A stretch of 64,000 nucleotides of DNA. Origin: Planctomycetaceae bacterium. Its GTDB lineage: Bacteria; Planctomycetota; Planctomycetia; Planctomycetales; Planctomycetaceae. Position numbers and translations under genes: made by a program. The stretch lies in contig JAHBXV010000023.1 in assembly GCA_019636285.1 (NCBI GenBank), positions 1 to 64,000 of the forward strand. Direction: 5' to 3'. Within the stretch, counting starts at the first letter, position 1. Each line of letters begins with the position of its first letter. The notes below the pieces were generated by a model. It had not been told where the DNA came from, searched no databases, and was given only the letters and a program-made list of their open reading frames with translations. Positions 1 through 64,000 of the stretch are shown here, one piece after another.

Positions 1-32
1 GATTTTCTTTCCCGTGGGTAGGACGGGGTCAG

Positions 33-1331
33 ATGTCCGAATTGATCTTGCAGGCCGCGCTGCAGAACCATGCGCGCGGCTGGTGTCAGATACCGATGCA
101 GAGGACCGGCAAACAACCGGCCGTGCGCTGGAAGCAGTGGCAGACGCGCCGTCCGCGCGAGGCGACGCTCTGCAACTGGTTCCGTGGTGAGAGCGGGTAT
201 GGGCTGGCCGTCGTCTTCGGGGAAATCTCCGGGAACCTGGGGTCGCGCGACTTCGACGATGCCGCTCTGTACCGCGCCTGGGCCGACAACTATCCGGACC
301 TGGCGAAAACGCTTCCGACCGCTAAGACATTCCGGGGCGCTCACGTTTACTTCGCGACCGATCCGCGAGCCGTCGCCGCCTATCGCCGCTCGATCGGCAA
401 GCCGGACGGGAATGGGGCCATCCACCTGGGCGATGGGGAACTGCGGGTCGGGGTCGGGTGCTATTCGCTGGTTCCGCCGTCGCCGCATCCGAAGGGAGGT
501 GCCTACCGCTGGATTCTTCCGCCGGGGGAGACACTGCCGCTGGTGACGGACTTCGTCGCCGCTGGTCTGGTTCCGCCATGCCACAGAGAGGAAAGAGAGC
601 ACAGAGGAAGACAGAGGATTACTGAAGCTATGAGAGGGACCGATGGAGTGGCTCTTTCTGACTGCATCCAAAGTCTTCTCCAACAAAAAGGATTTCTGGC
701 TTCCAAAGAGACCGGCGCAGTCGCCGAGAGAACAACGGGGCCATCGGACATTCCGGCCGACGTGCTGCGGGCCATCGACGCGACGCTTCCCAAGGGACCG
801 GGGCAACGGAACCGGCACGTGTTCGAATTCGCCCGCGCGCTCAAGGCCTTGCCGGGCTACCGCGACGCGGACGTGAAATCGCTCGATCGGGAAATCCGTG
901 CCTGGCACGAACGGGCGAAGCCATTCATTGAGACGCAACCCTTCGAAGAGACGCTGATCGACTTCCGCAAGGGTTGCGGACAAGGTCCGTTTTCCACGGG
1001 GACAGGAGCCGATGACCATGATTGTCGCGCAGGCCTTTTCCGCAGTCGTTCCGGAAGTCGCCACGAAGTACGAATCGGAACCGGTCCGCCGTCTGGTGGC
1101 ACTCTGTCGCGAACTCCAGCGAGCGGCCGGGGACGGGCCGTTCTACCTGTCCTGCCATACGGCGGGTCGCCTGCTCGGGAGCGACCACAAATCGGCGAAC
1201 CGCTGGCTGTTCCTACTGGCCGACGACGGAATTCTCCAGACCGTCGAAAAGGGGTCGAACCGGACACAAAAGGCAACCCGCTACCGCTATCTGCCGCCGC
1301 TCTAAAGTTCAACCTGCGAATGTCTGATTGA
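33..1331 (+). CDS. Bifunctional DNA primase/polymerase N-terminal (Prim-Pol) protein of a mobile element, probably frameshifted
   Basis: The N-terminal ~200 residues resemble the Prim-Pol domain of archaeo-eukaryotic-type primases found on plasmids, phages and integrative elements, where it primes or copies the element's DNA. A D-F-D metal-binding motif is at residues 73-75 (SRDFDD) and a conserved His follows at ~104 (RGAHVYF). The ATG at 33 is preceded by an AGGACGG ribosome site. Up to about residue 315 the sequence reads as a normal protein. Beyond that, this frame becomes Arg/Gly/Pro-rich and low quality, while the next frame (from about 958) encodes a sensible winged-helix-like segment ending at 1305. 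The last ~115 residues are therefore probably not the native C-terminus. Together with the downstream toxin-antitoxin genes and integrase, this looks like the replication module of an integrated element. Family call is confident; integrity is doubtful. Confidence 0.7.
   Translation: MSELILQAALQNHARGWCQIPMQRTGKQPAVRWKQWQTRRPREATLCNWFRGESGYGLAVVFGEISGNLGSRDFDDAALYRAWADNYPDLAKTLPTAKTFRGAHVYFATDPRAVAAYRRSIGKPDGNGAIHLGDGELRVGVGCYSLVPPSPHPKGGAYRWILPPGETLPLVTDFVAAGLVPPCHREEREHRGRQRITEAMRGTDGVALSDCIQSLLQQKGFLASKETGAVAERTTGPSDIPADVLRAIDATLPKGPGQRNRHVFEFARALKALPGYRDADVKSLDREIRAWHERAKPFIETQPFEETLIDFRKGCGQGPFSTGTGADDHDCRAGLFRSRSGSRHEVRIGTGPPSGGTLSRTPASGRGRAVLPVLPYGGSPARERPQIGEPLAVPTGRRRNSPDRRKGVEPDTKGNPLPLSAAALKFNLRMSD
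1012..1305 (+). CDS. Winged-helix-like C-terminal part of the Prim-Pol gene, in the +1 frame
   Basis: This 97-residue frame overlaps the end of the preceding ORF and is much more protein-like than it. It contains LCRELQ, GPFYLSC, a GRLLG helix, a WLFLLADDGIL recognition-helix/wing region and a RYRYLPPL end, the pattern of a small helix-turn-helix domain. The frame is open upstream to 958 and there reads KVRFPRGQEP, which would continue the primase naturally after KGCG if one base near 976-981 were skipped. It could instead be a separately translated gene: AGGAG at 1004-1008 lies just before ATG codons at 1012 and 1018. I favour a broken or frameshifted single gene, but sequence alone does not decide between decay, programmed shifting and two coupled genes. 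Confidence 0.55.
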   Translation: MTMIVAQAFSAVVPEVATKYESEPVRRLVALCRELQRAAGDGPFYLSCHTAGRLLGSDHKSANRWLFLLADDGILQTVEKGSNRTQKATRYRYLPPL

Positions 1332-1364
1332 CTTTCTCGTCAACTGACGATAAGGATGGAATCA

Positions 1365-1619
1365 ATGCCGGAAGTTCGCCTGACGGATGGGGCCGCTGCG
1401 GAACTCGATGGGTTGCCGCTGGTCGCCAAGACACAAGTTGCCCACAAGCTCGATGTTCTGGCAGACTGGCCGAACGTGAGCGGTCTGAAACGCCTCTCGG
1501 GAGAGTGGGCGGGCTATTGGAGAGTTCGCACGGGCGACTACCGGATAGTTTTCGAGCCGACCGCAGAGAGAGTGTTGGTTGTTCGCATTGGACACCGTCG
1601 CGATGTCTACGACGCCTGA
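1365..1619 (+). CDS. RelE/ParE-superfamily toxin
   Basis: An 84-residue protein of the RelE/ParE/HigB toxin fold, which in this superfamily either cleaves mRNA at the ribosome or poisons gyrase. Visible signatures are the N-terminal LTDGAAAEL helix, the LKRLSGEWAGYWRVRTGDYRIVF block (the conserved K-L-x-G-x-W-x-R-x-G-x-Y-R centre) and the RIGHRRDVYD C-terminus with the usual H-R-x-x-x-Y. I chose ATG 1365 because AAGGA at 1352-1356 sits 8 bases upstream; the in-frame ATG at 1356 overlaps that site. The gene is followed immediately and overlapped by a helix-turn-helix gene, giving a toxin-first pair as in higBA-type loci. It probably stabilises the surrounding integrative element. Confidence 0.85.
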   Translation: MPEVRLTDGAAAELDGLPLVAKTQVAHKLDVLADWPNVSGLKRLSGEWAGYWRVRTGDYRIVFEPTAERVLVVRIGHRRDVYDA

Positions 1620-1995
1620 AGGGCCGCAAATGATTGCTCTGGCTGGTCAACAATACGTTCTGCTGCCGCGCGAGGAATACGACCGGCTGCGCCTCCTGGC
1701 GAAGATGGAAACACTGCCGCCGCTCCCTGCTGCCGACGAACGGGGAACCGTGCCGGCCGTCGATTACGCGCGAGCGAGCATTGCCCGCACCATCATTACA
1801 CGCCGGGCGAACGTAGGACTGACTCAACAGGAACTCGCCAAGCTGGCGGGGATGCGCGTTGAGACCTTGTGCCGCATCGAAACGGGCAAGGTGACGCCGT
1901 CGCTGAAATCGGTCGAACGGATCGACCGTGCCTTGTCCGGCGCGGAAGCGAAACAAGCAAAGCCGAAGAGACCGACCAAACGAACGTCGCGCTGA
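1603..1995 (+). CDS. XRE-family helix-turn-helix antitoxin
   Basis: A ~130-residue protein whose C-terminal half is a Cro/C1-type helix-turn-helix: the block running from LTQQELAKLAG through VETLCRIETGKVTPSLKSVERI has the classic spacing. It ends in a basic Lys/Arg-rich tail. The N-terminal part (LAGQQYVLLPREEYDRL) resembles the short segment antitoxins use to bind the toxin or to form dimers. The ATG at 1603 lies inside the toxin gene (17-base overlap), implying translational coupling; ATG 1630, just after the toxin stop, is an alternative. By analogy with higA-type antitoxins it should neutralise the upstream RelE-like toxin and repress the pair's promoter. No operator was identified. Confidence 0.85.
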   Translation: MSTTPEGPQMIALAGQQYVLLPREEYDRLRLLAKMETLPPLPAADERGTVPAVDYARASIARTIITRRANVGLTQQELAKLAGMRVETLCRIETGKVTPSLKSVERIDRALSGAEAKQAKPKRPTKRTSR

Positions 1996-2034
1996 TCGTC
2001 GCGACACTCTCGACTCTGGCAAAGGTAGGGTGCC

Positions 2035-3642
2035 GTGCGAGTCTTCCGACAGAAATACCATGACCGGGATGGCAAGGTTCGCGAGAGCGCGAAGTGGTAC
2101 GTCGAATTCCGCGACCATCGCGAGACCGTCCGCCGCATTCCGGGCTTCGCCGACAAGGGAGCGACGCGGGAACTCGGGCGCAAGCTGGAGCGGCTGGCCT
2201 CGCTGCGGGGAGCGGGCGACGTGCCGGACGGGGAACTCCTCCGCTGGCTGGAGACGGTGCCGACCGACCTCCGCGACCGGCTGGTGAAGTTCGACCTGCT
2301 CGATGGCCGATCGAACGCGACCGGCAAACTGCTGTCGCAGCATGTGGCGGACTTCGTCGCCAATCTGCGGAACAAGGGACGATCGGACGCGCATTGCCAA
2401 TTGGTTGAATCGCGACTCGGCAAGGTGCTGACGGGTTGCCAGTTCCGCACGGTGAGCGATGTTTCAGCAAGCCGCGTCGACGCCTACCTCGCAGACCTCC
2501 GATCGGGCGGCCTGTCGATCCAGACGACCAACGGCTATCTGACGATGTTCAAGACGTTTTGCGGCTGGCTGGTGCGAGACCGCCGCGCCGTGGAGAACCC
2601 TGTCGCTCACCTGACCGCCGGAAACACCGCCACCGATCGACGCCTGGAACGGCGGGAACTGACCGACGCGGAAATCGTCGCTCTGCTCGACGCCGCGCGC
2701 ACGGGTGAAGCGGCCTACGGCCTGACCGGCTGGGAGCGGTACACGCTCTATGCCGTCGCTCTGGGGACGGGGCTGCGGGCCAGCGAGTTGGCGAGCCTGA
2801 CGCCGCGTTCGTTCGACCTGACCTCGGAGCCGCCGATCGTCCGGATTGCCGCCGAAGACGAAAAGGCACGTCGCGGAGATTCTGTTCCGCTTCCACCGGA
2901 CCTGCTGGCTGATCTCCGCGAGTGGCTGCCCAAACTTGCGGCCGATGCGCCTCTCTGGCCGGGTCGCTGGGCCGCCAATCGGTACGCGAGCAAGTTCCTG
3001 CAACACGACCTGGGGGTTGCACGGCAACGCTGGCTGGAAGATGCCCAGACGGACGCAGAACGCGAACGGCGGACAAATTCGAAGTTCCTGTCGTACCGCG
3101 ACGACGACGGCAAACAGGCCGACTTTCACGCGCTCCGGGGAACCTACCTGAGCCGCCTGGGTCGATCGGGGGCCTCGGTCAAGATTCTACAGACGCTCGC
3201 TCGCCATTCGACGCCGGGTCTGACGCTGCAACGCTACGTTCGGGTCTCCGCTCACGACCTCGCTGCCGCCGTCGCCGTCCTCCCGCCGATCATCGGCAAT
3301 CGACCGGAGAGCGAGCGGGAGGAATTGCGGGCGACAGGGACCGATGACACGTCGATTCGGCCTGCGTCTGTCTTACCGTTCGGCTTACCGGAAAAGGTCG
3401 CCGGTCGACGCAAGAACGTGCATTCCTGTGCAGTGAAAGAGAGCGGTCAATCGCACCACCCGCAACGGTCCACAAACACAGAAACCGCCGAGACTTCCGT
3501 GGAAATCTCTGCGGTTTTGCAAGCGGAGAGGGCGGGATTCGAACCCGCGGTAGGATTTCTCCCACGCCGCATTAGCAATGCGGTGCATTCGACCACTCTG
3601 CCACCTCTCCGGCGAGTGCGAACTTCTGGACGAGAAGATTAG
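2035..3642 (+). CDS. Tyrosine recombinase / integrase, frame running through a tRNA gene
   Basis: Site-specific recombinase of the phage integrase family. It has an N-terminal arm/core-binding region (~100-190) and a catalytic domain (~205-415). The catalytic residues are visible: Arg248 (GLRASEL), His365 and Arg368 (HALR), His391 (LARHSTPG) and Tyr401 (LQRYV). Translation starts at GTG 2035 with an AAAGGTAGGG ribosome site upstream. The conserved domain ends near residue 420, but the frame stays open to 535. On the way it crosses a hairpin (3482-3517) and the whole tRNA-Ser gene on the other strand, so the final ~50 residues are antisense tRNA sequence and not a domain. Position next to the 3' end of a tRNA is typical of an element inserted at that tRNA. 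The native C-terminus is uncertain. Confidence 0.9.
   Translation: MRVFRQKYHDRDGKVRESAKWYVEFRDHRETVRRIPGFADKGATRELGRKLERLASLRGAGDVPDGELLRWLETVPTDLRDRLVKFDLLDGRSNATGKLLSQHVADFVANLRNKGRSDAHCQLVESRLGKVLTGCQFRTVSDVSASRVDAYLADLRSGGLSIQTTNGYLTMFKTFCGWLVRDRRAVENPVAHLTAGNTATDRRLERRELTDAEIVALLDAARTGEAAYGLTGWERYTLYAVALGTGLRASELASLTPRSFDLTSEPPIVRIAAEDEKARRGDSVPLPPDLLADLREWLPKLAADAPLWPGRWAANRYASKFLQHDLGVARQRWLEDAQTDAERERRTNSKFLSYRDDDGKQADFHALRGTYLSRLGRSGASVKILQTLARHSTPGLTLQRYVRVSAHDLAAAVAVLPPIIGNRPESEREELRATGTDDTSIRPASVLPFGLPEKVAGRRKNVHSCAVKESGQSHHPQRSTNTETAETSVEISAVLQAERAGFEPAVGFLPRRISNAVHSTTLPPLRRVRTSGRED
3482..3517 (-). terminator. Hairpin downstream of tRNA-Ser
   Basis: Arms AAACCGC (3482-3488) and GCGGTTT (3511-3517) continue inward through AGACTTCC/GGAAATCT to give a ~17-bp stem with two mismatches and a 2-base loop. 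It lies just beyond the 3' end of tRNA-Ser and is followed on the minus strand by a T-rich stretch, so it may end the tRNA transcript. It also falls inside the integrase reading frame. Confidence 0.45.
3524..3610 (-). tRNA. tRNA-Ser (anticodon GCU)
   Basis: Read on the minus strand, an 87-base class II tRNA begins GGAGAGG and ends CCTCTCC plus discriminator G. The anticodon stem CCGCA/TGCGG encloses the loop TTGCTAA (anticodon GCT, reading AGC/AGU serine codons). The long variable arm (GTGGGA/TCCTAC) is diagnostic of tRNA-Ser. The T arm is GCGGG-TTCGAAT-CCCGC. The 3' CCA is not encoded. The integrase gene abuts and overlaps this gene on the opposite strand, so the tRNA 3' end is the probable attachment site of the element to the left. 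Confidence 0.95.
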
Positions 3643-3665
3643 CAGCCGATCCCCCCGTTCCGCAA
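3636..3665 (-). promoter_or_regulatory. Candidate promoter of tRNA-Ser
   Basis: On the minus strand TTGCGG (3665-3660) is separated by 18 bases from TAATCT (3641-3636), about 25 bases upstream of the tRNA 5' end. Spacing and position fit a housekeeping sigma-70-type promoter, though matches are partial. Confidence 0.4.
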
Positions 3666-3744
3666 GGGCGGCCGCGAGATTGCTTGGACGCCGCCTCTGG
3701 CTCCATAACTCATGGCTGGGAAGAGGGTTGTGAACCTCAAAAAT

Positions 3745-4947
3745 TCACGCTTCCGGAGTCCACAGACGGACTGCCGCCAGGTGACCGCCGAACCCCAGTG
3801 AAATTTTGAGGGTCGAACGCAGCCGTCGTTCCTGGGAATGGTCGCGGACCGGGACCGGGCAGGCGGGATCGGGGTTCTGGCAGTGGACGGTGGCGGGAAT
3901 CTGGCCGTGCCGCAACGTCAGTGCCGCGAGACCCAGTTCAACGGCTCCGGCTGCCCCCAGCAGGTGGCCGATCGCTCCTTTGACTCCGTAAACGGCCATC
4001 TGGTCGACGTTGTCGCCCCATGTCTGACGAATGGCCTGAGTCTCGGACGGGTCATTCAATCGGGTGCCGGTCGCATGCAGGCTGATCGCATCGGGCGGCG
4101 GAAGATCGGGATCGTTCATCCGTCGCAGCAGTTCCCGTAGCGTCTCGCCAGTGGCGTCGCCGCGCGTCAAGCCGGCGGGATCGGTCAGGCTTTGCGCGCC
4201 ACCCCAATGCGCCAATGGCATTCGTCCGCGCGCCCGTGCGAAGTCGTCGCGTTCGAAGACCAGGCAAGCCGCTCCTTCGCCAATGACGAAGCCATCCCGC
4301 GAGACATCGCAGGGTCGGCAGGCCGACTCGTTGTTGCAACGGCTGAGCACACCAAGTCGGCGAAAGGCGGCCGCGACCGAGGGTTGCAGCGACACGTCCA
4401 CGCTACCAGCCAGAACCACATCGCAGAGATCCTGCTGCAACCAGCGTACCGCCGTCATTACGCTGGTCAAACCGGTCGAACAGGCCGTCGCCACGGCTGA
4501 TGACGGCCCCTGAATGTTCAACCGGTCAACCACTGCCGAGCAGGGACCGCTCGGTGAGAAGTCCAGGATCGTCGGGGCTAACTGAGAGTTGCGACTGCCT
4601 GCGTACCAGCCATGTATCGTTGGGAGCCCCCCCTTGCTGGATCCGAAACAGCAGCCGACGCGCGTGGCATCGACCTGTAAAGCCGAAAGCCCCGCGTCTT
4701 GCCAGGCGGCTTCGGCGACGCGACACGATGCCGCCAGATTGGGATCAACATCACCGTACGCCGCGTCGCGTTGGCTGGCCGGTGCCGCGGAGAATGTTCC
4801 CAATTCACGTCCCGGCCCATCTTCAAACCGAAAGGGACGGACCGCGGACTTACCGCGCAGCAGGGCTTCCCAGGTCGCCGTCGCGCTCGAACCCAGTGGA
4901 GTTTCCAGCGCCAGGCCGGTCAGGCAGATTCGCGGCTGAAGGTACAT
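3745..4947 (-). CDS. Beta-ketoacyl-ACP synthase (KAS II / FabF-like)
   Basis: Condensing enzyme of the thiolase fold, which joins a malonyl-type extender to an acyl chain in fatty-acid or polyketide synthesis. The 400-residue length is normal. The active-site Cys156 (ATACSTG) and the His291 (LHATGT), Lys323 and His328 (KGAIGHLLGAAG) residues are present, as is the C-terminal GFGG loop. Compared with FabF, the FGFGGHNA-like end is slightly altered (SLGFGGHLA). The start is 6 bases from the end of the dihydroorotase gene, so the two are probably co-transcribed. No acyl-carrier protein or other fatty-acid gene is adjacent, so whether it serves bulk fatty-acid elongation or a secondary lipid cannot be told from context. 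Confidence 0.85.
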   Translation of the reverse strand: MYLQPRICLTGLALETPLGSSATATWEALLRGKSAVRPFRFEDGPGRELGTFSAAPASQRDAAYGDVDPNLAASCRVAEAAWQDAGLSALQVDATRVGCCFGSSKGGLPTIHGWYAGSRNSQLAPTILDFSPSGPCSAVVDRLNIQGPSSAVATACSTGLTSVMTAVRWLQQDLCDVVLAGSVDVSLQPSVAAAFRRLGVLSRCNNESACRPCDVSRDGFVIGEGAACLVFERDDFARARGRMPLAHWGGAQSLTDPAGLTRGDATGETLRELLRRMNDPDLPPPDAISLHATGTRLNDPSETQAIRQTWGDNVDQMAVYGVKGAIGHLLGAAGAVELGLAALTLRHGQIPATVHCQNPDPACPVPVRDHSQERRLRSTLKISLGFGGHLAAVRLWTPEA

Positions 4948-4953
4948 GGCGTC

Positions 4954-6285
4954 TCAGTCCGCCGTCGCCCAATAGCCACCCCGCTGGTGATCGAAAACGA
5001 TCTCCTGGCCAGGCCGGCTGTCGTCGATCTTGCCGTCGGAGAAAACGAGTCGGCCGTTCACCCAGGTCGCCACGGGCCAGCCTGTCAACGTCACACCATC
5101 CCAGGGGCTCCACCGCGATTTGGTTTCCTGTTCCTCGTTGCGGATGGTCTTCTTGCACGACAGGTCAACCAGAACGAGGTCGGCGTCATAGCGTTCGGCG
5201 ATCCGGCCTTTGTCGACGAGATCCCAGACGCGGGCCGGGGCGTCGCACATCCAGTGGACAACTTGCTCCAGCGTGCATCGTCCCTCGTTGACGGAATTGA
5301 GCATCAGCGCCAACGAGTTCTCAACGGCCGGCAATCCGGACGGAGACTTGGGATAGGGCTGCCGCTTTTCTTCCAGCGTGTGCGGGGCGTGATCGGTGGC
5401 GATGACCTGAATCTTGCCTTCCCGCAGCGCCGTCCATAGCCCCGCATTGTCAGCCGCGGTCTTGATGGAAGGATTCATCTGGACCAGCGAACCCAGGCGT
5501 TCGTAGTCATCAATATTGAAGAACAAATGATGCGGGCAGACTTCAGCGGTGATGAGATTCTGGTGATCGATGAGCAGCGGCACCTCGGCTGCCGTCGACA
5601 CATGCAGCACATGGAAGCGGTGGCGATGCCGCCGGGACAGATCGAGCGCCCGCGTCGTGGCGATCACCGCCGCCCGTTCGTCGCGGATTTTCGAGTGATC
5701 GGTGAAGGTTGTTCCACCGCCCAATCGCTCGCGATTGGCGCGAACCGTGGTTTCATCTTCGCAGTGCGCGCAGATCGGCAGCGTCGTCTCCGCGAAAATC
5801 GATTCCAGAATCTCCTGCTCGTCGACCAGCAAATCCCCTGTACTCGACCCGATGAAAATCTTGATCCCCGGCGTGCGATGGATCGATTTCAATTCGGCGA
5901 CGTTGTGCGGCGTCGCTCCGATGTAGAACCCATAGTTGACGATGGACCGTTCCGCGGCGATCGCCAGCTTTTCGTTGAGCCGCGTCTGCGTGATCGTTTC
6001 GGGCTTTGTGTTGGGCATCTCCAGGAACGACGTAACACCCCCCTTGGCACAAGCCCGTGATGCTGTCCTCAGATCTTCCTTATGCGTCAGACCCGGTTCG
6101 CGGAAATGAACCTGATCGTCAACGACACCGGGCAACAGATGTAAGCCCGTCGCGTCGAACACCTCGTCGCTCGCGGCCGTCGGCGGCGGATCGATCGCGA
6201 GAATCTTGCCGTCTTCGATCAGGACATCCGCGCGGAGCAGCCCGGACGGGAGACAGCAGGTGGCACCGGCGATCCGCGTGCGCAT
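4954..6285 (-). CDS. pyrC: Dihydroorotase (class I amidohydrolase)
   Basis: Cyclic amidohydrolase that interconverts carbamoyl-aspartate and dihydroorotate in pyrimidine synthesis. Metal-binding motifs are in order: D-x-H-F-R-E-P-G (VHFREPG), the carboxylated Lys in [20 protein letters not shown] and ATDHAPH. The GLPAVENSL and RWSPWDG segments are typical of bacterial dihydroorotases. I prefer ATG 6285 to the upstream TTG at 6306 because AAAGG lies ~9 bases before it and MRTRIAG matches a normal N-terminus. Allantoinase and hydantoinase are relatives and cannot be fully excluded, but the motif set fits dihydroorotase best. It is grouped with a Nudix gene upstream and a ketoacyl synthase downstream. 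Confidence 0.85.
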
Positions 6286-6355
6286 GATTCTCGACCTTTT
6301 CTTCAATCACGTTGTGAAACATCCCCTGCGGATCCCGAGGGAAACGCTCCAAACG

Positions 6356-6817
6356 CTACCCCGCGGCATTGGGATCCAGCAGCGAGGGTTGTTCGCGAAA
6401 GTACTGTTCCACTCTGGCCAGCAGAGGATTGAACGTATTCTTCTGAATCTGATGCGGGGGTGACCAGCGCATCCAGCCATGCCCGACGTGCTCGGTCACG
6501 GCCACGTCCACCGGCTTCGTCAAAAAGCCAAGGAAGACGACCAGCGTCTTTTCCACCCGTTCGGGGCTGAACTGCCGTTCAAACGGATAATAGATCTCGG
6601 CATAGCGGAAGTTTTTGTCGAGTTCGATGTCATCCGGGCCGATCCCGGTCTCTTCTTCCAGTTCCCGCAGCGCGCACTCCAACTCAGTTTCATCGTTCTC
6701 CAAATGCCCCTTCGGCAAGTCGAGTCGATGGTGATGCTTCATCACCAGAAACGACAATTCCGGAATCCGCCGGAAAACAAGCACTCCACAGGCCTTGACC
6801 TTCACACGTTCGGCCAC
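6356..6817 (-). CDS. Nudix hydrolase (diadenosine tetraphosphatase-like)
   Basis: A 153-residue protein with a complete Nudix box (starting GHLENDETE and ending RELEEETGI), so the catalytic glutamates that bind Mg2+ are present. The preceding LPKGHLE and the MAERVKVKACGVLVFRR start resemble the small bacterial/eukaryotic Ap4A hydrolases, which cleave dinucleoside polyphosphates to mononucleotides. The substrate is not certain from sequence. It is 70 bases upstream of the dihydroorotase gene on the same strand and may be the first gene of that transcript. Confidence 0.85.
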   Translation of the reverse strand: MAERVKVKACGVLVFRRIPELSFLVMKHHHRLDLPKGHLENDETELECALRELEEETGIGPDDIELDKNFRYAEIYYPFERQFSPERVEKTLVVFLGFLTKPVDVAVTEHVGHGWMRWSPPHQIQKNTFNPLLARVEQYFREQPSLLDPNAAG

Positions 6818-6904
6818 GATCCACTTTTCCAGTCTGCAAAATTCGCGGGAAGCTCAACCCGGACTCGCGAATGACACGCGACTTCGCGAAGTGTCTTACA
6901 GGAT

Positions 6905-8245
6905 TCACTTCAAGCCATCGACGAGTTTGTGAATCCCGTCGACAATCCGCTCTTCCGTATCCTGACGCCAGCGATGTGTCGGCTGACCATACACGTACAT
7001 CGACGAATTCCCCTCGTAGCCGCCCTCGATGATGACCCGCCGAGAGGGAATATACGCCATCACGTCGTTCACGTAGCCGGCCACCCAGGTTGAGTCGCCA
7101 AGTTCGGCTTTCAGTCGGAGGTCGTAATCAACAACGACTTCGCCCCCCATCGTCACCAGTAATTGCTCGCCCCCCAGCCGCCAGACCTGAATCGGATAAG
7201 GATAGGTTTCGGGCCACTTCTGCCCGGCGTCCATTTCCTTCAGCAAGCGGGTCGCCCAGCGCTCGATGTAGTTGGAAGCCGTCCCTTTCTGCTTCTCAAG
7301 CTCTTCACGAGACGGATGGCCATCGAAGGCAATCGGCACGAAGGCGTGCGAGGTTTCCAGCTTCGCCGGCAGCGGTTCGAGCCCCGATTCGAGCACTTCG
7401 GAGACGGCATCGGCCAACCGGTTACCGTAACCTTCCGACAGTTCGAGTGTGCGACGAGGAAGCGGGTTCTGGTCCGCGCCGCACCCCATGCCGAACAATG
7501 CCACGCTGCCGGGGTACTTTTTCTCCAGCGCGTACTGGGCAAACCCGGCATAGTCGCCGCACCACAATTGCCAGCTGAGCGTGGTGTTGTGGCAGGCGTA
7601 GAGGAAGAAGACTCCCTTCAGCGTCCCGTCAGGATGATGAACCGCCAGAACCGGAACCGAATGATCGACCGGTCCCATCAAGAGGTTCGCTTCACGGAGC
7701 ATGGGAACATCAGGTTCGCGGTTCGTGCGGCGGTTCACCGCGAAGGTACATGTCCCAACTCCATGCGAGACCTTTGCCGGCTCCAGGTTGTCGATGGCCG
7801 CGGCAATCAGGTCAACGAGTTGACCGGTGAGTTTCGTGGAGTATTTCTCGATGGCGGAAATATGTTCGGCGGTCAGCGGGTAGGTGTCGTACAGACCCGA
7901 CTTGAGGACCGGACCGCAGTGAGTGTGCGTCGCATTCAAAACGATCTGGTCGCGATTCAGGCCGCAGCGTTCTTTGACGAGTCGACAAACGTCTTCGTAG
8001 ATGGGTTTGGTGATCCCCAGCGTATCCGTCGCGACGAGGACTCCTCGGTGCCCCTTTTCGTCTTCGAGGGCCAGGGCACGAATCCGCAAATCGTGGTGGG
8101 TTCCCTCGGCCGGGGCGGTTCGCCCGCCGTAGCCGGCCATCCACAGCGTTTCGGTGGGAGTAATGACCGTTTGCGAAATGCCGGCTTTCCAGCCGGCGTC
8201 GGCGAATCCCGCGAGGCAGGCAAGTGCCAGCAGAACTCGACTCAT
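6905..8245 (-). CDS. Neutral/alkaline ceramidase-like secreted protein
   Basis: A ~446-residue exported protein resembling the N-terminal domain of neutral/alkaline non-lysosomal ceramidases (zinc hydrolases acting on N-acyl amides). Markers are the KAGISQTVITPTE start after the signal peptide, MAGYGGR, the ATHTHCGP zinc-ligand motif and a second His-rich segment (YACHNTTL). ATG 8245 gives a clean signal peptide (SRVLLALACLAGFADA) and has AGGGAAG 8 bases upstream. ATG 8275 or a start at 8392 would only add an unlikely leader. Planctomycetes carry many such proteins, mostly with unknown substrates, so 'ceramidase' is a family label and not a proven activity. Confidence 0.8.
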   Translation of the reverse strand: MSRVLLALACLAGFADAGWKAGISQTVITPTETLWMAGYGGRTAPAEGTHHDLRIRALALEDEKGHRGVLVATDTLGITKPIYEDVCRLVKERCGLNRDQIVLNATHTHCGPVLKSGLYDTYPLTAEHISAIEKYSTKLTGQLVDLIAAAIDNLEPAKVSHGVGTCTFAVNRRTNREPDVPMLREANLLMGPVDHSVPVLAVHHPDGTLKGVFFLYACHNTTLSWQLWCGDYAGFAQYALEKKYPGSVALFGMGCGADQNPLPRRTLELSEGYGNRLADAVSEVLESGLEPLPAKLETSHAFVPIAFDGHPSREELEKQKGTASNYIERWATRLLKEMDAGQKWPETYPYPIQVWRLGGEQLLVTMGGEVVVDYDLRLKAELGDSTWVAGYVNDVMAYIPSRRVIIEGGYEGNSSMYVYGQPTHRWRQDTEERIVDGIHKLVDGLK

Positions 8246-8395
8246 CGCGCACGCTTCCCTGTATCGACTCGTCATGACCCACCGTCCTCTCAACTCCAGT
8301 ATCCCCGTCATCCCGCATCGCGAGGAGATTGACAGTTTTACGTGGCGTAACGGGGAGAGGAAAGCGATCGGCGGAGAAAACCAGTCGGACACCCG

Positions 8396-8584
8396 TCAGG
8401 GAAGCGTGCACCAGGCCTCGGACACGTACAGCAAAGCGCTCACCAGGACGGTGGTCCACCAGCGGGGGCGACGCGGGTGAAACTCCTGTTCCGCGGCCAG
8501 GCGGGAAGCCGCGGTCGCGCGAAGCTGTTCGTTCACCCAACTCAGGGTTGCCACGGAAATCATCACGGATTGGGGCGTTTCCAT
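8396..8584 (-). CDS. Small single-span membrane protein, unknown function
   Basis: A 62-residue ORF not recognised as any family. Support for it being real is a strong ribosome site, GGAAGGA, ending 5 bases before the ATG at 8584, and a sensible layout. It has a polar N-terminal helix (NEQLRATAASRLAAEQEF), a basic patch (HPRRPR) and one hydrophobic span (WWTTVLVSALLYVSEAWC) at the C-terminus. The basic patch before the span predicts an N-in orientation. It lies between the ceramidase-like and antiporter genes on the same strand. Moderate confidence only. Confidence 0.45.
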   Translation of the reverse strand: METPQSVMISVATLSWVNEQLRATAASRLAAEQEFHPRRPRWWTTVLVSALLYVSEAWCTLP

Positions 8585-8793
8585 AATGGTCCTTCCGAGG
8601 GCGGGGGACGGCGTTGGGTCCGACCGTCAGAAACCTGCATGGCATGCCCCTGATGGATCGACGCCCTCCACGCGGCGTGATGCGGAAAAGACCTTCCGAA
8701 TTCGGCAATTTCTGCCGCCAGCGTTCTCGTTGACGGATTTAGCGGTTGAAGCAAGGCAATGCCGCGTCGGTTCGAAAAATGCGGTCCGGGTCG

Positions 8794-10428
8794 TTATCGC
8801 TTCTCAAGCTGTCGTTCGCACAATTCTTCGAACCGGTGCGCGGCCTCGACTTCCTCGCTGATCACTGCGGTCGCCCCCGCTTTTTCAAAGTTTGCGACAT
8901 TCGCGGCAAACCGGCAGCGAGCAAAGACCACGAGATCGGGGCGAACCTGTTTGACGCTCGCAATCACCTGCAATGCGATGTCGTCGCGCGGCACCGTCAC
9001 CAGCACGATGGCGGCGCGCTCGATATGTGCCAGGTCGAGAATCCGCTGGTCCGCGGCGTCACCGGCTACGGTATGGAAACCCTGTTGCGCGTAGCGATAC
9101 AGGTTCACCGGGCTCAGGTCGACCAGACAGACGTGGTAATTCGCCGCCGTCAGCCAATTGACCGCGCGTTGACCAATCGGCCCCAGGCCGACGACGAGTG
9201 CCAGCGGCCGTTCGTCCGAGAAGGCGAGAACTTCCTCGCCGCCGACGGCTTCGTTCCATTCATTGGTCACCAGCCGCAAGCCGCGCCGTAGTAGTTGCGG
9301 CGTGGCGATCAGGCTGGCGATCGCGATAAACAGCATGCGGTTGTAGTTCTTCGCGTCGATCAACCCGGCGGCGACGCCGGTGGCCACTAAAAGGAACGAA
9401 AATTCCCCAAGTTGCGACAGCCCCATCCCCATACCAAGGGACGATTTCCAGTCGAGTCCCGTGGCCCGTAGCGCCACCGTTGCGGCTCCCGTCTTCAAGG
9501 ACACCATGGCCAGGAACCCAATCGTCAGCAGCAAGGGTTCCGCCAGGAATGCAGTCGGATCGAGCAGCATTCCCAGGGTCACGAAAAACACCACGCTGAA
9601 CATTTCGCGAAACGGCAAGAGAACCGTGTCAGCCTGCTGACTGAGCCGCTGACCGCTAAGAATGACACCAGCCGCGAGTGCCCCAACGGCTGACGGCAGG
9701 CCGACGAGATCAGCGAGCAATCCCGCGAAGCCCAGGAGGCAGACCGCGAACAGCGTGACCACTTCCACGCTGCGCAGGCCGGCCACCAGATCGATCAAAA
9801 ACCGCGACGTGATGATCCGCGTGACGTAGACACAAACGAGAAACAGCACCGATTTGGCCGCCAGCAGGACAAACGTCATGACGTCCGGCGGCTCGCCGGT
9901 TCCGGTCAAGAGCGGCACCAGCAAGAGCATCGGCACCAGGGCCAGATCCTGAAACAGCAGAATCCCCATGGCCCGACGACCATGCGGCGCGGTCGCCTGG
10001 CCGACCTCGGACAGCGCTTTGAAGACCAGAATTGTCGAGCTGAGCGCCCCCGCGCTTCCCGCGAGCGCGGCGGCAGGCCAGGAGAGTCCATCAATCCGGC
10101 AGGCGATCACCAGCGGCACGGCCACCAGAATCATCTGGAGTGAGCCGCCGACCACGATGTACCGACTCATCTTCCGCAAATGATCGACCGAAAATTCGAT
10201 CCCCACGGAAAACAAGAGAAACAGAGCGCCGGCGTGGGCCAGTTCTTCGAGATAGTGGTCCCGGTCGGCAATCAGCCCCAGCCCGCCATGACCGATCAGC
10301 ACACCCACGGTGAGGTAGCCGATCAGCATCGAAATGTTCAGCCGCCGACAGATCATTCCCGCCACCAGTCCGGAGGCCAGAACAATCATGATGTCGACAA
10401 TGAGTCCGCGCACCACCTCGCCATGCAT
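8794..10428 (-). CDS. Monovalent cation:proton antiporter-2 (KefB/KefC-like) with RCK domain
   Basis: Inner-membrane transporter of the CPA2 family. The N-terminal ~390 residues form about 12 hydrophobic segments typical of the Na+/H+ exchanger fold (for example GYLTVGVLIGHGGLG and FQDLALVPML). They are followed by a cytoplasmic TrkA-N/RCK domain with a dinucleotide-binding VGLGPIGQRAVNWL loop (~416-428) and the GDAADQRIL segment. Such proteins exchange K+ or Na+ for H+ and are gated by nucleotide binding. The glutathione-regulated Kef subtype cannot be asserted, since no KefF/KefG-like partner is nearby. No TrkA-C domain is apparent at the end. It is separated from the divergent secreted dehydrogenase by ~320 bases. 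Confidence 0.85.
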   Translation of the reverse strand: MHGEVVRGLIVDIMIVLASGLVAGMICRRLNISMLIGYLTVGVLIGHGGLGLIADRDHYLEELAHAGALFLLFSVGIEFSVDHLRKMSRYIVVGGSLQMILVAVPLVIACRIDGLSWPAAALAGSAGALSSTILVFKALSEVGQATAPHGRRAMGILLFQDLALVPMLLLVPLLTGTGEPPDVMTFVLLAAKSVLFLVCVYVTRIITSRFLIDLVAGLRSVEVVTLFAVCLLGFAGLLADLVGLPSAVGALAAGVILSGQRLSQQADTVLLPFREMFSVVFFVTLGMLLDPTAFLAEPLLLTIGFLAMVSLKTGAATVALRATGLDWKSSLGMGMGLSQLGEFSFLLVATGVAAGLIDAKNYNRMLFIAIASLIATPQLLRRGLRLVTNEWNEAVGGEEVLAFSDERPLALVVGLGPIGQRAVNWLTAANYHVCLVDLSPVNLYRYAQQGFHTVAGDAADQRILDLAHIERAAIVLVTVPRDDIALQVIASVKQVRPDLVVFARCRFAANVANFEKAGATAVISEEVEAAHRFEELCERQLEKR

Positions 10429-10752
10429 GGCGGTCGTTCTCTCGTTCAGTCAGGTAAAGGCAGGCATCCCTGCGGCACGAAGAGTAGCAGATCGACCGCG
10501 GCGGTATCGTGGCCATCCATCGAAAGGGAAGCAACTCGTTTCGCGGTCTTTTTTGAGCGTCGGGCACGAAAATCCCCGCATAGCCCGAGCGCGAATCGCA
10601 TCAGGGCATCTTCAACTGTTGCTGAACGGACGGCCAAGTGACTAGGCTGGACGCGACTTCCGCCGTTCGGCCGAGAATTTTGCGGCCGAGCCGTTGCGTG
10701 GGGTTCAAAACTCATACTTCGCACCTGTGCCTGACTCCGAGGATCGACCGAC
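10429..10752. other. Divergent intergenic region
   Basis: The 324 bases between the antiporter (minus) and the secreted dehydrogenase (plus) must contain both promoters. No convincing promoter, operator or RNA element was seen, and the ORFs crossing it are continuations of antisense frames. Confidence 0.4.
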
Positions 10753-13700
10753 ATGAAGCAGTGTCTCCCGACAGTTCTGCTGGGTTTGATGTGCGCGGCC
10801 GCCCAGGGTGCCGAACCGCGTCCCGCCTTCGACAGCGGAGTTATTTCGCGATCGACACCGGGGCAAATGATCAAGGTCGAGGCCGATCTGACCGGCGCCA
10901 AACAACTCTTTCTTGTGGTGCGAGACGGCGGCGATGGCTTCGGTTGCGACTGGGCCGATTGGATCGCCCCGAAGCTCGTTGGCGCGGATGGGGAGCGAAA
11001 GCTGACCGACCTGACCTGGAAGTCGGCGACGACGGGCCACGGGCAGGTTCGCATCAACGCCAATGCCGAGGGCCGACCGCTCAAGGTTGCGGGAACCACG
11101 TACGACAATGGCATCGGCGCTCATGCCAATTCGGTGATCGCCTACGATCTTCCCGCTGGTTTCACCAAGTTCGTCGCTACCGCTGCACTCGACGATGGCG
11201 GCACCGACCAAGGTTGTGGTAGCACGGTTCAATTTCTCGTCTACACCCAGCAGCCGCCGAATTTCGCCCCGTCATCCCCGCCGGGGCAGGGGAGCCGGGA
11301 ACTGGCCGATGCCGTCGACCAACTGGATGTCGCCCCCGGTCTGGAAGCCACGCTATTCGCCGGCGAACCCGTCCTCTTCAGTCCCTCGAACATCGACGTT
11401 GACCATCTGGGCCGAGTCTGGGTCTGCGAAGTCGTCAACTACCGCCGGTTCGCGAATGCGAACAATCCCGACCGTCCCGAGGGAGACCGCATTCTGATCC
11501 TGGAAGATACCAACCAGGACGGTGTGTGCGACAAAACGACCGTCTTCTACCAGGGAAAAGATGTCGACTCCGCCCACGGGATCTGCGTGCTGGGGGATCG
11601 CGTGATTATTTCCTGCGGCGACAGTGTTTTCTCGCTCTATGACCGCGACGGCGATCTGAAGGCCGACAAAGACTCGAAGGAACTGCTCTTTACCGGCATC
11701 GGCGGAACCCAACACGACCACGGGATTCACGCCTTCGTCTTCGGACCAGACGGCAAGTTGTACTTCAACTTCGGCAACTCGGGCGGCCAGCTCAAAGATA
11801 AGGACGGAAAACCGATCGTCGATAAGGCCGGCAACGAAATTAACTCCAGCCGCAAACCCTATCAGGAGGGAATGGTCTTCCGCTGCAACCTCGACGGCAG
11901 CGAAGTCGAGACGCTCGGCTGGAACTTCCGCAACAACTGGGAAGTCTGCGTCGACAGCTTCGGGACCATGTGGCAGTCGGACAACGACGATGACGGCAAC
12001 CGCGGCGTGCGCATCAACTATGTGATGGAGTTCGGCAACTACGGGTATAAGGACGAATTCACTGGAGCCGGCTGGCGCGACACCCGCACCAACATGGAGG
12101 AAGAGATTCCCCTGCGGCACTGGCACCTGAACGATCCGGGCGTTATCCCCAACCTGCTCCAGACCGGGGCCGGTTCGCCGACGGGAATCTGCGTTTATGA
12201 AGGCACCCTGCTGCCCGAAATCTTCCACGGCGCCTTGATCCATTGCGACGCCGGGCCGAACGTCGTTCGGGCCTATGTCACGAAGCCCGACGGCGCCGGT
12301 TACAAGGCCGAGATTGTCAACATTCTACAGGGGGCCCGCGACAACTGGTTCCGCCCCAGCGATGTCTGCGTCGCACCGGATGGCTCGCTGATTGTCGCTG
12401 ACTGGTACGACCCCGGCGTCGGCGGCCACCGTCAAGGGGATCCCGAACGGGGCCGCATTTTCCGCGTGGCTCCTCCGGGAACGAAGTACACGATGCCGAA
12501 GGTCGATGTGAGCACGGTTGATGGAGCCATTGCCGCGCTGAAGAGTCCGAATCAGGCAACGCGGTATCTGGGATGGGTGGCTCTCAGCAAGGAGAAGCAA
12601 CCGGCATTGGCTGCTCTCCAGAGACTCTATCATTCGCGGGCAGATGATCGATTCCGCGCCCGCGCGTTCTGGCTGATGTCTAAGCTGACAGACCAGCCCC
12701 GGGAACTGATCGGTGAAGGCCTGCACGATCGATCGATCGACTTGCGAGCGACCGCTCTACGAGCCCATCGCGAGCTTGGTGCCACGGAACTGCTGGCTCA
12801 CGAAAGTGAACCGCCGAGCGTCCGTCGCGAAACGCTGATTCAGTTGCACGGTCGGAACGAGCCAGCCGCGGACGAGATCTGGGCGAAGATGGCTGCTCAG
12901 TACGATGGCGAGGATCGCTGGTACCTCGAAGCCTTGGGAATCGGCGCGGCTGGCAACTGGGACCAACGGCTCAGCACGTATCTGAAGTTGGTGCCAGACG
13001 CGCTGACCACCAAGGCCGGGCGCGACATCGTCTGGCGATCACGAGCCACGCAGACACCGGAATTGCTGGTCAAGATCATCAGCAATCCGGAGACTCCGAT
13101 GGCGGAACTTCCCCGCTACTTCCGGGCGTTCGATTTCCTGACCGGCGACGGCAAAGACAAGGCCATCGTGCAACTAGCGTTCGCGACGACGGGCCTCCCC
13201 GATGACCGGCAAAACCTGGTGATCGCCGAGGCGGTGCAGCGCGTGAAGGGTTTCGACATTGGCTCTCAGCCGGACAAACTCGCCGCTCTCAATCGCGTGC
13301 TCGAGTCGTCCAAAGGAACACTGCAATACCTGACGCTGGTCGATCGCTTCGGTCTCGATGATCGCTTCCCCGAAATCCTCGCCGCGGTCGAATCGGCTCC
13401 CGACAGTCCCTTTGCCGTGGAAGCCGTCAAACTGATGCTGACCCGCGAGCGACGGAAAGATCTGCTCGCGGCGATGAGAGGTGCCGAGATCGAGAAAGCC
13501 GTCGCCGCGACACGCGCCTTGTCCAACACGCTCGACAACCGCGGTTCGGGACTCCTTGAACAGATTGTCGTTGATACCGAACGGCCCTTGTCGGTCCGTC
13601 AGGAAGCCGTTAAGGGCCTCGGCAAATCGAAGCCAGGGGCTCGGCGACTGTTGTCGTTGGCTCAGGAGAATAAACTCGCCCCCGAATTGAAGCCGGCGGC

Positions 13701-14250
13701 CGCGTATGCCCTGCACTCCAGCGGCGTGGGTGAGCTAACGGCCGAAATCGACGCCCTCTTCCCGCTGCCTCCCTCGCGAAATGCTCAGCCGTTGCCGCCG
13801 TTGCCGGAACTCGTCAAGCGGCAGGGCAGCGTTGAACGCGGTAAGACGGTTTACTTCAGCGAAGTCTCCAAGTGCGCGACGTGTCACATCGTGAACGGCC
13901 AGGGGAAAGAGGTCGGCCCGAACCTCTCGGAAATCGGCTCCAAGCTCAGTCGCGAGGCGTTTTTTGAGTCGATCATCTACCCCTCGGCCGGGATCAGCCA
14001 CAACTATGAAACCTGGACCGCCGTCACCACCAACGGCACGGTGATCACGGGACTCCTGGTCAGCGACACGGCCGACGCGGTCTCGCTGAAGGGTTCCGAC
14101 GCCATCGTCCGCACGATCAAGAAGGATGAACTCGACGAACTGGTGAAACAACCGGTTTCGCTGATGCCCGCCGATCTCCAGAAGATCTTGACCGTCGACG
14201 AACTGGTCGACGTGATTGAGTTTTTGCAGACGCTGAAGAAGAAGTCGTAG
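10753..14250 (+). CDS. Secreted PVC-type dehydrogenase: NPCBM, beta-propeller, HEAT-like region and c-type cytochrome domain
   Basis: An 1165-residue exported protein with four parts. A signal peptide (residues 1-19, ending AAAQGA) is followed by an NPCBM-like carbohydrate-binding domain (~30-165; YDNGIGAHANSVIAYDL). A membrane-bound-dehydrogenase-type beta-propeller (~195-580) contains VDHLGRVWVCE, HGIHAFVFGPDGKLY, NFRNNWEV and VADWYDP. HEAT-like helical repeats (~600-990) precede a terminal PVC-type haem domain with CATCH at 1041-1045. The fusion suggests an extracytoplasmic sugar/polyol oxidase passing electrons to its own haem; this is inference, as substrate and cofactor are unknown. Planctomycetes and Verrucomicrobia hold many paralogues. 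It is transcribed alone and faces away from the antiporter. Confidence 0.88.
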   Translation: MKQCLPTVLLGLMCAAAQGAEPRPAFDSGVISRSTPGQMIKVEADLTGAKQLFLVVRDGGDGFGCDWADWIAPKLVGADGERKLTDLTWKSATTGHGQVRINANAEGRPLKVAGTTYDNGIGAHANSVIAYDLPAGFTKFVATAALDDGGTDQGCGSTVQFLVYTQQPPNFAPSSPPGQGSRELADAVDQLDVAPGLEATLFAGEPVLFSPSNIDVDHLGRVWVCEVVNYRRFANANNPDRPEGDRILILEDTNQDGVCDKTTVFYQGKDVDSAHGICVLGDRVIISCGDSVFSLYDRDGDLKADKDSKELLFTGIGGTQHDHGIHAFVFGPDGKLYFNFGNSGGQLKDKDGKPIVDKAGNEINSSRKPYQEGMVFRCNLDGSEVETLGWNFRNNWEVCVDSFGTMWQSDNDDDGNRGVRINYVMEFGNYGYKDEFTGAGWRDTRTNMEEEIPLRHWHLNDPGVIPNLLQTGAGSPTGICVYEGTLLPEIFHGALIHCDAGPNVVRAYVTKPDGAGYKAEIVNILQGARDNWFRPSDVCVAPDGSLIVADWYDPGVGGHRQGDPERGRIFRVAPPGTKYTMPKVDVSTVDGAIAALKSPNQATRYLGWVALSKEKQPALAALQRLYHSRADDRFRARAFWLMSKLTDQPRELIGEGLHDRSIDLRATALRAHRELGATELLAHESEPPSVRRETLIQLHGRNEPAADEIWAKMAAQYDGEDRWYLEALGIGAAGNWDQRLSTYLKLVPDALTTKAGRDIVWRSRATQTPELLVKIISNPETPMAELPRYFRAFDFLTGDGKDKAIVQLAFATTGLPDDRQNLVIAEAVQRVKGFDIGSQPDKLAALNRVLESSKGTLQYLTLVDRFGLDDRFPEILAAVESAPDSPFAVEAVKLMLTRERRKDLLAAMRGAEIEKAVAATRALSNTLDNRGSGLLEQIVVDTERPLSVRQEAVKGLGKSKPGARRLLSLAQENKLAPELKPAAAYALHSSGVGELTAEIDALFPLPPSRNAQPLPPLPELVKRQGSVERGKTVYFSEVSKCATCHIVNGQGKEVGPNLSEIGSKLSREAFFESIIYPSAGISHNYETWTAVTTNGTVITGLLVSDTADAVSLKGSDAIVRTIKKDELDELVKQPVSLMPADLQKILTVDELVDVIEFLQTLKKKS

Positions 14251-14274
14251 GGAAGGGGCCCCGTTGGCGTGTGC

Positions 14275-14291
14275 CACTGGCTTCGCCAGTG
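14275..14291. repeat. Short REP-like palindrome
   Basis: CACTGGC and GCCAGTG arms flank a TTC loop, 24 bases after the dehydrogenase stop. This palindrome resembles short dispersed intergenic repeats I recall from planctomycete genomes. Only this copy was noticed in the window. It could also act as a weak transcription stop. Confidence 0.4.
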
Positions 14292-14357
14292 TGTATTTGG
14301 TGCTCTATCGAGTCGTGGGAAAGCTGTAGTCGTTTCTCAAATCGATCGGACGCCCCC

Positions 14358-14741
14358 ATGAAGTCCATCCCCATGATCGCCGTCGCCGATGTTCCCGCCG
14401 CCAGCGTGTGGTATCAGCAAGCGCTTGGCTTCGAGAGCGGGCATGGCGGCGATGAGTACGAGCAATTGATGTCCGATGGCGTGCTGGTTCTGCAGCTTCA
14501 TCGGTGGGATGCGCACGAACATCCCTTTATGGGCGATCCCTCCAAGCAGCCGTATGGCAATGGGACAATTCTCTGGTTCGAAACACCCGAGATTCTGACC
14601 GCGTGGAACCGTGCCCGGGAAGCCGGGGCGAATGTTCTCGAAGAACTGCACGTCAACCCGCTCGCCCACCATCGCGAATTCTGGCTGCGCGATCCGAACG
14701 GCTACGTGGTCGTCGTAAGCAGTCCGTTTGGCGACATGTGA
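14358..14741 (+). CDS. VOC-superfamily (glyoxalase/bleomycin-resistance-like) protein
   Basis: A 127-residue single-domain vicinal-oxygen-chelate protein. It begins with the beta-strand IPMIAVADVPAASVWYQQALGFE, has a central VLVLQLHRW strand carrying a possible metal-ligand His, and ends with EFWLRDPNGYVVVVS, whose Glu and DPNG turn are conserved in the family. ATG 14358 is chosen because the domain starts right after it; the upstream extension to 14271 runs through the intergenic repeat. Members include glyoxalase I, ring-cleavage dioxygenases and antibiotic-binding proteins, and sequence alone does not pick among them. It is not obviously in an operon. Confidence 0.82.
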   Translation: MKSIPMIAVADVPAASVWYQQALGFESGHGGDEYEQLMSDGVLVLQLHRWDAHEHPFMGDPSKQPYGNGTILWFETPEILTAWNRAREAGANVLEELHVNPLAHHREFWLRDPNGYVVVVSSPFGDM

Positions 14742-14809
14742 GCGATTCCTCGAGTTGTGGCTCTGGCTGGCGAGCCTCGTTCGCCTGGCACAATTCGATG
14801 CACGGCTAG

Positions 14810-15379
14810 TTACAGACGTCCGACCGCCATCTCCCGAAACAGAAAGAGCGAAATCAGGAAGATCGGCAGCGTCAAGCAGAAGGCGATCCAGCCGCGGCGG
14901 CGATATCGCGGGGCCATCGGTTCGTCTGAAGTGAAGACGCGAACGAGGAGATACCACGCGTAAATATGAAACGGCCAGATGACATAGCCGAAGACGACCA
15001 TGTTCAGCGCCCGCGCGGCCAATTTTTCCCGTTGGTTGGGTTCGGTGAAACCGTCGTCGTCTGGTTCAGTCGCGTTGTCGATCCGGTTGAACTCGTTGTC
15101 GTCCTGATCGCCCGCGCCGTCCTGGTCGTCATCCCAATCGTCGTCCGGCGAGGACGCTTTCGGTCCCAACGCTTCCAGGATCTCCCGGGCCTGATCGGCC
15201 TGGTCGATGGGCGTCTTCAACTTGATCCCGCCCATGGCGTTGATCATCAGCCAGTCCATGGCGGCGAACTCGGCCCCCTGGAGCGTGGCGACAATCCCTT
15301 CGGCACGCAGCGCCAGGAGCGCCGCCTGGGCTTCCGTCTGGTTGAAGTAAGTCCCCACCGTCTCGAAGACGTCGCTCAT
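14810..15379 (-). CDS. DUF2007-like domain protein with C-terminal membrane segment
   Basis: A 189-residue protein. The N-terminal ~75 residues (VGTYFNQTEAQAALLALRAEGIVATLQG) resemble the DUF2007 'putative signal-transducing' ferredoxin-like fold. A very acidic, low-complexity linker follows (~78-115, rich in Asp/Glu). The C-terminus has two hydrophobic stretches (residues ~127-150 and ~166-182) that predict a small membrane domain. It is the last gene of a metF-pncC-DUF2007 group, starting 10 bases after the CinA-like gene. Function is unknown. Confidence 0.7.
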   Translation of the reverse strand: MSDVFETVGTYFNQTEAQAALLALRAEGIVATLQGAEFAAMDWLMINAMGGIKLKTPIDQADQAREILEALGPKASSPDDDWDDDQDGAGDQDDNEFNRIDNATEPDDDGFTEPNQREKLAARALNMVVFGYVIWPFHIYAWYLLVRVFTSDEPMAPRYRRRGWIAFCLTLPIFLISLFLFREMAVGRL

Positions 15380-15389
15380 GGAAAGTCCC

Positions 15390-15944
15390 TTACTTCGATC
15401 GATCGCGGAGTTCTCTCAGGTCGGACATTCGCCGCGAAAGTGCCTGCAACACCAGCACGACCGCCAACCGCTGGCGCTCGCACCGTACGTCCGCATCGCT
15501 TTCGGGAAATTCGGCGGGCAGATGGTGGGCGTCCACGCGCGCTTCGCGGAGCGTATCGCCTCGTTGGGCGGTCGCAATATAGATGAGTCCATCGAGCGGT
15601 TCCGGAGCTTCCGGCCCGAGATGACCGGTGATCGATGCCCCCCAGTTCGCCTCCGGTGTCGTCCTCAGCAATCCAATGACCATGTGCCGGGCAACCGGAT
15701 CGCTGACCGCGCCGGGCCCGCCCTGCTCCTCGAACAGATCCGGGGGAACACCCAGCCAACGCGTTTTGGTGTCTTCCCGATAAACCACCGCGGAACCGCA
15801 TAGACGCGGCGAAACGCCAGGAATCTGGCCCAGCGTTGCCGCCACCAGCCCGGCCGTGCAGCTCTCCGCGAAGGCCACCCGCGACCCGGTCTCGAACATC
15901 AGGCGCGAGAGTTCCTGCGCGGCGGACTGGAGTTCGTCACTCAT
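15390..15944 (-). CDS. pncC: Nicotinamide-nucleotide amidohydrolase (CinA C-terminal domain family)
   Basis: A 184-residue stand-alone CinA C-terminal domain. In characterised members (PncC) it deamidates nicotinamide mononucleotide to nicotinate mononucleotide, recycling the NMN released by DNA ligase. Signatures are the AESCTAGLVAATL motif (residues ~26-38), the TGHLGP turn and the GLIYIATA strand. The usual SGIAGP is replaced by TGHLGP, a variation worth noting but within the family. It lies between metF (45-base gap) and the DUF2007 gene (10-base gap), all on the minus strand. Confidence 0.82.
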   Translation of the reverse strand: MSDELQSAAQELSRLMFETGSRVAFAESCTAGLVAATLGQIPGVSPRLCGSAVVYREDTKTRWLGVPPDLFEEQGGPGAVSDPVARHMVIGLLRTTPEANWGASITGHLGPEAPEPLDGLIYIATAQRGDTLREARVDAHHLPAEFPESDADVRCERQRLAVVLVLQALSRRMSDLRELRDRSK

Positions 15945-15989
15945 GGAACGTCACTTCGAAGAAATCCCCTCGGTATGACCAGAACGCCG

Positions 15990-16868
15990 TCATGTTGCTC
16001 GCGGAACATCCAGCGCGTCGAGAATCTCGCGACAGGCCTCCGAACGATTCAGGACGTACAGATGAATCCCCGGAACCCCCTGGTCGATCAACTCGCGGCA
16101 TTGAGCGATCGCGAACTCCGTCCCAATCGCGAACTGGGCCTTCTTGTCATCCTTCACGGCTTCGAGACGCTCGCACAATCGCGAGGGGATCGACGCGCCG
16201 CAGAGGCTGGTGATCCGCTGAATCCGGCTGAACTCCGTGATGGGCATGATGCCTGGGACAATCGGCTTGGTGATTCCGATTCGATGCGCCTGTTCGCGAA
16301 ACCGGAAATAGACCGAGTTGTCATAGAAGAGTTGGGTCACGACCGCGTCCGCCCCGGCATCGACCTTGCGCTTCAGGTTTTGCAGATCAGCTTCAAGCGA
16401 CGGAGCTTCCGGATGCTTTTCGGGATAGCCCCCGACGCCGATCCCCATGGTGGGAAACTCATGTCGGATGAGCGAGACCAGTTCGTTAGCGTATTTCAAG
16501 CCGCCGGCCACGGCCTGGAATTCTGTCTGTCCCTGCGGCGGATCCCCCCGTAGGGCCATGATGTTTCGGACGCCGACTTCCCAGGCACGCTTGAGCCACG
16601 CTACCAGGTCCGCCCGCGTACTGCCGACGCAGGTAAAGTGGGCCGTCGCGGTCTTGCCGAACTCCCCCTGGATGGCCCGGCACCAGTCGAGAGTCCGGTC
16701 CTGGGTCGAGCCCCCGGCCCCGTACGTGCAGGAAATATAGTCGAGCCGATAAGCCGACAATTCGCCAAGAACACGCCGCAGCCCCGCGTCCCCCTCGGGA
16801 GTTTTCGGCGGGAACACCTCCACCGAAACACCAAGCCTCCTCGCCCCGTAAAGTTCACTCATAGACAT
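15990..16868 (-). CDS. metF: Methylenetetrahydrofolate reductase
   Basis: Flavoprotein of the one-carbon pathway that reduces 5,10-methylenetetrahydrofolate to 5-methyl-THF for methionine synthesis. It is 292 residues long, normal for the bacterial type. Motifs: VEVFPPKTPEGD at the N-terminus, SCTYGAGGSTQDRT, the NIMALRGDPP strand that contacts folate/FAD, AVVTQLFYD, and PGIMPI. The C-terminal IHLYVLNRS is also typical. Met1 and Met3 are both possible starts. FolD, which makes the substrate pool of this pathway, is encoded separately at 35.9 kb. Confidence 0.95.
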   Translation of the reverse strand: MSMSELYGARRLGVSVEVFPPKTPEGDAGLRRVLGELSAYRLDYISCTYGAGGSTQDRTLDWCRAIQGEFGKTATAHFTCVGSTRADLVAWLKRAWEVGVRNIMALRGDPPQGQTEFQAVAGGLKYANELVSLIRHEFPTMGIGVGGYPEKHPEAPSLEADLQNLKRKVDAGADAVVTQLFYDNSVYFRFREQAHRIGITKPIVPGIMPITEFSRIQRITSLCGASIPSRLCERLEAVKDDKKAQFAIGTEFAIAQCRELIDQGVPGIHLYVLNRSEACREILDALDVPRAT

Positions 16869-17069
16869 GCGACGCTTCCGCTCCTCATTCCGTCATCGAT
16901 CGACGCGAATTCTAGCGTCGGACCGAAGATTGTTCATCGATCCGAGGGACGATTCTCCTTATGGTTTCCGGACTTGGGCTGAAATTGGTTCGCGCGCCGC
17001 CGTGAAAACCTTGACTCCGACGGATAAACTGGACGTTTGAAGGGTCAGTTAGACCCGCTCGGCCTGCCG

Positions 17070-18509
17070 ATGAACGTCGCCGCTGACGGACTGAGAATGA
17101 CAGGGAAACCAGACGAAGATGAAGCGCCGCCGGGCTCTTCGATTCGCGTTTTGATCGTGGATGATGACGAAGCACACGCCCAGGCCGTCGCCGACAGCCT
17201 GGAGCGGGTGGGGTACGACTGCACGGTCGCCACGTCCGGCGAACGGGCGATGGTGCTAATTGAAGGGAACAATTTTGACGTGATTGTCACCGATCTGATG
17301 ATGGGTGACGCCGACGGCCTGGAGATTCTGCGAAAGGCGAAGGAAGAACTTCCCGACGCGGAAGTCATTCTCCTCACCGGACATGCAAGCATCAAGACCG
17401 CGGTCGCCGCCGGTCAGCACGGGGTACACAACTACCTGACCAAGCCACTCGACATCGGCGAGCTGCGCCAGGCGGTCGAAAAGGCGTCGTCACGCATTCG
17501 GTTGCTGCGGAAAAACTTCGAACTCAGTCGCCGACTCGACGAAAAATTCGGCTTCGAGGGGGTGATCGGCACCAGCCCGGGGATGCTGCGGGTCATTGAG
17601 AAGATCCGCAGCGTGGCCGCGACTGACACCACGGTCCTCATTCAGGGCGAAAGTGGCACCGGCAAGGAACTCGTCGCGCGGGCGATTCACCAGAACAGCG
17701 AGCGGAAGACGAAGCCGTTCGTGCCGCTCAACATCGCCGCGCTGCCGGAAAGCATTCTGGAAAGCGAACTCTTCGGTCACGAAGCGGGCGCCTTCACCGG
17801 GGCGACCACCAAACGCATTGGCCGCATTGAACACGCCAACGGCGGAACACTGTTTCTGGACGAAGTGGGTGAAATGCCCATGTCGACCCAGGTCCGCCTG
17901 CTGCGAGTCCTCGAAGACCGCAAGATCACCCGGCTGGGGTCGAACGACGAACTGGAGATCAATGTTCGCCTGGTCGCAGCCACCAACGCCGAACTTCAGG
18001 AAATGGTCAAAAAGGGGTCATTCCGCAAGGATCTGTATTACAGACTGTCGGTGGTCACGATCTTTCTGCCCCCGCTCACCGAACGCCGGGGCGACATCCT
18101 TCTTCTGGCCGACCACTTTCTCAAACACTTCGCCAACGAGTTTAAACGCCCGGCCCCCGCTGTCACGCGGCGGGTCCAGCAGGCGCTCCTGGCCTATCAT
18201 TGGCCCGGAAATATCCGCGAGTTGCGGAACGTCGTGCAGGGAATGCTCGTCCTCGATACCGACGGGCGGTTGGACCTGGACGATCTTCCCGATGAACTGG
18301 CGCAACTCGGTCAGGAAACAGAAGCCACCGGTGGCGGTCATGGCGGAGCCGACACCCTGATTGGCAAGCCCTTGACCGAGGTCGAAAAATTCTACATCGA
18401 GCGCGCCCTGGACCTGTCTGGCGGAAAGCGGGACGAAGCCGCCAAAATGCTCGAAATCGGCGAACGAACGCTTTATCGCAAAATCAAGGAATACGACATT
18501 AACAGCTGA
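17070..18509 (+). CDS. NtrC-family sigma-54-dependent response regulator
   Basis: A two-component regulator with receiver, AAA+ and Fis-type DNA-binding domains. The receiver (~25-140) has the acidic pocket IVDDD, phosphoacceptor Asp75 (VTDLMM) and the conserved Lys in LTKPLD. The AAA+ domain has the Walker A GESGTGKE and an intact GAFTGA loop that contacts sigma-54, plus [13 protein letters not shown] as Walker B. The C-terminus ([23 protein letters not shown]) is a Fis helix-turn-helix. The start is uncertain: TTG 17037, ATG 17070 and ATG 17097 are all in frame, with no strong ribosome site. No histidine kinase is adjacent, so the signal is unknown. Confidence 0.93.
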
Positions 18510-18586
18510 TTCACGCCATGCTGCAATCCGAATGAGTTTGTCGCGCGCTTGTAAAACTCGCCGCCGGCGATAAGGACCGTCGAATC

Positions 18587-19387
18587 GTGTTGGACCTCCT
18601 GGTTCCCCCCTCTGCCTCCCCCCAGTTCAGCGATGACCAGATCGCTTCGTTTCGCGAATCGGGCTATGTCGTGGTGCGCGGACTGATCCCGCCCGAGATC
18701 ATCGACGAGATGCGGTCGCTCACGCTGCGGCAACTGGCCGATGAGCAGGGACCGGTCGAGTACGAAGCGCAAACTCGCTATCCCGGTGCGCCGGACTCGC
18801 TCGACGCGGAGGGTGGACGGACCATTCGACGACTGCTCCAGGCCCACAGTCGCGGTTATGTCTTCACCGCCTGGATGACTTTCCCTCCGGTCCTCAAGCG
18901 GTTGCAACAACTGCTGGGGCCAGAAGTGGCCTGCCCGCTCGCCCACCATAACTGCATCATGGCGAAGCAGCCCCGATTCAGCAGCGAGACCGGCTGGCAC
19001 CAGGACATTCGGTACTGGTCGTTCAACCGTCCCGAACTGGTCAGCGTCTGGATCGCGCTGGGGCAGGAGCGTGTCGACAACGGCTGTCTGCAAGTAGTTC
19101 CTGGCTCGCATCGGCAGAAATACGACCGGTCGCGGTTCGACGACGCCCTGTTTTTCCGTCCCGATTTGCCGCAGAACCAGGAACTGCTGGCGACGCGTCA
19201 ATTCGTGGAACTGGAAGCAGGCGATGTGTTGTTTTTCCATTGCCTGACGCTGCACGCCGCGACGCGTAATTACACCGACGAGACGAAGTACGCGGCTGTC
19301 TTCACGTTCCGGGCGGGCGATGTCCATCCCCTGCCGGGAACGCGTTCGTCCGCTTCGCCAGAAATCCTGCTTCCCCGTGCCCTCTAA
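18587..19387 (+). CDS. Phytanoyl-CoA dioxygenase (PhyH) family protein
   Basis: A 266-residue Fe(II)/2-oxoglutarate-dependent oxygenase. The metal triad is recognisable as HxD in GWHQDIRYW and a distal His in LTLHAATRN, with Arg in FTFRAGD likely binding 2-oxoglutarate. The FRESGYVVVRGLIPP start is typical of PhyH proteins. Translation starts at GTG 18587, preceded by AAGGA at about -15 to -11. The hydroxylated substrate cannot be predicted. It opens a plus-strand run with two PQQ-propeller proteins, but there is no evidence of a shared pathway. Confidence 0.85.
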   Translation: MLDLLVPPSASPQFSDDQIASFRESGYVVVRGLIPPEIIDEMRSLTLRQLADEQGPVEYEAQTRYPGAPDSLDAEGGRTIRRLLQAHSRGYVFTAWMTFPPVLKRLQQLLGPEVACPLAHHNCIMAKQPRFSSETGWHQDIRYWSFNRPELVSVWIALGQERVDNGCLQVVPGSHRQKYDRSRFDDALFFRPDLPQNQELLATRQFVELEAGDVLFFHCLTLHAATRNYTDETKYAAVFTFRAGDVHPLPGTRSSASPEILLPRAL

Positions 19388-19415
19388 GCGCCGACTATTC
19401 CGCGGAGTCACTGCC

Positions 19416-20756
19416 ATGATTCATTCGCGACGCAATTCCCAGTCGATCCGCGCCGCACTCCTCGCGATGCTAGCCTCCGTGGGAACTTTGACCTGGGCCG
19501 AGGATTGGCCGCAGTGGATGGGCCCCCGCCGCGATGGAACCTGGAATGAAACTGGGCTGATCGAGAGCTTCCCGGAAGCGGGCGCGAAAGTCGTCTGGAG
19601 AGTCCCCGTAGCGGGCGGCTATTCGGGTCCGGCCGTTGTCGCGGACCGCGTCTATCTCACGGACTTTGTCCGCATGGATGGTGACGCGCGAAACGATCCC
19701 GGCGTCCGCAACGAACTGAAGGGTGAAGAACGGGTTTCCTGCTTTGACGCGACGACGGGAGAACTCGTCTGGCAGCACCGCTACCCCCGCAACTACAAGA
19801 TTTCCTATCCGGCTGGTCCGCGCGCGACACCAACCGTCGACGGCGACCGGGTCTACACGCTGGGCGCCGAAGGGGATCTCCTTTGCCTCAACACGGCGGA
19901 CGGCAAGGTCATCTGGTCGAAGCACTTTCCGACCGACTATTCGGCCCCCACGCCTGTCTGGGGATTTTGCAGCCATCCGCTTGTTGATGGCGAGAAGGTG
20001 ATTTGCCTCGTTGGCGGCCCCGGCAGCACTGTCGTGGCGTTCAACAAGCTGACCGGCGAGGAAATCTGGAAAGCGCTCTCCGCGCCGGACGCCGGGTATG
20101 CTCCCGCCACGCTGATTGAGGCCGGCGGAGTTCGTCAGCTCATCGCGTGGCATCCCGAATCGATCAACAGCCTCGACCCGGAAACCGGCAAGGTTTATTG
20201 GTCCATCCCGCTGAAGCCAGACTATGGCATGTCGATCATGGCTCCCCGTAAGGAGGGGGACTTCCTGTTTGCCAGCGGCATCGGGAATGTCGCCGCGCTC
20301 CTGAAGCTCGGCAGCGACGCCCCGACGGCCGAAGTGGCCTGGCGGGGTCAGGGAAATACGTCGATCTATTGTTCGAACAGCACGCCGGTGGTCGTGGATG
20401 GTGTGATGTACGGCACCGATTGCCGCGCGGGTTCGCTCCGGGCGACCGAGTTCGAAACTGGTAAGCGGTTGTGGGAAACCTATGACCTGACTGCCAGTCA
20501 TCGCCCCACGAACCACGGGACGGTCTTCCTGGTTCGCACCGGCGATCGATTCTTTCTGTTCAGCGAGACCGGCGATCTGGCAATTGCACGGCTGTCCGCG
20601 GAAAAGTACGAAGAGATCAGTCGTGCCCACGTGATTGAACCGACCGGCGAGGCCTTTGGCCGTCCGGTGGTCTGGACGCATCCGGCGTTCGCGAACCGGC
20701 ACGCGTTCATTCGCAATGACAAGGAATTGATCTGTGTCTCACTCGCAGTCGAGTGA
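19416..20756 (+). CDS. Secreted PQQ-type beta-propeller protein (copy 1)
   Basis: A 446-residue exported protein with a signal peptide (IRAALLAMLASVGTLTWAEDW). It is built of PQQ-binding-like beta-propeller repeats: DWPQWMGPRRDG opens the propeller, and blades carry the A-x-D-x-x-T-G-x-x-x-W pattern (FDATTGELVWQH, LNTADGKVIW, FNKLTGEEIW, LDPETGKVYW). The start at ATG 19416 places the signal peptide correctly. Such proteins are abundant in planctomycetes. Some relatives are PQQ alcohol dehydrogenases or BamB-like scaffolds, but this one shows no obvious catalytic domain. A homologue follows 78 bases downstream. Confidence 0.85.
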   Translation: MIHSRRNSQSIRAALLAMLASVGTLTWAEDWPQWMGPRRDGTWNETGLIESFPEAGAKVVWRVPVAGGYSGPAVVADRVYLTDFVRMDGDARNDPGVRNELKGEERVSCFDATTGELVWQHRYPRNYKISYPAGPRATPTVDGDRVYTLGAEGDLLCLNTADGKVIWSKHFPTDYSAPTPVWGFCSHPLVDGEKVICLVGGPGSTVVAFNKLTGEEIWKALSAPDAGYAPATLIEAGGVRQLIAWHPESINSLDPETGKVYWSIPLKPDYGMSIMAPRKEGDFLFASGIGNVAALLKLGSDAPTAEVAWRGQGNTSIYCSNSTPVVVDGVMYGTDCRAGSLRATEFETGKRLWETYDLTASHRPTNHGTVFLVRTGDRFFLFSETGDLAIARLSAEKYEEISRAHVIEPTGEAFGRPVVWTHPAFANRHAFIRNDKELICVSLAVE

Positions 20757-20834
20757 TGGGTGTCAAGGCTTATAGATCGGGCCGCTCGCCCTGGACATGT
20801 CTTTCGTACCGAATTGTTTGATGAGGGATTTCAC

Positions 20835-22163
20835 ATGAACGACAGTCCGAGTCTGGCTCTTTCGATATGGCTCGCCCTGGCGGGAACCGCTGTCGCGGCC
20901 GAGTGGTCGCAGTTTCGCGGCCCCGCCGGTGATGGGCACGCGGCCGCTCAATTGCCGGTGACCTGGAGTGAGACGGAAAACGTCGCCTGGAAAACGGAGA
21001 TCCCGGGACGTGGCTGGTCATCTCCGGTCACCGAAAACGGCACGATCTGGCTGACGACGGCCATCGAAGACAAGTTGACCGATGAGGAAATCGCCGCGTT
21101 CCGTGAAGCCGAAAAGGCCAAGGGGAATGGCGTCGCGGCCGAAATGCAGCTCGTGCAGAGTATCCGCTTGCAGGCCCTGGCGATCGACGGCAAGTCCGGC
21201 GAACTGCTCCAGACGGTGGAATTGTTCGACATCAAAGACCCGGGCGGCATTCACAGCCTCAACAGCTTTGCCTCCCCCACGCCGATCGCCGATGCCGGTC
21301 GGCTCTTCTGCCACTTCGGCACCTACGGGACGGCCTGCGTCGAAACCGAAACCGGCAAAGTCTTGTGGCAGGCCAGTCTGCCGCTCGATCATGGCGTGGG
21401 CCCCGGCAGCAGTCCCGTTCTCTCTCAGAACCTGCTCATCATCCCCTGCGATGGCGTGAACGAGCAATACGTCGTCGCACTCGACGCCAACACTGGCAAG
21501 ACAGTCTGGAAGACGGCCCGTCCCCCAATGGAAGGGTCGCGCGGCGATCTCCACAAAGCATTCAGCACGCCGCTGGTCGTCGAGGAAGGCCCCGAGGCAC
21601 AAGTCATTATCATCGGCGCGCAATGGGCCGTCAGCTATCGCCCGCTCACGGGTGAGGAAGTCTGGCGAGTCAACCATGGCAAAGGCTTCTCCAACGTCCC
21701 CCGGCCGATCATTGGCCACGGTCGGGTCTATCTGTGCACCGGCTTCATGCGGCCGGAACTGTGGGCGATTGACCTGTTTGGCAAAGGCGATCTGGCTCCC
21801 GAGGCCGTCGCCTGGAAATACAACCGCCAGGTTCCCACGATGCCCTCGCCGGTGCTTGTGGGCGATCGCATCTATTTCATTCACGACCAGGGCGTCATGA
21901 CATGCCTGAACGCAATGACTGGTGAAGAGGTCTGGCAAAAGCGCGTGCCGGGAAATTACTCGGCATCGCTGCTGGCGGCTGGCGATCGGATCTACCTCTT
22001 CAACCGCGACGGCGAGGCGACGATCATCAAGGCTGGCGAAGAATTCGAAGAGATCGCCGTCAACAAACTTGACGGAGCGTATATGTCGTCACCCGCCGTG
22101 CTTGGAAACGATCTCATTGTTCGCACGGAAACGCATCTGTACCGGATTGGCTCCGGAAAGTAG
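20835..22163 (+). CDS. Secreted PQQ-type beta-propeller protein (copy 2)
   Basis: A 442-residue exported protein of the same class as its upstream neighbour. It has a signal peptide (SLALSIWLALAGTAVAAEW), the opening WSQFRGPAGDG, and blades such as IDGKSGELLQ, VETETGKVLW, LDANTGKTVW and LNAMTGEEVW. ATG 20835 has a GAGGGA ribosome site 8 bases upstream. The propeller sequences have diverged substantially from copy 1, so this is not a recent duplication. The following gene starts 16 bases after the stop, suggesting co-transcription. Confidence 0.85.
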   Translation: MNDSPSLALSIWLALAGTAVAAEWSQFRGPAGDGHAAAQLPVTWSETENVAWKTEIPGRGWSSPVTENGTIWLTTAIEDKLTDEEIAAFREAEKAKGNGVAAEMQLVQSIRLQALAIDGKSGELLQTVELFDIKDPGGIHSLNSFASPTPIADAGRLFCHFGTYGTACVETETGKVLWQASLPLDHGVGPGSSPVLSQNLLIIPCDGVNEQYVVALDANTGKTVWKTARPPMEGSRGDLHKAFSTPLVVEEGPEAQVIIIGAQWAVSYRPLTGEEVWRVNHGKGFSNVPRPIIGHGRVYLCTGFMRPELWAIDLFGKGDLAPEAVAWKYNRQVPTMPSPVLVGDRIYFIHDQGVMTCLNAMTGEEVWQKRVPGNYSASLLAAGDRIYLFNRDGEATIIKAGEEFEEIAVNKLDGAYMSSPAVLGNDLIVRTETHLYRIGSGK

Positions 22164-22179
22164 GCCGGTCGAGGTTGCC

Positions 22180-22722
22180 ATGTCGTCCAACGATCTGCCG
22201 GAATGGGGCGGATTCGAGACCAACACGGGCCGCCGTCTGGATGACCTGTCGGACGAGACCTTCGTCCTGCTCGTCTTCCTCCGGCACGGTGGTTGCCCGT
22301 TTTGCCTGGAAACACTGGCGACCTTGCGACGCGAACGATCCGCGATTGAAGCGGACGGCATGCGGATCGTTCTCGTGCATCTCATGTCCGATGACGAAGC
22401 GGCCAAGCTCTTTCGGGAGTACGGCCTGGCTGACCTGGATCGCGTCTCCGACCCCGATGCGAAGCTCTTCGCGGCCTGCGGGCTGACACGCGGGAATCTC
22501 TGGTCGATCGCGGGTCCGGGAGTCTGGTGGCGAGGCTTTCGCACGACCATCCTCCAGGGGTTCCTGCCGCGTCTTCCCAAAGGAGACGTGTTTCAGCTAC
22601 CCGGCTTGTGCCTCGTCCATCGGCGACAAATTGTCCGCCGACATGTCTCCCGAACCAGTGCCGACATGCCGGCTCTCGCCGCGTTCGCCTGTCCCATGCC
22701 GAATGCCGCCGGGCCGACGTGA
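22180..22722 (+). CDS. Peroxiredoxin-like / thioredoxin-fold protein (AhpC-TSA family)
   Basis: A 180-residue cytosolic thioredoxin-fold protein. It has the peroxiredoxin-like entry LSDETFVLLVFLRHGGCPFC with a CPFC motif (C-x-x-C) at the active-site position. A helix typical of AhpC/TSA_2 family members follows (ETLATLRRERSAIEADGMRIVLVHLM). C-terminal residues continue the fold (FQLPGLCLVHRRQIV). It could be a thiol oxidoreductase or a peroxiredoxin-like enzyme; the reaction is not known. It starts 16 bases after the PQQ-propeller gene, which may indicate a joint role in extracytoplasmic redox, but that is speculative. Confidence 0.75.
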   Translation: MSSNDLPEWGGFETNTGRRLDDLSDETFVLLVFLRHGGCPFCLETLATLRRERSAIEADGMRIVLVHLMSDDEAAKLFREYGLADLDRVSDPDAKLFAACGLTRGNLWSIAGPGVWWRGFRTTILQGFLPRLPKGDVFQLPGLCLVHRRQIVRRHVSRTSADMPALAAFACPMPNAAGPT

Positions 22723-22735
22723 CGGGCCAGACGAA

Positions 22736-24313
22736 TCATTCGGCCTTCGGAGTTTGTGACTTTCGCAACGCCCGGCCTGCGAGTGCTCCGGTCGGCACTC
22801 CTTCAGCGACCGCCGCAACGCCATTCACGAAGACGTACCGGGCTCCCGCCGAATACTGATGGGGAGCATCGAACGTCGCCTGGTCGATGAACGCCTTCGG
22901 ATCGAATACCACCACGTCGGCTGCCTGGCCCGCTGCCAGTGTGCCGCGATCGGTCAGGCCAAGAATCTCGGCTGGCAGGCCGCTCGCGCTACGAATGGCC
23001 TGTTCCAGCGGCAGGACGCCTTCACGAATCGAGTAGTGCCCGATCTTTCGTGAAAACGTCCCATAGCTGCGCGGATGCGGGCGATCGGGGCCGGGCAAAT
23101 AGGACCGTCCATCGGAAGCGGTCGCCACCCACGGACGCTGCATGGCCATCCGCACGTCGTCTTCGCTCATCGAGAAATTGACGACCGCCGCCCCGCCCCC
23201 ACGCGTGATTTCCTCGGCGACGGCCAAGCTCGTCTTGCCGGTGGTCTCGGCGATTTGCTGGACACTTTTGCCAATCCACTCCGGCTTCGGCGAGTAACGG
23301 GCAATGAAGATTCCCGCCCCCTGATCGCATTTGTCCAAATCATCCTGCACGTCCTTCAGCAGCCGCGGGCGGACGTTCGGATCATCCAGGCGTTCGACCA
23401 GCGCCTTCTGTCCGCCCGAGCGGGCCCACGTCGGAAAGAGCGTCGCTTCGAGCGACGTGCTTGATGCCGTGTAGGGATACTGATCGGCCGTCACGACCTG
23501 ACCTGCTGCCCGCGCCTGTTCGATCCGTTCGGCCGCCGCGCGAAGATTACCCCAGTTCTCTTTGCCCGACGACTTGAAGTGCGAAACATGCACCGGCAGG
23601 CTGGCCTTCTGCCCGATGCTGATCGCCTCTTCGATCGCCGTCATCAGCGTGCGGCCTTCCCCGCGAATGTGGCTGGCGTAGATCCCCCCACCCTTTGCAA
23701 CGACCTTCGCGATTTCCGCGATCTCGTCCGTGTCGGCGTACACGCTCGGAACGTAGATCAGCCCGGTCGACATCCCCCACGCGCCATTCTTCATGGCCGA
23801 CTCGGCGATCGACTTCATTTGTTCCAGTTCTTCCGGCGTCGCCTTGCGTTCAATATCGCCGATTACGCGGTTGCGGAGCGCCCCTTGCGGCAGGAGATGT
23901 GCCACGTTCGTACCCGCGCCGGCGGCATCGATGTCGCGATAGTACGCGGCCACATCGGTCGGGCCGCCGCCGCAGTTCCCCGTGACCGAGGTCGTACACC
24001 CTTGGAGCAGATAGTTCACGCAGCCACGCGTCTGCGAACTGACCACCTGACTGTCGCTGTGCGTGTGCAGATCGATAAACCCCGGGGAGATCACTTGTCC
24101 CGTGCAGTCGATCACCCACAAGCCCGTCGGCGCTTCTCCTGACTGCACGTGCGTGATCCGGCCATCGCGAATCGCGACGTGTCCCGTGAATCCGGGACGT
24201 CCAGTTCCGTCATGAATCGTCCCATTCAGCAGGACGACATCGGCCGGTTTCTCCTGCGCGACGGCAGCTACCGACAAGAGAACCACTAGACCGGCGATTG
24301 ACGGAATATTCAT
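22736..24313 (-). CDS. N-acyl-D-amino-acid deacylase (D-aminoacylase family amidohydrolase)
   Basis: A 525-residue exported amidohydrolase. A signal peptide (MNIPSIAGLVVLLSVAAVAQ) precedes VVLLNGTIHDGTGRPGFTGHVAIRDGRI, the urease-like beta-sandwich start. Metal ligands are visible in SPGFIDLHTHSDSQ, GIYASHIRGEG and PVHVSHFKSSG. The D-aminoacylase-type SDG...HPRSYGTF block follows, and the sandwich is completed by AADVVVFDPKAF. ATG 24313 is chosen because the longer frame (to 24475) only adds non-conserved leader. The family releases D-amino acids from N-acyl forms or cleaves dipeptides and related amides; the exact substrate is unknown. It converges on the peroxiredoxin-like gene. Confidence 0.85.
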   Translation of the reverse strand: MNIPSIAGLVVLLSVAAVAQEKPADVVLLNGTIHDGTGRPGFTGHVAIRDGRITHVQSGEAPTGLWVIDCTGQVISPGFIDLHTHSDSQVVSSQTRGCVNYLLQGCTTSVTGNCGGGPTDVAAYYRDIDAAGAGTNVAHLLPQGALRNRVIGDIERKATPEELEQMKSIAESAMKNGAWGMSTGLIYVPSVYADTDEIAEIAKVVAKGGGIYASHIRGEGRTLMTAIEEAISIGQKASLPVHVSHFKSSGKENWGNLRAAAERIEQARAAGQVVTADQYPYTASSTSLEATLFPTWARSGGQKALVERLDDPNVRPRLLKDVQDDLDKCDQGAGIFIARYSPKPEWIGKSVQQIAETTGKTSLAVAEEITRGGGAAVVNFSMSEDDVRMAMQRPWVATASDGRSYLPGPDRPHPRSYGTFSRKIGHYSIREGVLPLEQAIRSASGLPAEILGLTDRGTLAAGQAADVVVFDPKAFIDQATFDAPHQYSAGARYVFVNGVAAVAEGVPTGALAGRALRKSQTPKAE

Positions 24314-24565
24314 GACACGCCATTTGTCAGAGGAAAAGAAGCAATCCGGCTCGCCAACAGCCCGCGCTGGCTTAGTGACGGCAGCCCCTGATCGTGGCCA
24401 AAGCACCGGCCGGGCCGCAAGCATTCGCAGGGGCGCGATCTTCTCGCGGTTGGCTGGTTCACGAATTTGCCACACCGCGATGGTTCCGCGCCGGTCCCGC
24501 GGCGACGCCGAACGATGTCCCTAATTTAAGGCGGCTCGACAACGGCCAAGCGGTGCGAACCGGCG

Positions 24566-25357
24566 CTAACCCCAGAACTTCCACCACGATTTACCGCCGC
24601 CGCCCACAGTGCCACAGGCTTCCTGTCCCGAAGTAAGCACGGTCTTTTCCGGCAGCAGGACGCAACTGAGGTCGCCTCCCGAACCGCCGGTGGTATCGAC
24701 CAGCACGCGCTTCGGTCGAAACTCCACCTTGGGGACACAGACATGACCTGAAACAACCGCCTTCGCGCAGTCCGCCGGCGGATCGCGGAAGACCAGGTCT
24801 TTCGAGCACAGCCAGTCGGGGCGATGCAGGGTGAAATCGCGCTGCCGCAAAACCTGCAATTGCAATGACAGCGGCCGTGCCGGATCGAGGCCGGCATGTA
24901 CGAACAGATACTGCGGATGCTCCACGCACCATGGCAGATCCCTCAAAAAATCTCGGTGCGAAGCGGGAATCTTCGCGTTCAAATCGTCCAGCTCGCCAAA
25001 CGCGGCTTCGTACGAAGCAAACGTCGTCTCGGCGTCGTAGTGCGAAACCCAGCGATCAGGCCAGTGGGCAGATTCGGGTGCGGGAACCCAGCCCAGCGCG
25101 GAACACATGGCGAACTCATGATTCCCGGCGACTGCGGTCACGCAGGGATGATGCCGCCGCAATTCGAGGAAGATGTCGATCGCTCCACGCGGATCGGGGC
25201 CTCGGTCGACAAAATCACCGATGAAGACAATGGCCCGCTTGCGAAAGTCAGGTCGCGCCTGCAACTGCTCGAGCACGGACTCCAGCTTGTCAACCTGGCC
25301 GTGCACATCGCCAATCACGGCGACGGGACCGGAGATCTTGACCGGTAACTGCGACAT
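24566..25357 (-). CDS. Calcineurin-like metallophosphoesterase (PPP-type)
   Basis: A 263-residue protein with the full metal-binding motif set of the serine/threonine phosphatase/Ap4A-hydrolase type: GDVHGQ, GDFVDRGPDPRG, GNHEF, VHAG and SGHV. It starts at ATG 25357 (MSQLPVKISGPVAVIGDVHG). A GTG start at 25501 would add 48 residues with no recognisable homology. The sequence ends in a Trp-rich GKSWWKFWG tail. Members dephosphorylate phosphoproteins or cleave dinucleoside polyphosphates. Nothing in the neighbourhood identifies the target. Confidence 0.85.
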   Translation of the reverse strand: MSQLPVKISGPVAVIGDVHGQVDKLESVLEQLQARPDFRKRAIVFIGDFVDRGPDPRGAIDIFLELRRHHPCVTAVAGNHEFAMCSALGWVPAPESAHWPDRWVSHYDAETTFASYEAAFGELDDLNAKIPASHRDFLRDLPWCVEHPQYLFVHAGLDPARPLSLQLQVLRQRDFTLHRPDWLCSKDLVFRDPPADCAKAVVSGHVCVPKVEFRPKRVLVDTTGGSGGDLSCVLLPEKTVLTSGQEACGTVGGGGKSWWKFWG

Positions 25358-25546
25358 AAACGAACGATCCCCATCCAACCAAGTGAGCCACCAGTCCGCT
25401 TTGAAGGGCGGAACCGGGGTTGAACATCCGTTCTCAAACGCGGCTAGTACCGCGCTTCGCCATGGCCCGTCGACAATTCTAGATTCGACGACCTTTTTCA
25501 CTCCGCGTCAATCGACGTGACGGATCAACGTGGAGGACGCAGCAGT

Positions 25547-26863
25547 TCATCGCAACCGTGAATCAACGGCCGGGTCGAGTTCCTGAGCCCGGGCCAGGTC
25601 GGCATTTGCCTCTTCGCTGGCTCCGTTTTGCGCATGCTGTTTGCCGCGTCGCCAATAGGCTTCCGCCACGAACGGGTCGAAGCGGCCAACGGCGTCATAG
25701 TCCGCGATGGCCTCGTTGTAACGCCCCAGCTTCAAGAGGGCGTCACCGCGCAGCGATCGTGCGTCAGCTGAGTCCTGCTGTTTCAAGATTTCGCCACACA
25801 GATCAACAACCTTCTGAAAGTTGTTCTCGGAAAGCGCGAATCGGGCACGACTCAGCCGGACGGCCGTGGAAGCCGGCTCCAGCATCTGCGCCCGCGCCAG
25901 ATCGACTTCCGCCGAGTCGCGATCTCCCGCCGATTCAAAATGTTCCGCTCGAGCCAAAAGCGCCTTCACGCTGTTGGGATCGCGGCCCACGGCGGCGTTA
26001 TGAACCTGCAGTTGCTGCAGCCACTGGATCTTTCGAGCATCCTCTTTCGCCTTCGCGGCGTCCCCCATGGTCAGGTAGGCCTGTCGCCGATGGACGTAAT
26101 ACTTGGGATTGAGCGGATCCTTCAGCATGGCCTCGGTGAAATCCAGGATCGCCGCATCGAGATCGCCCGCCATCAGCTTCAACAGACCTCGGTTATTAAT
26201 GGAGTTCACATAGCCCGGCTTCAGCCGCAGCGCGGCGTTGAAGTCTCCCAGGGCTTTGTCGATGAGCCCCAGTTGCATCTGGCAGAAGCCGCGATTGTTG
26301 TACGCATCGACGTAGCTGTCATCGAGGTCGATGGCCCGCGAGAAGATCGGCACGGCTTCCTGAACCCGGCCTTCCGCCAACAGCAATAACCCCAGATTGT
26401 TGTGCGTGCTGGCCGCTTGCGGATCGAGCGCGAGCGACCGTTCCAGCGCCGCGCGCGCTTCGGCGTGGCGATTCATCGAGATCAGCAGAAAGCCGCGATT
26501 ATTGTGCAGCCGCGCGATATCGGGCGAGACTCGAATGGCCCGATCGAGGTCCGCCAGCGCGAGGTCCTGCACCCCCGTGCGCAAATACAACGTGGATCGC
26601 GCGGCAAGAATGCTCACGCTGTTCGGCGATTTTTCGAGTGCTTCGGTCAAACCAGCGATCATCGCCGGGACGTCTCCGCTCTCGACGAGTTTCGCCAGTT
26701 CCGGCGGCAGTTCGGGGACGGTGGCGATTACGGGAGCCGGGGCGGTGGAACCGGCGGCGGTCCGATCCGCGCTCAATTGTTCCGGCTTTTCCTGGGAACA
26801 GCCGACCGCGAGCAGGGCGATGGTGGCCAGACACGACAAATGACGAGTCGAATAAGCTCGCAT
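25547..26863 (-). CDS. TPR-repeat lipoprotein
   Basis: A 438-residue protein with a lipoprotein signal peptide (ATIALLAVGC, lipobox Cys at residue 22). About eight to ten tetratricopeptide repeats follow, for example LHNNRGFLLISMNRHAEARAAL and AYNNRGFCQMQLGLIDKALGDF. The repeats are regular in the first two-thirds and end with another pair near the C-terminus. TPR lipoproteins act as scaffolds in the envelope. It lies 173 bases downstream of the AsmA-like gene on the same strand and may belong to that envelope group. Confidence 0.85.
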   Translation of the reverse strand: MRAYSTRHLSCLATIALLAVGCSQEKPEQLSADRTAAGSTAPAPVIATVPELPPELAKLVESGDVPAMIAGLTEALEKSPNSVSILAARSTLYLRTGVQDLALADLDRAIRVSPDIARLHNNRGFLLISMNRHAEARAALERSLALDPQAASTHNNLGLLLLAEGRVQEAVPIFSRAIDLDDSYVDAYNNRGFCQMQLGLIDKALGDFNAALRLKPGYVNSINNRGLLKLMAGDLDAAILDFTEAMLKDPLNPKYYVHRRQAYLTMGDAAKAKEDARKIQWLQQLQVHNAAVGRDPNSVKALLARAEHFESAGDRDSAEVDLARAQMLEPASTAVRLSRARFALSENNFQKVVDLCGEILKQQDSADARSLRGDALLKLGRYNEAIADYDAVGRFDPFVAEAYWRRGKQHAQNGASEEANADLARAQELDPAVDSRLR

Positions 26864-27036
26864 GGCAGCCCTTCCTCTCCCAGGAGAAGCGTCTCGATAA
26901 CCGGCGAAATCTGCCGGTCGGTTCGTTCACCGAGGCTTTTAGGTCAGGACGCCGAATTGGTCAAGATGACAGGGGCGAGCAGCCAGCTACCAGCAGCGAG
27001 CGGCCAGCAAGATACGAGAAGATTGTCCCGCTGAGA

Positions 27037-30000
27037 CTACCTGCGGTTTCCTCCCGGTTGTCCTTCCGAATTGCGGAATGTCGGAATCGGCCCGCCGGCC
27101 GGACGCGGGGCGAACGGCGCGAGCAGGAAATTGCGGAAGGTATCGGTGAGTTCGGGCAAGGCTTCCTGTCGGGCGACGGGCGCGTTGATATTTCCCCGAA
27201 CCAGAATGCGGACCCAGTCGCTGGTGGCGGCACCGATCAGCGTATTGACCAGGGGAAGCGGCGTCCGTCCCCCCATTCGCGAATAGAAGTCCAGACTCAT
27301 CGCGCCATCGAAACGGACGTAGCCGCGTCCACGGAAGCTAATCGACTTGCCAAACAGGTCGATCGATTCGAAGTTGAAGCGGGAGTCTCCCAGCGTGAAA
27401 TTCAGATTCGCATAGTCGAATGCGGCCCGATCGGGGGGCTGAAAACGCATGGCCGAGAAAATCTGCACGAAAATGGGAAGGTCGAACAGCGCGGCCGGAT
27501 AGATCATCAGGGTTCCGTGTCCTTGCACCTGATCTTCCCGTGGCCCGGTTCCATGGACGAGCATCCACCCGTTCATCAGGCCCGCCACGGCGGAGTAGCC
27601 GCGCAAGTACCGCTGAGCATATTTTTCCAGCGAGCCCCCGTTGATTGCCAGGAGCGCGCGATAACGGGGACCCTCCTGGGGAAAGACTTCCGCGTCGAGG
27701 AGAACTTTCCCCCCCACGGCATCGGCGGTGATGTGCTCGCCTCGAGGCGACGGGGGCTGCGCGCCCGGCCGGGCCTCCGGGAGATTCTCCAGCGAGCCGG
27801 CGACGAAGCGACCATTCTCGTACCGAAACGGTCCCTGCACGTTGCTCAATTGATGCCCCAACACCACCAGCGAGTCGACCGCCAGTCGACCGGCGATGAT
27901 GGCATCGCGACCGTCGTAGGAACCTTCCTGATCGACCACTCCGCCGATTTCTTCCAGGCGCTGGCCGGCATTCAGGCCGCAGCGGTGCAGATGCACCTTC
28001 GTCTTCCAGTTCGCGGCGATCGTCGTGCTGCTGGCATCGGTGGCCCACATGCTGGAACTCCCTTCCAGGGAGACCGTGCCCGTGGGGTTGAGCTGGTCCA
28101 GGATCTCCCGCAACTGGGGGGGCAATGTCCGACGAAAGGGCGGATTCGGAGTGAGATCATCAACCAGCATGCGGTTGAATTGAAGCGACCACGGTTCGTT
28201 CGGCGCGAACCAGCCCTTCCCCTGCACCAGGAAGCGCGTCTGCTCGTGCTTGCCCGACAATTCGCGAATCGTCAATTGTCCCTGGTCATAGCCAATTTCC
28301 CCTCGAATTTCCGTAATGGGCAGGGGCCAGTGACGCAGCGTCATTCGTCCGCCGGAAATCGCCAGACTGGGAATCCGAACGTCGACGGCGCGGCCCTCGG
28401 ACCAGAGAATCAGACACTCGTTCAGATCGAATCGGCCACCCACGTCGAGATCCTGCCAGACGGTTTGCAGATTCTGGGGAAGTGCCAGATACAGCGACTG
28501 ATCGAACTCAGCGCCGGTCGCTGAAATGGAAAGTTCCAGTTCGGCTGGTCCGCGTTCCGGCTGATAGCTGCCGAATACCGTCAGCCGCGCGCCGCCGTGC
28601 TCGGCAGTAATGTTGGCGCAGTCAACCTTGCGACCGTCCCAGGTCACTTCTCCCTGCAAGTGATCGAGCCGATAGTGGAAATAGGAAGGATCGACAGTGG
28701 CATCGACGAGCGTGACCGTCGCATGCGGAAAAAACTTCTGCCCCAGTCCGGCCGGGCGGTGCAATTGCACGCGCGCGTGGCCTCGACCTTGGAACCGCAG
28801 GTCTTCGAGAACCTGCCGGAGGACTGGCGGGCAGGCCAGCAGAAAGGCCCGATCGCTGGCGTAATTTTCGGCGGTAATGTCGAAGAAGGCTTCACTCTCG
28901 GGCCCGGGATTTCGAGCCCAACCCTCAAACCGGACGGGCGAAGAACCGGCGAGGCCATTCCCTTCGAAGACCGCCAGCGGGACCGGTGACCGCTCGTCCG
29001 GACTGGTCAGCGTGGCTGTCCCGATTACGCTACGAATCGGCAGCGGGAAGCGTGACGCGACGAGCGTCCCGTCCTGCAATTCCCCATTCAGTCGGTACTG
29101 CCACGTACCTCCCGGCGGCAGTTGCACGACTCCCCCGCCGCGCACGAGGCCGGTCAATCCAATTTCGTCAACGGCCTTCACCAGACTCCAGGGGAGACGA
29201 GTCTTGAGCGACTCATCGAGTGCAAGTCGCTCGCCATCGAACTTGAGCTGAATGCCCCCGGCTGGTGAGATGATCGCGTCGGCGAGGAAGGTTGTTTCAC
29301 CGGCACTCCACGACACCTCCTCAACCCGCAACTCCCCTCGTTCAAACGCTGCCAGCCCTCGAAGTCCGGAGATCTTCCAAGGCAGGAGCGGATGGTCGAT
29401 TTGTCCCTGCGAGATTTGAATCCGCGCCAGCCAATTTCCCGCGGGATTGTCCGTCGCTCCCCAGGAAACCTGCAGGTCCGCCAGCGCCTCGATTCCGAAG
29501 GAACTGCCGAGCGGTGCCACGCTTGCCGGGTCAATCTCGGCTTCCGTCTCGCGGCCTTGCCGACGTTCTTCGCGGCGGTAAGCAATTGTCGCCTGTCGTG
29601 CGGCTTCCTGTCGCAAGAGTTCCCGTCCGCGCGACGTCAACTGGCGCGATTCTGGAATCAGTTCCTCGACGAGCGCCACCAGCGAGTCATCGATGGGAAT
29701 CCGCTTCCAGGTCATCGCGGCGTCGACGGGAGCGAAATCGCTGGTCAACGTCCCCTGGAGGTCCACCGGGCCGGCCGGATCGATGCGGGCCTGAACCTGC
29801 CAGCGGATCGACGTGCCATCGCCAGGCGCCATCCGTGCCGTGATGCTGTCGATCATCATCCGGTCGCGAGCCGTGCCGTCGGGCAGATGAATCTGCAAGC
29901 GAGCCCGTCCGTGTTCCAACAAGATTTCCGGGACGGGATCGGAACGCTTCTGGCGAAAGGTGATTCCCGCCCAGTTCCAGGAAGTCCCTTTTCGCTGCAC

Positions 30001-30387
30001 GAGGAATTCCGGCGCCAGGAATCGCACCTGCCGCATGACGATCTTCTGATCGTTCAGCAGTTGCTGACGATCGACCGTGACCACGACTTCCGGAATCGTC
30101 GCGAGCGGTTCCCCGGTCTCGCGATGGTGCACGAGCAGTCCGGCCAGCCGGATACGGCCATACAGGTCGAAATTGGCACGTTCCAGCTTTATGGCCAACT
30201 GCGGCGAGAGCCGATTGAGTTCCCTCAACGCCTTTTGCCGCAAGAACTCATCGCCGCGCGTGACGTACCAGTACCCCGCCGCTCCCGCGACAACCGCCGC
30301 GAGCGCCAAGAGGCTGATCAGAGCGCGAAACACTTTGCGCACGGCGTCAGCTCGAACGGGGAGCAAAAAGACTGGAGGAAGCGGCAC
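27037..30387 (-). CDS. AsmA-like envelope protein
   Basis: An 1116-residue protein with one N-terminal membrane helix (~18-42, ALISLLALAAVVAGAAGYWYV). A long beta-rich region follows whose beginning (LAIKLERANFDLYGRIRLAGLLV) and C-terminal block (AMSLDFYSRMGG through LVRGNINAP) resemble AsmA/DUF3971-type proteins. These are elongated envelope proteins related to lipid-transport bridges such as TamB and YhdP. The start is GTG 30387, which overlaps the upstream glycosyltransferase gene by 41 bases, implying coupling. A role in moving lipids or stabilising the outer membrane is inferred from the family only. No TamA/BamA partner is in the window. Confidence 0.75.
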   Translation of the reverse strand: MPLPPVFLLPVRADAVRKVFRALISLLALAAVVAGAAGYWYVTRGDEFLRQKALRELNRLSPQLAIKLERANFDLYGRIRLAGLLVHHRETGEPLATIPEVVVTVDRQQLLNDQKIVMRQVRFLAPEFLVQRKGTSWNWAGITFRQKRSDPVPEILLEHGRARLQIHLPDGTARDRMMIDSITARMAPGDGTSIRWQVQARIDPAGPVDLQGTLTSDFAPVDAAMTWKRIPIDDSLVALVEELIPESRQLTSRGRELLRQEAARQATIAYRREERRQGRETEAEIDPASVAPLGSSFGIEALADLQVSWGATDNPAGNWLARIQISQGQIDHPLLPWKISGLRGLAAFERGELRVEEVSWSAGETTFLADAIISPAGGIQLKFDGERLALDESLKTRLPWSLVKAVDEIGLTGLVRGGGVVQLPPGGTWQYRLNGELQDGTLVASRFPLPIRSVIGTATLTSPDERSPVPLAVFEGNGLAGSSPVRFEGWARNPGPESEAFFDITAENYASDRAFLLACPPVLRQVLEDLRFQGRGHARVQLHRPAGLGQKFFPHATVTLVDATVDPSYFHYRLDHLQGEVTWDGRKVDCANITAEHGGARLTVFGSYQPERGPAELELSISATGAEFDQSLYLALPQNLQTVWQDLDVGGRFDLNECLILWSEGRAVDVRIPSLAISGGRMTLRHWPLPITEIRGEIGYDQGQLTIRELSGKHEQTRFLVQGKGWFAPNEPWSLQFNRMLVDDLTPNPPFRRTLPPQLREILDQLNPTGTVSLEGSSSMWATDASSTTIAANWKTKVHLHRCGLNAGQRLEEIGGVVDQEGSYDGRDAIIAGRLAVDSLVVLGHQLSNVQGPFRYENGRFVAGSLENLPEARPGAQPPSPRGEHITADAVGGKVLLDAEVFPQEGPRYRALLAINGGSLEKYAQRYLRGYSAVAGLMNGWMLVHGTGPREDQVQGHGTLMIYPAALFDLPIFVQIFSAMRFQPPDRAAFDYANLNFTLGDSRFNFESIDLFGKSISFRGRGYVRFDGAMSLDFYSRMGGRTPLPLVNTLIGAATSDWVRILVRGNINAPVARQEALPELTDTFRNFLLAPFAPRPAGGPIPTFRNSEGQPGGNRR

Positions 30388-31603
30388 CGGCGGACGCCAG
30401 CACCCACAAGGGGTACTCCGCGGGCAAGCGGTAGCGAATCGAACCGACGAACAAGAGATGCAGCGCGGCGAAGTACAAAACCGGCCCCAGCGTGAAGGCC
30501 AGCAGGCGGACGTTGCCGCGATGTCGGACGATTCCCGCGACTACCAGGCCGTACAGCGGCAACGTCCCAACGATCAGCACAAAGGCAAACAACCACCCCC
30601 CGAACTGTGGGGCATTCGGGACCGGACTCCAGAATCGCAGTTGCTTCACGAGCGCCAGTTGAAGCCCATGAACCGGGTTTTGCCCGAGGTAGTCCCAGGC
30701 TCGTCGCGCGTACTCGCGGTTCATGTCGTATTCCGACATTTGTCCCAGCAAGTTTTCCTCGTCGAAGAACCGCATGTCGCTGTCGCCGGTCGCTCCCTCG
30801 TGCAACCCGTCATAAAGGCTGGGTCCCATCCAGAGCGTGGTCGGCACCCAGTGCCCGGTCACGACCTGATTGCGCAGCGCCCACGGAAACAACGTGATCG
30901 ATTGGGCCAACAACAGCACACCAGCCAAAATCCATTGATGGCGCCGCGAAGGGCCAGTGGCAATCAACACGACGGCCGCGAACGGTCCAACCAGTAGCCA
31001 GGTGGGGCGAATCATGGTCGCAGCCGTCACGGCCACGCCGGCGAGCACGGCCTGCCAAACGGTCGGCTGCCGAGCCGGAAAGTCGTCTGGCGGAAAGCGA
31101 TCCCCCTTCGCGTCTCCGCGCGGCCAGAGTCGCGCCAACGTCCACAGGCTGACCAGAATGGTCAGCGCGAACACCGTCTCGCTGAGAAACAGCCCGCTGA
31201 ATCCGACAAACGCGGGAACGATCGCCGTTATTGAGGCAGACATCAGGCCAATCGCTTCGCTCGCCAGTTCGCGCCCCAGCAAATACGCCATGCCGCAACA
31301 CGCACTCCCCAACAGCGCCAGCCAGACCCGCGCTGGAAGCGTCGCCTCGCCAAATAGCAGTCGTGGGACTGCCAATACGGCGGGAAAGCCCGGCATCCGC
31401 AACACGTAACGGGGAGGCTCGTACAGCGAATAGGTCTGCCCCTCTGCAATTCGTCCGGCGAGTTCCCAATAGCCGTCGGCATCACCCGGAATGAGGCAGA
31501 TTTCTCCGGCCCGCCGCGCGCGGACATCGACCTCGACGGCTGCGATCAGCCGCAATACGAACGCGATCGACATGACCAGGAGGACAATCCGGGTCGGGCC
31601 CAT
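30347..31603 (-). CDS. ArnT/GT39-like membrane glycosyltransferase
   Basis: A 418-residue multi-span protein with about ten hydrophobic segments. It has features of the dolichyl-phosphate-mannose/ArnT-type GT-C superfamily: an early acidic residue region after the first span (GDADGYWELAGRIAEG), the YEPPRYVLRMPGFPAVLA loop and a periplasmic C-terminal part. GT-C enzymes transfer sugars from polyprenyl-phosphate donors to lipids or proteins on the outer face of the membrane. ATG 31603 is preferred because residues upstream of it (to 31771) are low-complexity and non-membrane. Its end overlaps the AsmA-like gene by 41 bases. Acceptor unknown. Confidence 0.8.
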   Translation of the reverse strand: MGPTRIVLLVMSIAFVLRLIAAVEVDVRARRAGEICLIPGDADGYWELAGRIAEGQTYSLYEPPRYVLRMPGFPAVLAVPRLLFGEATLPARVWLALLGSACCGMAYLLGRELASEAIGLMSASITAIVPAFVGFSGLFLSETVFALTILVSLWTLARLWPRGDAKGDRFPPDDFPARQPTVWQAVLAGVAVTAATMIRPTWLLVGPFAAVVLIATGPSRRHQWILAGVLLLAQSITLFPWALRNQVVTGHWVPTTLWMGPSLYDGLHEGATGDSDMRFFDEENLLGQMSEYDMNREYARRAWDYLGQNPVHGLQLALVKQLRFWSPVPNAPQFGGWLFAFVLIVGTLPLYGLVVAGIVRHRGNVRLLAFTLGPVLYFAALHLLFVGSIRYRLPAEYPLWVLASAGAASSSLFAPRSS

Positions 31604-31974
31604 GAAACTGCGCAAGATAGAACCTCCCCCACCCCCTGCGAAGGGTGCGGGATGGTATGAGCGGTCGCGACGAACCGTCAAGGCGGCTTTTAATCGGGCA
31701 AATCGTCGTTCACCCCCAACTCCCTCGGTCGTGACCCACCATCGGAGAAGGGCTTCCGCCGAGCACCCCAATTCATCAGTTCAACTCAAACCACCCCATC
31801 TAACATTCCTGAGATTAGGGCCTTGTCCGCCTGACACCTGGAGAAACAATTCTGACGAACTTAGCGAAACAACAAAAAACACGTTGATATTTCCGGTTCG
31901 GAAAAATAGGGTAATTCGATCCCGGCGATGGACGCTGGAACCAATTTGAAACGCCTGCAAAAGAGGTCGCGCCA
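31604..31974. other. Divergent intergenic region with AT-rich promoter block
   Basis: The region separates the glycosyltransferase (minus) from secreted protein A (plus). The right half, about 31840-31920, is unusually AT-rich for this genome and contains the promoter-like block given separately. Nothing was recognised in the left half. Confidence 0.5.
31884..31912 (+). promoter_or_regulatory. Candidate promoter of secreted protein A with inverted repeat in the spacer
   Basis: TTGATA (31884-31889), a 17-base spacer and TAGGGT (31907-31912). The spacer starts with the perfect inverted repeat TTTCCG-gtt-CGGAAA (31890-31904) and ends with an A-run. The same arrangement precedes the homologous gene at 34443, which supports function. 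Confidence 0.55.
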
Positions 31975-33285
31975 ATGTGGACGGCAACCCCTCAACCCCG
32001 GTACTGGTCCGAGCGGAACCAGGCCAAAAGTCATCGGGCATCGCTGGGCAAGTGCTCGGCGGCGGACCACCAGATTCGGGTGGGTCAATCCGGGCGCAAA
32101 GTTGCCCAGGTCGTTTGTGCCCTTTTCCTGGCCGCGACGGCCTCGTCCGTCTTCGCCGGAGCCGGAACCGATGAGCGCATTGGCGAACCCGGCGTTTACT
32201 ATGTCGATCCGGAGTTTCACGCTCCGACCAGGCATATGGCGTGGCAGGACTTTAACAGTAACGATGTCTGGATCTGCCAGATCGATGCCCAGACAGGGCG
32301 GCTCATTCCTGCCAACGGCAAGGGAATTCGCCCCCCGGTCAAAACGGTTTCCATCTTCAAGTCCTCTCAGGGAAGCGGGTCGTTCAACGGTCCCGAACTC
32401 GGTTTCTCCACGCGCGGCCTGTTCGCTTACTACACGATCCGCGACGGCAACGGAGTGAATCAGACAGCCCGCTTTGGCCCGCTGGACCGGGGCACTCCCA
32501 CCTATCTCCAAATCTCGCGAGATGAACGATTTGGACGGGCCGGCGCGCTGCCGACGATCCTGCCGGACTTCCCCGAGGTGGCCTTGCTGAATATCTATCT
32601 CGATCGCCTGCGGGGGCAGACCGGATGGAGCTTTGAAGATACCCCCAACGATAAAAACATTGTTCCCACGGCTGAAATCAGCCTGAAGGGCCCCCGCTGG
32701 GTGCCCGGTGAATTGGCGATTTCGACCAATATCCAGACGTCGGATCGCACGAAACAAGCCGCGATCTACGATGTCGAAACCGGCACGACGAAAGTGATCA
32801 CGAACGATGCAGGCCACAAGACCGAGGTCTTTGTCTTCAACTGTCCGGAGACTGGCACTCGCGCCGCCATGTGCCTGGTCGGAAACGCGCAGCGCGAATT
32901 GGCCGTCTACAAAGAGGCGTCCCCCTATTGGGAAAAGATCGCCTCCATTCCCTGCCCGACGTTCGTGGTCGGCGGCGGAATCTTCGGAGCCCGCATCTAC
33001 CTGCCCGAGCCATTCGTGTTCCAGGGCAAGTCGTACTTCACGTTTGTGGTTGGCAAGGTCAACACGCGAACGCTTGCGGTTAAGGGACCGTCACAGGTCT
33101 TTGTTGCCCAACTCGGCCGGCCGGAGGCCGTGCAGATCGGCTCAACCAATGCGGCTGCCCGGCTCGACCCGGAAGCCCTTGTTCTGTCAGATCGCGTCTA
33201 CTTGTACTACTACATCGGCGTGGCCGAGGGCTCGAACATGCAGCCTGAATTGCATGTTGTTAAAGACTTCTTGCCGCTTCCCTAA
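31975..33285 (+). CDS. Secreted protein A of a two-copy family, unknown function
   Basis: A 436-residue protein with a long leader. About 42 polar/basic residues precede a hydrophobic export segment (VAQVVCALFLAATASSVFA), followed by the mature start GAGTDERIGEPGVYYVDPE. The body is beta-rich, with repeated aromatic and D-x-x-T-G-type turns (CQIDAQTGRLIP, YDVETGTTKVI, ELAVYKEASPYWEKIA), suggesting a propeller; this is a guess from pattern only. GAGG at 31963-31966 sits 8 bases before ATG 31975 and supports the long leader. It shares roughly 70% of residues by eye with the protein at 34443-35759, and ends with the same HVVKDFLPLP. I do not recognise the family. Confidence 0.8.
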   Translation: MWTATPQPRYWSERNQAKSHRASLGKCSAADHQIRVGQSGRKVAQVVCALFLAATASSVFAGAGTDERIGEPGVYYVDPEFHAPTRHMAWQDFNSNDVWICQIDAQTGRLIPANGKGIRPPVKTVSIFKSSQGSGSFNGPELGFSTRGLFAYYTIRDGNGVNQTARFGPLDRGTPTYLQISRDERFGRAGALPTILPDFPEVALLNIYLDRLRGQTGWSFEDTPNDKNIVPTAEISLKGPRWVPGELAISTNIQTSDRTKQAAIYDVETGTTKVITNDAGHKTEVFVFNCPETGTRAAMCLVGNAQRELAVYKEASPYWEKIASIPCPTFVVGGGIFGARIYLPEPFVFQGKSYFTFVVGKVNTRTLAVKGPSQVFVAQLGRPEAVQIGSTNAAARLDPEALVLSDRVYLYYYIGVAEGSNMQPELHVVKDFLPLP

Positions 33286-33328
33286 GGGGTGATGGCATAT
33301 TGCCCCCGAAGGCAATCGGGACCGAGCG

Positions 33329-34132
33329 TTACTTCAGTTCGACGAGTTCGGGCCGCGGCAAGTCCTTGAGGCTTCTCAGGCCAAACAGGGCCAGGAACCG
33401 TTCGGTTGTGCGATACTGGACCCGGCGGGCATCTCCCGATTCCCGTTCGATAGCCAGCAACTGACGTCGCACGAGCTGCCGCAACGTCCCTCCACACTGC
33501 GGCTTTCCCAGTTCCTGAATTTCGTTCTGCGCGATTGGCTGCCGATAAGCCACCAGCGCCAGAACTTCCAGTGCCTCCTGGTTCAGCCGAACTTCCTTCG
33601 GGCCCTGGCCGTGAACTCGATCGCGCACGCGCTCGTAGTCGTTCAGCAACCGCAGGGAGTAGCCCCCTTCGACCAGAACAACGCGGTAGGGGCGGTTTTC
33701 ATCGACATAGAGTTGATTCAACCGCTCGAATTCGTCTCGAAAGTACTCGGCCGAAAAGCTGTCCCGAAAGAGGGTTCCCAACTGCCGCAGTGACACGGGT
33801 TCCGGCGACACGAACAGACAGCCCTCCAGAATCTGCCGGGGGTCAACCGGCACCGGGGTGTCATCCGGCGGCGTAGACGGTTCGACCGGGGGGGAGGCTT
33901 CAGCGATTGCGGATGGACTGGCATGCAAACCAGCCACGATGGCCGCGGTTCGAGGCTGCAACTCGGGCGGCCGATCGGCGGCAATTTCCACTTCGGACGC
34001 TTCGAGAGCTTCGAGTGCCCTCTGGTAAGCATCCTCAAGTTCGTCTCCGGTCCACTCGACCGGTGTCATGTCCCAGGATTCCCGCAGGAAGTCGGTGTCC
34101 TCGGAATCGGGAGATTCATCAGTCGAGTTCAT
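33329..34132 (-). CDS. scpB: Segregation and condensation protein B
   Basis: A 267-residue kleisin-partner protein that works with ScpA and SMC in chromosome condensation. The conserved double winged-helix region spans ~100-260, with ILEGCLFVSPEPVSLRQL, LVEGGYSLRLL, the signature LNQEALEVLALVAYRQPIAQNEI and VQYRTTERFLALFGL. The first ~95 residues are acidic, low-complexity and not conserved, as is common for ScpB. No scpA or smc is adjacent. It lies between two homologous secreted-protein genes on the opposite strand. Confidence 0.93.
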   Translation of the reverse strand: MNSTDESPDSEDTDFLRESWDMTPVEWTGDELEDAYQRALEALEASEVEIAADRPPELQPRTAAIVAGLHASPSAIAEASPPVEPSTPPDDTPVPVDPRQILEGCLFVSPEPVSLRQLGTLFRDSFSAEYFRDEFERLNQLYVDENRPYRVVLVEGGYSLRLLNDYERVRDRVHGQGPKEVRLNQEALEVLALVAYRQPIAQNEIQELGKPQCGGTLRQLVRRQLLAIERESGDARRVQYRTTERFLALFGLRSLKDLPRPELVELK

Positions 34133-34442
34133 CGCGAACGTCCCTTCTCGCGATCGATCGGCGGCCCTGCACGATCACCCCGCGTCCGTAGGCAACCAGC
34201 GTGATAAAGCAGATTCGGCAACCCGGTCAAGGCCGCGTAGCGCTCAAGCCTTTCCTCCCTCGATCCCTCGGAGGCGTCTACTCTTCGCAATGCCAAAAGC
34301 CCGTATATCTGGAGAAAAAACAGATTATGGAGATTGTGATGAATTTGAGTATTTTGCGTTGAACTTTCGGCCTGCCAAAAATAGTGTGTTTCATTCCGGT
34401 TAACTGAAATCGAATATTTTGTACACTACGAGGTCGAGAAAC
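34133..34442. other. Intergenic region upstream of secreted protein B
   Basis: Separates scpB (minus) from secreted protein B (plus). Positions ~34290-34430 are strikingly AT-rich relative to the surroundings and contain the promoter block listed separately. No gene was recognised. Confidence 0.5.
34359..34387 (+). promoter_or_regulatory. Candidate promoter of secreted protein B, matching that of protein A
   Basis: TTGAAC (34359-34364), a 17-base spacer and TAGTGT (34382-34387). The spacer holds TTTCGGC-ct-GCCAAAA (34365-34380), an inverted repeat with one mismatch, and ends with an A-run. Element order and spacing match those at 31884-31912, although the arm bases differ (CCG/CGG versus GGC/GCC), so pairing is kept while sequence changes. 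Confidence 0.55.
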
Positions 34443-35759
34443 ATGTTCACGGCCCCTTCGCCAGCCCTGTGCTTTGCCCAGTCGCGCCAAGCTTCCTCCT
34501 ATCGCCCTGACGACAAGTTCGCCCAGAGGCAGCGTCCAGGGATCCGGCATCTGTCCGCCGGACTCCTGGTTGTCATGGCCGGCTTTGTCGGGATCACGAC
34601 TGGGCCCGCGATTGCTGGCGTGGGGACGGATGAGCGGATCGGCCAATCGGGCGTTTACTACGTCGACCCCGAATTGCACGCCCCCACGCGCCGCATGGTG
34701 TGGCAGGATTTCATCAATAACGATGTGTGGGTCTGCCAGATCGATACGCAGACCGGGAGGTTGATTCCAGCCAACGGCAAAGGTCTGCGGGCTCCCGTGA
34801 AGACTATTCCAATCTTCACGGGAGCGACCAACTCAGGTTCGTTCAACGGACCGGAACTGGGTTTCTCGGCCCAGGGGCTGTTTACCTTCTACACAATTCG
34901 CGATGCGAACGGCGTCAATCAGACGGCGCGCTTCGGTCCGCTGGATCGCGGCACTGCCAGCTATCGCCAGATTTCCGCAGATCCTCGCTATGGCCGCAGT
35001 GGGGCAATCCCAACCCAACTGGGCAATCTTCCGAACGCCGCCATCCTGAACATCTATCTCGACCGCTTTCGGGGTCGTACAGGCTGGAGCTACGAGAACA
35101 CCCCGGAGATCAAGAATGCGATCCCCACCGGCGACATTTCGCTCAAAGGGCCCCGCTGGATTCCCGGCGAATTCGCGATTTCCACGAACGTCAAGACCGA
35201 GAGCCGTACGAAACAGGCCGCCATCTATGACATTCAGTCCGACACACTGACCACGATCACGAATGACAGCGGTCACAAGACCGAAGTTTTTGTCTTCAAT
35301 TGTCCGGAAACGGGAACCCGTGCTGCCATGTGTCTGGTCGGAAACGGCCAACGGGAACTCGCCGTGTACAAGGAAGCATCGCCGTTCTGGCAGAAAATCG
35401 CGTCGATTCCGGTTCCCAATTTCATTGTTGGCGGAGGCCGCCTGTCGACCGCGCGAATCTTTCTTCCGGAGCCGTTCGTCTTCCAGGGCAAGTCGTACTT
35501 CGTTTTCGTTGTCGGCAGAGTCAACGTGGACAGCCTCACTGTCGACGGACCCTCGCAGGTTTTCGTCGCTCAACTGGGCCGCCCAGAAGCCGTGCAGGTT
35601 GGTTCCTCATTTCCCGCAGGACGGATCGATCCGGAAGTTCTGGTTCTGCCAGATCGCGTCTATCTCTACTACTACACCGTAGTTCCGCCGCCGCCGGAGA
35701 CGCCACCGAACCTCGAACCGGAACTGCACGTGGTCAAGGATTTTCTTCCTTTGCCGTAG
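34443..35759 (+). CDS. Secreted protein B of a two-copy family, unknown function
   Basis: A 438-residue homologue of the protein at 31975-33285, with the same layout. A long polar leader (~38 residues) precedes the export segment (SAGLLVVMAGFVGITTGPAIA), then GVGTDERIGQSGVYYVDPEL. Strongly conserved blocks shared with A are QTGRLIPANGKG, GSFNGPELGFS, YTIRDANGVNQTARFGPLDRG, HKTEVFVFNCPETGTRAAM and LPEPFVFQGKSYF. B differs near the C-terminus by a Pro-rich insertion (VVPPPPETPPNLEPEL). GAGG at 34430-34433 lies 9 bases before ATG 34443; the upstream TTG at 34419 is not needed. The leaders differ more than the bodies, suggesting an old duplication. Function unknown. Confidence 0.8.
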   Translation: MFTAPSPALCFAQSRQASSYRPDDKFAQRQRPGIRHLSAGLLVVMAGFVGITTGPAIAGVGTDERIGQSGVYYVDPELHAPTRRMVWQDFINNDVWVCQIDTQTGRLIPANGKGLRAPVKTIPIFTGATNSGSFNGPELGFSAQGLFTFYTIRDANGVNQTARFGPLDRGTASYRQISADPRYGRSGAIPTQLGNLPNAAILNIYLDRFRGRTGWSYENTPEIKNAIPTGDISLKGPRWIPGEFAISTNVKTESRTKQAAIYDIQSDTLTTITNDSGHKTEVFVFNCPETGTRAAMCLVGNGQRELAVYKEASPFWQKIASIPVPNFIVGGGRLSTARIFLPEPFVFQGKSYFVFVVGRVNVDSLTVDGPSQVFVAQLGRPEAVQVGSSFPAGRIDPEVLVLPDRVYLYYYTVVPPPPETPPNLEPELHVVKDFLPLP

Positions 35760-35871
35760 ACCGGACACCTCGCGCGACGCGTGATCGATCGGGATTGCCT
35801 CGCGTCCCTTTTCGTCCGGTCGTCCAGCGCCTATTCTCGCACCTCCGAATCTCTTTCGAGGCGAGAATTTC

Positions 35872-36738
35872 ATGACGGCAACGGTTCTGGACGGTAAAGC
35901 AATCGCGGCGAAGGTCCGTGAGGAAGTGGCCCGCGAAGTGGCCGAGTTTCGCGCCAGTTCGGGCAAGATTCCCAAACTCGTCGTGATCCTGGTCGGCGAT
36001 GACCCGGCCAGCGCGGTCTACGTCAAAAACAAGCAACTGGCCTGCGGGAAAGCCGGGATCGACAGCGAACTGGTGAAGCTTCCGGCGACCACCAGTCAGC
36101 AGGAACTGCTCGACCAGATTGCCGCCCAGAATGCCGACCCCGCGACGAACGGCATCCTGGTTCAACTCCCGCTCCCGGCCAGCATCGATGCCAAGACGGT
36201 CCTCGATGCCATTCACCCGCTGAAAGATGTCGATGCCTTTCATCCCGAGAACGTCGGGTTGATGGTGCAGGAACGACCGCGATTTCTTCCCTGCACTCCG
36301 CACGGCGTTCTCGTGTTGTTGCATTCCGCCGGTATTCAAACATCGGGCCAACACGCCGTGGTGATTGGCCGCAGCGAAATTGTCGGCAAACCGATGGCCG
36401 CGCTCCTTGTGCAGAAGTCAGTCGATGCGACCGTGACGATCTGCCATAGCCGGACGCGAAATCTCGCCGAGATTTGCCGCACGGCCGACATTCTGATCGC
36501 CGCGATGGGAAAGCCGGAGTTCGTGACCGGCGAGTTCCTGAAACCGGGGGTCGCGGTGATCGACGTCGGAACGAATCGCGTGGGGGATAAACTTGTGGGC
36601 GATGTCCGCTTCGCCGACGCCTTACCAGTGGCCTCGTTCATCACGCCGGTGCCGGGAGGCGTCGGGCCCATGACGATCGCGATGCTGCTCAAGAGCACCG
36701 TTCAGGCTGCCCGCCTGCAAGCTGCGGCGGGCCATTGA
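35872..36738 (+). CDS. folD: Bifunctional methylenetetrahydrofolate dehydrogenase/cyclohydrolase
   Basis: FolD interconverts 5,10-methylene-, 5,10-methenyl- and 10-formyl-tetrahydrofolate using NADP+. It is 288 residues, the normal size. The substrate-binding motif YVKNKQLACGKAGI (with the catalytic Lys), QLPLPASID, PCTPHG, the nucleotide-binding VVIGRSEIVGKPMA and the C-terminal PVPGGVGPMTIAML are all present. It converges on lptB with only 10 bases between stops. Together with MetF at 16 kb it serves the one-carbon pathway. Confidence 0.96.
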   Translation: MTATVLDGKAIAAKVREEVAREVAEFRASSGKIPKLVVILVGDDPASAVYVKNKQLACGKAGIDSELVKLPATTSQQELLDQIAAQNADPATNGILVQLPLPASIDAKTVLDAIHPLKDVDAFHPENVGLMVQERPRFLPCTPHGVLVLLHSAGIQTSGQHAVVIGRSEIVGKPMAALLVQKSVDATVTICHSRTRNLAEICRTADILIAAMGKPEFVTGEFLKPGVAVIDVGTNRVGDKLVGDVRFADALPVASFITPVPGGVGPMTIAMLLKSTVQAARLQAAAGH

Positions 36739-36748
36739 ACGGCCAGAA

Positions 36749-37582
36749 TCAAGCAGCCATCAGCGAGGGACCATCGTCCTCACCGGCTTCGTCGTCCGCG
36801 GCAAACTCGTCTTCGGCATCGTAACGTGCCTGGAACGAGCCCTTGCTTTCGATGATCGAATCGGCATCGAAGCGCTTGCCGAAGTACAACCGCTGGGCTT
36901 CTTCGTTCCGTAGCACGGTTTCCGCGTCGCCGCTGACGAGGATTCTTCCCGCGAAGACCACATAGCTGCGATCGGTGATCGTCAAAGTTTCCCGTTCGCG
37001 GTGGTCGGTCAACAGGATCGAAATCCCGTCGTTTCGCAGCTTGGCGATAATGTCCTGAATGCTGTGAATGGTAACCGGGTCGATCCCGGTGAAGGGCTCG
37101 TCGAGCAGAATGAGCTTTGGCTTCGTGGCCAGGCAACGCGCGATTTCCAGACGCCGACGTTCACCGCCCGAAAGAGTCGACGCGACCTGCCGTCGTTTGT
37201 CGGACAGGCCAAATTCGTCCAGCAGTTCGTCCGTCCAGCGCTTTCGCTCGGCATTCGTCATGGTCTGGTATTCCAGGACCGCCCAGATGTTTTGCTCGAC
37301 CGTCAGCCGGACGAAAATACTCTCGTCCTGCGGCAGATAGCCCATCCCAAGCCGGGCCCGCTTGTACAGCGGCCACTTCGTCACTTCCTGTCCGCAGAAC
37401 GTCACGCGACCGGCCGTGGGAGTCACCAGTCCGCACGTCATGCGGAAGCTGGTACTTTTCCCGGCCCCGTTGGGCCCCAGGAGGCCGACGATTTCGCCCG
37501 GTTCGACATGAAAGCTGACGCCGTCGACCGCCCGCTTCTGCGGGTACTGCTTGATGAGGCCCTGGCATTCCAGAAGAGGCAT
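36749..37582 (-). CDS. lptB: LPS-export-type ABC transporter ATP-binding protein
   Basis: A 277-residue ABC ATPase of the LptB type, which powers lipopolysaccharide extraction with LptFG. Walker A (GPNGAGKST), Q-loop (YLPQDESIF), signature (LSGGERRRLEIAR), Walker B (LILLDEPFTGIDP) and the H-loop region (LTDHRERETL) are intact. KRAVDGVSFHVEPGEIVGLLG and YKRARLGMGYLPQ match LptB. About 35 extra residues at the C-terminus (after FGKRFDADS) form an acidic, low-complexity tail absent from standard LptB. It follows the signal peptidase gene by 58 bases. LptF/G/C/A are not in the window. Confidence 0.88.
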   Translation of the reverse strand: MPLLECQGLIKQYPQKRAVDGVSFHVEPGEIVGLLGPNGAGKSTSFRMTCGLVTPTAGRVTFCGQEVTKWPLYKRARLGMGYLPQDESIFVRLTVEQNIWAVLEYQTMTNAERKRWTDELLDEFGLSDKRRQVASTLSGGERRRLEIARCLATKPKLILLDEPFTGIDPVTIHSIQDIIAKLRNDGISILLTDHRERETLTITDRSYVVFAGRILVSGDAETVLRNEEAQRLYFGKRFDADSIIESKGSFQARYDAEDEFAADDEAGEDDGPSLMAA

Positions 37583-37640
37583 GGCGATCTTCCTTGATCG
37601 TATGGTCGGCGGGACTTCCCATTTCCAGCCGGGGCGTTTG

Positions 37641-39512
37641 TCAGCGAATCCGCTGCCAGCGCCAGAACTGCGGATAGAACGGAATCCGCGTGTGCGGATA
37701 GTTCTCGACGTACTGGCGATCCCGTTCCTGCATCGAATGATTCATGAGGGCCGGAACCGGCGCGTACCCCTTGCCATCGTTCAAGAACGGGATGCCATGC
37801 GGCCAGTAGATGCAGAAGGCTTTCCCCAGCATGGCGCTCCGGGGAACCGCGTGTCGATGAATCGCCTGCCGCTCGTTCGGCCACAAGCGGCTATCCTGAC
37901 TGCGCGGGCTGTTGTCGCCCAGCACGAAGAACTCATCGCTCGCCAGCCGCTCGAACGTCGCGACGTGATGCCGGGACTGATAGACCTCGCCGTACCGCTC
38001 GGGCTCGGAAAGCAGCCGCGAAAGGAGCGACATTTCGCTGGCCGGGACTTCAAACAAATGCCCGCTGTTTCGATCGGCCAGGTTGCTGGTTTGTTCGGCC
38101 CGATAGTAAATGTCTCGTTGCAGCAGTAAATCCCCGATCACGACCGCGAGATCGGTCGCGCCGATTCCCGCCGGTGCCAGGTCTTCCGATTGCGGCCGCG
38201 GATTGGGCGGCGCCTCGTACAAGGCCCCATCCCCGAAGTCGATCAGCGTGTCATTCAGCCACACGCACAATCGATCGTCCACGTTGGCAAAGCAGACATC
38301 AAAGCGACCGGTTCCCTTGAGGCCGGTGGTTGCCTCTCCCAAGAGAATGTTGTCCGCCGGGACCGAGCCATCACCCGGTTGCAGTTCGTCCGTCCGATAA
38401 AGCCGGGCCTGTCCCGTCGAGGGTTGAAATCGGCAACGGTACGTGCGAACCCCTTCCACGAGTTCCAGGACAAGCTCGCTCGACTCGGACGGAGCTTCCG
38501 TGATCTCGATGGTGGCGGTCATCGTCAGATCACCGACCCAGAAACAGTCGTCGATCATGCGACCATGTTCGCGAGGCTCGGTCTCGAACATGTTGTAACC
38601 GCAGAAATCGCTGATGAGTTCGGGCTTGGCCAGGTTGCTCACGTCGCCGTGAACCTCGAGTGTCGACCAGACCGTCGGCGACGGCACGAGATGCTGATAC
38701 CGCAGCCACCGCGTTTCAGGCGACTTCGCCAGCTTCATTCGCCGCGAATCGGCATCGCGGCTCCATCCGCTCTCGTTGACTCGCCAGTCTCTCTGTCCCT
38801 GGGCCGACGTCTCGGCCGCCATGCCGCGCCAGCGTTCCGGCCAGCCATGCTCCAGGAGGGCTCTCGGCGGATGATGATCGTCGTAGACCAGTTGCTGCAG
38901 CAGCCGCTGCTTATCCGGGTCGTCCTTGCGAAGAATGCGGTAGGGCTCGGAGGGCTCCTGGCGGGCGTAAACATCGCCCTGCTGAATCAGGATTTCTTCG
39001 CCCGGCAGGCCAACCAGCCGCTTGATGTAGTTTCGATCGGGATCCTCGGGATAGCGAAAGACCACCACGTCCCAACGCCGGGGATCGCCAAATTCGTACG
39101 GGAACTTATTGACCAGAATTCGATCGCCGCGAAAGACCGGGTCGTCAAAGACGTCGTTCTGATTGCGGCAGTTCGGACAGATCGACGACTTGACCCGCCG
39201 CTTGAGATACTTGCTGAACTCCGGATCGAGTTCGTCGCTCGCGCCGATCGAATACTCGCACCCGCATTCCGCGCAGACGACCGTCTTGTTGCGTCCCAGC
39301 AGCGTCGGCGCCATCGAGCCTGTCGGAATGACGAACGCCTCGGCGACGAACGCGCGGAACAGAAACGCCAGCACGAACGCGAACGCGATTGATTCGATGG
39401 TGTCCCGAGCCGACTCCCGATGACCAACCTGGGCCGTCGCCACGGACGTTCCCGACGTGGGATCGGCCTTGGCCGGGGTGGTGGGGGGACTCTTTTTGTT
39501 CTTGCCTGCCAT
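37641..39512 (-). CDS. lepB: Type I signal peptidase with zinc-ribbon and large internal insertion
   Basis: Membrane-bound Ser/Lys protease that removes signal peptides, here 623 residues against ~250-330 usually. A disordered N-terminus precedes one membrane span (~41-60). The catalytic Ser66 is in IPTGSMAPTL and the general-base Lys164 in NYIKRLVGLPGE. RGDRILV and FFVLGDNSPRSQDSR (from ~528) complete the conserved boxes. Between the Ser and Lys boxes sits a CxxC...CxxC segment (Cys80/83 and 112/115), a probable zinc ribbon. Between the Lys box and the final box is ~335 residues with beta-rich sequence (VLELVEGVRTYRCRF, VCFANVDDRLCVWLND) resembling a lectin/LamG-type sandwich. The start at ATG 39512 fits; longer frames add only low-complexity sequence. 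Confidence 0.9.
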   Translation of the reverse strand: MAGKNKKSPPTTPAKADPTSGTSVATAQVGHRESARDTIESIAFAFVLAFLFRAFVAEAFVIPTGSMAPTLLGRNKTVVCAECGCEYSIGASDELDPEFSKYLKRRVKSSICPNCRNQNDVFDDPVFRGDRILVNKFPYEFGDPRRWDVVVFRYPEDPDRNYIKRLVGLPGEEILIQQGDVYARQEPSEPYRILRKDDPDKQRLLQQLVYDDHHPPRALLEHGWPERWRGMAAETSAQGQRDWRVNESGWSRDADSRRMKLAKSPETRWLRYQHLVPSPTVWSTLEVHGDVSNLAKPELISDFCGYNMFETEPREHGRMIDDCFWVGDLTMTATIEITEAPSESSELVLELVEGVRTYRCRFQPSTGQARLYRTDELQPGDGSVPADNILLGEATTGLKGTGRFDVCFANVDDRLCVWLNDTLIDFGDGALYEAPPNPRPQSEDLAPAGIGATDLAVVIGDLLLQRDIYYRAEQTSNLADRNSGHLFEVPASEMSLLSRLLSEPERYGEVYQSRHHVATFERLASDEFFVLGDNSPRSQDSRLWPNERQAIHRHAVPRSAMLGKAFCIYWPHGIPFLNDGKGYAPVPALMNHSMQERDRQYVENYPHTRIPFYPQFWRWQRIR

Positions 39513-39783
39513 CAACCGCTCGCTCGTTCCGCAATTCGACCAAACTCGTGCCGATACAGTCTCTACGCATCCTACCCGACGACCCCGAATGCGGAAATCC
39601 GGAAACCGGCCGCATTCATCGGGAACTGCCAGCGCCGCGCGTTCGCCATCGCGACCAGTCACAAAACCGTAAGATACTGCGGTATAAACAGTTAAAAGAC
39701 AGCACCCCGTGCAGGGACGTGCCGCTTGAACCACGCCGTCGCACGAAGGGTTTCAAGTCGCCAGCCAGAACTTCAGACAGACT

Positions 39784-40665
39784 TTACTTGAGGAGCGTCT
39801 GCCGCGTGACCTGGAACGTGTAGCCCTCACCCTCGGAAATAACGGTGAAGAAAGTCCGACGGATCATTTTCGGGTCGCGGTTCTGATAGTCGCGTTCCAA
39901 CTTGGCGAGTTGGCTCTCGGTTTTCGGGGGATAGAAGTGGAACATGACCTCTCCCCCGCGAAGTGGAACCCCTGCCTTGGCGAAGAGCTGCTGGTCGAAC
40001 ACCCGGCGTTCGCCAGCCTGCCAGGTCATATACAGGCGAGTTTCCCCCGCTCCGCTCGCTGCATAACGAACCATGGGCTGAGCGGTCGACATCCCCGATA
40101 CATAAGCCAACCGCTTGTCCGCGAGCAGAACTCCCAGTTCGATCCCGAAGAAGTCGAGTTGCTTCGCATAGTCATTCAGGGTCGACCGATCGTCGAAGCG
40201 GACATACCACCGCTGCTCACGCGGGAGTCCTCCGTCTCCCGGCCCTTCCCCTAGACCACGCCGCCCGGTCCCGGCCGCGCTCCCTTTTTTGCCGCGATTG
40301 AGCATTTGCGTCTCGAACTGCTCGGTCACCTGCTCCGCCGCCAGGTCCGATTGTTCGATCAGCGTTTCCAGGGTCTCGGCGATCTCGGTCTCGGGGGCTT
40401 CAACCTCGGCCAGCGAGGCATCAGCCCGTTCGGGATCTGGAGAATCGAGCCGTAGCGTTTCATCGGGGTTGCCGTCTTCAAATCCCCCGGCGACATCGAG
40501 GATCTCGATCGGCACCGCATTGGGAGCGGGAGGAACGAGATTGATGAACCAGACCGCGCAGACTCCGCCAAACAGCAGAAGTGTTCCCAGAAACAGCGAG
40601 ATCGTCACCGCCACCGACTTGTCGTACGACGTCACACTGAGAACGGGCGCTTTCCGCGTCGACAT
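39784..40665 (-). CDS. Membrane-anchored protein of unknown function
   Basis: A 293-residue protein with an N-terminal cytoplasmic stub, a single membrane span (~21-43, TISLFLGTLLLFGGVCAVWFI) and a periplasmic remainder. The region ~60-125 is acidic and helical; a Gly-rich linker follows (RGKKGSAAGTGRRGLGEGPG). A C-terminal domain (~150-293) contains YVRFDDRSTLNDYAKQLDFFGIELG and ends FTVISEGEGYTFQVTRQTLLK. The layout recalls TonB-like or Tol/Exb-associated proteins, but no ExbB/ExbD gene lies next to it and I cannot assign a family. It may share the signal peptidase neighbourhood only by chance. Confidence 0.7.
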   Translation of the reverse strand: MSTRKAPVLSVTSYDKSVAVTISLFLGTLLLFGGVCAVWFINLVPPAPNAVPIEILDVAGGFEDGNPDETLRLDSPDPERADASLAEVEAPETEIAETLETLIEQSDLAAEQVTEQFETQMLNRGKKGSAAGTGRRGLGEGPGDGGLPREQRWYVRFDDRSTLNDYAKQLDFFGIELGVLLADKRLAYVSGMSTAQPMVRYAASGAGETRLYMTWQAGERRVFDQQLFAKAGVPLRGGEVMFHFYPPKTESQLAKLERDYQNRDPKMIRRTFFTVISEGEGYTFQVTRQTLLK

Positions 40666-40812
40666 CGTGGCCAGACCTTTACGTCAATCTTCCCCGCTCG
40701 ACTCCCAGGGCCTTTTCACGCTGGACTGACTTTGCTTCCAGGTCGAGTGACGAACGAAAAAGACTGAAAACGGCCTTCTCTTCCTCGCCTCTCGCCTCTC
40801 GACTCGACCGCC

Positions 40813-41733
40813 CTACTCCGCCTTCATCGCCTTCTGCTTGGCTTCCCACTTGGCGATCCATTTCACGGGATCGTCGTTAAAGGCCGCCTGACAGCCCGTG
40901 CAGCAGACGTAGTACGACTTCCCCTGGTACGAAACCGTAATGGTTCCCAATCCCTGTGAAATGATGCACGTCCGGTCGCCATAGTCCGAATCGCTGAGAG
41001 CGAAGGACGTCCCTTCCCGTTGCGTATTGACCGTGTCGTACCGTAAAAACTCCCCACCGCCTCGCTTGCGATCAACTTCCAGCAGATACCGATTGTTGTT
41101 CTGTTGCGCCAGGGCGATTCGCCACAATTCTCCGTCGGCCGGTTCCGACTGCGTTAACTCCAGCCGATACGTGCGCTGCAGTTTCTTATCGTCCCCGGCT
41201 TCGTCACGAACGGGTTCGGTGTACGTGCCGCGCAACTCGCGCCGGTTTCCATCCAGGTCCGTCGCCGTCATCACGAACTGCTGCGTGGCCACGTCAAACG
41301 TCAGTCGCCCGTCCTTCAGGTAAACGCCCTTGGGCGACGTAATCGCCAGCGCCGGGTGCTCGGGGTCGCTTTGAAGATCCCAGACCCACTCTGGAGCTTC
41401 GACAAATGCCCGGCGAGCCACGCCATTCCACTGCCCAAGCAGAACTTGCAGAGGCCGTAGCGCCTCCATCACCGAATCAACAGCCGGTTCCCCTCCCGTG
41501 CTGGCTGTCGCCGTCGGCTGGCCACTCCCAATTCCAAGGTTGAGCGGTCGAATCGCTCGCTTGGGCGTCGCAGTCTGCTCGACCGGGTCGGCAGGTTCGA
41601 CGGCTGTCGAACTGCCGACGGAAACCGGAGTGTCGGCCGCCGCGGTTTTTGACGCAGGTTGAGGAACAGACCCACTGCATCCGAACATCAGGCATGCCAA
41701 CAACGGCACGGCGATTGAGAGAGGTCGCGTCAT
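40813..41733 (-). CDS. Lipoprotein with C-terminal TRASH-like metal-binding motif
   Basis: A 306-residue protein starting at ATG 41733 with a lipoprotein signal (VPLLACLMFGCSG, lipobox Cys). A low-complexity Ala/Thr/Pro linker (~20-75) and a central domain of unknown type (~85-235, QVLLGQWNGVARRAFV) follow. The C-terminal segment has Cys residues spaced C-x20-C-x3-C (DRTCIISQ then VCCTGCQAAFNDDPVKW). That spacing and the FNDDP ending match TRASH/YHS-like metal-binding modules, which bind copper or other soft metals. An envelope metal sensor or carrier role is possible but unproven. A longer frame to 41799 is not needed. Confidence 0.72.
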   Translation of the reverse strand: MTRPLSIAVPLLACLMFGCSGSVPQPASKTAAADTPVSVGSSTAVEPADPVEQTATPKRAIRPLNLGIGSGQPTATASTGGEPAVDSVMEALRPLQVLLGQWNGVARRAFVEAPEWVWDLQSDPEHPALAITSPKGVYLKDGRLTFDVATQQFVMTATDLDGNRRELRGTYTEPVRDEAGDDKKLQRTYRLELTQSEPADGELWRIALAQQNNNRYLLEVDRKRGGGEFLRYDTVNTQREGTSFALSDSDYGDRTCIISQGLGTITVSYQGKSYYVCCTGCQAAFNDDPVKWIAKWEAKQKAMKAE

Positions 41734-41859
41734 TGACTGTGGCTCCGCGGGAAATTCAGCAAGCGGGACTGAGCCCAATCCGTCTCGTCCACTCAGCATA
41801 TCACAGCAGCACTGTGAATCGTGTTCGACGTTTTTGACCGCAGGACTCGCAGAATGGCG

Positions 41860-42636
41860 TCAATCGCCTCGGTCGCTGGTCGCACTCGGTGCTCCCAGAA
41901 ATCTTCCGCCGTCGACCCGCACGATCTCGCCCGTCACAAAATCTGTCCCTTCAAGCAGATACATCGCGGCAGCGACGATATCTCGCGGATCACCCAGCCG
42001 CCCCACAAGCGACTGCCGTGCGATTTCCTGCTGGCCGGCTTCCGAGAGTTCCGGTGGCGGCAAGACCGTTCCGGGGGCAATCGCGTTGACGAGGACCGAT
42101 GGCGCCAGTTCAACGGCGAGCGCCCGCGTGAGCGTGGCGATGCCCCCCTTGGCGCATAGGTAGGGCAAGAAACCCGCATACGGACGGTCAATCGCCCAGT
42201 CCGAAAAGTGCAGAATCTTGCCGCGAATCCCCTCGCAAACTGGCTGCTCCAGCATGGCACGGCCGACGGCAACCGACGTGTACATCGGAGCCATCAGGTT
42301 CGAATCGACCTCGGCTCGCAGCGATTCGGCCGTCACATCTTTCAATGGCGTGCGGGAATAGGTACTGATCAGGTTCAACAAAACGTCGATCGAGCCAAAG
42401 TCGCGTTTGACCGTCTGGACCAGGCCCTCGACCGCAGCCGGATCGCGCAAATCCGCCTGGTACGCGTCTGCATCCACCCCTACTTGGCGACAACTCTCAA
42501 CCGTCTCTTCGATCGGCTCGGCTCGCGAAAACCAGGTCATGGCGATTCGCGAGCCCCGCGCAGCCAACTCGTGAGCCAGAATGGATCCCAAACGACGACC
42601 ACCAGCGATCAAAACTGTCTTGCGCGTCAAATCCAT
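41860..42636 (-). CDS. Short-chain dehydrogenase/reductase (pteridine-reductase-like)
   Basis: A 258-residue classical-type SDR. The nucleotide loop is AGGRRLGSILA (residues 11-21). LLNLIST occupies the N-N-A-G position, and the active site has Ser145 (HFSDW), Tyr159 and Lys163 (YLCAK). The C-terminal APGTVLPP and FVTGEIVRVDGGR are standard. The altered GGRRLG loop, rather than TGxxxGIG, and the overall pattern resemble FolM/pteridine-reductase-like members. The substrate is not certain. ATG 42636 is chosen over the longer frame because MDLTRKTVLIAGG is a normal SDR start. Confidence 0.85.
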   Translation of the reverse strand: MDLTRKTVLIAGGRRLGSILAHELAARGSRIAMTWFSRAEPIEETVESCRQVGVDADAYQADLRDPAAVEGLVQTVKRDFGSIDVLLNLISTYSRTPLKDVTAESLRAEVDSNLMAPMYTSVAVGRAMLEQPVCEGIRGKILHFSDWAIDRPYAGFLPYLCAKGGIATLTRALAVELAPSVLVNAIAPGTVLPPPELSEAGQQEIARQSLVGRLGDPRDIVAAAMYLLEGTDFVTGEIVRVDGGRFLGAPSATSDRGD

Positions 42637-42740
42637 GCCATTTGCCTCAATCGGCAGCTTCGATTCGATGCAAAGGCCCCCGACAGCCCGAACGCAAACC
42701 CGCTGCATCAGCGGCCTTGATGTTCCAATGGTCGGCTCCC

Positions 42741-42769
42741 TTGACCTCGCCGCCCGGCCATCCTATCGT
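42741..42769 (+). promoter_or_regulatory. Candidate promoter of tRNA-Val
   Basis: TTGACC (42741-42746), exactly 17 bases, then TATCGT (42764-42769), ending 33 bases before the tRNA. The -35 match is 5 of 6 and the -10 is 4 of 6 to the sigma-70 consensus. Confidence 0.55.
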
Positions 42770-42802
42770 TTTGCCTGTCCGAAAGGTGCAACCCTTTCGC
42801 CG

Positions 42803-42876
42803 GGACGATTAGCTCAGTTGGTTAGAGCGCCACGTTGACATCGTGGAGGTCACAGGTTCGAGTCCTGTATCGTCCA
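42803..42876 (+). tRNA. tRNA-Val (anticodon GAC)
   Basis: A 74-base tRNA with acceptor arms GGACGAT and ATCGTCC plus discriminator A. The D arm is AGCTCAGTTGGTTAGAGC and the anticodon stem is CCACG/CGTGG around loop TTGACAT (anticodon GAC). The T arm is ACAGG-TTCGAGT-CCTGT. The 3' CCA is not encoded. It lies between the SDR gene and the P-type ATPase gene, with its own promoter and terminator. Confidence 0.96.
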
Positions 42877-42895
42877 ATCCACGCACGGTTTCCTG

Positions 42896-42931
42896 ACAGC
42901 CTCGGCTTTCGCCGGGGCTGTTTTGCTTTAT
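42896..42931 (+). terminator. Intrinsic terminator of tRNA-Val
   Basis: An 11-bp stem (ACAGCCTCGGC / GCCGGGGCTGT, one G-T wobble) with a TTTC loop is followed by TTTTGCTTTAT. It lies 19 bases after the tRNA. It also abuts the end of the oppositely oriented ATPase gene, where the hairpin could limit read-through. Confidence 0.8.
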
Positions 42932-45609
42932 CCGTGGCGGCGGTTCCACCACCATTTGTGGAGTTCGATGGCCGGAATGATCAGGATTCCGACGCTGATG
43001 GCGACCAGCCAGGACTCTGCTTCCAGTGGGCGCGTCTGAAGGATTTCCTGCAAAAACTCCAGGTGCATGCCCAGAACGTGGATCAAAAATGCCGCGAGCG
43101 TTCCGAAGAACAGCGTCGGGCTGCGGAATGGCGACAGGGCGAAAGCCGATCGCGTTTCCGATCGGCAATTGCCGACATGAAAATTCTCGAACAGCACCAT
43201 CGTCAACAACAGCAGGTTGCGGGCATCGGGGACGCTCCATCCCAGCCGGAGTGCTGATTCGAAGACGAGAAAACCTCCCACTCCCACCACCACCACCGCG
43301 ATCAGCGTGCGCTGAATGAGTAACGGGTTGAAAATAGGCTCGGTCGGTGGCCTTGGGGGGCGCCGGAGGCTGTCGCCTTCACCTGGTTCAAACGCCAGAG
43401 CCACCCCCTGAATCCCGTTAGTTACCAGGTTCAGCCACAAGAGTTGTACCGGCAGCAGCGGAATCGGCGAGCCGAACAGGACGGCCAGCAGGACCATCAG
43501 CAGTTCGGCTGCCCCCATGGAGACGAGCAGGAAAATTGCCTTGCGAATATTGTCGTAGGCGATTCGTCCTTCTTCGATTCCCCCAATGATCGATTTGAAA
43601 TTGTCGTCGCTCAGGACCAGCTCGGCGGCCTCTCGAGCGACATCGGTTCCTGCTTTTCCCATCGCGACGCCAATGTTCGCTACCCGCAGCGCCGGCGCAT
43701 CGTTAACGCCGTCTCCCGTGACCGCGACGAATTCTCCCGCCTGACGTGCCGCATTGACGATCAAGAGCTTCTGCCGCGGCGTGACGCGGGCGAAGACACG
43801 AATCGTTCGAATGACTTCGGGAAGCCTGTCCTCCGGGAGCCGATCCAGCTCGTTCGCGGTCATCACCTGATCGTCGTGTTTGGCGAGCCCGAGCTCCCGG
43901 GCAATCGCCAGCGCGGTGACACGATGGTCTCCCGTCACCATCGCCACCTTCACGCCGGCGGCTTCGCACTCGCCGAAGGCTTCCTTCACCCCGGCGCGCA
44001 ACGGGTCGATCATGCCGACGAAACCGAGGTGGCGCAGGTTCTCTGGGGCGGGCGGCGTATCCGCGGCAGGTGAATCGTCCTGTTCCCCCATGGCCAGGGC
44101 CAGCACGCGCATGCCTTCGGCGGCCATCGCGTGCGCGGTTCCTTCGAATTCGCCGCGGCGATGTTCCCGGTCCTCGGCTCGACACATCGCGAGCACCCGT
44201 TCGGGGGCTCCTTTCACATAGACGACCGTCCGCCCGTTCCGTGAATGGAACGACGCCGCGTATTGCGATTCCGATTCAAACGGAATCTCGGCGACACGGG
44301 GTGCCTGTTCCAGGAGCGGCTGACTCTTGAGCCCCGCTTTCTCGCCCAGGGTGAGCAGCGCGATATCGACGGCGTCGCCATGCCAGGTCCAGTCGCCATC
44401 GTGAGGATTGAGTTCCCCTTCATTGCAAAGAACTCCGCAGCGCAACAGGTCTTCGGCGATCACGGGAACCGTCTCTCCCGTTCGGCCGTTCCAGTGAATG
44501 TGCCCCGTGGGAACAAACCCTTCACCAGCCACGGAATGACGGATTCCGTCGCTGGTCACGATGGTCCGCACTGTTAGTTCATTGCAGGTCAGCGTGCCGG
44601 TCTTGTCGGTCGCGATCAGGGTGCAACTCCCGAGACCCTCCACAGCCGTGAGTCGCCGCACGATGACATTCCGGTTGGCCATGCGCATGGTCGCGACGGC
44701 CAGTGCCACTGTCATCGCCACCGGGAGTCCTTCCGGAATCGCGGCGACGGCGAGCGACACCGTGAGAAAAAACGTGTCGATCAGGCCGCGCCCCCACAAC
44801 GCCATATTGAGCGCGCCGATCAGGACTGCCATCAGCAGCGTGCCGATGGCCACATAGTTGGTGAACCGCTCCATGCGAACGATGAGCGGCGGCTTTCCGC
44901 CGGTTTCACCGAGGACGTCGACGGCCAGTTGCCCGACGACTGTCGACGCCCCCGTCGCGACGACCACCCCCATGGCCCTGCCCCGCGCCACGATGGAGCC
45001 CGCATACGCCATGTTCAAATGATCGCCGAGCGCCGCGTCAGCCGTCCCGCTCCACGACGCATCCTTGGTGACCGCGAGCGATTCCCCGGTCAGCAGCGAC
45101 TCGTCGACCGACAGGCCCTGCGCGGTCATCAAACGCAGATCGGCCGGCACGCGATTGCCCGATTCGAGCCAGACAATGTCGCCCGGCACGACGTCTTCAG
45201 CCGCGATATCGCGGACTTCCCCGTCGCGCTGGACCTGGGCGTGAATCCGCAGCAGCTTGCGGAGTGCCTGGCTGCTCTTCTCGGCCTGAGCCTCTTGCCA
45301 GGCACCAATGGCCGCGTTGACGAGCAGCACCGCCACGATAAAGCCGGCATCTTTCCAGTCGCCAAGCATCAGCGAGACGAGCGCGGCAGCGACCAGAACA
45401 TAAATCAGCGGGCTGAGAAACTGCCGCAGGACAATCACCGCCAGCGGCGTCGCTCCGCGTTCGGGCAGAAGATTGGGACCATACTTCGCCAGTCGCGCAC
45501 GTGCATCCGCTTCGGTCAGGCCGGCTTCCGTGGTCTCGCGAAGAGTCAGCACTTCCGCGAGAGGCAAGACATGCCAAGCCCGGTCGTTCGGCTGAAGCGA
45601 ATTCGTCAT
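42928..45609 (-). CDS. Cation-transporting P-type ATPase (P2-type, Ca2+/Na+-ATPase-like)
   Basis: An ~893-residue integral membrane pump. N-terminal cation-ATPase domain (HVLPLAEVLTLRETTEAGLTEADA...GPNLLPE), actuator motif TGES (~174-177), ion-site PEGLP (~292-296), phosphorylation motif DKTGTLTC (Asp ~335), nucleotide-binding KGAPERV and the hinge TGDGVNDAP are all present. The C-terminal membrane domain contains LLWLNLVTNG and the FENFHVGNCRSETRSAF loop typical of the bacterial SERCA/PMA1-like group. Ion specificity (Ca2+, Na+, H+) is not certain. I start at ATG 45609 (MTNSLQPND) rather than 45648. Confidence 0.93.
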   Translation of the reverse strand: MTNSLQPNDRAWHVLPLAEVLTLRETTEAGLTEADARARLAKYGPNLLPERGATPLAVIVLRQFLSPLIYVLVAAALVSLMLGDWKDAGFIVAVLLVNAAIGAWQEAQAEKSSQALRKLLRIHAQVQRDGEVRDIAAEDVVPGDIVWLESGNRVPADLRLMTAQGLSVDESLLTGESLAVTKDASWSGTADAALGDHLNMAYAGSIVARGRAMGVVVATGASTVVGQLAVDVLGETGGKPPLIVRMERFTNYVAIGTLLMAVLIGALNMALWGRGLIDTFFLTVSLAVAAIPEGLPVAMTVALAVATMRMANRNVIVRRLTAVEGLGSCTLIATDKTGTLTCNELTVRTIVTSDGIRHSVAGEGFVPTGHIHWNGRTGETVPVIAEDLLRCGVLCNEGELNPHDGDWTWHGDAVDIALLTLGEKAGLKSQPLLEQAPRVAEIPFESESQYAASFHSRNGRTVVYVKGAPERVLAMCRAEDREHRRGEFEGTAHAMAAEGMRVLALAMGEQDDSPAADTPPAPENLRHLGFVGMIDPLRAGVKEAFGECEAAGVKVAMVTGDHRVTALAIARELGLAKHDDQVMTANELDRLPEDRLPEVIRTIRVFARVTPRQKLLIVNAARQAGEFVAVTGDGVNDAPALRVANIGVAMGKAGTDVAREAAELVLSDDNFKSIIGGIEEGRIAYDNIRKAIFLLVSMGAAELLMVLLAVLFGSPIPLLPVQLLWLNLVTNGIQGVALAFEPGEGDSLRRPPRPPTEPIFNPLLIQRTLIAVVVVGVGGFLVFESALRLGWSVPDARNLLLLTMVLFENFHVGNCRSETRSAFALSPFRSPTLFFGTLAAFLIHVLGMHLEFLQEILQTRPLEAESWLVAISVGILIIPAIELHKWWWNRRHG

Positions 45610-45830
45610 TCCGAGTTCGTCCGGCTCGACGCAGCGACTGACAGCCATCCGTCTGATGCAACTTCACACGGACCCATCAGGCGCCGCGCCACGTGACAAT
45701 GGTCCCTGGGTGGTTCGGTCGAACATAGTCTCCCATGGACTGCAATCGCAACGCAGCCAAACAAAGTGACGAACCCGATTGATACGGTCGCGAATTCTCG
45801 ATCGGCTATCGCGAACGCGCCTGGTCCGAG

Positions 45831-46532
45831 TTAATTCCTGGCCGGCGTCGATTTCACCGGGCGCGGACTGGGGGCAATTGGGCTGAAAGGCTCACTTCCA
45901 GAGAACGGTGAGGATTCAGGAATTGGCGTGGGGCTCGCGCGAAACGTGCCGCCATCCGAAGTCGCGCTGGTGGGGCGGTAAACTGGGAATGGAGTCGGGT
46001 CAATCGGAGCACTCGGCATGGGCGCCAGCATGGCGGGGTCGCGTCCCTGCTGCAGTAAGCCTTTGGCACGCAGTCCCGCAGCAGTGTTGGGGTACTTCTG
46101 AGCGACCTGTTCCAGTCGTTCGAGGCACTCTTCGAGTTCCTGCTCGGCCTGTGTAATCAGCAATGACGAACGGGCCTTGTCAACCGCCTGTTGAAGCTGT
46201 TCGGCGGTCAGCAAATTGGCGCGCTGCTGCGTCAGCTCCAACAGTTCCTGACGAAGAGTCGCTTCAGCATCGTTGGGTGTCGCAGCCTTCGGTGTCTCGG
46301 CCGGCATTGGTTCCAGCGAAGGCGCGGCAGGCTCAAGACCAAACGGCTCGTCGGACAACGAGGGCACTGCCTCCGGCTCGGGCGCCTTGACGGGAGACGG
46401 AAACGCGTCGGCAGCGGGAACGTCCTGTGCGCCAACCGGGGCCGACAGGTGCAAGCCCATGTGTCCCAGACCGATGCCCGCGAGCAGCGTCACTCCCAAG
46501 ACAAGACCGGCCGGACGAGTACGGTTCCACAT
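45831..46532 (-). CDS. Exported Pro-rich protein with coiled-coil segment, unknown function
   Basis: A 233-residue protein with an uncleaved or cleaved N-terminal hydrophobic segment (AGLVLGVTLLAGIGLGHMGLHLS). A Pro/Glu/Ala-rich stretch (~38-88) is followed by a helical, coiled-coil-like segment (~90-150, TLRQELLELTQQRANLLTAEQ and EQELEECLERLEQVAQKYP). The C-terminal tail is rich in Pro/Ser/Thr. The helix-rich centre suggests oligomerisation. No family is recognised. It lies between the P-type ATPase and the FtsX-like permease on the same strand, 190 bases after the permease stop. Confidence 0.65.
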   Translation of the reverse strand: MWNRTRPAGLVLGVTLLAGIGLGHMGLHLSAPVGAQDVPAADAFPSPVKAPEPEAVPSLSDEPFGLEPAAPSLEPMPAETPKAATPNDAEATLRQELLELTQQRANLLTAEQLQQAVDKARSSLLITQAEQELEECLERLEQVAQKYPNTAAGLRAKGLLQQGRDPAMLAPMPSAPIDPTPFPVYRPTSATSDGGTFRASPTPIPESSPFSGSEPFSPIAPSPRPVKSTPARN

Positions 46533-46685
46533 GTTCGTCGCTCCTTCGAGTTTGCTGGCGAATGTCAGATGGGCTCACCGAATCGGCGGGTTCAGCATGC
46601 CGTTCACTGATCGCCGCGCCAAGGGGGAGTTGAGAGAGCGACGCGGAGAGGGGGTGAGAGGGGGACGGGGTGAATTTCTTCGTCT

Positions 46686-46714
46686 CCCCATCGCCCCCTC
46701 CCCGTGTCTCCCCC
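46686..46714 (-). other. Putative G-quadruplex motif
   Basis: On the minus strand four runs of 4-5 G (complements of 46710-46714, 46700-46703, 46694-46698 and 46686-46689) are separated by 6, 1 and 4 bases, meeting the standard G4 pattern. It begins 9 bases after the stop codon of the permease gene, in its 3' untranslated direction. Confidence 0.5.
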
Positions 46715-46722
46715 TCGTGAGA

Positions 46723-49700
46723 TCACTCCCCGCGTAGCGTTGTCACGATCGGAGGACGGACGGCGGAGCGGATGGCGAACCAGGATGTGGCCATGCCCGT
46801 GAGGAAAACCACTGCCAGCGTCAGTCCGCCGCTGAGCCAGGGGACATCGGCTCCCGTTCCTGTCAGATGGGGGAGCATCGCCAACAAAGCCGCGACCGTG
46901 CCGGAAACGAGCCCCCAGCCCAGTACGAACGCATTTTCGCTGAGGATCAGTCCGACAATCTTCCCGCGCGAAAAGCCAATCGCTCGCAGGAGTGCGAGTT
47001 CTGTCTGCCGTTCGAGGACATTCCGCAGCATGACCGTGGCCAGGCCAAACGTCCCCAGGAGGAGCCCCAGACCTCCCAAGGACTGGAACGTCGAGAGATA
47101 GGTGTTCTGCACTGAGAGGAACCGGGCAAGGCGTTCCGCCACCAATTCGCTGTCGAACCCATACGCGGCCAGTCGCGTTTCAAAAAACTCAGCCACTTTG
47201 TCGGCGGTGGCGGGAGGCGTCTCGATTAGAAAATAGCGGAACCCGCGAGCATCGGGGAACAACCTGCGGAAGTTCTCATCAGACATCAGCAGCATGCCCT
47301 GGAAGATGCTGCCATCCAGCATGCCATCAATGCGCAGTCGAGCGGGTTCGCCATCCCCATCCAGTTCGACGACCGATCCCGGCCCTTTTTTGAGGCTGAA
47401 CATCAACGTGTTCATATCGCCGAAAACGGGGATCGTGCCGTCGTCGTTCTGGCGATTCAGCAACTCCCACGGGTTCGATTCCGTGGCTCCGACAAACTTG
47501 AAGCCTCCCCGTGGGATCAATTCCGGCGGAACGCCCAGGATGGTTGGCGCGCTGGTCTGAAAGAGATTGAGGCAACTTGCCTCTTCGCCGGGTTTCATGC
47601 GGAACTGAAAGACCTTCGTCTCAGCCAGCAGCTTTTCGGCGTCGCTCCCGGCGGCAGGAAGCAGGTTCAGCTTGTCGCGACCATCGGGCGTGTTCAGATC
47701 GTAAAGCACCGGCGAAGACGACTCGGCGACCAGCGTGAAGCCGCCGTTGCCACTGGCGATGTTCGGTCCTTCTTCCGCCGGGTTCTTCTGCCCGGCTGCA
47801 ACGGCCACGATGAGGAACGTCGCCGAGGCGATGAGCGCCGCGCTCATGACGCTTCGCGCGCGAGACCGAGCCGCGTTGCGGAAACCCAGCCGGGCCAATG
47901 CCTGCCAGCCATGGCCCGCCAGTACCTGTCCCGGCTCTTTTCGCAACCAGCCTGAAAACGCCATCAGGCTGGCAGCCAGCATCGACATTCCGGCGACGAA
48001 GAAGACGACGATCGTCCAACTGAGTCCAGAGAACGCCTCCGTCTGCGGGATGACTCCCGTCACCGCGCCAACGATCAACAAACCCGCGAAGCTCGCGAGA
48101 AGCAGCGATCGGAACCGTGAGCGTCGACCGGCGCGGAGCGAGGCAGCCGCGTCCGTCGCGACTTCGGTGGTTCCCTGCAACTGCTCGCGGATACTCAGCG
48201 ATTGCAGATTGCGGGTCGACCAGATGATCGCCGCGAAGGCCGCGAAGGCTGAGGACACTGCCCCGATGAGCAGGCTTTCCGGCCGCAGATAGAGCGACAG
48301 AAACCGCGTCCCCACCGCGCCGATCCACCAGGTCTTCAGGCCGAGAACCATCAGGTTCGCGTAGCCGATCGCGGCGAAGGCTCCGATCACGCCCCCCACA
48401 AGCACCAGCCCCAATCCTTCGATCAGAACCTGACGACGAACCTGGCGCGGCGTGAACCCAGTCGCGGCCAGCAGGCCCAGCGCGCGAACGCGCTGCTCGA
48501 TCCCCAGACGAAACAACAGCCCCACGAGAATCACCGAGGACGCGATGACAAACAGACTGAACCCGATAAAGAGCCCGGTGAAGTCGGTCGATCCATTCGC
48601 GGCCGCCAGACCGTAGGCCAGGATGGGCTGCACGGCCAGGTCCACCTCTTCCGGGGTCAGCTCCGCCAGAATGCCCTGCGATAGCGTCCGGGCAGCTTCG
48701 TCAGCCGCCATCCCTTTGGGAATCGCGACACGAATCGACGTGAGGCGACCATATCGGCTGGGCCACAGCTCTTGTGCCGATTTCAGGGGCAGGAACAGCT
48801 TCGGCGTCGCGCGGTAGCTGTCCCAGTATTCGTCATCGCGGGGCGTGACCTTGTCGAGGTCCATTTCGAAAGGCTGATCCCAATCGTCGAGCGATTCGAC
48901 ATCGGTAATTCCCTTCACGGTGGGAGTCAGACCACGATCGACCGCCGGTCCGGTCATCGCCACGATGCCCTTCACCGTGAAGAGTCGCTCCTCTTCCGGA
49001 AGCTCGCCGTACGATCCGACAAGGTGGTAGCGCATGCGGCTCTCGTCGCCCACGCCAACTTTCAGGTCTTCCGCGAGAAACTCGTTGATGACGACGTCGA
49101 ACTCACCAAGGGCGGTGGGCGGCTCGCCAAGGAACGTGAAGGGTCCGAAGGGGGGTGCGAGATTCAGCACATCCAGACCCGCCACGGTCGAGTACATCGA
49201 GTAGGCTTTGGGATCTTTGGCGTTCTCGAGCGAGTTCGCGAGATAAACCATGACGGGTGAAGTAGCCCAGCCAAGTTTGTCAGCCGCGTGCTGAATGGCC
49301 TCCGACAGGTTGTCGTCCAGAATCATCTGCTCGCTCTCGATGGAGAGAAAGCCGAGTTCTTCGTTGGCGACATGTCGCAGCCGCAGGTCCGCGATCGTCC
49401 ATTTTTGCGAGAGACTCTTTTCCAGTTCGGCCGCGGTGTTGCGTGCGGCCTCCAGCCCCTCGGGCGAGTCGGGGATGTCGATCAGCATGGCGTTGACACG
49501 GCCCGGCGAACCGGTCGGATCGCGGCGCGTCGGTCGAATCTCGGCGATGTTCAATCGGTCTTGCAGCACGGGGAGCGCAACGAAGGCGTTGAGTGGCAAA
49601 ACCTGGTTCGGCCTCAACCCGAATCGCGCGGCGATTGTGTCATCCGGAAGAATCGTCGACACCGTCAGCCGGATTTCGGCGGAATCGTTGTCCTTATGTC

Positions 49701-50208
49701 CGAGCAACGTATCGCGCGGGACCGTGCTGGGGAGTTCCAGCCACAACGTGATCTCGTCTCCCACCGCGACGTTAAGTTCTTTCGCGAGCGGACCATTGAT
49801 CGCCACGGAATTTGAGTCGGGTAATGGAACGCTCGCACCGGCCAGCATCTCCCAGCCGGTTTGTTCCATGCCGTGTACTATCACGTTACCGGCCCGGCGG
49901 GTGACGCCGTCGTGTTCGTACACAGTGCCGGCTGGCATGAGGATGGTGGGTGCCACGCGGGCCGGGCTCTGCAATTCGGCTTGCCATTCAGCCGCGAGGT
50001 CTTCACGAACCAACCGGTGTCCGCTGACGACAAAATCGACCGGGCCAAGGCGATCCAGCGTCATCTGCCGCAGGCTGCCGCGCATGGAGTCGCCCACGAT
50101 CATTGCCCCCGCAATTGTCGCGGTCCCGACGATCACGCCCGCGAGAATCGCAAGTTGCGTTTTCCAGTAGTAGGTCAGGGTCTGAAGGACCAGTTGCAGC
50201 GATGTCAT
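46723..50208 (-). CDS. Large FtsX-like ABC transporter permease
   Basis: An ~1161-residue membrane protein. The first span (TQLAILAGVIVGTATIAGAMIVGDSMRG) is followed by a MacB-type periplasmic domain. Two FtsX-like permease blocks follow: FIGFSLFVIASSVILVGLLFRLGIEQRVRALGLLAATG and, at the end, LLGTFGLATVMLRNVLERQTELALLRAIGFS. The doubled permease arrangement resembles the LolE/DevC/MacB-type transporters that move lipoproteins or hydrophobic compounds. ATG 50208 (MTSLQLVLQTLTYYWKTQ) is the natural start. Its ATPase subunit is not adjacent: the upstream gene is a helicase and the downstream one is of unknown function. Substrate unknown. Confidence 0.85.
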   Translation of the reverse strand: MTSLQLVLQTLTYYWKTQLAILAGVIVGTATIAGAMIVGDSMRGSLRQMTLDRLGPVDFVVSGHRLVREDLAAEWQAELQSPARVAPTILMPAGTVYEHDGVTRRAGNVIVHGMEQTGWEMLAGASVPLPDSNSVAINGPLAKELNVAVGDEITLWLELPSTVPRDTLLGHKDNDSAEIRLTVSTILPDDTIAARFGLRPNQVLPLNAFVALPVLQDRLNIAEIRPTRRDPTGSPGRVNAMLIDIPDSPEGLEAARNTAAELEKSLSQKWTIADLRLRHVANEELGFLSIESEQMILDDNLSEAIQHAADKLGWATSPVMVYLANSLENAKDPKAYSMYSTVAGLDVLNLAPPFGPFTFLGEPPTALGEFDVVINEFLAEDLKVGVGDESRMRYHLVGSYGELPEEERLFTVKGIVAMTGPAVDRGLTPTVKGITDVESLDDWDQPFEMDLDKVTPRDDEYWDSYRATPKLFLPLKSAQELWPSRYGRLTSIRVAIPKGMAADEAARTLSQGILAELTPEEVDLAVQPILAYGLAAANGSTDFTGLFIGFSLFVIASSVILVGLLFRLGIEQRVRALGLLAATGFTPRQVRRQVLIEGLGLVLVGGVIGAFAAIGYANLMVLGLKTWWIGAVGTRFLSLYLRPESLLIGAVSSAFAAFAAIIWSTRNLQSLSIREQLQGTTEVATDAAASLRAGRRSRFRSLLLASFAGLLIVGAVTGVIPQTEAFSGLSWTIVVFFVAGMSMLAASLMAFSGWLRKEPGQVLAGHGWQALARLGFRNAARSRARSVMSAALIASATFLIVAVAAGQKNPAEEGPNIASGNGGFTLVAESSSPVLYDLNTPDGRDKLNLLPAAGSDAEKLLAETKVFQFRMKPGEEASCLNLFQTSAPTILGVPPELIPRGGFKFVGATESNPWELLNRQNDDGTIPVFGDMNTLMFSLKKGPGSVVELDGDGEPARLRIDGMLDGSIFQGMLLMSDENFRRLFPDARGFRYFLIETPPATADKVAEFFETRLAAYGFDSELVAERLARFLSVQNTYLSTFQSLGGLGLLLGTFGLATVMLRNVLERQTELALLRAIGFSRGKIVGLILSENAFVLGWGLVSGTVAALLAMLPHLTGTGADVPWLSGGLTLAVVFLTGMATSWFAIRSAVRPPIVTTLRGE

Positions 50209-50265
50209 GAACGTCCTCGTGTCGGCATTTGCGCGATATGCCGACGGCAATCGATTCCAGGGCAA

Positions 50266-52713
50266 TCACTCGTCATCCAGCCCCGTTCCAAAGTCGTCGA
50301 CGACCGGCTCAGTTGACTCGCTCGAATCGGAGACCGACGGTTCCTCCTGAATCATGTCGCGATCGTCCGCATGGGCAAGCGCGTATTCGGTCGACTGCGG
50401 ATCGACCTCGTGGCACGCCGCCGTCAGTCGGCCGCTGATATCCAACAGCCATTCGCGCCAGGCAATGGGATCCAGACCGGTGGGGGTCACCTGCCGGAAC
50501 TCTCCCAGAAGCAAAATCAACCTGAGGAGATGCTTGAAGATCAGACCTTCCTGTTTGGCCAGGTCGCGGCCCGTTACGAACTTGTTGAAGTCGCCGCCGA
50601 ACTCCAGCAAATCGCCCGCGACCCATGCTGGCACGATGTTCAGCCCCGGCAGACCAGGATAATCGCTGTCGAACAGCATTCCGACTTTCTCGGCGAGCGT
50701 CGGCGCATATTTGCGTTCTTCAGGGGGTGTTCCCGGCTCATTGGTGGGATAGAGATCGCCAGCCGGCAACAGCCCGCGCGCGACAATCTCGGGGTCGACC
50801 TTCTCCACGGCCAGCGGTCCCGGCGGCAGCCGATGCGGTGGCGGAACCCGCACAGACCTCAGCAGCGAACGCGGGAACTCGAGGACGCTCTCCAGCAGTT
50901 GCAATCGTTCGGCTTCATCGGCCAACCCCAGGTAGTCGAGCAGATACATGCCAAACAGAGGATTGATGCCGCGAAACACGAAGAGCTGCGGCAGCTTTTC
51001 GGTCGGCCGCGCGAACTTCGCCTGGTATTGCGGCGTTTTCTCTTCAGGCCGTGCGACCGGCTGTTTGCCCTCTGCCACTCGCCCCGCGTCGAGGGCCTTC
51101 TGCAACTGCTGCGACAGCCAGCTTTGAGCCACCGGCGCGGGTTCCGCCTGAGCCTCAATCACCGTGCCCTCCGCATTGGCTTTCGGAAGTGGCGGCGGCG
51201 GTTCGAGGGTGACGAACTCGGCGGCGTGCAGCGTCATTAGCATGCGGTCGAGCCGTTTTTCGCCTTGCTGCACGGCCTGGCTGTCGAGGAGACGCTTTCC
51301 GAGAACCTTGCGCACTTCCTCGACATCGGGAGAGATTTGCAGCAGATAAGCCAGCATCCGCCAGGGCAACTCGCAACGGCTGACGAGATTTCCCGGCGGC
51401 GATGCGCGCAGCTTCTCGAACTGCTGCTCGTTCCAGTACTGCCGCTCGGGATTCCGCGTCGGCATCTTCTTCTTGAGGGCCTTCTTGGCCTTAATCAGTT
51501 GCGGATCCCGCGTGTCTTCCGGGATCTGGTCGTACTTTTCTTTCCAGCGCAGAATCCGTACGTCGTCTTCGTGGGGAATCACGTAGACGAACCCCTGCGT
51601 ATCGAACTGCGGTCGTCCGGCACGGCCGAAGATCTGATGCGCCGAACTGGGGTCGATCAACTTCTGGCGTCCAGGCGGTCCTTTCATCAGCGAAGGAAGC
51701 ACCACCGTCCGCGCCGGCAGGTTGATTCCCGCCGCCAACGTTTCCGTACACACGCAGATGGTGAGCAGCTTCTTCTGGAACAGCGTTTCGACGATTCGCT
51801 TGTAGCGGGGCAACAGGCCCGCATGATGCACGCCCACGCCGCGCAAGAGAATCTGCTTGAGCTTGGGGCCGACTCCTTTGGTAAAGTCTTCGCGGCCGAG
51901 TTCTTCAACAAGCTGCTTCTGCTGACCGTCGGCCAGCAGCGACTTGCCCTTCATCTGCTCGGCCACGTTCCAGCATTCGTCGCGATTGAAACAGAAAACG
52001 AGCGCTGGAGTTTTGCGAGCCTCGGCGTCGCCGACGGCCAGATCTTCCAGCAAGTCGTTCAGCAGCATGTCGGGAACCCAGCGAAAGGTCAGCGGCACTT
52101 TGCGCTCGCTGCTCCGCGCCAGTTCCAGGCGGCGGCCATGACACCGCTCCAGCCACAACAGGAAGTCGATCTCGTTTCCCACGGTCGCCGACAGGAGCAG
52201 CAGCCGCACATGTTTGGGCAGCAGCGACAGCGCGAACTCCCAGACAATGCCGCGCTCGGGGTCCGAAAAGCTGTGGAACTCGTCCATCACCACGCCGAGG
52301 ACGTTCGTGAAGTCGAATCCACCGCGATGCAACAGGCGATTGAGCAGAATTTCCGCGACGACCACCAGCACTTTCGCGTCGGGGTTGACGCGGCGATGCC
52401 CGGTCACCAAGCCCACATCATCCGCTGAAAATCCCCAGCGAACCGCCGCTTCGCGCAGTTCCACGAATTTCTGTTCGGTCAGCGCGATCAGCGGCGTCGT
52501 GTAATAGGTTGTCTTGCCGGTCGCCAGCGCTTCGTAGCAGGCGGCTTCGGCAATCAGCGTTTTGCCGGTACCAGTCGGAGCGCAGACCAGCACGCCCTGG
52601 TTGGACGTGAACCACGCCAGGAGCGCCTCTTCCTGAACTGGATAAGGCGCGTACGGCAGCAGGTCGAGATAGCGACCGCACAATTCATCGCGGGAAAGAA
52701 CTTCGGCTGACAT
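50266..52713 (-). CDS. Ski2-like DEAD/DEAH-box helicase
   Basis: An 815-residue superfamily 2 helicase. Motifs: Q-like PYPVQEEALLAWF, Walker A (CAPTGTGKTLI), Ib (TTPLIALTEQKF), DEFH in VVMDEFHSFSD, SAT (LLLLSATVGN), GVGVHHAGLLP, TETLAAGINLPA, and the QIFGRAGRPQFD motif VI. The GVHHAG and GINLPA motifs are hallmarks of the Ski2/Hel308 group that unwinds RNA or DNA. The C-terminal ~250 residues contain no recognised domain and end in an acidic tail. It lies 57 bases upstream of the FtsX-like permease and 85 bases from nrdR on the same strand. Confidence 0.9.
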   Translation of the reverse strand: MSAEVLSRDELCGRYLDLLPYAPYPVQEEALLAWFTSNQGVLVCAPTGTGKTLIAEAACYEALATGKTTYYTTPLIALTEQKFVELREAAVRWGFSADDVGLVTGHRRVNPDAKVLVVVAEILLNRLLHRGGFDFTNVLGVVMDEFHSFSDPERGIVWEFALSLLPKHVRLLLLSATVGNEIDFLLWLERCHGRRLELARSSERKVPLTFRWVPDMLLNDLLEDLAVGDAEARKTPALVFCFNRDECWNVAEQMKGKSLLADGQQKQLVEELGREDFTKGVGPKLKQILLRGVGVHHAGLLPRYKRIVETLFQKKLLTICVCTETLAAGINLPARTVVLPSLMKGPPGRQKLIDPSSAHQIFGRAGRPQFDTQGFVYVIPHEDDVRILRWKEKYDQIPEDTRDPQLIKAKKALKKKMPTRNPERQYWNEQQFEKLRASPPGNLVSRCELPWRMLAYLLQISPDVEEVRKVLGKRLLDSQAVQQGEKRLDRMLMTLHAAEFVTLEPPPPLPKANAEGTVIEAQAEPAPVAQSWLSQQLQKALDAGRVAEGKQPVARPEEKTPQYQAKFARPTEKLPQLFVFRGINPLFGMYLLDYLGLADEAERLQLLESVLEFPRSLLRSVRVPPPHRLPPGPLAVEKVDPEIVARGLLPAGDLYPTNEPGTPPEERKYAPTLAEKVGMLFDSDYPGLPGLNIVPAWVAGDLLEFGGDFNKFVTGRDLAKQEGLIFKHLLRLILLLGEFRQVTPTGLDPIAWREWLLDISGRLTAACHEVDPQSTEYALAHADDRDMIQEEPSVSDSSESTEPVVDDFGTGLDDE

Positions 52714-52798
52714 GCCGTCAGTCTAGCCGCGGCGCGGGCGGACCGTAAGCAACGCCCGACGTCTCCATAGCCGCGACCCAAAGGGGGAGCGCTGCTCC

Positions 52799-53254
52799 TC
52801 ATCGCCCCGAGCGCAAAATCGGTTCCAGCACTTCCTCGAAGTCGGCGATGTCCTTGAACTCGCGATAGACCGAGGCAAACCGAACGAAGGCGACCTGGTC
52901 GATTTCCCGCAGGGCCTCCATCACCATTTCGCCGATCTGCCGCGAAGGAACTTCGCGATCGAACTGCTCGTAAAGATCCGCCTCGATATCGCAGATGATG
53001 CGTTCGATGGTCTCTTCGCTGATGGGGCGCTTATAGCACGCCTTTTCGAGGCCGGAGCGAATCTTGGTCCGATCGAAGGGAACCCGGCTGCCATCTTTCT
53101 TGATGACCTTCAGCGGCGATTCCTCGATCTTTTCATACGTGGTGAATCGCCGTTCGCACGACAGACACTCTCGGCGTCGGCGAATGACAAAGGCCTGACT
53201 CAATCGCGAGTCGATCACCTTGGTTTCGCCTTGTCGGCAGTAGGGGCATTGCAT
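52799..53254 (-). CDS. nrdR: Transcriptional repressor NrdR
   Basis: A 151-residue ATP/dATP-responsive repressor of ribonucleotide reductase genes. The zinc ribbon uses Cys3, Cys6, Cys30 and Cys33 (MQCPYC and CLSC). The ATP-cone domain (~48-140) has [28 protein letters not shown] and [16 protein letters not shown]. The length is exactly that of the family. Ribonucleotide reductase genes are not in the window, so its targets lie elsewhere. Confidence 0.97.
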
Positions 53255-53437
53255 GCTGTTGGCGCCTCGGGGAAGACATCCCTTTCACCCTGAGAAAGTG
53301 CCCCGGACATCGCGCGGGGGCTCTTTCGTCACGCTGCTAAAGAGCACGCGTAACCTGATGGTATCTTTGGCGTTGCGAGACATCCAGCGAAATCCGGAAA
53401 ATCTGGCAGAGTCTATTCGTCTTACCGTGGTGGACAA

Positions 53438-54373
53438 TCAACCAGCCTGTTCCCAAGGGATGGGCAACTTGGCCTTCGTCGCCCGTGTCTCCAGCAGGGC
53501 GACTGTCGATGCGTCGAGGGGTACCTCGCTCCCCTTCAGGTCACCATGCCAGACACTCGATTTGGGCAGTCGATCGCGCACCGAGTGCAATTGCACCAGG
53601 AAGTGCTCTCGCCCGCCGAATTTCTCCGGGTCGATCACCAGGCAGACATGCTCGCTGGCTTCCGCGAACGAACCGCGTCGCTTTTTGTTCACGGGGAGTT
53701 TCCCACCGGCTAGACCGCTGGTCATCAGTCCCGCGACCAGTCCGCTCCACATCGCCGCGAACGCGGCGGGCAAAGTCGGTTGCCCGTTCGTATTTCCCGG
53801 AATGCACCGTCCCGAAACAATGGCCACTTCATCGACACCCGTCGGCATGCCGATCGCAAACGGATGCTCGCCGGTCAGCGGGGCGGTTTCGCCCGGGGGC
53901 GCGACACACGCCACGTCGGTACTCGTGGTGCAGAAGCCAATGCACGACTGGTCGGCTGCCGCGTACACGTAGGTTCCCGGATCGCCGCAGGGCTGGCTGT
54001 TGCGCACGACCACGACTCCAACGCCAAGTTCCCGCGCTTTCTCGATGGCCAGATTCATGGCCCGCGTGACGGCGATCTGCCCCAGGCCCGTGCTGCCATC
54101 CAGAAGCGCGACGGCGGGAGTTTGCGAAACCGTCAGCAGTTTCGCGCGAGGATCGATGTCTCCCAGATCCAGATTGTTGAGCAGTTCATCAATCCAGGTC
54201 GCGCCATGAACCGGTTCGCCGCGCAGATCGGCTTCGATCAATCGATCGGCGGCCATCTCCGCCTCGACCGCGAAGACGCCTTTCTTCACCAGCAACGCGG
54301 CGAGCAGTTCTCGCAAACCCGCCACGGGAACCAGGGTTCGCGATTCCGCCTCCGATCGAAGTTCATCTGACAT
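53438..54373 (-). CDS. Malate/L-lactate dehydrogenase (Ldh2/MdhG family oxidoreductase)
   Basis: A 311-residue NAD(P)-dependent enzyme of the Ldh2 family, unrelated to Rossmann-type malate dehydrogenases. The order of motifs fits: N-terminal VAGLRELLAALLVKKGVFAVEAEMAADRLIEADLRGEPVHG (catalytic His region), VVVVRNSQPCGDPGTY (normally ...NSxHFGxAGxY), PGNTNGQPT and a C-terminal FLVQLHSVRDRLPK. The usual active-site His of the SxHFG motif is replaced by Gln-Pro-Cys here, so activity may be altered. It starts at ATG 54373. Confidence 0.78.
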   Translation of the reverse strand: MSDELRSEAESRTLVPVAGLRELLAALLVKKGVFAVEAEMAADRLIEADLRGEPVHGATWIDELLNNLDLGDIDPRAKLLTVSQTPAVALLDGSTGLGQIAVTRAMNLAIEKARELGVGVVVVRNSQPCGDPGTYVYAAADQSCIGFCTTSTDVACVAPPGETAPLTGEHPFAIGMPTGVDEVAIVSGRCIPGNTNGQPTLPAAFAAMWSGLVAGLMTSGLAGGKLPVNKKRRGSFAEASEHVCLVIDPEKFGGREHFLVQLHSVRDRLPKSSVWHGDLKGSEVPLDASTVALLETRATKAKLPIPWEQAG

Positions 54374-54668
54374 GGTGATCCTGACAAGCCAGTCGCGGGA
54401 GACTTTTCGAAACACGCCCAAAACAAGCGGCCGAATGCCCCGAAAGCATGTCGGTCGCGGACTCGCTACAGCCTAGCCACTCGTCCCCCGCAGGAAAAAC
54501 CTGTCTCCCTCTCGAATCCGTGCCGGGTGGTTCGCCGATCGGTTGAAACTCCCCGGTCCCGCCCCTAAAACGACGCTCAGGAAGCCCCAGCGGCTTCATT
54601 GCAAACCCTCCGAATCGCGTCGATTGCCGTAACGCACAGTCGCGACGACCACGAAAGCCCGCAATCTC
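54374..54668. other. Divergent intergenic region
   Basis: The 295 bases between the Ldh2-type gene (minus) and dapL (plus) hold no gene or clear promoter that I can support. Confidence 0.35.
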
Positions 54669-55901
54669 ATGGCACGAGTCAACGACAGTTACCTGAAACT
54701 CAAGGCGGGTTACCTGTTTCCGGAAATCGGTCGACGGGTCCGCAAGTTCTGCGACGATCACCCCGAGGCGAAAGTCATTCGCCTGGGGATTGGCGACGTC
54801 ACCGAGCCGCTTCCGTCCGTGGTCTGCCACGCCATGCATGCCGCGATCGACGAAATGGCCCGCCGCGAGACGTTTCGCGGCTATGGCCCCGAGCAAGGTT
54901 ACGAATTTCTACGCGCGGCGATCGCCGAGCACGACTACCGGGCCCGCGGTTGCGAGATTTCGGCGGACGAGATCTTCGTCTCCGACGGATCCAAGTGCGA
55001 TACCGGCAACATTCTCGAAATTCTTGGCCCCGAGAACGTCGTCGCGGTATCGGACCCGGTCTACCCGGTCTACGTCGACACGAACGTGATGGCCGGCCGA
55101 ACCGGCATCGCCGACGCCGATGGTCGCTATGCCGGGCTGGTCTACCTCGAGGCGACCGAGGCCAACGGATTCGTCCCGGAAATTCCCCAGCAGCCGGTGG
55201 ACGTCATCTACCTGTGCTATCCAAACAACCCGACCGGCATGGTGGCCGATCGCCAGACATTGAAGAAGTGGGTCGACTACGCCAACGCGAATCGGGCGAT
55301 CATCTTCTTCGATGCCGCGTACGAGGCCTTCATCACCGATCCGGAAATCCCGCACTCCATTTATGAAATTCCCGGCGCCCGGACCTGTGCCATCGAGTTC
55401 CGCAGTTTCAGCAAGACGGCTGGCTTCACCGGCACACGCTGCGCGTTCACGGTGGTACCCAAAGACCTGGCCGCCACGGACTCGAACGGCAACGCGGTAC
55501 CGCTATTCGACCTGTGGAATCGCCGTCAGTCGACGAAATTCAACGGAGTCTCCTACGTCGTACAGCGCGGCGCGGAAGCGGTCTATTCGGATCAGGGCCG
55601 CCGCGAAGTGAAGGAATTGATCAGCTTCTACCTCGAAAACGCCCGCCGGCTCCGTGAAGGGTTGGAGCGTGCGGGCTTGACCGTCTACGGCGGTGTCAAC
55701 GCGCCGTACGTCTGGCTAAAGACACCCACCGGAACCACGAGCTGGCAATTCTTCGACCAGCTTCTCGATCGCGCCCACGTGGTCGGAACGCCTGGCAGCG
55801 GCTTTGGCGCTGCTGGCGAAGGCTTCTTCCGGCTCTCGGCCTTCAATAGTCGTGAAAATGTCGACGAAGCAATCGGACGGGTCGGTCGAGCCCTGGCTTG
55901 A
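54669..55901 (+). CDS. dapL: LL-diaminopimelate aminotransferase
   Basis: A 410-residue fold-type I PLP enzyme that converts tetrahydrodipicolinate directly to LL-diaminopimelate for lysine and peptidoglycan synthesis, by-passing the acyl pathways. The N-terminal [51 protein letters not shown] and the PLP-lysine motif [13 protein letters not shown] (Lys249) all match DapL. DapL is characteristic of Planctomycetes, Chlamydiae, Verrucomicrobia and some others. It is transcribed on its own. Confidence 0.96.
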
Positions 55902-56254
55902 TTGCCTCTGGCGGGCGATTCGGCAATTTTCGCCGGTTCCTGCCGCGCGCCGTCCGGTTTTCCCGAGGAAGCCGGGGTTGGGCGCGCTTCCGACTTGACG
56001 CTTCCGCCGAAAATCAACTATTTCCGGCCGTCGACGAAGCTGAAGCGAGCCTTCAGGGGCCAGTGGAGGACTTCGTCCCAATTCACGTCGTGCGACGCTG
56101 TGGCACCCCGGAAATTAGCGTTCAGCCGAATAGGTCTTGGCGACGAATATTTCGTCGCAGGACGACTTTAGTGAATTCACGGATTGGTTCGGGCCGGGTG
56201 TCCCATGTCTTGGGCGTCATGCCCACGATTTACCTCGGAAGGAGCGAGATTCAA
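55902..56254. other. Upstream region of the first CarboxypepD_reg-like gene
   Basis: 353 bases between dapL and the small membrane-protein gene at 56255. The left part looks unremarkable. A perfect palindrome (56140-56158) lies ~100 bases before the start codon, and the GGAAGGAG ribosome site is at 56238-56245. Confidence 0.5.
56140..56158. promoter_or_regulatory. Perfect palindrome, candidate operator or hairpin
   Basis: GCGACGAA and TTCGTCGC flank a TAT centre, giving 8-bp arms around a 3-base core. It is ~97 bases upstream of the membrane-protein gene at 56255, where an operator or 5' UTR hairpin could lie. Confidence 0.4.
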
Positions 56255-56845
56255 ATGAAGGGATTGTCCGTCCTCAAGCACGCTGCCATCGCATTGGCGG
56301 CCTTTGGAACCCTGATGCCGAACGCGGTTTCGGTCGCCCAGGCAGCTGACGCCGTGGCCAAGGCCAAACCGTCAATCAAGATTTCCCGCCCGGGTACCGC
56401 GGCCGACATCTCGCTGTCGGAAAAGGGTGAATTTGCCGGCCGCGTTTTTGATCACACGGGCAAGGCGTTGGAAGGTGCTGAGGTGGTCGTCCGCCAGGGC
56501 GATAAGGTCATCGCCAAGAGCGTGACCAACGACAAGGGCTTGTTCACCGTCGCCGGCGTCAAGGCTGGGGCCTACCAGGTCAAGGCTGGGAATACCGAAG
56601 GCGTGTTCCAGGTTTGGGAACAGTCATCGGCTCCGGAATCGGCAAAGGGTCACGCTCTGCTGGTGACCGGCGAAAATGGTGCCCGCGGCCAGTTCGGTGC
56701 CATCGACCCGGCCCTCCTGCTGCTGACGGCCGTGACGATCGCCTCTTTGATTGTCGCGATCATCTCCCTGAGCGAGATCAATGACAGCAACGACAAGATC
56801 GACGCGCTGCAGGCTCAGCTCGACGCGATCCTCAATTCGCTGTAA
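56255..56845 (+). CDS. Small membrane-anchored CarboxypepD_reg-like protein (twin 1)
   Basis: A 196-residue exported protein in four segments: a signal peptide (~1-30, IALAAFGTLMPNAVSVAQA); a short linker; a carboxypeptidase-regulatory-like beta-sandwich (~59-118, GEFAGRVFDHTGKALEGAEV and FTVAGVKAGAYQVKAGN); and a single membrane span (~152-172, ALLLLTAVTIASLIVAIISL). It ends in a short heptad-like coil (SEINDSNDKIDALQAQLDAI). The coil should be cytoplasmic if the beta domain is outside. ATG 56255 follows GGAAGGAG. The protein is nearly identical to the one at 57437, same length. Function unknown. Confidence 0.82.
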   Translation: MKGLSVLKHAAIALAAFGTLMPNAVSVAQAADAVAKAKPSIKISRPGTAADISLSEKGEFAGRVFDHTGKALEGAEVVVRQGDKVIAKSVTNDKGLFTVAGVKAGAYQVKAGNTEGVFQVWEQSSAPESAKGHALLVTGENGARGQFGAIDPALLLLTAVTIASLIVAIISLSEINDSNDKIDALQAQLDAILNSL

Positions 56846-57436
56846 CCGCGTCCGCGTCCCTGTCGATGCGAATCGATCTGAAATTTTGATGCAAATCAGC
56901 ACCCCGGTCGGGTTCCGACCGGGGTGCTTTCGTTTGCGGGCCGGTGCGGCAACCACCCACGCTGATTCTGCACAGCATCCGTCGGTCGGATGAACTTGAG
57001 CCACGCGAGTACCGGCAATTTCTGCCGAACTTCGCGCGATGTTGCCGGAGTCACGCGGCATCGACTCGTGCGCGCATCAATTTCGCCCGCAAAGTTGTGG
57101 GGGTACTGCGCGGACAGCGTCGTTCGGCGAAAAGACATAAACGCCACGTTTCGAGGGTCACTTTGCGGGCCAATCAGTCAAACTTTTCCACCAGTCGAGC
57201 ATTCCGTTCCAGATCGAGAAGTTTCTTCGTCGATACGAACCAAGACGGTGGCTGCGTTCTCGCGACCTTTCGGACGAATCGTCGTCTCGACAGTTCCAGA
57301 ACAGCACTCATCCACGAAACAACATGGCGCGCCGGGGTCTCGCAACTGGCCTGCGACGGCGTAACCATCCGCATATCTGGGCCAGAATTCCACGCCGGGC
57401 ATGTGCCCACGAACCGATCGCAAGGAGCGAAAGAAG
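56846..57436. other. 591-base region between the twin membrane-protein genes
   Basis: Holds the intrinsic terminator of twin 1 (56898-56932) and the upstream region of twin 2, whose ribosome site AAGGAG is at 57423-57428. The middle, about 57000-57380, shows no supported gene on either strand, and the ORFs there look like shadows. Confidence 0.5.
56898..56932 (+). terminator. Strong intrinsic terminator after twin 1
   Basis: A perfect 14-bp stem (AGCACCCCGGTCGG / CCGACCGGGGTGCT) with a 3-base loop, followed by TTTCGTTT, 53 bases after the stop codon. Confidence 0.8.
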
Positions 57437-58027
57437 ATGAAGGGATTTCTCCTCGTTCAGCGCACTGCCGTGGCATTGGCTGCCTTCGGAATGCTGATGC
57501 CGAACGCCGTTTCGGTGGCGAAGGCGTCAGACGCCGTTGCGAAGGCGCAGCCGTCCGTCAAGATTGCTCGCACCGGTACCGCCGCCGACGTCTCGCTGTC
57601 GGCTAAGGGCGAATTCGCCGGCCGCGTGTTTGATCACACGGGTAAGGCACTGGAAGGGACGGAAGTCGTCGTCCGCCAGGGCGATAAGGTCATCGCCAAG
57701 AGCGTGACCGACGACAAGGGTCTGTTCACGGTCGCCGGCGTCAAGACCGGTGCGTATCAGGTCCGGGCCGGCAACACCGAAGGTGTGTTCCAGGTTTGGG
57801 AAGAATCCGCCGCCCCCGAATCCGCCAAGGGCCACGCCCTCCTGGTGATGGGCGAAAACGGTGCCCGTGGTCAGTATGGTGCCGTCGACCCGGCCCTGCT
57901 GCTGCTGACGGCTGCGACCATCGCCGCCCTCATCATCGCGATCATCTCGCTGAGCGAGATCAACGACAACAATGACAAGATTGATGCCCTGCAGGCGCAG
58001 CTCGACGCGATCCTGAACTCGCTGTAA
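57437..58027 (+). CDS. Small membrane-anchored CarboxypepD_reg-like protein (twin 2)
   Basis: A 196-residue near-copy of the protein at 56255-56845 with the same architecture: signal peptide (VALAAFGMLMPNAVSVAKA), beta-sandwich (GEFAGRVFDHTGKALEGTEV), span (ALLLLTAATIAALIIAIISL) and terminal coil (SEINDNNDKIDALQAQLDAI). Differences are scattered conservative changes (for example KPSIKISR to QPSVKIAR), meaning both copies are under selection and not a recent exact duplication. The ribosome site region (CAAGGAGCGA) closely matches that of twin 1 (GAAGGAGCGA), though the sequence further upstream is not alike. Each copy has its own terminator, so they are independent transcripts. Confidence 0.82.
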   Translation: MKGFLLVQRTAVALAAFGMLMPNAVSVAKASDAVAKAQPSVKIARTGTAADVSLSAKGEFAGRVFDHTGKALEGTEVVVRQGDKVIAKSVTDDKGLFTVAGVKTGAYQVRAGNTEGVFQVWEESAAPESAKGHALLVMGENGARGQYGAVDPALLLLTAATIAALIIAIISLSEINDNNDKIDALQAQLDAILNSL

Positions 58028-58059
58028 GCGATCAGGCCTCGACACTCTGCCGACAAATC

Positions 58060-58094
58060 GAGCTCGCGAGAGATTTCTCTCGCGGGCTCTTTCC
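58060..58094 (+). terminator. Intrinsic terminator between twin 2 and hisF
   Basis: A 14-bp stem (GAGCTCGCGAGAGA / TCTCTCGCGGGCTC, one wobble pair) with a tight loop, followed by TTTCC. It sits between convergent genes and may stop both. Confidence 0.7.
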
Positions 58095-58111
58095 ATTGGG
58101 TAGCAACCGCA

Positions 58112-58897
58112 TCAGCAAGCTGCTGGCTCGACCAGCCGAATCGGGACGCCCCGCTCCGCCAGATACTCCTTGCAGATTCCAATTGGCCAGGTGCCATAGT
58201 GGAAGATGCTGGCCGCGAGCGCCGCCGATGCCTGCGTCTTCTGCAGGACATCGCACAGGTGCTGGGGATGCCCCGCCCCCCCGCTGGCAACAACCGGGAT
58301 TTCCACCGCACTGGCAACGGCACCGGTGATCTCCAGGTCGTAGCCGTCCTGCGTGCCATCCGCGTCCATCGACGTCAGGACAATTTCACCGGCTCCCAAC
58401 CGCTGGGCTTCGAGAGCCCATTCGACGGCTTCCCATTGGGTGGGTACACGTCCACCGTTGATATGCACGATCCATTTTTCGCCTGCGTCGGTCTGCACGC
58501 GTTTGGGATCGATGTTCACGACGATGCACTGGCTACCGAACCGTTCCGCCGATTCCTGAATCAGACGCGGATTCTTAATCGCGGCTGAGTTGATCGACAC
58601 TTTGTCGCAGCCGGCGTTGAGCAGGGTCCGGATATCGTCGACCGTGCGAATCCCGCCCCCGACGGTCAGCGGCATGAAGCAGACCTCCGAGGTCCGCCGC
58701 ACGACATCGAGAATGATGGCGCGCTCTTCATGGCTGGCCGTGATGTCCAGGAAGACAAGCTCGTCGGCGCCGTCGGCCTCGTACCGGGCAGCCACTTCCA
58801 CCGGGTCGCCCGCGTCGCGGAGATTCAAAAAGTTGACTCCCTTCACGACTCGGCCGCCGTGGACGTCGAGGCAAGGAATGATTCGCTTCGCCAGCAT
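58112..58897 (-). CDS. hisF: Imidazole glycerol phosphate synthase cyclase subunit
   Basis: A 261-residue TIM-barrel enzyme of histidine synthesis that uses ammonia from HisH to form imidazole glycerol phosphate and AICAR from PRFAR. The catalytic pair Asp11 (IPCLDVHGG) and Asp130 (VVNIDPKR) is present, as are the phosphate-binding turns VGGGIRT and ASGGAG and the [16 protein letters not shown] segment. HisH and the other his genes are not in the window. It converges on twin 2. Confidence 0.96.
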
Positions 58898-59042
58898 CGG
58901 CTTAACTCCAGAGTCTCATGTCGTACCGTCAAAACCTTCTGGACTTCCGAAATTGTTCTGAATTCGCAGGGGATTCCGAGCCGCCAACCGGGTTTTGGCG
59001 GAAGCTCATCGAACTCGACCCGAATTGGAGCCATGGGTTCGG

Positions 59043-59681
59043 TTAACGGTCTTTGGCGTCCCGCATTTGTTTCCAGACGTCACCAGAAAACAGATCGAGC
59101 TTCTTCGCCAGTCCCGCCTCCACCAGGTCGTCACCCGACAGAAAACGTCCAGGCCGGGACCATTTCTCGATCAGGCTCAGTTCGCAGCCAAACAGCCGGG
59201 CCAGCAACTCGTCCTGGTCGCGCTCCATGTGCCGAAAATGGCGTGCCCACTCTTCCGCCTCTTCGAGTCGTACATGTTCTTCCGACTGCGAGCGAATCGG
59301 ATGAAACAGCAGCGAGGCGTGCGAGGTCACATACCGCTCGGTACACGCCGCGAAGGGCATGAGCGCCGCCGAACTGCACTCCCCAGCGACCACACCCGCC
59401 GCTTCCAGGCCACGAAAACGAATCAGGGCCGAAAGTGCCAGCCCGGTCCACACGCTTCCGCCGCAAGAGTCAAAATAAATCACGCCCCGCGAGTTGGGGG
59501 GAACGTCCAGAAATGCCTGGTGAAGTTCGAGTGCCTTGTCGCCCAATTCCCCGGCAACCATGATCTCCCAGCGAGTTCCGTCGCGTGCCGGACAGAATCC
59601 CATCGGGCCTGGATACGGCCCGCCCGGTCGGTAAGTTTCGGCCTGGCGCTGTTTGGACTTCGCTCGAAGAAATCGGGACAT
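59043..59681 (-). CDS. ClpP-like serine protease homologue
   Basis: A 212-residue protein of the ClpP/crotonase fold. The pattern matches ClpP: YFDSCGGSVWTGLAL (for INSPGGSVxAGLAI), GECSSAALMPF with Ser104 at the nucleophile position, and ASLLFHPIRS with His127 at the general-base position. Then comes a helical region and RFLSGDDLVEAGLAKK. At the place of the usual catalytic Asp (E-R-D-R-F) the sequence is S-R-P-G-R-F, so that residue is missing. The first ~35 residues form a basic, Pro-rich extension. It could be an inactive or altered ClpP homologue or a distant protease. ATG 59681 is the real start; the open frame upstream to 61196 is antisense to the DUF6807 gene. Confidence 0.72.
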   Translation of the reverse strand: MSRFLRAKSKQRQAETYRPGGPYPGPMGFCPARDGTRWEIMVAGELGDKALELHQAFLDVPPNSRGVIYFDSCGGSVWTGLALSALIRFRGLEAAGVVAGECSSAALMPFAACTERYVTSHASLLFHPIRSQSEEHVRLEEAEEWARHFRHMERDQDELLARLFGCELSLIEKWSRPGRFLSGDDLVEAGLAKKLDLFSGDVWKQMRDAKDR

Positions 59682-59894
59682 GTTCGACTCGGCGGGACTC
59701 GGGCGGCAAATAGCGTGCTTGTAGCGGGAAGACTTCTGGACTGCAATTCTCGCCGAACTCCCGGGAGTTCGTGGCGTTCGCCCGTCCTCTCCAGGGGCTC
59801 GGCTTTTGAATCCCGCTCCGCCTCCAGCTACCATGCCTCTATTCACCAAATTGGCAACGGCGCCGAACTTCTCGGCCCCCAGGAGACCTCCCAC

Positions 59895-60809
59895 ATGTTG
59901 CGTCCGTTGGTCGTCGGCTGTGTTCTCGTTCTGGCGTCGCTGCAAACCGCGGTTGCTGGAACCGTGGAGCTGGTCCGTGGCGAAGACCAGGTGCAGGTTC
60001 TGATTGATGGCCAGGAATTCACGGTTTTCCATTTCGCCAAGAGCCAGCCAAAACCGTACTTCAGCCCAGTGCGGGCGGCGGACGGTGCCATCGTCACCCG
60101 CCCGCTCGACGATCCGAACGATAAAGACCACCCGCACCACAAGGGAATCTGGAACTCCATCGACGAAGTCAACGGCAACAAGCACTGGGCCGAGAAGCAG
60201 AAAATCGTCACCCAGTCGGTCGAGCTGCCCATCACCAGCGGACCGTTCGCCCGGCTCAAGGCCGTCAATCATTGGAACAACGACGCGGGCGAACCGGTTC
60301 TCGTGGAAACGGCCGTCGTCGACATCCACTCCAACCGACTGATGGTCTTTGACTTCACGCTCGAAAAGGCGAAAGAGGACGTGGTTTTCGAAGACACGAA
60401 AGAAGGTCTCTTCGGAGTCCGACTCGCCACGTCCATGCGCGAAAAGGCGGGACTCGGCGGACTCATCGTTGACTCGGAAGGTCGCCAGACGATGAAGAAT
60501 GCCTGGGGCCAGCGATCGCGGTGGGTCGATTACTCGGGTCCGGTCGACGGCAAGACCTACGGCATTGCGATTTTCGACAGTCCCGAGAATTTCCGTCCGT
60601 CGCGGTATCACGTTCGCGACTACGGTCTGTTCAGCATCAGCCCGTTTGGCGAAGGGGCCTACCAGAACGACAAGGAGGCTGCCCAGCACGTCCATCTGAA
60701 CGCCGAGCATCCGTCGCTCAAATTGCGATACGGCCTCTACGTTCACGGCGGCGACGTGACCACGGGCCGCGTGAACGATGTCTACAGCCTGTTTCTGGGC
60801 ATGAAATAG
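59895..60809 (+). CDS. DUF6807 ('PmoA family') secreted protein
   Basis: A 304-residue exported protein with a signal peptide (VVGCVLVLASLQTAVA). It resembles the DUF6807/PmoA family common in planctomycetes and Bacteroidetes. Typical elements are YFSPVRAADGAIVTRPLDDPNDKDHPHHKGIW (HPHH motif), WVDYSGPVDGKTYGIAIFDSPENFRPS and the C-terminal LRYGLYVHGG. The PmoA name is historical; it is not the methane monooxygenase subunit, and the fold is probably galactose-mutarotase-like. ATG 59895 is used, as the longer frame to 58995 is antisense to the ClpP-like gene. The next two genes follow closely on the same strand. Confidence 0.8.
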   Translation: MLRPLVVGCVLVLASLQTAVAGTVELVRGEDQVQVLIDGQEFTVFHFAKSQPKPYFSPVRAADGAIVTRPLDDPNDKDHPHHKGIWNSIDEVNGNKHWAEKQKIVTQSVELPITSGPFARLKAVNHWNNDAGEPVLVETAVVDIHSNRLMVFDFTLEKAKEDVVFEDTKEGLFGVRLATSMREKAGLGGLIVDSEGRQTMKNAWGQRSRWVDYSGPVDGKTYGIAIFDSPENFRPSRYHVRDYGLFSISPFGEGAYQNDKEAAQHVHLNAEHPSLKLRYGLYVHGGDVTTGRVNDVYSLFLGMK

Positions 60810-60866
60810 ACCGTCGTGAGACCTACGGCGCCTTCTGATTTCACCCTTCCACTGGAACCGTTTCCC

Positions 60867-61268
60867 ATGTCTCGATCGACCCCGTTGTTCACCCTCTCGC
60901 TGTTGACCGTTGCGATTCTTGCCACCTGGATGCCCGGTTTCGGGGATGACAAGAAAGCCGACACTTTGTTGCGACACGTCGTTCTCTTCCAGTTCAAACC
61001 CGATGTCAGCCAGCCCCAGATCGACGAAGTCGTCAAAGCGTTCGGCGACATGAAGCGGACGATCGACGTCATCGTCGATTTTGAATGGGGGACCGATGTC
61101 AGTGTCGAGAACCGTGCCGCCGGATTCACGCACTGCTTCCAGGTGACTTTTCGTGACGAAAAGGGACGCGATATCTATCTTCCCCATCCCGTTCACGAAG
61201 AGTTCAAGAAGCTCGTCGGCGGCAAACTGGCGAATGTTCTGGTCTTCGACTACGTCGTGAAGAAATAG
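60867..61268 (+). CDS. Exported Dabb (stress-responsive A/B barrel) domain protein
   Basis: A 133-residue protein with a signal peptide ([20 protein letters not shown]) and one Dabb domain ([55 protein letters not shown]). Dabb domains form dimeric barrels found in stress proteins and some cyclases. In planctomycetes they are often exported, with unknown role. It starts at ATG 60867, 57 bases after the DUF6807 gene. Confidence 0.82.
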
Positions 61269-61332
61269 CGGCCGCGACCACGCAGAGATTTCGATTCCAT
61301 TCGTTCATTCACCACTCGTGCAGGAAGTATTC

Positions 61333-62130
61333 ATGCGTCGCAATACCGTGAAGGCGGCACTCAAGGCTGGCAAACCCCAGGTCGGCACGTGGCTGTCTTT
61401 GGGCAGCGTGTTTGCCGCCAGATTCATGGCTCGCTCCGGCTTCCCCTGGCTGACTGTCGATCTTGAGCATTCCCCCATCGGCTGGACCGACGCGGGTCTT
61501 TTGTTTGCCGCCATCGCCGATGCCGGTTGCACCTGCCTGGCCCGCGTTCCTCGCGGCGATCACGACTACATCAAGCGCGTCCTCGATGCCGGGGCGCACG
61601 GCATCGTCGTCCCCATGGTGAATACCGTCGAAGAAGCGAAGATCGCGATCGCCGCCGCCAAGTATCCGCCGACCGGCAATCGCTCGATCGGCGGGGCGAT
61701 GCACGCCCTCAACTTCGATGCCACCGCCGGTGACTACTTCGCGCACGCCAACGACGAGATCCTGGTCGTCCTGCAAACCGAATCGCCTCTGGGCGTGAAG
61801 AATGCCGAAGAGATTTACAGCCTGCCCGGCGTCGATGCGATTTTCGTGGGGCCGAACGACCTCACCTACCAGATGCGCACACCCGACGGCGCCGACCCGA
61901 CGCCCGAGGAATTCGAGGCCGCGCTGCAAACGATTCTCGCCACCGGAAAGAAGTGCGGCACCCCGGTCGGCCTGCACGTGCAAACCGTTGAGCAGGCCCA
62001 AAAGCGAATCGCCGAGGGCTGGCAGTTCATTGCCCTGGGCAGCGAACTGAAGTTCATGGTCACAGAGACGGAACGAATGGTGAAAGGCCTGAACCTCGTC
62101 GAGGGAGGTGGCGATTTAGCGAGGTATTAG
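61333..62130 (+). CDS. HpcH/HpaI-family aldolase
   Basis: A 265-residue class II-type pyruvate aldolase (metal-dependent). Motifs: [15 protein letters not shown] (with the metal-binding Glu region), [29 protein letters not shown], the NRSIGG loop, [26 protein letters not shown] and PVGLHV. Enzymes such as 4-hydroxy-2-oxoheptanedioate and 2-keto-3-deoxy-L-rhamnonate aldolase belong here; the substrate cannot be fixed. ATG 61333 is favoured over GTG 61318 because AGGAAG lies 5 bases upstream. It may form a catabolic group with the two preceding genes. Confidence 0.86.
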
Positions 62131-62149
62131 CAACTGCCTCGCGGAACTC

Positions 62150-62186
62150 GCCAGAATCCCGTCCGATGAGTGGGTGGGATTCTGGC
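62150..62186. terminator. Inverted repeat between convergent genes
   Basis: Perfect 11-bp arms GCCAGAATCCC and GGGATTCTGGC are separated by 15 bases. They lie between the stops of the HpaI-type aldolase (62130) and the sigma-54 activator (62203). It probably acts as a bidirectional stop, although no T-run follows. Confidence 0.5.
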
Positions 62187-62202
62187 AGGTCGCGACTGGC
62201 AG

Positions 62203-63999
62203 CTAGACATCCGTGATCGCGTATTTCTTCAGCTTGCTGAAGAACGTGCTACGGGGGAGGCCGAGTTCCCGGGCGGCGCGGGCCTTGTTGCCGCGACACG
62301 TCCGGAGCATGTCGATCAGTCGTTGCCGCTCGGCGCTTTCCGACTCAAACGTCCACGCTTCCGCGTCGCGACTGCTGTCCTGCTTGGGCAATCCATCGAG
62401 TCTGTCCGAATCCATCAGATCCGGGCCCTCCTTCCAGACAATCGGCGGGAGATCGTGAGGCTGAATGGTCACGCCATCGCTCACGACGACGGCCCGCTCG
62501 ATGGCGTTTTCCAGCTCCCGCACGTTCCCTGGCCAGCGATAGGCCCGCAGCAAATAAACAACGTCGTCCGCCAGTTGCGGCATCGGTCGACCGTTCTTGA
62601 GCGCCGCCCGCTTCAAAAAATGCATTGCCAGTTCGAGGATGTCTTCCTGCCGATCGCGGAGCGGCGGAAGCGTCAGGCTGACGACATTCAGACGATAATA
62701 CAGGTCTTCGCGGAAGCGCCCGTCGCGAATGAGTTGCTCCAGATTGCGATGAGTCGCCGCGATCAGTCGCACGTTGACGGACACGGTCTGGCCGCTTCCC
62801 ACGGGCTCGAACTGACGCTCTTGCAAGACCCGCAACAGCTTCACCTGCGTGACGAGCGGAATGTCGCCCACTTCGTCCAGGAACAGCGTCCCTCCCTCGG
62901 CCATCTCGAAGCGGCCGCGCCGATCCGAGTGGGCTCCGGTAAACGCACCCTTCACGTGGCCGAACAACTCGCTTTCCAACAGTCCCTCGGCCAGCGCCGC
63001 GCAATGAACGCTGATGAGCGGCCCGCCGCGACGTCCACTATTTTCGTGAATGGCCCGGGCCATCAGTTCCTTGCCGGTTCCGCTTTCGCCCCGAATCAGG
63101 ACTGACGTATCGCTCGCCGCGACCTTGCTCGCCGTGTCCAGCACCGCGGACAGCGAAGTGCTTGACCCAAGAATGCTTTCGCGGCGAAGGGAATCGAGAA
63201 CGGCTGGCGCGGAGACTTCGCGCGTGGCATTCAGTTCAGCCTGAAGCAGGGCAATCTTCTGGTCCTGCTGCGCGATGCGATCGACCTTTCGACGCAATTC
63301 CTCGTTGAGCTGCGCGATGTCCTGGTGGATCCGGGCGCAACGCAATGCGACTGCCGTGATCTGCCCCAGCGCCGTCAGGAACGTCAGGTCTTCCGCCGTG
63401 TAAAGTTGCCCACCGCGCTTGGGCCCCAGAACAACAAGCCCCATCAGTTCGCCATCCAGGTCGAGGGAGTGAATGGCCTCGGCCTTCAGCGTCCGCAGTC
63501 CCGTCTGCTCGGGCGTCATGTCCTCGCGACGGCTGAATGCCACCCGTTGCAAAATCGGATCCGCCGCCAACGCCGTGAGAAGCTCTTCCGGAGCCGTGAA
63601 CTGAAGCGGCTGATTCGCGGCGACGTTTTGAACACTGAGCAGCCGGAATTCGCGGCCGCGAGCGGCGCGGCTGTAAACGGCTGCCCATTCCGCCTGCAAT
63701 GCATCGCAGCATGACGAGAGCATGCGTTCAGACAGGTAACCGGGTTCGGTCAAGCGGCCGACGGCTTCGTTCATGCGCTGCATCGCCCGGTCGAGCCGGT
63801 ACTTCTCACGGTAAAACCGCCGGTCGACCACGCGCTGCCAGTAGTCGCGCAGACCCATCAGCGACAAGACCAGCAGCACGAACAGCGTGGCGAGCGCGGC
63901 GGTCTGCAGCGGGGTCAACTGCTCGCGCCAGAAGGCGGTTGCCAGCGACGCCGCCGCGATAATGAGCGAAACGGCGACGGTGGAGCCCGAGCTCGCCAG
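62203..63999 (-). CDS. Membrane-anchored sigma-54-dependent activator (GAF, AAA+, Fis), partial at right edge
   Basis: About 598 residues visible; the reading frame continues past the window edge. In order: two hydrophobic spans near the N-terminus ([17 protein letters not shown], read beyond the TTG at 63918, and [16 protein letters not shown]), a GAF domain (~75-200 from the [32 protein letters not shown]), a short coiled coil (~205-235) and an AAA+ domain. The AAA+ domain has an intact GESGTGKE and GAFTGA, and [13 protein letters not shown] as Walker B. A Fis-type helix-turn-helix ends the protein ([23 protein letters not shown]). It has no receiver domain and likely senses a signal at or across the membrane. 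The frame is open to 64000, so the start is outside. Confidence 0.92.
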
Positions 64000-64000
64000 C

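Follow-up and report, generated by a model that had tools for sequence, protein, structure and literature searches.

What is the role of the two similar sequence blocks that precede a pair of homologous genes in this planctomycete genome? The original prediction saw in them a shared promoter with an embedded inverted repeat, taken to be either a conserved operator or a hairpin with a regulatory role in some unknown regulon. Having followed up both parts of this proposal in the window (the whole 64,000-nucleotide stretch of DNA analysed, to which the coordinates below refer) and in the complete genome, we consider it quite probable that each block is a housekeeping sigma-70-type core promoter of the form TTGAnn-17-TAnnnT, ancestral to the gene pair, copied by duplication and kept by selection.

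The block upstream of gene A (31975–33285, forward strand; 436 aa) is TTGATA-N17-TAGGGT (31884–31912), and consists of the −35-like hexamer TTGATA (31884–31889), the 17-base spacer TTTCCGGTTCGGAAAAA (31890–31906), which carries a 6-bp inverted repeat, and the −10-like hexamer TAGGGT (31907–31912); the presumed ribosome-binding site, GAGGTCG, follows at 31963–31969. Gene B (34443–35759, forward strand; 438 aa), the paralogue of gene A, is preceded by TTGAAC-N17-TAGTGT (34359–34387): the −35-like hexamer TTGAAC (34359–34364), the 17-base spacer TTTCGGCCTGCCAAAAA (34365–34381) with an imperfect inverted repeat containing a C:A mismatch, the −10-like hexamer TAGTGT (34382–34387) and, again, a presumed GAGGTCG ribosome-binding site (34430–34436). 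All of these elements lie on the forward strand; the ribosome-binding sites are called from the sequence, the hexamers from the sequence together with the genomic spacing peak described below, and the repeats from pairing analysis and comparison with random spacers. The last base of the −10 hexamer is separated from the ATG by 62 bases in A (ATG at 31975) and by 55 bases in B (ATG at 34443), and common to both blocks are TTT after the −35 and AAAAATAG at the −10. The hexamers, exact spacer lengths, distances and ribosome-binding sites are all present as originally described.

The proteins encoded by A and B are 67% identical over 441 alignment columns, and the predicted homology is thus well founded; that they are secreted is suggested by a hydrophobic N-terminal stretch resembling a signal peptide, as judged by eye only. 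Searches of Pfam and NCBIfam returned no confident family for either protein, and a sequence profile gave no convincing match to solved structures. A structure model computed from five sequences is all-beta (mean pLDDT 71, pTM 0.74) and matches various beta-propellers, although the best match (E 2.4e-07, ~9% identity) does not of itself give a function. The two proteins probably represent exported beta-propellers of a rare, apparently undescribed family: there are four copies in this genome, of which the two more distant paralogues, C and D, lie on a different contig and show identities of 48% and 42%; the family is present in 2 of 397 genomes of the class, this genome included, and there is one distant Bacteroidales relative, which has a T9SS sorting tail. 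The 48%-identity paralogue is flanked on one side by a gene of the sulfotransferase family and on the other by a glycosyltransferase-like gene (L003, 17–1144 and 2799–4040). We found no genome close enough to supply true orthologues of A and B for comparing conservation between species; beyond this genome, the closest homologues share 32% identity. A and B themselves presumably arose in one local duplication; since scpB (33329–34132, reverse strand; Pfam PF04079, E 2e-34) lies between them on the opposite strand, a simple tandem duplication, head to tail, would account for the arrangement only if scpB moved in. Further along the window, an open reading frame of 697 aa on the reverse strand (37641–39734) contains segments that, by eye, resemble a signal peptidase, and looks unusually long for such a protein.

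Is the similarity of the blocks more than a remnant of the duplication? Gapped local alignment of the 200-base regions upstream of A and B gave a score of 16, which was equalled by 26 of 8000 random upstream-region pairs from the same genome and by 2 of 1770 low-GC upstream pairs (~0.1–0.3% across both controls). In the coding sequences, 41% of third codon positions and 33% of fourfold-degenerate sites (41/123) are identical, i.e. silent sites between A and B are saturated. Against this background, 20 of the 29 block positions are identical (69%), as compared to ~38–40% in the 40-base flanks (16/40 upstream and 15/40 downstream), and the block is therefore probably held by selection. The binomial probability of 20/29 at a 33% background is ~1e-4, before correction for the window having been chosen after it was seen.

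We then turn to promoter spacing in this genome. TTGA-N(s)-TAnnnT was counted in the upstream regions within ~1.26 Mb of the genome, delimited by rough gene calls (longest ORFs with GC3). Counting those of A and B, 16 sites 5' of genes have s = 17, while 8 have s = 18 and 6 have s = 16, as compared to a mean of 2.0 sites at spacings of 11–15 and 19–24; the peak at 17 holds even without A and B (Poisson P ~3e-8). Elsewhere, we detected one antisense s = 17 site and none in convergent intergenic DNA, and there is no peak in coding DNA. The separation is clear, not absolute: the reversed-sequence control of upstream DNA yielded 6 sites at s = 17. A preference of this kind, with 16 sites at 17 and about 2 outside 16–18, is that of a sigma-70-type promoter, and the simplest reading of the block is a housekeeping promoter of this type that both copies have retained. 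Together with conservation in the face of saturated silent sites, the genome's own spacing thus bears out the claim of a shared promoter block. The TTT...AAAAA spacer, in contrast, occurs in none of the 14 other promoter-like s = 17 sites and is therefore private to the A/B pair, most simply as an inheritance from the ancestral gene. Our literature search found no planctomycete promoter map.

The proposed regulon fared differently. An operator shared by a regulon should recur 5' of several genes, whereas an exact search for the block in the 6.37-Mb genome returned two places only, at A and B, as did a search allowing spacers of variable length. No sites were found at one or two mismatches, and the 34 sites at three mismatches compare with 29 in the reversed control. 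Nor was the block enriched across the class, with 5 matches in 296 other genomes as compared to at least 3 control matches. It is absent from all five other homologues found – the paralogues C and D, two genes in genome G024 and the Bacteroidales relative – none of which matches the block at more than 14 of its 22 fixed positions. We also considered the palindrome TTTCCG-N3-CGGAAA as an operator in its own right. While it occurs at 53 places as compared to 9 in the reversed control, the 3-base spacing is no richer than others (8 sites versus a mean of 8.3 over spacings of 0–40), and the excess therefore reflects word composition.

The inverted repeats give no better indication of a conserved hairpin. 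Spacer A forms 6 of 7 pairs about its own axis. Spacer B forms 6 of 8, with the C:A mismatch and with its axis located half a base further on, and at the columns of A it keeps just 4 of 7 pairs, three of which are the shared TTT/AAA. The prediction that the arms differ while pairing is kept therefore does not hold column for column: there are no compensatory changes between the two spacers of the kind that a conserved RNA hairpin would leave. Random spacers with the TTT...AAAAA ends fixed reach 6 pairs in 9.8% of cases. If the promoter call is right, a repeat between the −35 and the −10 should not be transcribed. Compensatory change is accordingly not to be expected there, and a protein-binding site is expected to conserve sequence rather than mere complementarity.

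How, then, do the alternatives stand? The spacer could be an operator for a dedicated regulator, either a repressor or a MerR-like activator, acting on A and B only. The AT ends, TTT...AAAAA, are kept in both copies despite the saturation of silent sites, and both spacers have some symmetry. We nevertheless regard this as unlikely: the half-sites differ (CCG/CGG in one copy, GGC/GCC in the other) where a protein site should keep its sequence, the genome has no further sites, the palindrome is not enriched at its 3-base spacing, and 17 bases fall short of the 19–20 bp spacers of known MerR-type promoters (PMC1526738). A related version, in which TTT-N9-AAAAA is an operator private to A and B and a putative regulator reads mainly the AT ends or DNA shape, strikes us as similarly improbable.

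A transcribed RNA hairpin regulating the leader, with transcription starting 5' of the block, is the least likely of the readings considered. While both copies can form imperfect stems, these are short, matched by roughly a tenth of random spacers, uncompensated and, in B, mismatched; the start predicted from the promoter falls downstream of where the hairpin would be, and the upstream flank, with its 16/40 identity, contains no conserved second promoter. Finally, chance or functionless leftover homology might be invoked, given that there are two copies only and that the features were chosen post hoc. This too appears very unlikely in view of the excess of block identity over silent-site identity, the rarity of equally high scores among random upstream pairs, and the fact that in both genes the block occupies a similar position ahead of the start and has the spacing that is typical here.

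Under the preferred reading of the blocks as ordinary promoters, the promoter would have stood upstream of the ancestral gene and been copied in the duplication that produced A and B; selection on promoter function would then have preserved the block, even as the non-coding DNA around it and the silent sites of the coding sequences drifted. Both hexamers would be bound by RNA polymerase carrying the main sigma factor, and transcription would start ~7 bases downstream of the −10, so that the leaders would be ~50 bases long and include a GAGG ribosome site. At the spacer ends, the T- and A-runs would have been retained because they belong to the promoter, as spacer and as DNA adjacent to the −10, and the GC-rich middle would have drifted, with its partial symmetry mostly incidental. 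Several observations sit less comfortably with this reading: as −10 elements, TAGGGT and TAGTGT match only moderately, other weak −35/−10 candidates 5' of B score equally, and the conserved TTT, A-run and some bases immediately after the −10 exceed the needs of two hexamers. The block reveals no new regulon; rather, it points to a preferred promoter spacing (TTGA-N17-TAnnnT) in a little-studied genome, and suggests that a core promoter can outlast silent-site saturation after duplication.

The housekeeping sigma-70-type promoter is TTGACA-N17-TATAAT. The blocks resemble it in having TTGA at the −35, a 17-base spacer and T1, A2 and T6 of the −10, as well as in being intergenic and preceding a gene that has a ribosome site; they differ in the remainder of the −10 (TAGGGT/TAGTGT) and in the extra conserved T- and A-runs at the spacer ends. 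With MerR-family (COG0789) promoters the blocks share an inverted repeat between the −35 and the −10. However, the MerR type requires the palindrome to lie within a 19–20 bp spacer (PMC1526738), while here the spacer is 17 bp, the half-sites differ between the copies and no regulon was found, and we therefore rejected this assignment.
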